Origin: Alistipes sp.
GTDB taxonomy: Bacteria; Bacteroidota; Bacteroidia; Bacteroidales; Rikenellaceae
Assembly (NCBI GenBank): GCA_017465605.1
Contig: JAFTVW010000035.1
Coordinates: 1-33,608 of the forward strand
Length of the DNA: 33,608 bases
Direction of reading: 5' to 3'
Shown: in pieces, positions 1 to 33,608 of the stretch
Numbering within the stretch: position 1 is the stretch's first letter
Layout of the letters: each line of letters begins with the position of its first letter
Translations under genes and position numbers: made by a program
Notes under the pieces: generated by a model
The model's input: only the letters and a program-made list of their open reading frames with translations
Databases searched by the model: none
Told to the model about the DNA's origin: nothing

Positions 1-365
1 AAAAAACAGAGACCTTTTGATTGCTTTCAAAAGTGCGAAGCATCTGTTTTAGGAAATTTTATTGACTGACCCCTAAAATTTATCATTGCGCCGCTTTTTG
101 CTCCACTTTTTACGGCTAAAAAGTGGAATAAAACATAAAACACGCTACCAAGAACAACCTTTGCTGCAAATACACACTCCCTCCCCTTCGGGGACTCCCT
201 CTAACTTAGAGGGAGAGTTTTTGGCTGTCGCACACTGCAAGGTCTTTAATAAGCGGTTGATTCCATCATTTTTACATAGACTCTGATACTATCACCGAAG
301 GTTGGTTGATGTAAAAATGCGGAATGACGTGGTGTTTATTGTGAAATGACGTACATATAAATAAT
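1..365. repeat. Intergenic cluster of inverted repeats, no gene
   Basis: No credible gene is present. The stretch holds several perfect inverted repeats: a nested pair (AAAACAGA 3-10 with TCTGTTTT 43-50, enclosing CTTTTGA 14-20 with TCAAAAG 27-33); CCACTTTTTA 103-112 with TAAAAAGTGG 117-126; CCCC-TTC-GGGG 183-193; CTCCCTCTAA 195-204 with TTAGAGGGAG 206-215; and CATTTTTACAT 267-277 with ATGTAAAAATG 309-319. None has a clean T-tract in the sense of a known neighbour. It could be a dispersed intergenic repeat or MITE-like element, or the 3' structures of a gene left of the window. The inverted repeats are seen directly; the element class is not recognised. Confidence 0.5.
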
Positions 366-395
366 AAAACAAAAATCCCCGCAGGTTTTGCGGGG
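366..395 (-). terminator. Rho-independent terminator of the fimbrial operon
   Basis: Read on the minus strand, CCCCGC and GCGGGG (377-382 and 390-395) form a GC-rich stem closed by a 7-nt loop, followed by ATTTTTG and TTTT. It lies 34 bases past the stop codon of the last fimbrial gene, as expected for the end of a long minus-strand operon. Confidence 0.85.
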
Positions 396-428
396 AAATT
401 TGTGCTATTGCTTGTAATTCTATGCGAA

Positions 429-3400
429 TTACTGCTTAATCATCTGAATCGTTGGAGCGGTGAATAGAGTCTTAACATCGGCAAACTCTGCCTTGTAATA
501 TACTCCGCCAATCGAGGTGTAAAGCTCAACCTTATCACCCTCCCAATTGAACTGATACTCCTTACGCAAGCGCAACTCATACTTACCAGCACTTGTTACG
601 GTAACAGAACCGATACGGCTACCATTCTTCACAAGCGAGAACGATACAAACTGGTTGGCAGGAACGGCTGTCTGGCTCGAAGCGTTATCACCATAAGTGA
701 TATCGCCAGCGATTGGCTTGTTCACAACGTTGAAAGTCTTTGAGTGGTAAACCACCTGCTCCTCGTTAGAGCTGATGATGATGTCACCTGCCGACACAGC
801 ATCTTTGGTCTTGAACTTCAACACGCGACGCTCGCCTGCCACCTTCTCGCCTGTCAATGCCTGAGCTGTACCGAAAGTCGCCTCGGTTGCACGGTCAGCG
901 TCAACACGATATACAAAGCGGCCATCGCTCAACTTCTCCAACTTCTTCTGACCGCCAACAGTAGCTGTATCAAAAGTGGCATTTGCGGCAAGCTCCAACA
1001 TATCGGCCTCGATATAAACCTCGAATACCTCACCGAATGGGTCAACCGAATTGTTGTCGTGAGCCTTGAAACTTGTCAAGTCGAATGCAATCTCAACCTC
1101 CTCGTTTGGGCCGTAAGCAAACTCGATGTTGTCAACCTCCTCCGCAGGGGTGTCAGCCGAAGCGGTCTCGCCAGCCGAAGGATTAACATCGTCGATATAG
1201 TTACCTGCAAACGATGTAGCACCCGCACCCTTAATCTGCGCACCGAAACGGAACGGACGATAGTTCGACAACTCAAATACTACCGAGCGGAACTGCTGGC
1301 CTGTGTAATTCGCGCTTGGATTGCTCACCGAAGGAGAGTTCTTCTGATTCGATGCCAAACGCACTGGCTCTGCACTCTTCGCTTTATTGGTCTTCAAGTA
1401 GAGGTTGAACATACCTGCTGATGATGCATCGGGATCCAACAACGTGAAACCGAAGATACGACCACCTGAGCCCCAATGCGTCTCATCGTATGCCTTGAAA
1501 TCAAGCTCCAAGTTTGCGTGCGATGTGTCGTGATCCAAATTCGATGAGTAGAGCAAGAACTCGTCACCAGCAATCAAATCGACAGCTGCATTGCCATTAC
1601 CCTCGTCCTTAACAGCAACCTCGAAGGCAACCTTTGCTCCACGCTTCTGCGGAATAAGTTTATAGAGGATATTCTCTGCCACAGCTGTTGAGCCTGACGG
1701 CACATACGAATAACTGCTCAATCCGTTGATTGTGATATACTTTCTAAGCTCCGAGAAGGTAACAACCTTTGTCAAACGCTCGAAGTGCTTAGCCTCCAAA
1801 GTTACATACTCAATATCGCTATCTGTCGCGTGCAAGATATTCTCGAAATATACACGCTGCACGCCCGGAGCATTTACAGTATATACATATTTGTAACCGA
1901 AATCCGAAGACTCTGGCACGCCGTCACCATTGGTATCAACCTCAAACTGCTCGCCGTAGCCCTCCTCGCCCAAGCGCACGATAGGCAACACCTGACCCGC
2001 AGCCGAGCGAATATCCATATCGTTTGCCGAGATAAGCACGTCCATTGGGAACAACTCCTCGGGGCAATCGTCGGGGATATTAAAGACAATCTCGATATTC
2101 TCGCGGCCTGTGGCGATATTACCATAGACCTCGGTACTTACCCAAGCGGGAGTAAACATCTGCTGCTTAACGGTCAAGACCTTGATTGTACGCTGCAAAC
2201 GGCCATACTTCACAAGCAGTGTTCCGCGCAAAATGTTCTTCTCGCTGGCATCGGGAAGCTCATTGAGAGCGAGGGTGATTGTACCCGTTGCCGACTTTGC
2301 ATCGGCTGCAATGTTGAAATTGAATGCCGAGCTACCATCGGTAGTTGGGTTAAGACGGTTGTTATAGGTAGAAGATACATCTTGATTCTCCTCAACCCAC
2401 GTTACCGAAACATCGGCAGCATTTATAGTTGAGCTACCCAAAGCATCAACCGAGAATGTAATCGAAGTCGTGGGGGTTGTTTTCACCTCAGCTGCATCGA
2501 ACACCACGCGAGTCTCATCGACCGAGAGTTTATAGTTGGCATCTTGCACCGACTTAACCTCGTCAGAGATAGACAACCAAATGTTGTTTGTAGCGGGAGC
2601 CTCCAAAGCCTCAGCAAAGGTTGCAACGCCATAGTCCAAATTACCAACGATATTAATCTCGTAGTGGTGATTACGACGTACCAAAACCTGACGGCCATCG
2701 GCATCGGTCAACGTTACACGATAGTATTTATCGGTCGCATCGGCAGTGCCGCTCACCACATTCTTACCACGAATAATTACCGATACGGGGTCGGTACCCG
2801 AGTTCTCAGTCTCGAAGATAAAGGTCTCGATAGCGGTATCAACATCGACGATATCGCTGAGCTTATCCATATTCTGAGGCAGGGTAACATTCTTCACATC
2901 TACCCACTTTGCCACGCTACCCGCTTGGAGTCCGTACTCAGGGGTATAATCGTCGCTCGTATAGGTTGGGAAGCCGTAGGTTGAGTGATAAGGTGCTACG
3001 GTACCGAATGCCTGTGAGTTGCAAACGGTGAAACCTGTCACCTGAAAATATGTTCCACCCCACAACTTACCAGCCGAATCAGCAGTCGCACCACTCGATG
3101 CAACGGTAACACGCGCTTGGTTGCGCAACATAACGATAGGCTTACCCTTACCGCCAGCCTCTACGGTGTTGGTTTGAGTAGTAATCCACTGCTTAACCTG
3201 CTCACCATTGACATAAGACGAAGGGACCTCCACGCGAGCCCAATAGATCATCATACCTGAGCTACCCTCCAAAATCGACAACAAGTCATCTTCTGTATGG
3301 CCTCGGAATGTAGCCTCGATATCGTCAAAATAGCTCATATTCTGGTTTGCCACGAAGTGCATAATGCGTGTATTATTGGGAATATTCGCATTGAATGTTC

Positions 3401-3689
3401 CGCTCAGAGCATTCTGCTGACCTGTGTACTCAGCCTGCTCGGCCGTGATAAACAAGCCCTCACCATTGAAGCAGAAGATGTGCAAAGTCTGAATACCTCG
3501 TCCATCGGGGTCAACGGCACGCGTCTTAACCTCGATTTCATCGGGAATTGTCACACCGAAGCTGATGCTTACCTCATCGCCACTTACCTCTGGTGTGATA
3601 GGCTGCTCGGGCAGGATATCCTCCTGATGGCAAGCCACCGAGGCAAAGCCGATGGCCAAGGCGAACATTATTTTAAGTAAACTCTTCAT
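429..3689 (-). CDS. Large fimbrial minor subunit (DUF4906-like lipoprotein)
   Basis: This is a 1086-residue exported lipoprotein and the last gene of the fimbrial operon. It has an N-terminal hydrophobic leader ending at Cys20 (SVAC, a weak lipobox), then a TRA motif with Arg57 that could be the processing site seen in fimbrillins. The N-terminal part resembles Mfa-type beta-sandwich subunits, with a helix-poor stretch carrying the signature IQTLHIFCFNGEG and later FQVTGFTVCNSQAFGTVAPY, features I associate with DUF4906 proteins of Bacteroidales fimbrial loci. The remainder (about residues 380-1086) is beta-rich and looks like several Ig-like modules. No von Willebrand A domain of the Mfa5 kind is visible. 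Its size and last position suggest a tip or surface-exposed accessory subunit. Start chosen at ATG 3689, which gives the leader directly. The family call is from recognition of the pattern, not a search. Confidence 0.75.
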   Translation of the reverse strand: MKSLLKIMFALAIGFASVACHQEDILPEQPITPEVSGDEVSISFGVTIPDEIEVKTRAVDPDGRGIQTLHIFCFNGEGLFITAEQAEYTGQQNALSGTFNANIPNNTRIMHFVANQNMSYFDDIEATFRGHTEDDLLSILEGSSGMMIYWARVEVPSSYVNGEQVKQWITTQTNTVEAGGKGKPIVMLRNQARVTVASSGATADSAGKLWGGTYFQVTGFTVCNSQAFGTVAPYHSTYGFPTYTSDDYTPEYGLQAGSVAKWVDVKNVTLPQNMDKLSDIVDVDTAIETFIFETENSGTDPVSVIIRGKNVVSGTADATDKYYRVTLTDADGRQVLVRRNHHYEINIVGNLDYGVATFAEALEAPATNNIWLSISDEVKSVQDANYKLSVDETRVVFDAAEVKTTPTTSITFSVDALGSSTINAADVSVTWVEENQDVSSTYNNRLNPTTDGSSAFNFNIAADAKSATGTITLALNELPDASEKNILRGTLLVKYGRLQRTIKVLTVKQQMFTPAWVSTEVYGNIATGRENIEIVFNIPDDCPEELFPMDVLISANDMDIRSAAGQVLPIVRLGEEGYGEQFEVDTNGDGVPESSDFGYKYVYTVNAPGVQRVYFENILHATDSDIEYVTLEAKHFERLTKVVTFSELRKYITINGLSSYSYVPSGSTAVAENILYKLIPQKRGAKVAFEVAVKDEGNGNAAVDLIAGDEFLLYSSNLDHDTSHANLELDFKAYDETHWGSGGRIFGFTLLDPDASSAGMFNLYLKTNKAKSAEPVRLASNQKNSPSVSNPSANYTGQQFRSVVFELSNYRPFRFGAQIKGAGATSFAGNYIDDVNPSAGETASADTPAEEVDNIEFAYGPNEEVEIAFDLTSFKAHDNNSVDPFGEVFEVYIEADMLELAANATFDTATVGGQKKLEKLSDGRFVYRVDADRATEATFGTAQALTGEKVAGERRVLKFKTKDAVSAGDIIISSNEEQVVYHSKTFNVVNKPIAGDITYGDNASSQTAVPANQFVSFSLVKNGSRIGSVTVTSAGKYELRLRKEYQFNWEGDKVELYTSIGGVYYKAEFADVKTLFTAPTIQMIKQ

Positions 3690-3727
3690 ATCTTATACGT
3701 TTTTATATTCAGTTAATGAGTGCCTAA

Positions 3728-6715
3728 TTATCTATCGTTTACGTCGTATGAATCGCGGATACAACGGATAGCTGTACCAGTTGTTGTGTTCTGCGAGTTG
3801 GCAACAGGGCCACTTGCAGAGTAGTAGTAAGCTGCATTCAAGAGGTAGTCGATAGCTGCATTGGCATTGTCGTTTGAGCCGCTCTGCAAATCCAAGATGA
3901 TTCCAATCTCGGCAGCTGTTGGCAATCGCCAATCATCGAATACTCGGCCATCGGCTGCAACCTCCACATAGTTCATACAGTGCTCACGCGCAACAGCTGC
4001 GGTGGTGGCATTGTTACCGAAGGTGATATTACCTGCTCCTGAGTTGATGAATCCAAGTCGTGACGCAATCATAAACGAAGGCGAAACGATATTTGAGTTG
4101 TCAGTCGTAGTGGCAGTATATCCACTCTCGACATCAGTAGTCTCCACTCCATTAGCATCGACGATTCTGGGACGAGCCACAGTGTAACGGCTTGATGTTG
4201 CCGTAACGCGGACGTGATACATACGGGCATTACCATTCTCGGCGTTACTATGGCCAACTGTACTGCCTCCCCAATTATAGTAGTCGATATCGTAAGACCT
4301 CTGAGTCTGACTAAACTGGTTTGGTGCGCCATTTGTGCCGCGTGTAACATCGCGATTCACCTTTGAACGCCAGAAACCACTCGATGATGTATGATAATCG
4401 TGAACCACATTTCCATTGTTCATTCCATCATACGACACACCCACAATCGAACCACGCTTCTCCAAATATGTGGTAGGCTCGGTTGCTGTACCTTCAATGA
4501 AGTCATCACGATATGAGTACCAACCCACGATATTGGTGATATAAACCAACGGATACTGCTCTACTCGGAAGTCGGCTGTAAGGCCCTGCTCATTCTCAAC
4601 CTCGAACTCCAAGTAACGGATTGTATTGTAGTGGGTCTCCTCGCCACCAGCCTGCTGCTGAATCTGAGCAACTGCGGTATCGTAGGCAGCCTTCTTTGTG
4701 TTGTAATCGTTAATTGCCGTCTGATATGCAGTTAGCTGTGTCTGATACGTCTGATACTCTGCCGAACTCTGCCAAGTTGCAAGCTGCGTGTTATAGGCAG
4801 GAAGAGTAACATTGATGTATGTGTTGTATGCCGCCAAACGGTCACTGTATGTAGCAACGTCGCTATTGTACTGAGCAATCGCTGCGTCCCACTCACGCTG
4901 AGTCTCGGTGTCGGCAGTCCAAGCTGAATACTCCCAATCAGTCAAACCTCCCCAAGTCCAACTTCTTGTTCCTGTTTGCAATTCAAAAGTCACAGTGCCA
5001 TCAGATGCCGTAGTGTAACGATAGTTCGTGCGACTTGTACTATTCCAACCCGGCACAGTATCCTCTGGCTTATAATTATCGGGATTGGGAGCAACGGGAG
5101 TTGTTGGCTCGGCAACCACATCGGGAGCAGCTGGGCGACCAGCTGGCTCGGTTGGAGCTGTCACGTCGGGATATACGGGAGCCACCAAAGCCGCAATCGC
5201 AGCATCTATCTCCTCCTGAGTAGCGGGGATAATGGGCGAATTGATTGTAATCGGGCCATTAAGCACATCATTAGGAGCAGTAGCCGATATTGTCTGCTGA
5301 ACGGCATCGCTCAAACCTACGATTTGGCTATACTTGTTCTTATAATATGCCAAGTAACCATCACCACGATACTCCGCAGAGAAAGCCTCGTCGTCGATAT
5401 CCTTCAAGCGGATAGCTGTGATAGGCGATGAAGATGAGAACGAGAGCTGCTCGGCGTCCATATTGGCATTATAAATCTTCACAACCTCCTTGTTGAGCGT
5501 GAGGTATGCGGGCTTATTTGAGCTATCACCGATTGTGATATCAACATCGACCCAGGGAAGAGTAGAGAAATTGATTCCCTCCAACTCTACAACCGATGTA
5601 CGGTCGTCAGCTCCTGCTGTGTTGATAACGACATCTACCGTATAGCACTTATTGCGCTCGAACTTCATATCCTCGCTCAAAGGAATCTTATACCAGCTAT
5701 TGCAAGCCACAAACTCGTTGCCATCGCTCGCCTCGCCATTCTTATTCCACTTAACGGGGATATTCACAACCAAAGCAGTTGCATCTTGTGGGTCAGACTC
5801 GCCCCAAGCGTGAGCGTAAGCGTAGCCCACAACCTGAATCTTATGAATAGGAGCCTCGGCGGTGCTACCCGTCTGAGCTGTCCAGATATAAGTGTGCTCG
5901 TTGGGACCCAAATCGATGGTTGTAATCAACTCCTGCTCGGCCAATGCTACGGTGTTCTTTGGCAAAACGTAGCTCTTCACGGGCAACATATTGAAATAAT
6001 AGAGTGCGCTACCGTGTGTCGCACCATCGGCGAGGTGCTGGAAGAAGTTTACATCGTCACCCTGCGAGATGTTAACCACAATCTTTGCAGCAGCACGCTC
6101 CAACGAGGCCGAGAGCTTCATTGTCTCGCCATTGCCCGATGTGCTATTCACTACCTGACCATCGGCAGCACCCGCAACGGCCTGCATCACGAATGTTTCG
6201 GGAGGAGTTCCGCCACCGAGCTTAGTGCCTGTAACGTGCAACCAAGAGGTCTTGATACCGCCTGTCTCGGTCACCTCGTTCTGAACCCAATCCTCCAAAG
6301 CCGAGAGCGAGGTCAAAGCCGACGCATCAGCCGAAGAGATTGAGGCATTAGCAACCAAATAGAATGTATATTTCGCATTCTGCACAAACTTCGCATCGGC
6401 ACGCTTCACAGAGAGGGTCAATGTTCCCGCTCCATCTTCGGCAGCACCGTTATTGTTGCCTACTGCGCTACGCTCATAATGCACGACCGAGCCAGCACCA
6501 TCGCCATCGCTCTTTACAACGAAGACGTCGATATGCTTCACCGTACGCTCCACATTGGTATCCGCAGCACGAGTCGCCACCTGATCACCCAACAAGGTTG
6601 TGATAGTAATCTGACCATCACCAGTCTGAATGCTGTCAAGCTCGTCGGTGTGGGTACAAGCTCCCAACGCGATAGCCGCGCAACATATTAGAGTATAATA
6701 TATAAACCTTTTCAT
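3728..6715 (-). CDS. Probable fimbrial tip adhesin with PxxP/Tyr-heptad stalk and FISUMP-like C-terminus
   Basis: This 995-residue lipoprotein has a leader with lipobox LGAC (Cys20) and an Arg49-Ala50 site in VATRAAD matching fimbrillin maturation sites. Residues about 30-400 look like a fimbrillin-type N-terminal region, including LPWVDVDITI. Residues 513-555 hold 12 prolines, many in PxxP spacing. A tryptophan-rich linker follows (557-600). Then comes a predicted helix (602-688) with aromatic residues every seven positions: Tyr616, 623, 630; Tyr641, Trp648; Tyr657, 664, 671, 678. The C-terminus (about 915-995) contains HCMNYVEV, DWRLPTAAEI and IRCIRD, which resemble the FISUMP domain found in surface proteins of Bacteroidota and Fibrobacter. 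It lies 38 bases upstream of the 1086-aa gene. A tip adhesin role is inferred from size, position and head-stalk layout. Confidence 0.78.
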   Translation of the reverse strand: MKRFIYYTLICCAAIALGACTHTDELDSIQTGDGQITITTLLGDQVATRAADTNVERTVKHIDVFVVKSDGDGAGSVVHYERSAVGNNNGAAEDGAGTLTLSVKRADAKFVQNAKYTFYLVANASISSADASALTSLSALEDWVQNEVTETGGIKTSWLHVTGTKLGGGTPPETFVMQAVAGAADGQVVNSTSGNGETMKLSASLERAAAKIVVNISQGDDVNFFQHLADGATHGSALYYFNMLPVKSYVLPKNTVALAEQELITTIDLGPNEHTYIWTAQTGSTAEAPIHKIQVVGYAYAHAWGESDPQDATALVVNIPVKWNKNGEASDGNEFVACNSWYKIPLSEDMKFERNKCYTVDVVINTAGADDRTSVVELEGINFSTLPWVDVDITIGDSSNKPAYLTLNKEVVKIYNANMDAEQLSFSSSSPITAIRLKDIDDEAFSAEYRGDGYLAYYKNKYSQIVGLSDAVQQTISATAPNDVLNGPITINSPIIPATQEEIDAAIAALVAPVYPDVTAPTEPAGRPAAPDVVAEPTTPVAPNPDNYKPEDTVPGWNSTSRTNYRYTTASDGTVTFELQTGTRSWTWGGLTDWEYSAWTADTETQREWDAAIAQYNSDVATYSDRLAAYNTYINVTLPAYNTQLATWQSSAEYQTYQTQLTAYQTAINDYNTKKAAYDTAVAQIQQQAGGEETHYNTIRYLEFEVENEQGLTADFRVEQYPLVYITNIVGWYSYRDDFIEGTATEPTTYLEKRGSIVGVSYDGMNNGNVVHDYHTSSSGFWRSKVNRDVTRGTNGAPNQFSQTQRSYDIDYYNWGGSTVGHSNAENGNARMYHVRVTATSSRYTVARPRIVDANGVETTDVESGYTATTTDNSNIVSPSFMIASRLGFINSGAGNITFGNNATTAAVAREHCMNYVEVAADGRVFDDWRLPTAAEIGIILDLQSGSNDNANAAIDYLLNAAYYYSASGPVANSQNTTTGTAIRCIRDSYDVNDR

Positions 6716-6738
6716 TGTACTAAACTATGATCAAATGA

Positions 6739-8367
6739 TTATTCTTGCGTAATTTCGATATATGTGTGGTTATTACCGCTATCGGGCCAATAGGTCGATG
6801 TACTTGTTGCACCCATATTGATAAGCAGCAGCTTATAATCGGTATGCCACAACGAGTTGTGCGATATAGCCAACTTAAATTTCGAGTCCGTAGGATTCTG
6901 CTTCAATGGGGTAACGCGTACCTCATAGAATGTATCCTTATTTTCAGCAGCCACCGTAATTGGAGTCATTGTTGACTGTGCGGCATCGCTATATACGGGA
7001 GTTGCCTCCACTGTGACGGGGTTGGTCGATGTAACCTTGAAAACCTCAATGCGATACTCATCATTCTCGGCACTGAACAATACAGGCTTCCAAGTAGCAC
7101 CAATCGGAGCACTCATTCTCAAATAGCCCTTGAATGGAGTGGGGTTAGTAGCATCGTACCTAACCTTTGGTGCAACGGTTGCTGTCGAGCTCACGTCGGG
7201 AGCTGCGAGCAGATTGGTATTGATTGCGGGGGTAAAGCTACCTGTCAAATCCCACGATACATCTTCCCAATCCTTAACCGTATATGACACCTCGATACCG
7301 CCCTCGCCATTCACCAAAGCGCGCACCTGATAGTCGTGGTTACGAGCTATTGCAGGGAGAGCCACATAGCGGGTCTGCTCTGCGCCAGCACCAACCTGAT
7401 ACTTAATCTCGTAGTAGTAACCGTTACCGGCAGGAGCCGACTTTGCGTTATCTACAAATGTGCAGGCCTCCGAAGTCTCGGCAACGGTACAAGCACCTGC
7501 CAAAGTGTAATCCACAACATTTACGGTTGCGGCTGCGAGAATCTTATCAACCGCCTTACCGCCATCGGCAATGGCAAATGTGTGAGCCGAAGTTGCAGAG
7601 GCATAAGTTGGAGTGTTATTATTGAACCAAGCAGGCGAAGTATTCACCGTGAGCAACTGCTCCTTCGAGAGGCTCGACAAAAGCAAACCATTTTGGGGCA
7701 TCTTGCCGCTATGGAGTGTCAATGCAGTAACCTTCAAGTCGAAAGCCGAAGTCTTTGCAATCAAGAACTGGGTCTTAGCAACGGCGCGGAACACCGACAT
7801 ATCAACCAGCTTGTGAGGAGTTGCGCTATGCAAATCGGCCGAAGTAACCGACACATTCTCCCAATGCGAGATAGGCATCAACGCGGGCTCACCGGGTGTA
7901 CCCTCTGCCACAGAGCCCAAAATCGGAGTTGAGCCACCTGCAACATTCGCAAAGCGAGCATTAATCAACTGTGGATAGGTTGTTGCACCGTCCAACGTAA
8001 GAGGAGTTCCATCGGGATTGGTGATAGCACCAAACTTCGCAGGGTTAACAACTGCTACCAAGAGGTAATTAGCACCACCATCGCCGCACATTGGCAAATC
8101 AACGTGGATTGATACGTTTGTATATGTATTGCTAAACGTAGCGCGTCGCCAGCCAGCCGCATTGTCAGAGATCTGAGTTCCATTAATCTGGAAAGCCCAT
8201 ACCATAGCCTCCTCAATTTGGTCACCCTGCTGCTCCGAAGTAGAGCCTGCGCGAGACAAGTTCACCATCAAAGAGACGTCGGTCATCGAGTGACTCTCCT
8301 CCTTGACACAGCTTGCAAACATCATCGCCAAGCAAACTATCGATATTATATATATAAATCTTCTCAT
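6739..8367 (-). CDS. Fimbrial minor subunit (fimbrillin-like lipoprotein)
   Basis: This 542-residue protein has a leader with FASC (Cys20) and an Arg39-Ala40 site shortly after it. The N-terminal half shows the Mfa/FimA-type pattern: VSIHVDLP, NYLLVAVVNPAKF and, near residue 370, the YTVKDWEDVSWDL stretch like the closing strand of fimbrillin domains. The C-terminal third (about 385-542) is a second beta-rich domain with no motif I recognise. It lies 14 bases after the anchor gene and 23 bases before the 995-aa gene, so it is almost certainly cotranscribed. In P. gingivalis the genes after mfa2 encode accessory subunits (Mfa3-Mfa5) that ride on the shaft tip; a similar role is likely, but orthology cannot be shown here. 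Confidence 0.75.
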   Translation of the reverse strand: MRRFIYIISIVCLAMMFASCVKEESHSMTDVSLMVNLSRAGSTSEQQGDQIEEAMVWAFQINGTQISDNAAGWRRATFSNTYTNVSIHVDLPMCGDGGANYLLVAVVNPAKFGAITNPDGTPLTLDGATTYPQLINARFANVAGGSTPILGSVAEGTPGEPALMPISHWENVSVTSADLHSATPHKLVDMSVFRAVAKTQFLIAKTSAFDLKVTALTLHSGKMPQNGLLLSSLSKEQLLTVNTSPAWFNNNTPTYASATSAHTFAIADGGKAVDKILAAATVNVVDYTLAGACTVAETSEACTFVDNAKSAPAGNGYYYEIKYQVGAGAEQTRYVALPAIARNHDYQVRALVNGEGGIEVSYTVKDWEDVSWDLTGSFTPAINTNLLAAPDVSSTATVAPKVRYDATNPTPFKGYLRMSAPIGATWKPVLFSAENDEYRIEVFKVTSTNPVTVEATPVYSDAAQSTMTPITVAAENKDTFYEVRVTPLKQNPTDSKFKLAISHNSLWHTDYKLLLINMGATSTSTYWPDSGNNHTYIEITQE

Positions 8368-8381
8368 TGTCTCAATTCGTT

Positions 8382-9299
8382 TTAGCTAAAATCGGGAGTT
8401 ACGGGGACATTCAACCAATCGGGAATGGTGACAGTCACGCCCATACTCGTAAATTTCACAACAATAGGAATCAATACCTCCTGCTTTGTAACGTCAATCT
8501 GGGGATAGAGTGTCAAAAAATCCTTCAAAGCCAAAGTATTCAACACGTTGCCCGTTGACTTCTCCACCAACTCAAACTCCACGTCTGAGTCCTTCGAGTG
8601 ACGCATAATGTTGAAGTATGAGTCCAACACGCCACCGCTTTTAAGCGAGAAGGTAGGATTGTATGTAGTCTTATTACCATTAGCCGTATTGGTAAAGTCG
8701 GTCTGCGGAAGAAGATTCTTTACTCGAAGCTCCAATGCGTCGGGCTTCGCAGCCGCAGCTCTTGTCGAAGAGTTCTGACTTGCGCCATTCTCGAAATATC
8801 CCTCAACTTTATAAGATACCTTCAAGTGAGATGAGCGGAAAGGAACATCGTCCTCATACCAATCGTCCTTAGGCATTACAAATTCTAACTGACCCAAATA
8901 CAGCGAGTCATTACCCTCTATCGCGCCACCGCTATTCAAATTGGGGTGCTGCATCTGTATCTCGGCCATATTGGTCGCCGAGGTATTTGTAACCTCTGTT
9001 TTATTGAAGCCGTTACCTACGCCGACAACTCGATATTTGCCGGGGCCGAGGTTGAGCTTCGTTCCCTGAAATGCTTTCAGTTCGTTCTGCTCGATAAGTT
9101 TGGTCTGCACCAAACGGTCATCGTTATCAAAAACATACAGGTTTACACGCGTGATCTGCTCGGGAAATATATCCCAAGTAACATCGCCCGTATAGCTAAA
9201 GGTGAGTGTGCACCTCTCGCAATCATCGTAGTTCTCCTTGATGCAGCTCGCGAGCAGAACGACCGAGGCGAGCAGGTACAAGTATAGAAATCTTTTCAT
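8382..9299 (-). CDS. FimB/Mfa2-family fimbrial anchor lipoprotein
   Basis: The protein is about 305 residues from the chosen start. It has a strong lipoprotein leader, MKRFLYLYLLASVVLLASC, then the Mfa2/FimB signature with cysteines in YDDCERCTL and the strand RVNLYVFDNDD. Members of this family sit in the outer membrane, end the fimbria and set its length. Unlike the other lipoprotein subunits of the operon it has no Arg-Ala site soon after the lipid cysteine, which fits an anchor that is not proteolytically matured. Its C-terminus (VTIPDWLNVPVTPDF) closely resembles that of the preceding fimbrillin. In-frame ATGs also occur at 9323 and 9305; the ATG at 9299 is preferred because it begins the leader at MKRF, as in the other subunits. 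Confidence 0.85.
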   Translation of the reverse strand: MKRFLYLYLLASVVLLASCIKENYDDCERCTLTFSYTGDVTWDIFPEQITRVNLYVFDNDDRLVQTKLIEQNELKAFQGTKLNLGPGKYRVVGVGNGFNKTEVTNTSATNMAEIQMQHPNLNSGGAIEGNDSLYLGQLEFVMPKDDWYEDDVPFRSSHLKVSYKVEGYFENGASQNSSTRAAAAKPDALELRVKNLLPQTDFTNTANGNKTTYNPTFSLKSGGVLDSYFNIMRHSKDSDVEFELVEKSTGNVLNTLALKDFLTLYPQIDVTKQEVLIPIVVKFTSMGVTVTIPDWLNVPVTPDFS

Positions 9300-9355
9300 A
9301 CACATCTTAATTTTTGGGCGCATCGCGCCTGTTTGTTGAATTTGTTTTTCAAAGC

Positions 9356-9379
9356 TGGGGTCGAATCAATCCGACCCCA
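9356..9379 (-). promoter_or_regulatory. Stem-loop between major fimbrillin and anchor genes
   Basis: TGGGGTCG (9356-9363) and CGACCCCA (9372-9379) form a perfect 8-bp GC-rich stem with an 8-nt loop, 43 bases after the fimbrillin stop codon. On the minus strand it is followed by GCTTTGAAAAAC rather than a T-tract, so it is not a classic terminator. It more likely protects the 3' end of a processed fimbrillin mRNA or attenuates readthrough, letting the major subunit be made in excess over anchor and tip proteins. Confidence 0.55.
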
Positions 9380-9421
9380 ACTTCGTCGGAAATTTATTGT
9401 TTAACCTAAAAGTTCTATCAA

Positions 9422-10492
9422 TTACTCGAATACAGGAGTTACAGGAACAACAACCCAGTTAGCGATTGTTACGTTTACAGCTACGCAAAGGTTACCCATA
9501 TCTGAACGAATGTCGCTCTCGGTGAAGTCCATATTCAAGGTGTAAATCTCACCGGGGAGGAAGTTCTTCAAGATAGTCTTGCCATTCTCAACCATTGAGT
9601 TTGTTTCAGCATTTGCATAGTTAGCAGGGATTGCATAGTCAACAACTGTTACCAAACGATTCTCTGTACCAGCGGGAACTGTCCAACCATTACCCTTAAC
9701 TGTAACGTGCAACTCCAAATCGGGAGCACCAATAGTTGCATTCTCAGGCTTAGAAACATTCCAAGACCATATCTTGCCAGCACCGGCGTTTGCTGCGTTA
9801 GCATCGGGAGTAAGAACTACACCATTTGCGCCAAATGACTGAGTAAGGTTCGCAGCAAATACCAATGAGTTAAGAGTAAGCTCGCTGTACAATGTACCCA
9901 AATCAGTACACTTTACCTGACCAACCTCCAAACGAGCGTGGTTGGGAGTAACTGTAAGCGAAGCCTCGTACAAAGGATACTTGTGACCATCAACCTCGCA
10001 GAAAAGCTCCTTGCCATCAGCATCTGTTGAGTGGTGAGCAGCAGCGTGACCGAAAACAATAATCTCGCTCCACTCTACATCGGGAGTCTGAGCACGCCAC
10101 ATCTGGTGAGCAGCTGATAAAGTCGTGGGAGCATTGCTCTTTGTAATCTTATTTGCGGCTGCACCGTTTGCGATTGCAAATACCTCTGATACCTGCTGAG
10201 GAATACCGTGGAAAGTGTAAACACCACCTGACTCAGTTGCATCAGCAATAGTCAATGTAGTAAGAACCTGACCTGCACCATTCACGAAACCGAATACCAA
10301 ATCCTCGGCCTTTGTACAAGCTGCGCCAGATGCGGGAGCAGGAGTAGTTACGGCACGACCCGCGGGAAGTGCGTTGGCAATTGTGATAGACACACTCTTC
10401 TTAGAGGTCTCCAATACAGATGTACCCTCATCGTCCTTGCTGCAACCAACCACAGCTACGAGTGCCAATGCTGCAATAAAAAATCTTTTCAT
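9422..10492 (-). CDS. Major fimbrillin subunit (Mfa1/FimA-type)
   Basis: This 356-residue lipoprotein precursor has leader and lipobox VVGC (Cys17). Arg46-Ala47 in PAGRAVTT falls where P. gingivalis fimbrillins are cut by Arg-gingipain; I recall position 46/47 for FimA and 49/50 for Mfa1. Removal of the N-terminal strand frees the groove used for strand-exchange polymerisation. The mature part is a two-domain beta-sandwich type protein with NFLPGEIYTLNMDF and the closing strand VTIANWVVVPVTPVF. Its position right before the Mfa2-like anchor, its short length and the stem-loop after its stop codon mark it as the major shaft subunit. It lacks the large extra domains of the later genes. Subtype (FimA versus Mfa1) cannot be settled by eye. 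Confidence 0.82.
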   Translation of the reverse strand: MKRFFIAALALVAVVGCSKDDEGTSVLETSKKSVSITIANALPAGRAVTTPAPASGAACTKAEDLVFGFVNGAGQVLTTLTIADATESGGVYTFHGIPQQVSEVFAIANGAAANKITKSNAPTTLSAAHQMWRAQTPDVEWSEIIVFGHAAAHHSTDADGKELFCEVDGHKYPLYEASLTVTPNHARLEVGQVKCTDLGTLYSELTLNSLVFAANLTQSFGANGVVLTPDANAANAGAGKIWSWNVSKPENATIGAPDLELHVTVKGNGWTVPAGTENRLVTVVDYAIPANYANAETNSMVENGKTILKNFLPGEIYTLNMDFTESDIRSDMGNLCVAVNVTIANWVVVPVTPVFE

Positions 10493-10584
10493 AATAGTAT
10501 AAGTTTAAGTTATGTAATAATTTTTCTTGAAAATATTTAGTTTGTTTTTCAATTCTCTCAATTCTGCCGTTATGCTACGACCCG

Positions 10585-12048
10585 CTACTCTAAGCTCTTT
10601 GCCAACTCCGAGAGGTTGTGCTTTGCATCTGCCGAGCCAGCTGTTGCGGCCTTCTGCCACATCTCACGGGCCTTGTCGTTGTTGCCAGCTTTCGCATAGG
10701 CGTTACCGGTAGCCAACTGTACGTTAACATTATTCTGATCGGCCTTGCTGAGTACTGCCAACGCTCCGTTCACATCGCCCTTGCCGAGCAGAACGCTTGC
10801 TGCATTGACAGCTGCTGCAACCTGCTCTGGGTAGGTCTTTGCGGCAACCTCCATAATGTGGTTGTAATCGGCCGAACCCTTAGCGTATGAACCAGCCACC
10901 TTATACATCTCGCCGAGAGAGAGTTTGCGAGGATCCTTGTCGATAAGTGCGCGGGCCTCTTCGAGGTTGAAGTTACGCACGTTATATACTATACGGTAGT
11001 CGTTGCGACGCAACTTTGGATACATCTCGCTCATCAAACGCTGGTAGATTGTTGCGGGAATCAACGCCTCCAAAGCATCGTCCTTCTGGTCGAGAGTGAG
11101 TTTCTTATCGTCGATTACGGCCAACACCTTATCACGATTGAGAAGTGACTGCTCTGCCTCAACCAACTCGCGCAAGCCCTTCCAATCCTCACCGCAACCT
11201 ACGGTCTCGATGTGTGAACGCTCGATGTCGGTCTTAGCTGCAACATAGTCGGCCAATGAGTTTGCACGATTCTGCGAGAGCGTCTTGTTGTAATGCTCAG
11301 GAGCCTCAGGTGATGCCCAACCCTCGATGCGGATAGAGGTGATGGTCAAATCGGTATCCTGCTCAACCTTCTCGATAGAGTTGATGATTGAAGCCAACTC
11401 CGACTTGTTGGTCTTATAATCCTCCAAAATATCGTACTTGTCAACCTTGAAGTTGATGTAAGCCGAATGAGACTCGTCACGCACCTTAACTGGCTCGGGT
11501 GCAGGCTCTACGAATGCCAACACATACTGAGGAATGTATGGGTCGTGAAGAATGCGCTGCAAGGGGCTGTCACCCAATGCCAACGGAGTGTTAGAGCAAC
11601 CGCAGCTACCCTCCTTGATAACGACGTTAGCACTCTTCATCCACTGCTCGAAAGCAAGCTCCGTAGAGTAGGGTACCGACTGCTTCTGACCCGCCTTGAA
11701 CTCGGCACGAGTAGCGATACGCTCGGCATAGGCTGGATTCTCGGTTACAGTCTGCTCGCCATTGCGAAGCCAATAGAGCCACGCGCGACGGCCCATAATC
11801 TCGATTGAAGGCATCTCAACCGACTTGTCGCCCTTTACGATTGCGGGTGTGAGAATCAAGGTCTCGTCGGCACCTACATTAAGGTTGCTGATATCGACAT
11901 TCATATCGACCTTCACCACACCGCTGTTGCGTGTCACGCTGAGATTCTTAACCTCGGCCTGACCCTCCATAATCTGCTGCGCCGACACCGAAAAAGTCAG
12001 CAAGGCAGCCGATACAACACTTATTGTATATAGAATTGTTCTTTTCAT
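10585..12048 (-). CDS. DUF3868 / OmpA-like / TPR envelope protein of fimbrial locus
   Basis: The protein has a signal peptide ending at SVSA-QQ, then a DUF3868-type N-terminal domain (about 25-190) with the cysteine motif GSCGCSNTPLALGD. An OmpA-like peptidoglycan-binding region follows (about 195-365), carrying IRIEGWASPEAPEHYNKTLS and QNRANSLADYV. The C-terminal TPR-like helices (about 370-487) include NVQLATGNAYAKAGNNDKA. Such proteins are encoded next to fimbrillins in Bacteroidales and probably tether or organise the fimbrial export site at the cell wall; that role is inferred. An in-frame TTG exists at 12057, but the ATG at 12048 begins the signal peptide (MKRTILYT) and lies 12 bases past the stop codon of the upstream gene, so it is preferred. 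Confidence 0.8.
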   Translation of the reverse strand: MKRTILYTISVVSAALLTFSVSAQQIMEGQAEVKNLSVTRNSGVVKVDMNVDISNLNVGADETLILTPAIVKGDKSVEMPSIEIMGRRAWLYWLRNGEQTVTENPAYAERIATRAEFKAGQKQSVPYSTELAFEQWMKSANVVIKEGSCGCSNTPLALGDSPLQRILHDPYIPQYVLAFVEPAPEPVKVRDESHSAYINFKVDKYDILEDYKTNKSELASIINSIEKVEQDTDLTITSIRIEGWASPEAPEHYNKTLSQNRANSLADYVAAKTDIERSHIETVGCGEDWKGLRELVEAEQSLLNRDKVLAVIDDKKLTLDQKDDALEALIPATIYQRLMSEMYPKLRRNDYRIVYNVRNFNLEEARALIDKDPRKLSLGEMYKVAGSYAKGSADYNHIMEVAAKTYPEQVAAAVNAASVLLGKGDVNGALAVLSKADQNNVNVQLATGNAYAKAGNNDKAREMWQKAATAGSADAKHNLSELAKSLE

Positions 12049-12060
12049 ATCGCACAAGAT

Positions 12061-12645
12061 TTAGAAGAGATATACAAGATTGATTGCAGCCTTTGTAGGG
12101 CCAATGTAGTGGTGATTGTCGTTGCCAATCTTCTCACCGCACTTAGGGCAGAAATACTTGTCATAAGCGGTGTAGGCATAACCCAAACCAATCTGCGCCT
12201 CCAAGTTCCAGTGTTTGCCAAGCATCCAAGCATAACCGTAGCCAATACCTACGCCCGCAAACCAACCTTCGAAGCGGTGGTCTTCGAGTTGCGAGAGATT
12301 TGTACCCAAGAAATCGGGTAACCCAGAGATGTTACCAACGTTGTATTGGCCTCCCCACAAATGAGCCGCTAAAAAGTGACCTCCAAATTTACGGCAAGTC
12401 CAATAACGAACCTCTGGCTGAACAAACCAATGCTTGAACTTCTTGTTCTCCGAGAACTGGAACGGATTCCAGTTACCCGACAAGTCAAATGTCCACTTCT
12501 CAGCCAATGCAGTCTCAACTCCGAGATTGATTGACGTGGTGGCATCGTAAAGCAAGTTGGTCTTTACAGCCCAATTCTGAGCATTCGACTCTTGGCTGAA
12601 TCCCAACGCCCATACACCTAATAAAATAAATAAGTATTTCTTCAT
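12061..12645 (-). CDS. DUF3575 outer-membrane protein, first gene of fimbrial operon
   Basis: This 194-residue protein has a signal peptide (cleavage near SNA-QN) and alternating beta strands ending in the aromatic terminal strand AAINLVYLF, typical of a small outer-membrane beta-barrel. The opening WAVKTNLLYDATTSINLGVE and the late segment YDKYFCPKCGEKI followed by HHYIGPTKAA match DUF3575 as I know it. The Cys-Pro-x-Cys-Gly pair lies just before the last strand, so it would be in a loop; it may form a disulfide rather than bind zinc. DUF3575 and DUF3868 genes commonly precede Mfa-type fimbrillins. It is the promoter-proximal gene, about 120 bases after the predicted transcription start. Confidence 0.83.
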   Translation of the reverse strand: MKKYLFILLGVWALGFSQESNAQNWAVKTNLLYDATTSINLGVETALAEKWTFDLSGNWNPFQFSENKKFKHWFVQPEVRYWTCRKFGGHFLAAHLWGGQYNVGNISGLPDFLGTNLSQLEDHRFEGWFAGVGIGYGYAWMLGKHWNLEAQIGLGYAYTAYDKYFCPKCGEKIGNDNHHYIGPTKAAINLVYLF

Positions 12646-12772
12646 CGCTTAAAAATGGTTTCCGTTAACATTCGTTTGCAATCGCACCGCAAGAGAACTA
12701 TTCGACGTCTCAGGCGAGGTGTTTTCTATCGCGGTAAGCAACCACAAAACGAATCCCTCATTTTTTCAAATA
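12646..12772 (-). promoter_or_regulatory. 5' leader of the fimbrial operon
   Basis: Roughly 120 untranslated bases lie between the predicted promoter and the DUF3575 start codon. I see only weak pairing (ACCGC with GCGGT about 45 bases apart, GACGTC and GTTAAC palindromes) and no known riboswitch. The length leaves room for post-transcriptional control. Confidence 0.35.
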
Positions 12773-12802
12773 CAAAAGTAATATATTTTTTCACCGATGC
12801 AA
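12773..12802 (-). promoter_or_regulatory. Bacteroidota-type promoter of fimbrial operon
   Basis: On the minus strand TTG (12802-12800) is followed by exactly 19 bases and then TACTTTTG (12780-12773), matching the -33 TTTG/TTG and -7 TAnnTTTG elements of the primary sigma factor of Bacteroides. It is the only such pair I found upstream of the first fimbrial gene. Confidence 0.7.
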
Positions 12803-13307
12803 CACTTTGAATATTTTTTTCTGCATTTTTGCGCATACAACCGCCATACATCTTAACACGCTGATTATCTATTGTTTATCAATATAAAAATTGACTTTAT
12901 CACTCGTTTTATATGTGGTATTTTAGCCAATTTTACTCTTTTTATTCTGTAATTTTGTCAACACCCCGATTTTGGGTTTTTTCAACCATTTTCGCTATTT
13001 TAATTACATATCATAATGTAAGTTGCTGTTTTTCTTAAAATGTATAAGTATTGTGAAATTTGAATTTTGAAGAGAATTTGAAATTTTTTTTCAGCCCCAA
13101 AACCGCAACTGAGGCAAGTCCCAATTTTTATAATTATTCACTCAGAGATGCACACAACGCAGTTTTTCTGCATATATGTAATAAATATGGGATATATATG
13201 CAATCAGTATGCAATAATGTTTATAAAAAATTGCTTGCAAAGTTGAAATGGAGTATTTCAGAATCTGAAATTGATATAAAGTGTGACTATTTGCAACTAA
13301 TCGTACA
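12803..13307. other. AT-rich intergenic region, no gene seen
   Basis: This stretch separates the fimbrial promoter from the uxuA terminator. It is AT-rich with many short T runs. An 83-codon reading frame at 13060-13311 (+) has no recognisable protein features and no promoter of quality, so I do not call it. I see no structured RNA or repeat. Confidence 0.5.
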
Positions 13308-13346
13308 CTAAAAAGAGAAGACGTGTGGCAAAATATGCCACACGTC
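13308..13346 (-). terminator. Rho-independent terminator after uxuA
   Basis: GACGTGTGGCA (13320-13330) and TGCCACACGTC (13336-13346) form a perfect 11-bp stem with a 5-nt loop. On the minus strand it is followed by TTCTCTTTTTAG. It lies 41 bases past the uxuA stop codon. Confidence 0.8.
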
Positions 13347-13387
13347 CGCAAAACTTCCGAAGAGTTTTTATCCTACTTATGCCAAAA

Positions 13388-14563
13388 TTACCCTTTTGAC
13401 ATCGACATTGCGATTCCCATCTCCAAACCCCTCAGCTCGGCAAGGCCACGCATACGGCCATAGCACGAATAACCCGGATTGGTCTTGCGCTTCAAATCGT
13501 CGCACATCTGATGGCCGTGATCGGGGCGCATTGGCAGGCGCACCTTGCGACGTTGCTGCAATTCAAGCAGGGCCTTCATTACCTCATACATCGGGACATC
13601 GCCTTCGAGATGGTTATCCTCTTGGAAATTACCCTCGGCATCGCGACGAGTAGAGCGCAGATGAACAAAACCTACCCTATCGCCAAACTCGCGCATCATC
13701 TGCGGCAAATCGTTATCGGCTCGCACTCCAAACGAACCCGTACACAAACACAAACCATTCGAGCGATTCGGAACGGCCTCAATGAGTCGGCGGAAGTCCT
13801 CTGCCGTTGACAAGATGCGCGGCAAACCGAGAATTGAGAATGGAGGATCGTCGGGGTGAATCACCAACTCCGAGCCACACTCATCGGCTACGGGGCAAAC
13901 CTCCTGCAAGAAATATATGAGATTCGAGCGCAACTGCTCCTCGTCAATATCCTTATAGCGATCAAGAGCCTCACGGAACTGCTCAACTGTAAAGCTCTCC
14001 TCCGAGCCGGGCAGGCCCGCAATCATATTGCGAGTAAGTCGCTCACGCTCGGCAAGGGTCATCTCGTTGAATCGGGTCTCGGCGCGCTGTTTCTCCTCGT
14101 CGGAATACTCCGCCTCGGCACCCTCGCGTTTGAGAATAAAGAGGTCGAAAGCCACAAATGCCGCACGCTCAAAACGCAGGGCTCGTGAGCCGTCCCCAAC
14201 CTCGTAGGCCAAATCGGTACGGGTCCAATCGAGAACAGGCATAAAGTTATAGGTAATACAGTGGATACCACAATGCGCCAAATTACGAATCGACTCCTTA
14301 TAGTTCTCGATATATCGTTGGAAATCGCCCGTCTGGGTCTTGATGTGTTCGTGAACGGGAACGCTCTCCACTACGCTCCACACCAAACCCGCATTGGCAA
14401 TTATCTTCTGTCGAGCTTGAATCTCTTTGATTCTCCATATCTCACCATTGGGAACGTGATGCAAGGCGTGAACAATGTCGGTTGCTCCTGCCTGACGAAT
14501 ATCTGCAAGGCTTACGGGGTCATTTGGCCCGTACCAACGCCAAGATTGTCTGCACAAATACAT
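13388..14563 (-). CDS. uxuA: Mannonate dehydratase
   Basis: This 391-residue TIM-barrel enzyme dehydrates D-mannonate to 2-keto-3-deoxygluconate in the cytoplasmic hexuronate pathway. The N-terminal [20 protein letters not shown] is the family signature. Later motifs include [30 protein letters not shown], a conserved Cys in LCLCTGSFG (about residue 270) and MRPDHGHQM (about residue 347), which supply the metal-site His, Cys and Asp. Length is normal for UxuA. It starts 36 bases after the SDR gene and ends before a strong terminator, so the two form one operon. The paired reductase supplies mannonate from fructuronate. There is no adjacent kinase, aldolase or isomerase, so the rest of the pathway must lie elsewhere. 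Confidence 0.95.
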
Positions 14564-14599
14564 ATACCTTTATATATAATATAAATTAAAGTCTCCTAA

Positions 14600-15412
14600 T
14601 TAGATTGAAAATGCATCGAAACCGCCATCTACCACGGTCAAAGTTCCTGTCACGAACTTCGAGGCATCAGATGCTAACCACTGCAACGTTCCGAGCAACT
14701 CATCGGGCTCACCGAAACGCTTGTAGGGCGTGTGAGCGATAATCGTCTCGGCGCGAGGGGTGAGTGAGCCATCGGGATTGGTGAGCAAATCGCGATTTTG
14801 GTTAGTCAGCAAAAAGCCGGGGGCTACGGCATTTACGCGCAAGCCCTCACCAAACTTGATTGCCAACTCGCCACACATATATTTTGTCCAATTTATTACA
14901 GCCGCCTTTGCCACGCCATAGCCAGCCACTCGGGTAAGCGGACGCAAAGCAGCCTCCGACGCGATGTTGATAATCGAGCCCGACTTCTGCTCGACCATTG
15001 CCTTTACGAATACCATTGTGGGGAGAATAGTGCCAAACAGATTCAAATCCACAACTTGTCTTACGGCATCTACGTCCAAATCGAAGATTGTTTTATTGGG
15101 TGGAACAGTCGCTGCGGCCTGATTTCCGCCAGCTCCGTTAATCAACACGTCAATACGGCCATACGCCGCCATAATATCCTGATAGTTCTGCTCCAACATA
15201 GCCTTATCCAAGACGTTGCACTCCAAAAACATCGCCTCGCCACCAGCCTCGCGGGCAGCCTTCTCCAAACGTTCTCCCGCCTCGCGGTTACGACCCAAGA
15301 TAACTACTTTCGCTCCCTGCTCGGCAAAATGCTCGACCATAGAGGAGCCGAGAATACCTGTCGCACCTGTGATTACTATCACACGACCCTCGACACTAAA
15401 AAGATTTTTCAT
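14600..15412 (-). CDS. SDR-family fructuronate reductase (D-mannonate oxidoreductase)
   Basis: This 270-residue classical short-chain dehydrogenase has the cofactor motif TGATGILG (15-22), NGAGG in the NNAG position, and the catalytic set Ser152, Tyr165 and Lys169 (YGVAK). The C-terminus FVTGTLTVVDGGF is typical of SDR enzymes. In many Bacteroidota this SDR type replaces the long-chain UxuB and interconverts fructuronate and mannonate; the pairing with uxuA directly downstream supports that reaction. Alternative substrates such as gluconate are possible for the fold, but the operon partner favours mannonate. Start ATG 15412 follows a good promoter by about 60 bases. Confidence 0.85.
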   Translation of the reverse strand: MKNLFSVEGRVIVITGATGILGSSMVEHFAEQGAKVVILGRNREAGERLEKAAREAGGEAMFLECNVLDKAMLEQNYQDIMAAYGRIDVLINGAGGNQAAATVPPNKTIFDLDVDAVRQVVDLNLFGTILPTMVFVKAMVEQKSGSIINIASEAALRPLTRVAGYGVAKAAVINWTKYMCGELAIKFGEGLRVNAVAPGFLLTNQNRDLLTNPDGSLTPRAETIIAHTPYKRFGEPDELLGTLQWLASDASKFVTGTLTVVDGGFDAFSI

Positions 15413-15477
15413 CGTTATATAGTTTTAAGTTTGATTCGTAAATAAAATTCGCCGCAGCCACAAAAAAAAGGCCCTTA

Positions 15478-15508
15478 CAAAGATACTTAATCCACAAGAA
15501 TTATGCAA
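15478..15508 (-). promoter_or_regulatory. Promoter of the fructuronate reductase-uxuA operon
   Basis: On the minus strand TTG (15508-15506), a 20-base spacer and TATCTTTG (15485-15478) match the Bacteroidota consensus. The predicted start leaves a leader of about 60 bases. No hexuronate operator is recognisable. Confidence 0.65.
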
Positions 15509-15643
15509 GTGCGCCGGGTAGAAGGTGTGGAGCAAACCTCAAATCAGGAGCAAAAAAATAAAAAATTATATCCAAAAATTATCCCTCAACAGATTGTCAA
15601 CAGAAGCAAAATCACAACTTTCGGAATATTTAGCTAAAATAAT

Positions 15644-15674
15644 TTTGCCAATTAGGAATTAAATTGTAATTTTA
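15644..15674 (+). promoter_or_regulatory. Candidate promoter of Gfo/Idh/MocA-DUF1080 operon
   Basis: TTTG (15644-15647), a 19-base spacer and TAATTTTA (15667-15674, one mismatch to TAnnTTTG) form a candidate promoter about 65 bases before the start codon. The -33 TTTG is itself the end of TAATTTTG (15640-15647), a second possible -7 box with no good -33 partner. Confidence 0.5.
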
Positions 15675-15738
15675 TACCGATTTTTGACGCATTATAAACC
15701 CGCAAAAACTATCAAACCGTTAATAAATATTTAAGATT

Positions 15739-17019
15739 ATGGCAATCAACAGAAAAGATTTTCTCAAATCTCTGGGAGGACTTGCTGCGCTGACAATCAT
15801 TCCGCGTAATGTCCTCGGTGGCCCAGGTCACGTTGCTCCTAACGATCAGCTGACAAAGGGTATTATTGGTATGGGTGGTATCGGTTATTCTGCCAACCAC
15901 TTTTCAAGCAACGAGCAGTGCCGTTTGGTAGCAGTCAGCGACTGCGACGACAACCACTTGGAGCGCGCTGTACGCTTGACAAAGGAGCGTTTGGGTGAGG
16001 ACGTTAAGGGTTACCACTTGTATCGTGACCTTATCAACGACCCCAACGTTGACGTAGTTCACATCGCTACTCCTCCCCACTGGCACGGTATTATGTCAGT
16101 AGAGGCTGCTAAGGCAGGTAAGGATATCTGGTGTGAGAAGCCTATGACCCGTACTATCGGCGAGGGTAAGCGCGTGATGGAGGCTGTTCGCCAGAACAAC
16201 CGTATTTTCCGCTTGAACACTTGGTTCCGTTTCCAGGACACATTCTACGGCCTCGGTACAAAGGTTGAGCCTTTGAAGAAGTTGGTAGATAGCGGTGAGC
16301 TTGGTTGGCCTTTGAAGGTTACTATCTCAGGTAACAACGGCTTCCCTTGGAAGTTCTTCTGGGTAGGTAAGGAGAACCTCGTAGAGCAGCCTATCCCAAA
16401 GCACTTCGACTATGATTTGTGGTTGGGTCCTGCTCCTTACAAGCCTTACAACGAGCACCGTACACACCAGACATTCCGTGGTTACTGGGATTACGATGGT
16501 GGTGGTCTTGGCGATATGGGTCAGCACTACATCGACCCTGTACAGTACATTTTGGGCAAGGACAACACTTCTCCTATCAAGGTAGAGGTTGATGCTCCTC
16601 AGCAGCACCCCGATGCAATCGGTATTTGGCGTAAGATTGTTTACACTTACGAGGACGGTTGCCAGATCATTCTCGAGGGTGAGGGTTACGAGACTCCTAA
16701 TGGCCCATTCATCGAGGGTCCTAAGGGTCGTTTGTACAGAGGCTTCAACTGTACAATTCCTAACATTATGGATAAGTTGGCTGAGATGCCCGATCCAGAG
16801 CCACAGAACACTGATTTCATCAAGTGTATCCACAACCGCGAGAAGTTCGCTTTGAACGAAATCAACGGTTTCCGCTCAGCAACTATCGTAAATATGGGTG
16901 TTTGCGCTTTGCGCTTGAACCGTACACTCAACTTCGATCCTGTGAAGTTGGAGTTCATCGGCGACGAGGCTGCTAATGCACTTATCGACCAGCCAATGCG
17001 TGGTCCTTGGAAAATGTAA
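15739..17019 (+). CDS. Gfo/Idh/MocA-family oxidoreductase with Tat-like leader
   Basis: This 426-residue NAD(P)-dependent sugar oxidoreductase begins with NRKDFLKSLGG and a hydrophobic stretch, a Tat-like leader with Arg-Lys in place of the usual Arg-Arg. The Rossmann domain follows with GIIGMGGIGYS, VDVVHIATPPHWH and the family motif CEKPMTRTIGEGK. The C-terminal domain carries GGGLGDMGQHYIDPVQYILG. Related exported members in Bacteroidetes act on glycosides or free sugars at C3. Codon use is strongly biased (GCT, GGT, CGT, AAG), unlike the flanking operons, which suggests high expression. It lies 23 bases before the HEAT-DUF1080 gene. The exact substrate is unknown, and whether the Arg-Lys leader uses Tat is inferred. 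Confidence 0.85.
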   Translation: MAINRKDFLKSLGGLAALTIIPRNVLGGPGHVAPNDQLTKGIIGMGGIGYSANHFSSNEQCRLVAVSDCDDNHLERAVRLTKERLGEDVKGYHLYRDLINDPNVDVVHIATPPHWHGIMSVEAAKAGKDIWCEKPMTRTIGEGKRVMEAVRQNNRIFRLNTWFRFQDTFYGLGTKVEPLKKLVDSGELGWPLKVTISGNNGFPWKFFWVGKENLVEQPIPKHFDYDLWLGPAPYKPYNEHRTHQTFRGYWDYDGGGLGDMGQHYIDPVQYILGKDNTSPIKVEVDAPQQHPDAIGIWRKIVYTYEDGCQIILEGEGYETPNGPFIEGPKGRLYRGFNCTIPNIMDKLAEMPDPEPQNTDFIKCIHNREKFALNEINGFRSATIVNMGVCALRLNRTLNFDPVKLEFIGDEAANALIDQPMRGPWKM

Positions 17020-17042
17020 TTAACCACAAAACTTAGAGACTA

Positions 17043-19799
17043 ATGAAAAGAATATTTATATTACTGACCCTGTTGGCGGTGATGCCTTTTGCAAGCATTA
17101 ACGCTCAGGACGCTCGTAATCGCGTCACTTCGACTGTCGTAGCTGACGCTTTGGCTCAGTTGCCCGCTGAGACACCTGCTAAGTACAATGAGGTTATCGC
17201 CGAGTTGGTTGGTACAGGTGCAGAGGGTATTGAGATGGTTGCTACAATGTTGCAGCCCGCTAAGGAGGGTGTTCGCAACTCAGCTATTGAGTACGCAATT
17301 TATGGTTCAGCTGCATACGTAACTAAGGATACAGCTATGCGTAATGCAGTTCGCCAGGGCTTGAAGAATGCTTTTACTAAGATTAGCGACAAGCCTAACA
17401 AGGCATTTATTATGACTGCTTTGGAGGTATGTGCAACTGCTGAGGACGCAGAGTGGTTCGCAGCTCAGCTCGGTGATGAGTATTTGGGCAACTTCGCAGC
17501 TCGTACATTGGCTACATTGAAGGGCTCTGAGAAGGTTGTTTTGAACCTTATGAAGGCTGACAAGGCTCCTCGCATTCACTTGGCTCACATCGCTTCATAC
17601 AAGCAGATTCCTGAGGCTGAGAATATCCTTATCCACTGGTTGGCTGAGGGTGCTGACGACGCTTTGAAGTGCCAGATTTACAACGCTTTGGTTTCTTGCG
17701 GTTCATCACAGTCAGTGAAGATTTTGGAGAAGGCTTCTGCCGCTTCTGATCACGCATTCGATACATCAGATGCTTACGGTGCATACGTACAGCTTTTGAA
17801 CAAGCTCGTAAAGAGCGAGCCTAAGGTTGCTGAGAAGGGTGCTAAGAAGTTGATGAAGGACGACCGCACAAACGTATTCTTGGCTGGTTTGGACCTTATG
17901 ATTCAGCTCCACAGCAAGGAGGCTACTCCATTGGTAATTAAGGCTTTGTCTGGCCCAGACAGCGAGTACCGCTACGGTGCTTTGCGTGCTGCTGAGGCAT
18001 TCGCTGACAACAGCACTTATGCAGCTGTTGCTGGTGCTTACGAGAAGGCAAGCAATGGTGCTAAGGTTGACATCTTGAACTGGTTTGGTGCTAACCACGT
18101 TGCACAGCAGATTGACTTGATTGCAACTGCAACTAAGAACGCTAACGACGACATCGCTTGTGCTGCTATTACTGCTGCAAGCCGTATCGGTGGTGACAAG
18201 GCTTTGGATGCTTTGGTTGCAAAGATGGATAACGAGAATAGCGAGGCTGTAAACAAGGCGTTGATTGCTGGTTTGCTTACATTCAACGGTAAGATCAACG
18301 ACAAGTTCATCGCTGCTATCGGTGATGAGAACAAGTCTATCGCTACTACTATCTTGGCTAAGCGTCGTATGCCTGCTGCTGTTGAGAAGGTTCTTCCTTG
18401 GGCTAAGGCTGGTGACAAGGCCGCTATCGCTGCTTTGAACAACATCGCTGCTGAGAAGGATTTCAACACATTGTGCGATATGTTGGAGGCTGGTCAGGCT
18501 GTAACTCCAGGTATCATCAAGTCTATCAGCGAGAAGTCTGCTGCTGATCAGGTTAAGATGGTTCAGGATCGCATCGCTAAGTCATCAAAGAAGCACATCT
18601 ACTACCCAGTATTGGCTGCAACAGGTGCTAACGAGGCAGTTGCTCCTATTATGGAGGGTTACAAGGCTGGTAACGTTGAGAATATGGCATTCCAGAGTAT
18701 GATGTCAATGAACAACGACGCTTTGATTCGTCCATTGTTCGAGGTTGCTAAGAGCGACGCTGAGCGCAAGGATCAGGCTTTGACTCGTTACATTCAGCTT
18801 ACTACAAACTCTAAGAAGCTTACTCCTGAGCAGAAGTATATGAACTTCCGCAACGCTTTGGAGGCTAAGCCTTCTGTAAAGGTTCAGAACAGCGCACTTA
18901 CAGCATTGGCTGCTACTCAGACATATCCAGCAATGATGTTGGCTGCTACTTATATGGACAATGCAGAGACTGCACAGGCTGCTGCTAACACTGTTCTTCA
19001 AATTGCAACTAAGCACCCTGACTACTATTCAGCAGAGGTTAAGGCTCTCTTGGAGAAGGTTTCAGCAACTTTGAACGACGGTGACGCAGTTTACAAGCGT
19101 AAGGATATCGAGAAGTTCATCTCTGAGAACAAGGCTCGCGAGTCACACTCAATCATTATGGAACTTTCAGAGGAGGAGAAGAAAGAGGGCTTTGAGATGT
19201 TGTTCGACGGTCAGAATATGGACAAGTGGGAGGGTAACCTCGCAGCTTATGAGCCTATCGACGGTGCGATGAACGTAAACGCTGCTTACGGTAGCGCAGG
19301 TAACCTCTACACTAAGAAGGAGTACAAGGACTTCGTATTCCGCTTCGAGTTCTGCTTCGTACGCCCAGGTATCAACAACGGTGTAGGTATCCGTGCAATC
19401 CCTGGAAAAGATGCTGCTTACCACGGTATGGAGATTCAGATTTTGGATCACGACGATCCTATCTACAAGAACCTCAAACCTCACCAGGTTCACGGTTCTG
19501 TATATGGTATCATTCCTGCTAAGCGTATCGTATCTCCTGAGTTGGGCACTTGGAACACAGAGGAGATTCGCATCAAGGGCGATAACATCAAGGTTACTGT
19601 AAACGGTGAGGTTATCGTTGATGGCAATATCCGCAAGGCTTGTAAGGGTCACAACGTTGCTCCTGATGGAAGCGGCCGTAACCCATACACTGTTGACCAC
19701 TTGAACCACCCTGGCTTGTTCAACGAGAAGGGTCGTATCGGATTCTTGGGTCACGGTAATGGCTTGAAGATTCGTAACGTACGCGTTAAGGAGTTGTAA
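17043..19799 (+). CDS. HEAT-repeat / DUF1080 (3-keto-disaccharide hydrolase-like) fusion
   Basis: This 918-residue exported protein has a signal peptide ending near SINA-QD. Residues about 30-700 are alpha-helical repeats of HEAT type, alanine- and lysine-rich, with recurring patterns such as DALVAKMDNENSEAVNKAL. Residues about 712-918 form a DUF1080 domain: FEMLFDGQNMDKWEG, RPGINNGVGIRAI, YHGMEIQILD and the end strand GLKIRNVRVKEL. DUF1080 is assigned to 3-keto-disaccharide hydrolases in Pfam, a concanavalin-like fold. The upstream Gfo/Idh/MocA protein could make the 3-keto substrate that this domain cleaves. The HEAT part may dock partners or glycans. Codon use is extremely biased towards GCT, AAG and GGT, marking a highly expressed gene. 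A strong terminator follows. Confidence 0.85.
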   Translation: MKRIFILLTLLAVMPFASINAQDARNRVTSTVVADALAQLPAETPAKYNEVIAELVGTGAEGIEMVATMLQPAKEGVRNSAIEYAIYGSAAYVTKDTAMRNAVRQGLKNAFTKISDKPNKAFIMTALEVCATAEDAEWFAAQLGDEYLGNFAARTLATLKGSEKVVLNLMKADKAPRIHLAHIASYKQIPEAENILIHWLAEGADDALKCQIYNALVSCGSSQSVKILEKASAASDHAFDTSDAYGAYVQLLNKLVKSEPKVAEKGAKKLMKDDRTNVFLAGLDLMIQLHSKEATPLVIKALSGPDSEYRYGALRAAEAFADNSTYAAVAGAYEKASNGAKVDILNWFGANHVAQQIDLIATATKNANDDIACAAITAASRIGGDKALDALVAKMDNENSEAVNKALIAGLLTFNGKINDKFIAAIGDENKSIATTILAKRRMPAAVEKVLPWAKAGDKAAIAALNNIAAEKDFNTLCDMLEAGQAVTPGIIKSISEKSAADQVKMVQDRIAKSSKKHIYYPVLAATGANEAVAPIMEGYKAGNVENMAFQSMMSMNNDALIRPLFEVAKSDAERKDQALTRYIQLTTNSKKLTPEQKYMNFRNALEAKPSVKVQNSALTALAATQTYPAMMLAATYMDNAETAQAAANTVLQIATKHPDYYSAEVKALLEKVSATLNDGDAVYKRKDIEKFISENKARESHSIIMELSEEEKKEGFEMLFDGQNMDKWEGNLAAYEPIDGAMNVNAAYGSAGNLYTKKEYKDFVFRFEFCFVRPGINNGVGIRAIPGKDAAYHGMEIQILDHDDPIYKNLKPHQVHGSVYGIIPAKRIVSPELGTWNTEEIRIKGDNIKVTVNGEVIVDGNIRKACKGHNVAPDGSGRNPYTVDHLNHPGLFNEKGRIGFLGHGNGLKIRNVRVKEL

Positions 19800-19824
19800 T
19801 ACAATCGGGTAAAACCGATTCCAG

Positions 19825-19858
19825 AAAGGTGCTGACCGAAAGGTTGGCACCTTTTTTT
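19825..19858 (+). terminator. Rho-independent terminator after DUF1080 gene
   Basis: AAAGGTGC...GCACCTTT pairs across a GAAA loop with an inner ACC/GGT stem (19825-19852), followed by seven T. A smaller hairpin, AATCGG (19803-19808) with CCGATT (19815-19820), precedes it. Confidence 0.88.
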
Positions 19859-19942
19859 GTGCTTGAAGGTGGGCAAATTTTCAATATATAACGTGTGCCA
19901 TTTTAAGAAGAAACAACACATTATTGGAAGTCGAAGAAAAGG

Positions 19943-19982
19943 GCCGATGGGCGATTCACCCGCCGATTTGGGCGATTCACCC
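19943..19982 (+). repeat. Tandem direct repeat upstream of RND operon
   Basis: GGGCGATTCACCC occurs at 19949-19961 and again at 19970-19982, 21 bp apart. Each copy is preceded by GCCGAT (19943-19948 and 19962-19967, the second with two extra T). Two near-identical sites two helical turns apart, upstream of a start site, look like an operator or activator site. No regulator gene is adjacent. Confidence 0.6.
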
Positions 19983-20024
19983 CAATATTTAGGCTATAAG
20001 ATAACAATCATCGACACATTTTAG

Positions 20025-20032
20025 TAAATTTG
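20025..20032 (+). promoter_or_regulatory. Candidate -7 element of RND efflux operon
   Basis: TAAATTTG matches the Bacteroidota -7 element and lies 35 bases before the adaptor gene. No TTTG or TTG is found 19-21 bases upstream, so the promoter may be weak alone and depend on an activator at the upstream direct repeats. Confidence 0.45.
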
Positions 20033-20067
20033 TAACGATATATGCACTTTCAAAAAAGTTATGTGAT

Positions 20068-21141
20068 ATGAAGAAGAAATGGATAATTACAGCTGCAGTT
20101 ATAGCAGGTTTTTGTTTGATTGTTGGCGGTTACAAATATTATAGCAATAATTCGTCTGCCGAAGCAAAGGCCCCAACAGCAAAAGCAGCCGGAAAAAGTA
20201 ATATCCTCAACGTTAATGGTCTTGCAATTAAGACTCAGAAACTCACCGACGAACTCTCGATGGTGGGTAACCTCTTGCCCGACGAGGAGGTTGATTTGAC
20301 ATTTGAAACATCGGGCAAGATTGTGGAGATTAATTTCCAAGAGGGCGCAGCAGTACGCAAAGGCGACTTGTTGGCAAAGGTTAACGACAAACCGCTTGTT
20401 GCACAGCTCTCGCGCTATGAGGCACAGCTCAAACTCGCAAACGACCGCGTATTCCGCCAGAGCGCACTGCTCGAAAAAGATGCGGTGAGTCAGGAGGCTT
20501 TCGAGCAGGCCCGCACCGAGCTTGCAATGCTGAATGCCGACATCGACATCGTAAAGCAGAATATCGCCTTGACGGAGCTTCGTGCACCATTCGATGGAGT
20601 TATCGGACTTAGAAACGTTAGTGAGGGTGCATTTGCCACATCAAACGTTGTGGTAGCCAAGCTCACAAAGATTTCTCCCTTGAAGATTGATATGTTTATC
20701 CCCGAGCGTTACGCCGACCAGATTAAGAAGGGTACTCCCCTATCGTTTACGGTGGAGGGAATCAACGAGACGTTCAATGCTACGGTCTATGCGAAGGAGT
20801 CGGAGGTTGATGCTGCTACACGAATGATGGCCGTACGTGCTACATATCCTAACCGCAATGGCCGATTGATGCCTGGCCGTTTCGTATCGGCAAAGATTCA
20901 GATGCAGGATATCCCCAACGCCATTGCAATCCCCACCGAGGCTATCGTGCCAGAAATGGGAGTTGACAAGGTCTATAAATATGTTGGCGGCAAGGCCAAA
21001 GCCGTTAGCGTAAAGACTGGAATCCGCACCGATGCGCAGATTCAGATTATCGAGGGTCTGCAAGTTGGTGACACGATTATCACTTCGGGAACACTCCAAT
21101 TGCGCGAGGATTTGCCCGTTAAACTTGATGTTGTACAGTAA
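20068..21141 (+). CDS. RND efflux periplasmic adaptor (HlyD/AcrA family)
   Basis: This 357-residue membrane fusion protein begins with a membrane anchor at residues 4-25 (WIITAAVIAGFCLIVGG). The lipoyl half-motif GKIVEINFQEGAAVRKGDLL and its partner ALTELRAPFDGVIGLRNVSE flank a helical hairpin (about 105-165). Beta-barrel and membrane-proximal domains follow (FVSAKIQMQDIPNAIAIPTEAIV, GLQVGDTIITSG). It links the inner-membrane pump to the outer-membrane channel. No lipobox cysteine is present, so it is anchored by the N-terminal helix or cleaved. It lies 17 bases before the pump gene in a three-gene operon. Confidence 0.92.
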   Translation: MKKKWIITAAVIAGFCLIVGGYKYYSNNSSAEAKAPTAKAAGKSNILNVNGLAIKTQKLTDELSMVGNLLPDEEVDLTFETSGKIVEINFQEGAAVRKGDLLAKVNDKPLVAQLSRYEAQLKLANDRVFRQSALLEKDAVSQEAFEQARTELAMLNADIDIVKQNIALTELRAPFDGVIGLRNVSEGAFATSNVVVAKLTKISPLKIDMFIPERYADQIKKGTPLSFTVEGINETFNATVYAKESEVDAATRMMAVRATYPNRNGRLMPGRFVSAKIQMQDIPNAIAIPTEAIVPEMGVDKVYKYVGGKAKAVSVKTGIRTDAQIQIIEGLQVGDTIITSGTLQLREDLPVKLDVVQ

Positions 21142-21158
21142 TTTCCACCCAAAAGAGT

Positions 21159-24100
21159 ATGAACGTATCCGAACTTAGTATTCGACGACCTGTGCTCGCA
21201 ACGGTGATGACGCTCATTATCGTCATCTTCGGTGTGATTGGTTACAGCTACTTGGGTGTGAGAGAGTACCCCAGCGTTGATAACCCGATTATCTCGGTAA
21301 GTTGCTCCTACCCGGGTGCAAATGCCGACGTTATTGAGAATCAGATTACCGAGCCGTTGGAGCAGAATATCAACGGTATCCCTGGCATTCGCTCATTGTC
21401 GAGTGTCAGCTCACAAGGTTCAAGCCGCGTGACGGTGGAGTTTGAGTTGTCGGTAGATTTGGAGACCGCAGCCAACGATGTGCGCGATAAGGTGTCGCGC
21501 GCCCAGCGTTTCTTGCCTCGTGACTGCGACCCACCAACCGTATCGAAGGCCGATGCCGACGCGATGCCTATCCTGATGGTTGCAGTGCAGAGCGACAAGC
21601 GTTCACTGCTGGAAATCAGCGAGATTGCCGATCTTACCATCAAGGAGCAGTTGCAGACCATCAGCGACGTGAGTGCTGTGCAGATTTGGGGTGAGAAGCG
21701 TTATTCGATGCGCATATGGCTCGACCCAGAGAAGATGGCGGGCCACGGAATCACCCCCGTTGATGTAAAGAGCGCGCTCGATAGAGAGAATGTTGAGCTT
21801 CCATCGGGAAGTATCGAGGGTAACACCACCGAGCTTACTATCCGTACGATGGGACTTATGCACACCGCCAAGGAGTTCAACGACTTGGTTGTTAAGGAGG
21901 ACGAGACAAGAATCATACGTCTGAGCGACATCGGTCGTGCAGAATTGGGCCCGCAGGATATACGAAGCTATATGAAGATGAACGGCGTGCCGATGGTGGG
22001 TGTTGTGGTTGTACCTCAGCCCGGAGCCAACCATATCGAGATTGCCGATGCTGTATATGAGCGTGTGGATATGATGCGCAAGGATTTGCCCGATGACGTG
22101 AAGCTAAGCTATGGTTTCGATAATACTCGCTTTATCCGCGCGTCAATCAAGGAGGTAAAGGATACAGTGTATGAGGCATTTATCTTGGTGGTTATCATCA
22201 TCTTCCTCTTCTTGCGCAACTTCCGCGTAACGCTTATCCCTTGTATTGTGATTCCCGTTTCGCTTATCGGAACATTCTTCTTTATGTACATCGCGGGCTT
22301 CTCGATTAACGTGCTTACGATGTTGGCGGTGGTATTGTCGGTGGGATTGGTTGTCGATGATGCTATCGTGATGACCGAGAATATATATATTAGAATCGAG
22401 CGTGGAATGTCGCCATTCGATGCAGGTATTGAGGGTGCAAAGGAGATTTTCTTTGCCGTACTTTCGACCTCAATCACCCTGCTTGCCGTATTCTTCCCTA
22501 TTGTCTTTATGGAGGGTATGACGGGAAAACTCTTCATTGAGTTTAGTTTGGTGATTTCGGGAGCGGTGATAATCTCAACGTTTGCCGCACTTACCGTAAC
22601 CCCGATGTTGGCCTCAAAGATTTTGGTTAAGAAGGAGAAACAGAGCTGGTTCTACAATAAGACCGAGCCTTTCTTTGTGGGGCTGAACAACTTTTACAGT
22701 AGCACACTTGCCGCATTCCTAAAACGCCGCTGGATAGCATTGCCTATCACGGCTATTATGATGGGTATGATTGTTTGGTTGTGGAGTGCAATCCCTGCCG
22801 AGCTTGCTCCGTTGGAGGACCGTTCACAGATTACAATCAACACAAGCGGTACGGAGGGTGCCACATATGAATATATGCGTGACTACACCGAGCATATCAA
22901 CCGTTTGGTCGATTCGCTTGTACCTGAGACACGTTACGTTACGGCGCGTGTAAGTAGCGGACGCGGTAATATTCAGATTGCATTGGAGGATATCGCCACC
23001 CGTGAGCGTTCACAGATGGATATGGCCGAAGAGATTTCTCGTGCAGTGCGCAAGCAGACCAAAGCACGAGCCTTCGTGCAGCAGCAGGCCACATTTGGTA
23101 GCCGTCGTGGAGGTATGCCCGTACAATATGTATTGCAGGCCACAACGATTGACCGTTTGCAGGAGGTGCTTCCCAAATTTATGGAGAAGGTTTACGAAAG
23201 TCCCGTGTTCCAGATGGCCGACGTGAACTTGAAGTTCAGTAAGCCTGAGGCCCGTATCACCATCAATCGCGACAAAGCCAACCTTTTGGGAGTATCGACC
23301 CGCGATATTGCGCAGACCTTGCAATATGGATTGAGCGGTCAGCGAATGGGTTACTTCTATATGAATGGTAAGCAATACGAAATTTTGGCCGAGATTAACC
23401 GCCAGCAGCGTAACAAGCCTGCCAACCTGAAATCTATCTATCTGCGTAGTGGTACGGGAGAGATGATTCAGATGGACAACCTCGTTGAGCTCAGAGAGAA
23501 TGTTGCACCGCCACAACTCTACCACTACAACCGATTCCTGTCGGCCACCGTATCAGCTGGTTTGGCAAAGGGCAAGACCATCGGCGATGGTTTGGAGGAG
23601 ATGGACCGCATTGCGGCCGAAGTGCTGCCCGACGATTTCCGCACGGCACTTACGGGTGACTCAAAGGAGTTCCGCGAGAGTTCATCGAGCTTGATATTTG
23701 CGTTTATGTTGGCTATCTTGCTTATCTACTTGATTTTGGCTGCTCAGTTTGAGAGTTTCAAAGACCCGCTGGTAATTATGCTTACAGTGCCATTGGCTAT
23801 TGCGGGAGCTTTGATATTTATGTCGCTCACAGGCCAGACGATGAATATTTTTAGCCAGATTGGTATCATTATGCTTATCGGATTGGTAGCCAAGAACGGT
23901 ATCCTTATCGTAGAGTTTGCCAACCAAAAGCAGGAGCAGGGCGAGAGTATGTGGCAGGCTATCGAGCAAGCTTCATTGCAACGTATGCGACCTATCTTGA
24001 TGACAAGCGCCTCGACGATTTTGGGACTTATGCCCCTTACATACGCATCGGGCGAGGGTGCAAATGGTCGAATTGCGATGGGTATCGCCGTTGTGGGAGG

Positions 24101-24203
24101 TATGGTTGTATCGACAATCCTTACGCTCTACATCGTGCCAGCAATCTACACCTATGTCTCAACCGACAGAAGCAAGAAATCGAAAAACGAAGAAGCCGTA
24201 TAA
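21159..24203 (+). CDS. RND efflux pump, inner-membrane transporter (HAE1-like)
   Basis: This 1014-residue proton-driven exporter has the usual 12-helix plan: one N-terminal helix, a large periplasmic loop, helices 2-6, then the same pattern repeated. The opening LSIRRPVLATVMTLIIVIFG is typical of the AcrB/MexF group. The helix-4 proton-relay pair is present as Asp400-Asp401 in GLVVDDAIV, and the helix-10 lysine is Lys912 in LVAKNGILIVEFANQ. Length and motifs indicate an intact hydrophobic-amphiphilic (multidrug type) pump and not a metal pump. Substrates cannot be read from sequence. It is followed by the TolC-like gene after 17 bases, so all three parts of the envelope-spanning complex are encoded together. 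Confidence 0.95.
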   Translation: MNVSELSIRRPVLATVMTLIIVIFGVIGYSYLGVREYPSVDNPIISVSCSYPGANADVIENQITEPLEQNINGIPGIRSLSSVSSQGSSRVTVEFELSVDLETAANDVRDKVSRAQRFLPRDCDPPTVSKADADAMPILMVAVQSDKRSLLEISEIADLTIKEQLQTISDVSAVQIWGEKRYSMRIWLDPEKMAGHGITPVDVKSALDRENVELPSGSIEGNTTELTIRTMGLMHTAKEFNDLVVKEDETRIIRLSDIGRAELGPQDIRSYMKMNGVPMVGVVVVPQPGANHIEIADAVYERVDMMRKDLPDDVKLSYGFDNTRFIRASIKEVKDTVYEAFILVVIIIFLFLRNFRVTLIPCIVIPVSLIGTFFFMYIAGFSINVLTMLAVVLSVGLVVDDAIVMTENIYIRIERGMSPFDAGIEGAKEIFFAVLSTSITLLAVFFPIVFMEGMTGKLFIEFSLVISGAVIISTFAALTVTPMLASKILVKKEKQSWFYNKTEPFFVGLNNFYSSTLAAFLKRRWIALPITAIMMGMIVWLWSAIPAELAPLEDRSQITINTSGTEGATYEYMRDYTEHINRLVDSLVPETRYVTARVSSGRGNIQIALEDIATRERSQMDMAEEISRAVRKQTKARAFVQQQATFGSRRGGMPVQYVLQATTIDRLQEVLPKFMEKVYESPVFQMADVNLKFSKPEARITINRDKANLLGVSTRDIAQTLQYGLSGQRMGYFYMNGKQYEILAEINRQQRNKPANLKSIYLRSGTGEMIQMDNLVELRENVAPPQLYHYNRFLSATVSAGLAKGKTIGDGLEEMDRIAAEVLPDDFRTALTGDSKEFRESSSSLIFAFMLAILLIYLILAAQFESFKDPLVIMLTVPLAIAGALIFMSLTGQTMNIFSQIGIIMLIGLVAKNGILIVEFANQKQEQGESMWQAIEQASLQRMRPILMTSASTILGLMPLTYASGEGANGRIAMGIAVVGGMVVSTILTLYIVPAIYTYVSTDRSKKSKNEEAV

Positions 24204-24220
24204 ATTTTATTTCGTGACTT

Positions 24221-25540
24221 ATGAGATACATTTTATCCATTATATTGACCCTCTTTGCAGTGTCGGCTACCACAGCCCAGCATAAGGTTATATCGCTTAA
24301 AGAGTGCCTCGAAGTGGGTCTTGAACAAAACTACGATATCCGCATCGTGCGCAACGACGAGCGCATAAGCAGCAACAACGCCACAGTAGCAAATGCCGGT
24401 ATGTTGCCCTCGTTGTCGCTTTCGTCGGGTTATGCTGGTTCGGCCGACCGTACCGAGATAACCTCGCGAGAGGGCGATAAAATTGTGAATGAAGCCTCGT
24501 ACGACCAAACTCTCGACGTGGGTGTCTCGCTCAATTGGACTCTATTCGACGGTATGAGCGTGAGAACAAACCTCAAAAAGTTACGCGAGTTAGAGCAGAT
24601 GGGCAAATTGAAGACCCGCCTTACAATCGAGGACTTCATTGCAAACCTCACGGCCGAATACTATAACCTGATTCAGCAGACACTGCGACTGAAAAACTAC
24701 CGCTATGCAGTGGCACTCTCGCGCGAGCGTTTGCGTATTACCGAGGCTCGTTACCAAATTGGTGATTTCTCGCGCCTTGATTTGTTGCAGGCAAAGGTTG
24801 ACTTCAACGCCGACTCATCGCAGTATATGACCCAACAGGAGCTTGTCTCGGCTTCGCGTATTCGCATCAACGAGCTTATGGCCAATGCCGACATTAACGA
24901 GTGCTGCGTAGCACGCGATTCGGTTATCGAGGTGAACGGAGATTTACGCTGGGACGAGTTGAGCCACCAAACTGCAACAGGCAACGTATCGTTGCTTATT
25001 GCCGACCGCAACACCGCTATCTCGGAGTTGGAACTCAAAGCCGTTCAATCGCGTAATTACCCATATCTTACCCTTGCAGCAGGTTATGGCTATACGCACA
25101 ACCACTTCGCTAAGGGCGAGACCAAGACTCGTGGTACGCTGGGGCCAAACGTGGGCTTGAAGTTGGGCTTTACTATCTTCGATGGTAACCGCCGCCGTGA
25201 GCAGAGAAATGCCCGTATCGAAATTGAGAATGCACAATACACCAAGGAGCAGCTTCAACAGTCGCTTATGGCCGATTTGGCTAACTTTTGGCAAGCTTAT
25301 CAGAATAATTTGGAGGTTATCAAGTTGGAGAAGGATAATTTGATTGCTGCCAAAGAGAACTATAATATTGCAATGGAGCGTTACCTGTTGGGCGATTTGC
25401 CGGGTATTGATATGCGCGAAGCACAAAAGAGCCTGCTCAATGCCGAGGAGCGAATCCTCACGGCCGAATACAACACTAAGTTGTGCGAGATATCGCTAAT
25501 GCAGATTAGTGGAAATATCCTCGAATACCTCGAAAAATAG
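24221..25540 (+). CDS. TolC-family outer-membrane efflux channel
   Basis: This 439-residue outer-membrane factor has a signal peptide ending at TTA-QH and two OEP repeats. Each begins with a helix such as SLKECLEVGLEQNYDIRI, and the beta-strand segments include VGVSLNWTLFDG and VGLKLGFTIFDGNRRR. The long helices that build the periplasmic tunnel (about 110-215 and 330-435) are rich in Gln, Glu and Ala. It completes the tripartite pump with the adaptor and RND genes. The gene is plain in composition relative to its operon mates. No strong terminator follows; an A/T inverted repeat lies 42 bases downstream. Confidence 0.93.
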   Translation: MRYILSIILTLFAVSATTAQHKVISLKECLEVGLEQNYDIRIVRNDERISSNNATVANAGMLPSLSLSSGYAGSADRTEITSREGDKIVNEASYDQTLDVGVSLNWTLFDGMSVRTNLKKLRELEQMGKLKTRLTIEDFIANLTAEYYNLIQQTLRLKNYRYAVALSRERLRITEARYQIGDFSRLDLLQAKVDFNADSSQYMTQQELVSASRIRINELMANADINECCVARDSVIEVNGDLRWDELSHQTATGNVSLLIADRNTAISELELKAVQSRNYPYLTLAAGYGYTHNHFAKGETKTRGTLGPNVGLKLGFTIFDGNRRREQRNARIEIENAQYTKEQLQQSLMADLANFWQAYQNNLEVIKLEKDNLIAAKENYNIAMERYLLGDLPGIDMREAQKSLLNAEERILTAEYNTKLCEISLMQISGNILEYLEK

Positions 25541-25581
25541 GACGTTGTCGGAGCGCGGAGGGTAAAAATAATAGGCTTTGT

Positions 25582-25606
25582 GCAATTTTTTTTCAAAAAA
25601 ATTTGC
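25582..25606 (+). repeat. A/T inverted repeat between efflux operon and tRNA promoter
   Basis: GCAATTTTTTTTC pairs with AAAAAAATTTGC almost perfectly. As RNA it could end the efflux operon transcript; as DNA it overlaps the -33 element of the tRNA-Glu promoter. Both roles are inferred. Confidence 0.4.
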
Positions 25607-25632
25607 AGAATCATTTTTTTGCCCTATATTTG
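25602..25632 (+). promoter_or_regulatory. Promoter of tRNA-Glu
   Basis: TTTG (25602-25605), exactly 19 bases, then TATATTTG (25625-25632): a full match to the Bacteroidota consensus, 17 bases upstream of the mature tRNA 5' end. This fits a strong stable-RNA promoter. Confidence 0.85.
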
Positions 25633-25649
25633 CACCACGAAACAACAAT

Positions 25650-25721
25650 GGTGGATTCATCTAAGGGCTAGGATACATGCCTCTCACGCATGACATAGGG
25701 GTTCGAATCCCCTATCCACTA
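25650..25721 (+). tRNA. tRNA-Glu (anticodon CUC)
   Basis: The cloverleaf folds fully. Acceptor GGTGGAT pairs with ATCCACT (first pair G-U); the D stem is ATCT/GGAT; the anticodon stem CATGC/GCATG is perfect with loop CTCTCAC and anticodon CTC; the variable loop is four bases; the T stem AGGGG/CCCCT has loop TTCGAAT. The discriminator is A and the CCA end is not encoded. It reads the Glu codon GAG. The gene stands alone between its own promoter and terminator, so it is a single-gene transcript. Confidence 0.95.
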
Positions 25722-25724
25722 CAA

Positions 25725-25755
25725 AAGGTGCTGAAATCCAGCACCTTATTTTTTT
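25725..25755 (+). terminator. Terminator of tRNA-Glu
   Basis: AAGGTGCTG (25725-25733) and CAGCACCTT (25739-25747) form a perfect 9-bp stem with a 5-nt loop followed by ATTTTTTT. It begins four bases after the tRNA. Confidence 0.92.
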
Positions 25756-25814
25756 GCTGCAATTTCGCAGCTCGTAACTTACTTACAGCCATCTTCTGAG
25801 AATCGAGGTAAAGA

Positions 25815-25823
25815 GGGGGGGGG
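25815..25823. repeat. Nine-G homopolymer
   Basis: Nine consecutive G in the gap between two convergent transcripts. It is outside any gene and downstream of both neighbours, so phase variation of a promoter is unlikely. Confidence 0.6.
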
Positions 25824-25840
25824 ATGATGAGGAGGCTCAG

Positions 25841-25875
25841 AGAAAACATAAGGCGACAATCAACCGATTATCGCC
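25841..25875 (-). terminator. Likely terminator of GH18-ThuA gene
   Basis: On the minus strand GGCGATAATC (25875-25866) and GATTGTCGCC (25861-25852) form a 10-bp stem with one G-U pair and loop GGTT, followed by TTATGTTTTC. The T-tract is imperfect. It lies 21 bases past the stop codon. Confidence 0.6.
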
Positions 25876-25896
25876 CCACACAACTGCTCAACTTAC

Positions 25897-28410
25897 CTAA
25901 AACCTTTCACGCATCAACCAACGCAAAGCGTTATAGATAAGATAATTCTGAGTTGGGTCAACAAATATTCTTGTTCCGTGACCCATATTCATATAAACCA
26001 TATTGTAATCGGTGTTCGTCCACACCACAGGAAAATCGCCTTCACTCACTGTATCCTTGAATCCAATAGGATAGTTATCCGACGAGAGCGAAACAAGCAC
26101 CTTCACATTCTTCCTCTCGCGAGGGCTTGGCTTAAATTGATACCACTCGTTTTGTGGCGAGATATAGGAACGTGGCATACCCTTCGTTACGGGGTGACGC
26201 ATATCGTCAATAACTAGTTTAGCCGACTGCGGAGGCCAATTATTGCGATGGAACACCGCCCCGCCCAAGAAATCCACAAACCACGGCCACTTGGTACTAC
26301 GGTCATTATAACCTGCCGAGTGGAACCCAAACCACGCCCCACCACTCTTCATATATCGCTCAAAAGCGGCACGCTGTTCGGGTGTACGGCCAGGATTATC
26401 ATTCAAGGAGATAACCAAATGATATGAGCGCAACTTCTCGTCGTTAAAATCCTCCATTTTATCGGTCACGTCAACCACCAAACCATCGCCAATAGTCATA
26501 TCGCGGAAAAATTGGATTCCATCTTCGGCAAATTCGCGATGCGCCTGCTCAACATATCGGTTGTGATGTATTAGCACCCTAAATCTCGGGAACCAATTGG
26601 CTGGCCCCGACGCCCACTTGATAGCATTGGCAAACATCGTTGTAAAATCCTTGTTCGCAAGCAACTCTTTGTCGTGACCCATCAAGAAATATACGTTGCG
26701 GGCCTTCATTCGAGGATTGGTCCACACCACAGGGTGGTCACCCATCTTAATATCAGATTTAGGGGAATAACTCTCTTCTTCAACGTGCGCCAGCACCTCG
26801 ACACGACCTCTTGGTGAGCGATCAAACGTGTACCACTCCTCACGAGTGACCTTGAATGTGGGATTTACGCCCTTCATCACAGGGTGATTTTTGCGTTCTA
26901 CCACCACATCTCCCGATGCCAAAGGAGCTATATAGTTTTTGAAGCGTATGCCTCCCATATAATCCGAAAACCACTGCCACATCTTATAGCCGTCGAACTC
27001 GCCCAGCAATGATGCGTGGTGGAATCCCACCCAGCCGATTGTGCCATCGAAAATAGCCTGCTCAAAGGCGGCCTTAGCCCGCTCAGTCCAATTATAAGGA
27101 ACGTAATCGAGCTGGATAAAGACTCTATGCTGGGCCAAAAACTCCTTATCGATTTTCTCGGTATTGTTTATCTCGGTAATCTCATACCCATTCTCCTTTG
27201 CGAAATTGGCCAACCACGCCATAGCGGCATCGGTAAAACCTCCGTGCTGCCCTCCTCGCTCCGTAAGGACAAGCAGGCGCGGAGTGGTAGGCCGAGTCTG
27301 CTCTTTATGCTTTGCCACAGTGGTCATAGTGGGTGCAAGCAATTCGGAATCGGAGATAGGAGTGCCCAAAATACCTTCATACACCGTACGACGCATATCG
27401 CCTGCCTCGTTATCACCAGCATACTCCCAATACATAGCACCTCGCAACCCCTTTTCGTGTACAAAGCGGCACTTGGCAGCCAATGAACGTGGATTCTCGA
27501 ATCCAAACACCAATCGGCCCTCTCTATTGACAAGATAGGGAGCATTGGCCTTTTCGTCCCATTGCTCAACATATTTATCCGATGTAGCTGGAATCTTACC
27601 ATAATCCTGAAAATTGGGATACTCACCACCTCCACGACCATAGAACGCCATACCCAATACAAGTTTATTGGCAGGCACTCCTGCTTCGATATGGGCCTGC
27701 ACCGCCTGTGATGCCGAGAAATTGGTAATCTCCGACGGATAGAGAGCTGTATGGTGCTTGGGTGCACCCCCCATATCGTAAGCCATAATGTTTACGAAGT
27801 TGATATATTTGTCGATTGCCTTAAAATCAATGTATCGAGCATTCGACACCGTAGCCAGCGTCAGCAAACGCTTCTTACCAAGTGCCTTACGCAAATCACG
27901 CATCAACAGGGTGAAGTTATCCGTATCCTCGTCCGAAGCTGAGATTCCAGCGGCTCGACTTGTGGGATACTCCCAATCGATATCTATTCCATCTAATCCC
28001 AGTTCATCAACCACACGACGACAATCCTCGGCAAAGGCCCAACGACGACGTGCGTCCGATGCCATCTCGCTGAAACGACCACTGCCCCAACCTCCGACCG
28101 AGAGCATCACTTTAAGGTGCGGATTTTGTTTTTTCAGTTCAACAATCGAGCGCAAACGCTCTATGTTATCAATACGTACCCCATCGAAAGTATTTGTGAC
28201 GTGTCCAAAAGCATAATTTATATGGGTCATCGTCTTTGGGTCGGGCATCACTCGACTCCACGAGGTCACATACGCAACAATAACTTTACCATCTTTGCTG
28301 GATACAGGCAGAGCCACCTCGCCCGCAAAAACAGAATCACTCCCTACAAACGCCCCCACAAAGCAGATTATGGCCAACGCCATATTTGCCACTACTGTTG
28401 TAATTTTCAT
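25897..28410 (-). CDS. Secreted GH18 (chitinase-fold) - ThuA - ThuA fusion protein
   Basis: This 837-residue protein has a signal peptide (about 1-29, ending SVFA-GE). Residues about 40-350 are a GH18 barrel with LKVMLSVGGWG and the catalytic DxxDxDxE motif in LDGIDIDWEYP (acid Glu147), and the late MYWEYAGD strand. A first ThuA domain follows (about 375-605: GWVGFHHASLL, NHPVMKGV, WYTFDRSP, PVVWTN, VYFLMGHD). A second is at about 608-837 (GGAWFGFHSAGY, RHPVTKGMP, EWYQFKPSPR, PVVWTN, MNMGHG). GH18 enzymes cleave GlcNAc-containing glycans such as chitin or host N-glycans. ThuA-like domains are linked to keto-sugar metabolism and have a glutamine-amidotransferase-like fold. The combination suggests a glycan-processing enzyme, with the substrate unknown. 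It is transcribed divergently from a GH39-like gene. Confidence 0.85.
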   Translation of the reverse strand: MKITTVVANMALAIICFVGAFVGSDSVFAGEVALPVSSKDGKVIVAYVTSWSRVMPDPKTMTHINYAFGHVTNTFDGVRIDNIERLRSIVELKKQNPHLKVMLSVGGWGSGRFSEMASDARRRWAFAEDCRRVVDELGLDGIDIDWEYPTSRAAGISASDEDTDNFTLLMRDLRKALGKKRLLTLATVSNARYIDFKAIDKYINFVNIMAYDMGGAPKHHTALYPSEITNFSASQAVQAHIEAGVPANKLVLGMAFYGRGGGEYPNFQDYGKIPATSDKYVEQWDEKANAPYLVNREGRLVFGFENPRSLAAKCRFVHEKGLRGAMYWEYAGDNEAGDMRRTVYEGILGTPISDSELLAPTMTTVAKHKEQTRPTTPRLLVLTERGGQHGGFTDAAMAWLANFAKENGYEITEINNTEKIDKEFLAQHRVFIQLDYVPYNWTERAKAAFEQAIFDGTIGWVGFHHASLLGEFDGYKMWQWFSDYMGGIRFKNYIAPLASGDVVVERKNHPVMKGVNPTFKVTREEWYTFDRSPRGRVEVLAHVEEESYSPKSDIKMGDHPVVWTNPRMKARNVYFLMGHDKELLANKDFTTMFANAIKWASGPANWFPRFRVLIHHNRYVEQAHREFAEDGIQFFRDMTIGDGLVVDVTDKMEDFNDEKLRSYHLVISLNDNPGRTPEQRAAFERYMKSGGAWFGFHSAGYNDRSTKWPWFVDFLGGAVFHRNNWPPQSAKLVIDDMRHPVTKGMPRSYISPQNEWYQFKPSPRERKNVKVLVSLSSDNYPIGFKDTVSEGDFPVVWTNTDYNMVYMNMGHGTRIFVDPTQNYLIYNALRWLMRERF

Positions 28411-28428
28411 TATGCCGAAATTTAATTT

Positions 28429-28442
28429 GAGTTCAAGAACTC
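28429..28442. promoter_or_regulatory. 14-bp palindrome in the GH18-ThuA leader
   Basis: GAGTTC-AA-GAACTC is a perfect palindrome, 18 bases upstream of the GH18-ThuA start codon and about 50 bases past its predicted transcription start. The size and symmetry fit a dimeric repressor site, but no regulator is encoded nearby. Confidence 0.4.
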
Positions 28443-28499
28443 CCCCTGCTTGTCACATTCAAACTCATTGTCCAATGCGACACTGCAAGTTGGCCATCA

Positions 28500-28507
28500 C
28501 AAATATA
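28500..28507 (-). promoter_or_regulatory. -7 element of GH18-ThuA gene
   Basis: On the minus strand TATATTTG (28507-28500) is a perfect -7 element. The -33 region 20 bases upstream reads CTG, a weak match. The predicted leader is about 80 bases. Confidence 0.5.
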
Positions 28508-28640
28508 ACACTTTTTAATCACGAAACCAGCACTTTATCGATTTAATTAAGCCCGATTGGTTTTACATTACCACCTCCACACCTTGTGATATATTTTCTG
28601 CCAATTTCCATTCACGACAGGCATTTCCTCGTAGCCTTCT

Positions 28641-28671
28641 TTTCAAATATCCTAACTTTTCATTATATTTG
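28641..28671 (+). promoter_or_regulatory. Promoter of GH39-like gene
   Basis: TTTC (28641-28644, one mismatch to TTTG), 19 bases, then TATATTTG (28664-28671). The predicted start leaves a leader of about 70 bases. Confidence 0.6.
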
Positions 28672-28751
28672 CATAAGAGCAGCCTCAAAAATCGATGTAA
28701 GATTAAGGGCCATAGCTCAAAGCCAATACCAACAATTCAAACCAAATGATT

Positions 28752-30152
28752 ATGAAGAGACTTTCGATTCTTGTTTCGATGTTGCTTTTCACGCTGAGTG
28801 CTTTCGCTCAGCAAGTGACTGTAAACCGCCAAGAGATTGTAGGCGATATAAAGCCAATGAATGGAGTTAACAACGCGCCCAAAGGCCCAGAGGCATACGA
28901 CGGTCAGAATACCGACAATTACGAGGCATACCGCGCGGCTCGTTTCCCCTATGCGCGTACTCACGATGCTGCGCTGAGCGAGAACTACGGAGGCTCCCAC
29001 GCAGTGGATATTACGGCTATTTTCCCCGATTTCAGCAAAGATGCCCGCAACCCAAAGAACTATAATTTTGCGCTGACTGACCGCTACTTTGAGCGTGTGA
29101 TTAAGATTGGTGGCTCGCAGATATTTTTCCGTATGGGTCAGAGCATCGAAAATCACGGGCAGAAACACGGAGCCTACCCTCCCAAAGATTTCAAAAAGTG
29201 GGCCGTTATATGCGAGCATATTATCCGCCACTACAACGAGGGGTGGGCCGATGGATTCCATTACAACGTAGAGTATTGGGAGATTTGGAACGAGCCCGAT
29301 TTGGACCGCTACGACTGGTGGACCTCTCCCAAAACGTGGGGTGGCCCCGCCGAACTATACTTTGAACTATACACCATCACAGCTCGCCATTTGAAGGAGT
29401 GCTTCCCGAATCTGAAAATCGGAGGTCCAGCGTTGGCCGGATATGAGGATTGGGGCGAGAAATTTTTAGCCAATATGGCAGAGAATAAGGTACCGATGGA
29501 TTTCTTCTCGTGGCATATCTACGGCACTAAACCCGAAAATTTCACAAGCAAGGCGGTGCGTATGCGCGCTATGTGCGACAAATATGGCTACACTCAGGCC
29601 GAGAGCATTCTCAACGAGTGGAACTATGTAAAGAATTGGACCACAGAGTATGAATATAGCGTTAAGACTATACCCTCGGTGAAGGGAGCAGCATTTGTTG
29701 CGGCTACGATGTCGGCCTGCCAAGATGCGGCCGTTGACAAGTTGATGTACTACGATGCACGCCCTTATACGCTCTTTAACGGTCTGTTCGATTTCCACAC
29801 ACAGAAACCCCTGCCGCCCTATTATAGTTTCTATGCGTGGTCATACCTAAGCCGATACGGCAAGCAGGTGAAGGTAAGCATCGAGGGCGAGAAGAGCGAG
29901 GACTTGTATGCAACGGCAGCTGTGAGCGAGTCGGGCTCGATGCGCCTGCTACTGACACGATATAACGACGATAACAACGTCATCAATAACAAGCGCGTAA
30001 AGATAAATATCGGTGATGATTTTTCGGGCGAAGTGCTGGGTTATATAACCGATTCTGGCCGCGTCTATACCGAAATCCCGCTCGAAGCCAAAGCAGGCGT
30101 TGTAGAGGTTACAATGGAGCCAAATTCGGTGCTGATGCTGGTTGCGATGTAA
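28752..30152 (+). CDS. GH39-like secreted glycoside hydrolase (clan GH-A)
   Basis: The protein is about 466 residues with a signal peptide (MKRLSILVSMLLFTLSAFA-QQ). The TIM barrel has the clan GH-A acid/base Glu in VEYWEIWNEPDLDRY (GAG at 29292) and the likely nucleophile Glu in ESILNEWNYV (GAG at 29616). Other barrel features are FPYARTHDAAL, SQIFFRMGQSI and DFFSWHIYGT. The C-terminal about 110 residues form a beta-sandwich (VVEVTMEPNSVLMLVAM), as in GH39. Known GH39 members are beta-xylosidases or alpha-L-iduronidases; related families cannot be excluded, and the substrate is unassigned. An upstream in-frame ATG at 28746 is also possible, two codons earlier; the ATG at 28752 begins the signal peptide. 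It is divergent from the GH18-ThuA gene, suggesting shared control. Confidence 0.83.
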   Translation: MKRLSILVSMLLFTLSAFAQQVTVNRQEIVGDIKPMNGVNNAPKGPEAYDGQNTDNYEAYRAARFPYARTHDAALSENYGGSHAVDITAIFPDFSKDARNPKNYNFALTDRYFERVIKIGGSQIFFRMGQSIENHGQKHGAYPPKDFKKWAVICEHIIRHYNEGWADGFHYNVEYWEIWNEPDLDRYDWWTSPKTWGGPAELYFELYTITARHLKECFPNLKIGGPALAGYEDWGEKFLANMAENKVPMDFFSWHIYGTKPENFTSKAVRMRAMCDKYGYTQAESILNEWNYVKNWTTEYEYSVKTIPSVKGAAFVAATMSACQDAAVDKLMYYDARPYTLFNGLFDFHTQKPLPPYYSFYAWSYLSRYGKQVKVSIEGEKSEDLYATAAVSESGSMRLLLTRYNDDNNVINNKRVKINIGDDFSGEVLGYITDSGRVYTEIPLEAKAGVVEVTMEPNSVLMLVAM

Positions 30153-30202
30153 CCGAAACAAAACAGGGCCTATTGGTCAAAACAGGCTATAAAACAAACT
30201 AT

Positions 30203-30241
30203 AAGTGGTGCGTATGAGGTTTTCCCCTACGCACCACTTTT
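30203..30241 (+). terminator. Terminator after GH39-like gene
   Basis: AAGTGGTGCGTA (30203-30214) and TACGCACCACTT (30228-30239) form a perfect 12-bp stem with a 13-nt loop, followed by only three more bases of T-tract. It is 50 bases past the stop codon. Confidence 0.7.
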
Positions 30242-30330
30242 GCTATCGCCACCACCCATATTTCACCGAGCCACAGACTTTTTGGGATTGTGCTGAGGGG
30301 CGTGCTTGCACGCTACCCACAAGCACAAAA

Positions 30331-30360
30331 CAAAAAAAAAGACGACTTAAAAAGTCGTCT
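30331..30360 (-). terminator. Orphan minus-strand terminator (former tRNA terminator)
   Basis: On the minus strand AGACGACTT and AAGTCGTCT form a perfect 9-bp stem with a 3-nt loop, followed by nine T. No minus-strand gene ends here. It lies 13 bases beyond the tRNA 3'-end remnant at 30374-30386, so it most likely ended the tRNA transcript before the element inserted. Confidence 0.7.
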
Positions 30361-30373
30361 GCTCTGCGATTCA

Positions 30374-30386
30374 GCGGAGAGAGAGG
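30374..30386 (-). mobile_element. Putative attachment site: tRNA 3'-end remnant at left end of integrative element
   Basis: On the minus strand the sequence reads CCTCTCTCTCCGC: a plausible tRNA acceptor 3' strand plus discriminator G. It differs at one base from the core I recall for the NBU1 target in a Bacteroides tRNA-Leu gene (CCTGTCTCTCCGC). To its right there is no T-arm, so the tRNA body is missing here, as expected where an element used the 3' end and carried an intact copy to its far end. An orphan terminator lies on the other side and an integrase gene 159 bases to the right. Confidence 0.55.
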
Positions 30387-30478
30387 CTCCAGAACTTATG
30401 GAATCATAGAAAATCACAAAATTTCAATTCGCTGTAAATTAAGCGTTTATAAAATTGTTAAATTCATTGAAACTCATA

Positions 30479-30543
30479 GGGTGCATTTTGATATATGAAA
30501 AATTGGGTGTAATTTTGGGTGTAACTTTTTAACGCACCCAATT
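30479..30543 (+). promoter_or_regulatory. GGGTG repeat array over the integrase promoter
   Basis: TTGGGTGTAA occurs at 30503-30512 and 30515-30524. GGGTGC lies at 30479-30484 and its inverse GCACCC at 30534-30539. AATTGGGTG (30501-30509) and CACCCAATT (30535-30543) are a perfect 9-bp inverted repeat flanking the -7 box and the start site. This looks like an operator for autoregulation or for an excisionase-type protein. Confidence 0.5.
30487..30517 (+). promoter_or_regulatory. Integrase promoter
   Basis: TTTG (30487-30490), 19 bases and TAATTTTG (30510-30517) are an exact match to the Bacteroidota consensus, 27 bases before the integrase start codon. GGGTG repeats overlap it. Confidence 0.75.
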
Positions 30544-30544
30544 T

Positions 30545-31822
30545 ATGAACATTAAAAGAAACATCATTTTTGCCTTGGAGAGCCGTAAGAAAAACGGTGT
30601 TCCCGTCATTGAGAACGTCCCCATCCGAATGAGAGTTATTTTTGCGAGCCAGCGTATTGAGTTTACAACAGGCTATCGCATTGATGCTGCTAAATGGGAT
30701 GCAGACAAACAACGAGTGAAGAACGGCTGTACAAACAAACTCAAGCAGAGTGCATCGGATATCAATACAGACTTGCTCCGTTACTATACCATAATGCAGG
30801 AGGTATTCAAGGAGTATGAGGTAAAGGATATTATGCCTACTCCGAAAGAAATCAAAGATTCGTTTAACAATAAGGTAAATCCAACCGAGGAGGTGCAGGA
30901 GGAGCAGAAAGGTTTCTGGGAGATATTCAATGAGTTTGTTGCTGAGTGTGGCAAGCAGAATAATTGGACTGATTCGACATACGAAAAGTTTGCAGCAGTT
31001 AAGAACCATATCAAGGAGTTCAAGGCTGAACCCACCTTTGTCTATTTCGATGAAGAGGGCTTGAACAACTATGTTGATTTTCTCCGTAAAACAAAGGATA
31101 TGCGAAACAGCACCATTGGTAAGCAGTTGGGATTTCTCAAATGGTTTATCCGTTGGGCATTCAAAAAGGGCTATCATCAGAATATTGCATTTGAAACATT
31201 CAAACCCAAATTGAAGAATACTCCAAAGAAAGTAATCTTCCTCACTTGGGATGAGTTGAACAAATTAAAGGCTTGTAATATTCCGCAGAATAAGCAATAT
31301 CTTGAGCGAGTGCGTGATGTGTTCTTGTTTTGCTGCTTTACTGGATTGAGATATTCCGATGTCTATAATCTTCGCACAAGCGATGTTAAGGCCAATCACA
31401 TAGAGATTACCACCGTCAAGACTGCCGATAGCTTGGTTATTGAGTTGAATAACCATAGCAAGGCAATCCTCGAAAAGTACAAAGATGTACATTTTGAGGG
31501 AAACAAGGTGCTGCCCGTTATCAGCAATCAGAAGATGAACGATTATCTGAAAGAGTTGGGAGAATTGGCAGAGATAAACGAGCCTATACGAGAGACCTAC
31601 TACAAGGGCAATCAACGCATTGATGAGGTTACACCTAAATATGCACTACTTGGCACACACGCAGGGCGACGCACATTTATATGTAATGCCTTGGCCCTCG
31701 GTATTCCTGCACAGGTGGTAATGAAATGGACGGGACACAGCGACTACAAAGCGATGAAACCTTACATTGATATTGCCGATGACATTAAGGCTAATGCAAT
31801 GAGTAGATTTAATCAGTTGTAG
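30545..31822 (+). CDS. Tyrosine recombinase (integrase)
   Basis: This 425-residue site-specific recombinase of the Bacteroidales type has an Arm-binding N-terminal region (about 10-90, ITFxxRK-like start with EFTTGYRIDAAKWD), a SAM-like core-binding domain (about 120-220) and a catalytic domain. The catalytic residues are present: Arg269 in FTGLRYSDV, His372 and Arg375 in HAGRRT, His398 in GHSDY and nucleophile Tyr407 in MKPYIDI. It therefore looks active. Its position beside a tRNA 3'-end remnant marks it as the element-encoded integrase. The next gene begins 84 bases downstream with its own -7 box. The relationship to NBU or CTn families cannot be settled without a tree. Confidence 0.93.
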   Translation: MNIKRNIIFALESRKKNGVPVIENVPIRMRVIFASQRIEFTTGYRIDAAKWDADKQRVKNGCTNKLKQSASDINTDLLRYYTIMQEVFKEYEVKDIMPTPKEIKDSFNNKVNPTEEVQEEQKGFWEIFNEFVAECGKQNNWTDSTYEKFAAVKNHIKEFKAEPTFVYFDEEGLNNYVDFLRKTKDMRNSTIGKQLGFLKWFIRWAFKKGYHQNIAFETFKPKLKNTPKKVIFLTWDELNKLKACNIPQNKQYLERVRDVFLFCCFTGLRYSDVYNLRTSDVKANHIEITTVKTADSLVIELNNHSKAILEKYKDVHFEGNKVLPVISNQKMNDYLKELGELAEINEPIRETYYKGNQRIDEVTPKYALLGTHAGRRTFICNALALGIPAQVVMKWTGHSDYKAMKPYIDIADDIKANAMSRFNQL

Positions 31823-31871
31823 GCCAAACATTTTATTCATCCTGAATGCAATTTTTCAGCCGATTGTGAAT

Positions 31872-31879
31872 TATATTTG
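31872..31879 (+). promoter_or_regulatory. -7 element before the unknown element gene
   Basis: TATATTTG is a perfect -7 element 28 bases before the ATG at 31907. No good -33 is seen at 19-21 bases. Its last three bases are an in-frame TTG that should not be read as a start codon. Confidence 0.5.
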
Positions 31880-31906
31880 TACCGAACAGACAATAATAGA
31901 AAGCCT

Positions 31907-32896
31907 ATGACCCAAATAACAGACTTCATACCGCAGTATCAAGAGGTAAATGTTATCTTCTCTCGTTTTCTTGAATCCGAGAAGTTCGGCTTTGAGGAGC
32001 AGAAAAACATTACCCACTTCTACAACCGATATAAGGATGTAAAACTCTTTGAGAAGATGATCTTCGATATTATCTTCTCAAAGGATAGCCGTAGGGAGAA
32101 GATGCTACTATCAAGCATCAAGTTTGAGATTGACCGCAATATCACCATATACGAGACAGGCAGACGCTACTTCGATGAAATTGAGATGGAGAATGTCAAT
32201 GACGATGCAGCCGTTAAGTATCTGGAAGAGATAGAAACACAAGTGCGAGTAACCAATCAATGTGGAGCAGAGTTCTTGGAGGTTGCTGCTTTATGGGAGA
32301 ACTGCTTTAATCTTCACGGCATAGACCACGATGCGTGGGAGAAATACGATTCTCTTTTGGAAAAGCATCATACAGAAATAGAGAAACTGAACGAGCTGTA
32401 TCGTAAACATAAGGCGGTAATGGAGGAGGCGAAAGAGTATGAGGAGAATATGTTCAGACCAATCTATGAGCTGAGCAAAATATTCCTCTCCATTATTCAG
32501 AAGTATATGCCATCAGAGGGTGAGCAACCGTTGCAATCCAATGATGCGACTACGCCATATTTCGATATGGCTATCGTTTCAACCATCTATGGAGTGTGCA
32601 ATGGAGAACAATTCGAGGATATTCCCGAATTGGAGTTCTACAACAACCTGAATCTGCTTTCCTCTTCGGACAGATTGAGAATCCGACCAAAAGAGAAGGC
32701 GAGGGTGTGCTACCTTGTATATCTGTTGAGTGAACGCCTACCCAAGACCACACGCGAGAGCTGGCGTAGTGCTATGCTCGAAACATTGGGTATAGATGCT
32801 GCCTATTATAAGTCAAAATACAAGGAGCCAGAATCGGATTTTCCGAGCGACAGCAACCAGCGATTTGCCAAAGAAATGGGCGAAATATTCAAATAA
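31907..32896 (+). CDS. Conserved element protein of unknown function
   Basis: This 329-residue cytoplasmic protein has no signal peptide or membrane segment. It is largely helical, with a Glu/Lys-rich coiled-coil-like stretch (about 165-200: EKLNELYRKHKAVMEEAKEY). A C-terminal region contains YFDMAIVSTIYGVCN, FEDIPELEFYNNLNLL and the ending DSNQRFAKEMGEIF. I have the impression that similar proteins follow integrases in Bacteroides mobilizable elements, but I cannot assign a function or a named family. The C-terminal pattern could be a DNA- or protein-binding helical domain. The ATG at 31907 is chosen because the upstream in-frame TTG at 31877 lies inside the -7 promoter element. A terminator follows 39 bases after the stop. 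Confidence 0.75.
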   Translation: MTQITDFIPQYQEVNVIFSRFLESEKFGFEEQKNITHFYNRYKDVKLFEKMIFDIIFSKDSRREKMLLSSIKFEIDRNITIYETGRRYFDEIEMENVNDDAAVKYLEEIETQVRVTNQCGAEFLEVAALWENCFNLHGIDHDAWEKYDSLLEKHHTEIEKLNELYRKHKAVMEEAKEYEENMFRPIYELSKIFLSIIQKYMPSEGEQPLQSNDATTPYFDMAIVSTIYGVCNGEQFEDIPELEFYNNLNLLSSSDRLRIRPKEKARVCYLVYLLSERLPKTTRESWRSAMLETLGIDAAYYKSKYKEPESDFPSDSNQRFAKEMGEIFK

Positions 32897-32935
32897 AAGC
32901 TCATGGAGTTTGATATTCCACGATACGACCACTTT

Positions 32936-32966
32936 AACCACCGAAGTAATTTTCGGTGGTTTTTTA
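32936..32966 (+). terminator. Terminator after unknown element gene
   Basis: AACCACCGAA (32936-32945) and TTCGGTGGTT (32952-32961) form a perfect 10-bp stem with a 6-nt loop and a T-run to 32965. It isolates the integrase side from the DUF3853-like operon. Confidence 0.88.
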
Positions 32967-33041
32967 TTACCCATTGATTTTCAACGACATATTGTGATAT
33001 TCTATTTTCGTTTGCCACATCCTTACCACTCATAGCCAAGC

Positions 33042-33109
33042 CTAATTTTGCAGTGTTCGAACAAGATAACAGCCTCTGCGCAGGGCTACATTGTTAAACG
33101 CAAAATTAG
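33042..33109. promoter_or_regulatory. Inverted repeats and -7 box upstream of DUF3853-like gene
   Basis: CTAATTTTGC (33042-33051) and GCAAAATTAG (33100-33109) are a perfect 10-bp inverted repeat 48 bases apart. The left arm contains a -7 box TAATTTTG (33043-33050); the right arm ends six bases before the start codon. Between them are the palindromes TGTTCGAACA (33054-33063) and CTGCGCAG (33076-33083). This density suggests an operator, or a recombination or replication site, of the element. Confidence 0.5.
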
Positions 33110-33115
33110 ATAAAA

Positions 33116-33421
33116 ATGAATATCAACGAATTATTGCTCAAACCCGTTTGGCAGATGACAGGCGAAGAGTTTCTGCACCTGCACCGCCACGCATCACAAG
33201 GCGAAGAGGTAAAGCTGCAACCAAACTCCGAGCAACCGAAACGTTATGTATATGGCATACTCGGTATATCAAGGCTCTTTGGTTGCAGTCTGCCTACTGC
33301 CAACCGTATAAAGAAAAGCGGTAAGATAGATAAAGCTATCACACAGATTGGTCGTAAAATAATTGTCGATGCCGAACTTGCCCTTGAACTTGCAGGGCGT
33401 AAGACAGGAGGACGCAGATAA
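33116..33421 (+). CDS. DUF3853-like helix-turn-helix DNA-binding protein
   Basis: This 101-residue cytoplasmic protein resembles the DUF3853 family found in Bacteroidales mobile elements. The N-terminal LLLKPVWQMTGEEFLHL is the family opening. The C-terminal half, YGILGISRLFGCSLPTANRI followed by GKIDKAITQIGRKIIVDAEL, is a MerR/excisionase-like helix-turn-helix with wing. Such small proteins act as excisionases or as regulators of the replication/mobilisation genes that follow. The next gene starts 10 bases after the stop codon, so the two are cotranscribed. The inverted repeats upstream may be its own binding sites; that is inference. Confidence 0.82.
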   Translation: MNINELLLKPVWQMTGEEFLHLHRHASQGEEVKLQPNSEQPKRYVYGILGISRLFGCSLPTANRIKKSGKIDKAITQIGRKIIVDAELALELAGRKTGGRR

Positions 33422-33431
33422 TCGCAGAGCT

Positions 33432-33608
33432 ATGGAAAACTATAAATCAACCGTACCCAAGCCCCCGATGGCAGATGATGAGTTTGCTGCTATCTGGCGA
33501 AGTGTTCATCTAAAAGTTACCGACACATACGATACGCCACCCGAAATACTCTGGGTGAATGGCTCGACCATTGGCACACTGGGTAATTTCAGTGCCTCGA
33601 CAGGCAAG
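33432..33608 (+). CDS. Partial P-loop-type ATPase/primase-helicase of the element (truncated by window)
   Basis: The first 59 codons are visible; the frame is open to the window edge. It begins MENYKSTVPKPPMADDEF and reaches PEILWVNGSTIGTLGNFSASTGK, where GNFSASTGK has the shape of a Walker A motif. In Bacteroidales elements a DUF3853-type gene is often followed by a P-loop ATPase used in element replication or mobilisation, which fits. The start ATG at 33432 lies 10 bases after the DUF3853-like stop. The function beyond probable nucleotide binding is not resolved because the rest lies outside. Confidence 0.65.
   Translation, partial: MENYKSTVPKPPMADDEFAAIWRSVHLKVTDTYDTPPEILWVNGSTIGTLGNFSASTGK

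What the first reader, a model, noticed from the sequence alone, without database searches (positions are those of the whole stretch)
4651..5182. Possible polyproline/alpha-helix stalk in a Bacteroidales fimbrial adhesin, like antigen I/II
In the 995-aa subunit, residues 513-555 have prolines spaced three apart in several PxxP runs, which would line up on one face of a left-handed polyproline II helix. Residues 602-688 form a predicted helix with aromatics every seven residues. At 3.1 A per residue the first segment would be about 133 A long; at 1.5 A per residue the helix would be about 130 A, so the two match as an antiparallel hairpin. Streptococcal antigen I/II builds its stalk from such a helix pair, but there the alanine-rich helix precedes the proline-rich segment. 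I know of no report of this in Mfa-type fimbriae. Pro640 inside the helix is a caveat.
Basis: partly seen in the sequence, partly recalled or inferred. Interest (0 to 1): 0.8.

Follow-up and report, generated by a model that had tools for sequence, protein, structure and literature searches.

The report
Folded arm on bacterial pilus-tip adhesin
A gut bacterium's pilus-tip protein appears to carry an out-and-back arm, a proline-rich strand lying along a long helix, built on the same principle as a streptococcal tooth adhesin but in the opposite order and with no detectable common ancestry.

Summary
The 995-aa protein is a FimD-type tip adhesin (NCBIfam NF052322, 381 bits), not an Mfa shaft subunit. 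Residues 495-693 are an insert in a tight turn of an Ig-like domain; 28 of 41 uninserted rows could be measured and have 3-10 residues there, so the insert must leave and return at one place. It runs: proline arm, beta-hairpin apex, long helix with aromatics every seven residues.

In 8 inserted proteins helix length follows proline-arm length, r=0.991, slope 2.02+-0.11; 3.1/1.5 A per residue predicts 2.07. Apex length is unrelated. Corrected for relatedness: r=0.98, slope 2.06+-0.17. AlphaFold2 is confident in both arms (pLDDT 90-97 and mostly 94-98).

This supports a polyproline/alpha hairpin, analogous to antigen I/II with the order reversed and no detectable homology. Corrections: the helix breaks at residues 650-651, so a jointed arm is likelier than a straight 130-A rod; Pro640 lies inside confident helix. 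Contacts were not seen (no coordinates); a second loop also covaries in length. The adhesive role of the apex is inferred.

The parts
3728..6715 (-). 995-aa FimD-type fimbrial tip adhesin (P0001); N-terminus holds a lipobox-like LGAC (reading as lipobox recalled)
5234..5512 (-). N-terminal half of the Ig-like base domain (res 402-494); last strand res 486-492
4637..5233 (-). the insert (res 495-693, 199 aa), placed in a turn that is 3-10 aa in the uninserted rows that could be measured
5189..5218 (-). short helix at the foot of the insert (res 500-509)
   Evidence: H10-19
5066..5179 (-). outgoing proline arm, polyproline-II-like (res 513-550)
   Evidence: block pLDDT 90-96 and 93-97; neither helix nor strand in DSSP except 3-4 residues of helix near its end
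5138..5140 (-). Gly526, Gly of the proline arm shared by 7 of 8 inserted proteins, candidate elbow
4967..5035 (-). apex beta-hairpin (res 561-583; strands 561-569, 575-583)
   Evidence: block pLDDT 93, 95, 86
4769..4909 (-). returning helix, upper part (res 603-649), includes Pro640
4763..4768 (-). helix break (Ser650-Ser651)
   Evidence: same place by eye in alignments
4646..4762 (-). returning helix, lower part (res 652-690)
   Evidence: 652-690; 652-687
4532..4636 (-). C-terminal half of the Ig-like base domain (res 694-728)
429..3689 (-). 1086-aa fimbrial protein, next gene of the operon (FimE position by analogy with the P. gingivalis fim order)
   Evidence: synteny; no family hit
6739..8367 (-). 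542-aa fimbrial protein (FimC position by analogy)
   Evidence: synteny; no family hit
8382..9323 (-). Mfa2/FimB-family anchor
   Evidence: PF08842 E=6.4e-36
9422..10492 (-). 356-aa lipoprotein-like protein, FimA position by analogy
   Evidence: relative in 5 of 9 loci (L045, L046, L047, L049, L053), some cut by the end of the locus

Best explanation
Residues 495-693 are an out-and-back arm grafted into a turn of an Ig-like domain of a FimD-type pilus-tip protein. The chain leaves the domain through a short helix, runs outward as a polyproline II strand of about 38 residues, makes a beta-hairpin at the far end, and returns as an alpha-helix of about 86 residues whose tyrosines, one every seven residues, pack on the prolines. 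The two arms are matched in physical length, so their residue numbers change in a ratio of about 2. The helix has a break at a shared place, and the proline arm a glycine about opposite it in 7 of 8 proteins, so the arm probably has an elbow: a lower segment of about 58 A and an upper one of about 70 A. Its likely job is to hold the beta-hairpin apex away from the pilus tip, with a reach that lineages tune by lengthening or shortening both arms together and can lose entirely. SHOWN here: insert position, lengths, heptads, length ratio, synteny, presence and absence. PREDICTED: fold. INFERRED: direct Pro-Tyr packing, elbow bend, display of an adhesive apex.
For: Insert lies between adjacent strands: relatives read e.g. 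GNITVNSDVPTNNTIRYF, 3-10 aa in 28 measurable rows, so both ends are together. Length ruler: A2 anchors P112->P144 and W208->H294, 8 proteins, r=0.991, slope 2.02 (95% CI 1.76-2.29), exact permutation 6 of 40320; independent contrasts r=0.979, slope 2.06+-0.17; five lineages slope 2.09+-0.15; apex uncorrelated with either arm (r=0.25, 0.19). Expected 3.1/1.5=2.07. AF2: proline-arm blocks 93, 96, 95, 90 with the base domain and 95, 97, 96, 93 insert-only, pTM 0.63, five models with mean pLDDT 84-90. Heptad aromatics and PxxP above shuffles over the 8 proteins. VIA rows place base-domain strands on both sides of the insert.
Against: No coordinates or PAE were available, so contacts between the arms were not seen. 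pTM is 0.50 and 0.63, and four of the five models average 74.6-82.3. Only 8 proteins, about five lineages. A crude pattern rule for arm ends gave r=0.46, as it cut L052's proline arm at a Pro-free gap and L048's helix at its break. In alignment A3 and three other MAFFT runs the W208 column was not all-aromatic, so the ratio rests on A2 or on ends drawn by hand. Another loop (res 785-813) also covaries with both arms (r 0.96-0.97). PxxP is not significant in the window alone. Elbow matching is post hoc with n=7. Foldseek found no PDB match at E<=0.001.
Confidence: 0.75

Rival explanations
1. Helical hairpin: the two helices (603-649, 652-690) fold back on each other at the 650-651 break and the proline arm only decorates the outside or wraps around them.
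For: Helix break at the same place in the 8 proteins, by eye; the insert model does not superpose on long solved helices across the break (147-194: 7.0 A over 48 residues; 114-197: 14.6 A over 83) while 160-199 does (1.1 A over 40).
Against: The two helices are unequal and their difference changes sign (h1-h2 = 10, -3, -3, -12, -6, -6, -12, -13). The sum follows the proline arm (r=0.991) better than either half (0.94 each).
Confidence: 0.15
2. Flexible proline linker plus an independent coiled-coil helix (for example a dimer or partner-binding helix); no intramolecular pairing.
For: Proline-rich spacers are common on surface proteins (general knowledge); heptad aromatics also suit coiled coils; several rows of the insert fold search are coiled-coil proteins (Rad50, cohesin).
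Against: Proline-arm pLDDT 93-97, unlike a free linker (general knowledge); length coupling at the rise ratio, which a free linker has no reason to show.
Confidence: 0.08
3. Common ancestry with streptococcal antigen I/II: a permuted descendant acquired by transfer.
For: Weak echoes only: Strep_SA_rep E=0.92 and Adhesin_P1_N E=3.2, each in 1 of 7 scanned members; 6e36 antigen I/II E=6.9.
Against: None is significant; the order is reversed. Gram-positive genomes were not searched for intermediates; the searches in the window's family, order and phylum showed none.
Confidence: 0.02

Closest known systems
Streptococcal antigen I/II stalk (SpaP A3VP1, PDB 3iox)
   Same: Long alpha-helix paired with a PPII helix, prolines against aromatics, holding an apical domain away from the base; 155 A stalk (passages seen in PMC3707005, PMC4974636, PMC3178794).
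   Different: There helix first, then V domain, then PPII, in a wall-anchored Gram-positive protein. Here PPII first, small beta apex, helix last; an internal insert in an Ig-like domain of a Gram-negative pilus-tip protein; helix broken once. No significant sequence match.
FimD of Bacteroidota type V (FimA-type) fimbriae
   Same: Equivalog match over cut-off, 381 bits; FimA/B/C/D/E-like gene order.
   Different: The FimD model has 664 positions; 27 of the 28 rows with a 3-10 aa turn are 741-823 aa long and one is a cut 549, against 905-1077 for the inserted proteins.
P. gingivalis Mfa5 (vWF domain inserted in an Ig-like domain)
   Same: A tip protein of a type V pilus with a functional module inserted in an Ig-like domain, resembling Gram-positive adhesins without sequence relation (passages seen in PMC7835359).
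   Different: The inserted module is a vWF domain, not a PPII/alpha arm.
Avian pancreatic polypeptide fold and designed PP-alpha miniproteins
   Same: [quoted passage not shown] that PPII comes first, as here, and the PP-alpha design are recalled).
   Different: About 36 residues in all (recalled) and a free peptide; here a 38-residue proline arm and an 86-residue helix inside another domain.

Membership tests
FimD tip adhesin (NF052322) | Score over the curated equivalog cut-off (170 bits) | tested here: met
   381 bits; also 5 of 5 relatives given (of 9 loci held), 388-428 bits
FimD tip adhesin (NF052322) | Operon with Mfa2/FimB-type anchor and neighbouring tip proteins | tested here: met
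   Order 542-995-1086 in 9 of 9 loci, and the Mfa2-family gene before it in 8 of 9 (L052's contig ends first)
FimD tip adhesin (NF052322) | Located in the pilus tip complex | not testable with these tools
   needs microscopy; a passage of PMC12785474 says no study has determined the exact place of FimCDE
Antigen I/II family | A-V-P order (helix, head, PPII) | tested here: not met
   order is proline arm, apex, helix
Antigen I/II family | A-repeat or other AgI/II sequence profile over cut-off | tested here: not met
   Strep_SA_rep 10.1 bits against cut-off 26; Adhesin_P1_N 8.5 against 27.1; 1 of 7 members each
Antigen I/II family | Antiparallel PPII/alpha stalk | tested here: inconclusive
   supported by length ratio and pLDDT; contacts not seen
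Antigen I/II family | Structural match to 3iox | tested here: inconclusive
   not among the rows listed; sequential aligners would miss a reversed order
Mfa-type major fimbrial subunit | Mfa_like_1 (PF13149) or Mfa1-family profile over cut-off | tested here: not met
   no such hit for this protein; PF13149 in the own genome hits another contig only; one relative, L050, matches Mfa1 family at 35 bits, far below its cut-off of 130

The most novel reading that the evidence does not exclude
A natural, reversed-order PPII-then-alpha jointed arm that arose independently of antigen I/II and is used as a length-tunable, dispensable boom on type V pilus tips; and PPII-then-aromatic-heptad-helix hairpins may be a wider, unrecognised motif in Bacteroidota (M56 peptidase tails).
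Probability: 0.5. Interest if true: 0.75.

Novelty: new variant of a known kind. Interest (0 to 1): 0.62.

Why it matters
It would be an independent invention of the antigen I/II stalk principle in Gram-negative pili, with the order reversed, and evolution would have supplied a series of rulers (proline arms of 19-40 residues against helices of 47-90 by hand-drawn ends) from which the rise ratio of PPII to alpha can be read off sequence alone. It gives a simple test, arm-length ratio about 2, for finding such hairpins elsewhere, and points to the beta-hairpin apex as the place to look for what these gut pili bind.

Tried and rejected
Homology to antigen I/II: phmmer of the whole protein (nothing at E<=10), of the insert (one match, an oxidase at E=0.27), profile of 8 proteins (best occludin E=0.037, AgI/II 6e36 E=6.9), Pfam. 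Rejected as homology. Absence of AgI/II from the listed fold-search rows says little, since the order is reversed, only the best 50 are listed and VIA only re-ranks Foldseek's list.

Rule-based arm ends gave r=0.46 and were dropped in favour of alignment anchors; both are reported. In A3 and three other MAFFT runs only the hinge column Y256 was available, which measures the lower helix alone (r=0.94, slope 0.77).

Tandem-repeat origin of the helix by DNA duplication: one weak 22-bp array (score 37) only. Wider search for the insert: 393 genomes of the order and 395 of the phylum, drawn evenly from larger groups, gave no full-length insert besides the window's own; the other matches were parts of uninserted relatives, a repetitive short frame (L088), M56 peptidases, or TPR-like and other unrelated proteins. 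A first genome-contig scan with the single protein found nothing. Plasmid records: one weak match outside the insert.

Whether anyone has described this: paper searches listed no title or abstract start that reports a PPII/alpha stalk in Bacteroidota fimbriae; most subscription papers are not held and I saw passages of six papers only, so this is not proof.

Full report
What is there. The ORF 3728-6715 on the minus strand encodes 995 aa. It matches the NCBIfam equivalog FimD_tip_adhes (NF052322) with 381 bits against a cut-off of 170, so it is a FimD-type accessory or tip protein of a type V pilus, not an Mfa shaft subunit. The gene lies between a 542-aa and a 1086-aa gene, with an Mfa2/FimB-family anchor before them (PF08842). 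The order 542-995-1086 is kept in 9 of 9 related loci, and the Mfa2-family gene precedes it in 8 of 9; in L052 the contig ends first. The order resembles fimA-B-C-D-E; that comparison is from general knowledge and passages of PMC12785474 and PMC7835359.

Relatives with the insert. The genus search gave matches in 7 of 180 genomes; the family search 44 of 268, of which 7 cover the whole model and the rest mostly the shared C-flank; the order search 6 of 393 and the phylum search 9 of 395, in both of which only the window itself shows the full insert. The genome-contig scan gave 9 loci: 7 inserted, 2 not (L051, L053); 6 are titled Alistipes, 2 Bacteroidales, 1 Rikenellaceae, and 8 of the 9 titles name the colon, cecum or rectum of cattle, buffalo, sheep, goat or deer. 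With the window this makes 8 inserted proteins. On a quick tree of the flanks (35 rows) the 8 and the two uninserted ones form one group of 10 (SH-aLRT 92, below the program's 95 mark); the label needs 3 changes, e.g. one gain and two losses, or three gains. The window's nearest relative, L051 (57% identity over 739 columns), lacks the insert: the arm is dispensable.

Anatomy. Proline arm res 513-550, apex 551-599 with a beta-hairpin (561-569, 575-583), helix arm about 600-690. Pro-Pro spacing of 3 is enriched over the 8 proteins (25 against 15.6, p=0.0005) though not in the window alone (p=0.08). Aromatics at spacing 7 are strongly enriched (42 against 10.3; none of 1000 shuffles).

The length test. 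With ends set by alignment columns (A2: invariant P112 and P144; all-aromatic W208 and invariant H294) the pairs (proline arm, helix) are window 32/86, L045 36/89, L046 36/89, L047 25/64, L048 21/58, L049 15/48, L050 14/46, L052 23/65. r=0.991; slope 2.02+-0.11, CI 1.76-2.29; 6 of 40320 permutations reach r; apex lengths are unrelated (r=0.25 and 0.19). Hand-drawn ends give r=0.984, slope 2.04+-0.15 and contrasts r=0.967, slope 1.96+-0.21. Independent contrasts with the A2 ends give r=0.979, slope 2.06+-0.17; five lineages give 2.09+-0.15. The ratio of rises, 3.1/1.5, is 2.07. The confidence interval does not separate PPII from a beta strand (about 2.2-2.3); proline content and spacing point to PPII.

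Controls and results against. A crude pattern rule gave r=0.46. The W208 column is all-aromatic only in A2; A3 and three other MAFFT runs lack it. Of 290 pairs of length-variable segments that do not both lie in the insert, 1 reaches r>=0.95 and none 0.99; that one is the proline arm with loop 785-813 (0.964). Under contrasts arm-helix is the highest of 253 pairs (0.979), but 785-813 with helix (0.968), 97-110 with 849-867 (-0.960) and 785-813 with the proline arm (0.956) come close. So correlation alone is not proof; the slope and the models carry as much weight.

Models. With the base domain (res 402-728, 10 sequences): mean pLDDT 84.8, pTM 0.50, the other four models 74.6-82.3; proline-arm blocks 93, 96, 95, 90; helices 603-649 and 652-687 at 94-98, falling to 85 and 61 at the foot. 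Insert alone (res 491-699, 8 sequences): mean 89.8, pTM 0.63, five models 84-90; proline-arm blocks 95, 97, 96, 93; helices 603-649 and 652-690 at 96-98, falling to 83 in the last ten residues. The proline arm is mostly neither helix nor strand in DSSP. A free proline linker would not be expected to reach such confidence (general knowledge). Pro640 is inside helix 603-649. Coordinates and PAE were not available.

The elbow. The helix breaks at Ser650-Ser651; the 8 proteins have Ser, Asn, Asp or Pro at this place by eye. VIA rows for the insert model: residues 160-199 fit a solved helix at 1.1 A over 40 residues (8ppl_I4), but 147-194 fits SAS-6 at 7.0 A over 48 and 114-197 fits 9cq3_d at 14.6 A over 83, which suggests, if those targets are straight, that the model bends at the break. 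In 7 of 8 proteins the proline arm has a Gly in the pattern [AEDS]G[RKFM]; L048 does not. Taking it as a joint: inner arm with lower helix r=0.93, outer arm with upper helix r=0.96, crossed pairs 0.77 and 0.91; jointly, the upper helix depends on the outer arm (2.16+-0.39) and the lower helix on the inner one (1.71+-1.01; weak). This is post hoc.

What it works like. Antigen I/II pairs a helix with a PPII helix into a 155-A stalk that carries an apical domain; proline side chains meet aromatics (passages in PMC3707005, PMC4974636, PMC3178794). The present arm would work in the same way. It is not a family member: order reversed, profiles far below cut-off. A hairpin of poly-Pro helix and alpha-helix is also the fold of avian pancreatic polypeptide (passage in PMC10125317; that its order is the one seen here is recalled). 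Mfa5 offers a precedent for a tip protein of this pilus class that carries a module in an Ig-like domain and resembles Gram-positive adhesins without sequence relation (passages in PMC7835359).

Function. That the apex meets a ligand is inference from position and from the adhesive role of FimCDE in P. gingivalis (PMC12785474 passages). Nothing here tests it.

Checking.

Noticed in passing
L095, L097, L101, L102, L104-L132 (C-termini; e.g. L104:1-1842:+): BlaR1-type M56 peptidases (PF05569 over cut-off in 3 of 3 scanned, L104, L114, L123) of one genus of the window's class but another family (flavobacterial is my guess) carry a C-terminal tail with a PxxP-rich stretch followed by a stretch with Phe/Tyr every seven residues, the same order as here. 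44 of 121 genomes matched, some only by short or broken frames; 32 of 33 sequences met a simple count (>=9 Pro in 35, >=4 aromatic pairs at spacing 7), after dropping L103, an unrelated protein; L097 and L102 come from one genome. Possibly a second, unrelated PPII/alpha hairpin. Arm lengths were not tested.
   Followed up: partly
L094:934-2964:-: An M56 peptidase (PF05569) from a more distant genome of the phylum has a Tyr-heptad stretch first and PPxxP-like repeats after it, i.e. the antigen I/II order.
   Followed up: no
window 4277-4363 (res 785-813 of the 995-aa protein): A loop of the C-terminal part whose length also covaries with both arms of the insert (r 0.96-0.97); unexplained, maybe chance or a contact.
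   Followed up: no
L051:2700-5105:+: The window protein's nearest relative on the flank tree, at the syntenic place, lacks the whole insert (2 residues by the count), showing clean loss or gain of the arm.
   Followed up: yes
window 10585-12645: Genes upstream in the same direction: a DUF3868/OmpA protein with weak TPR matches and a DUF3575 protein, perhaps outer-membrane partners of the fimbrial genes (role inferred).
   Followed up: no
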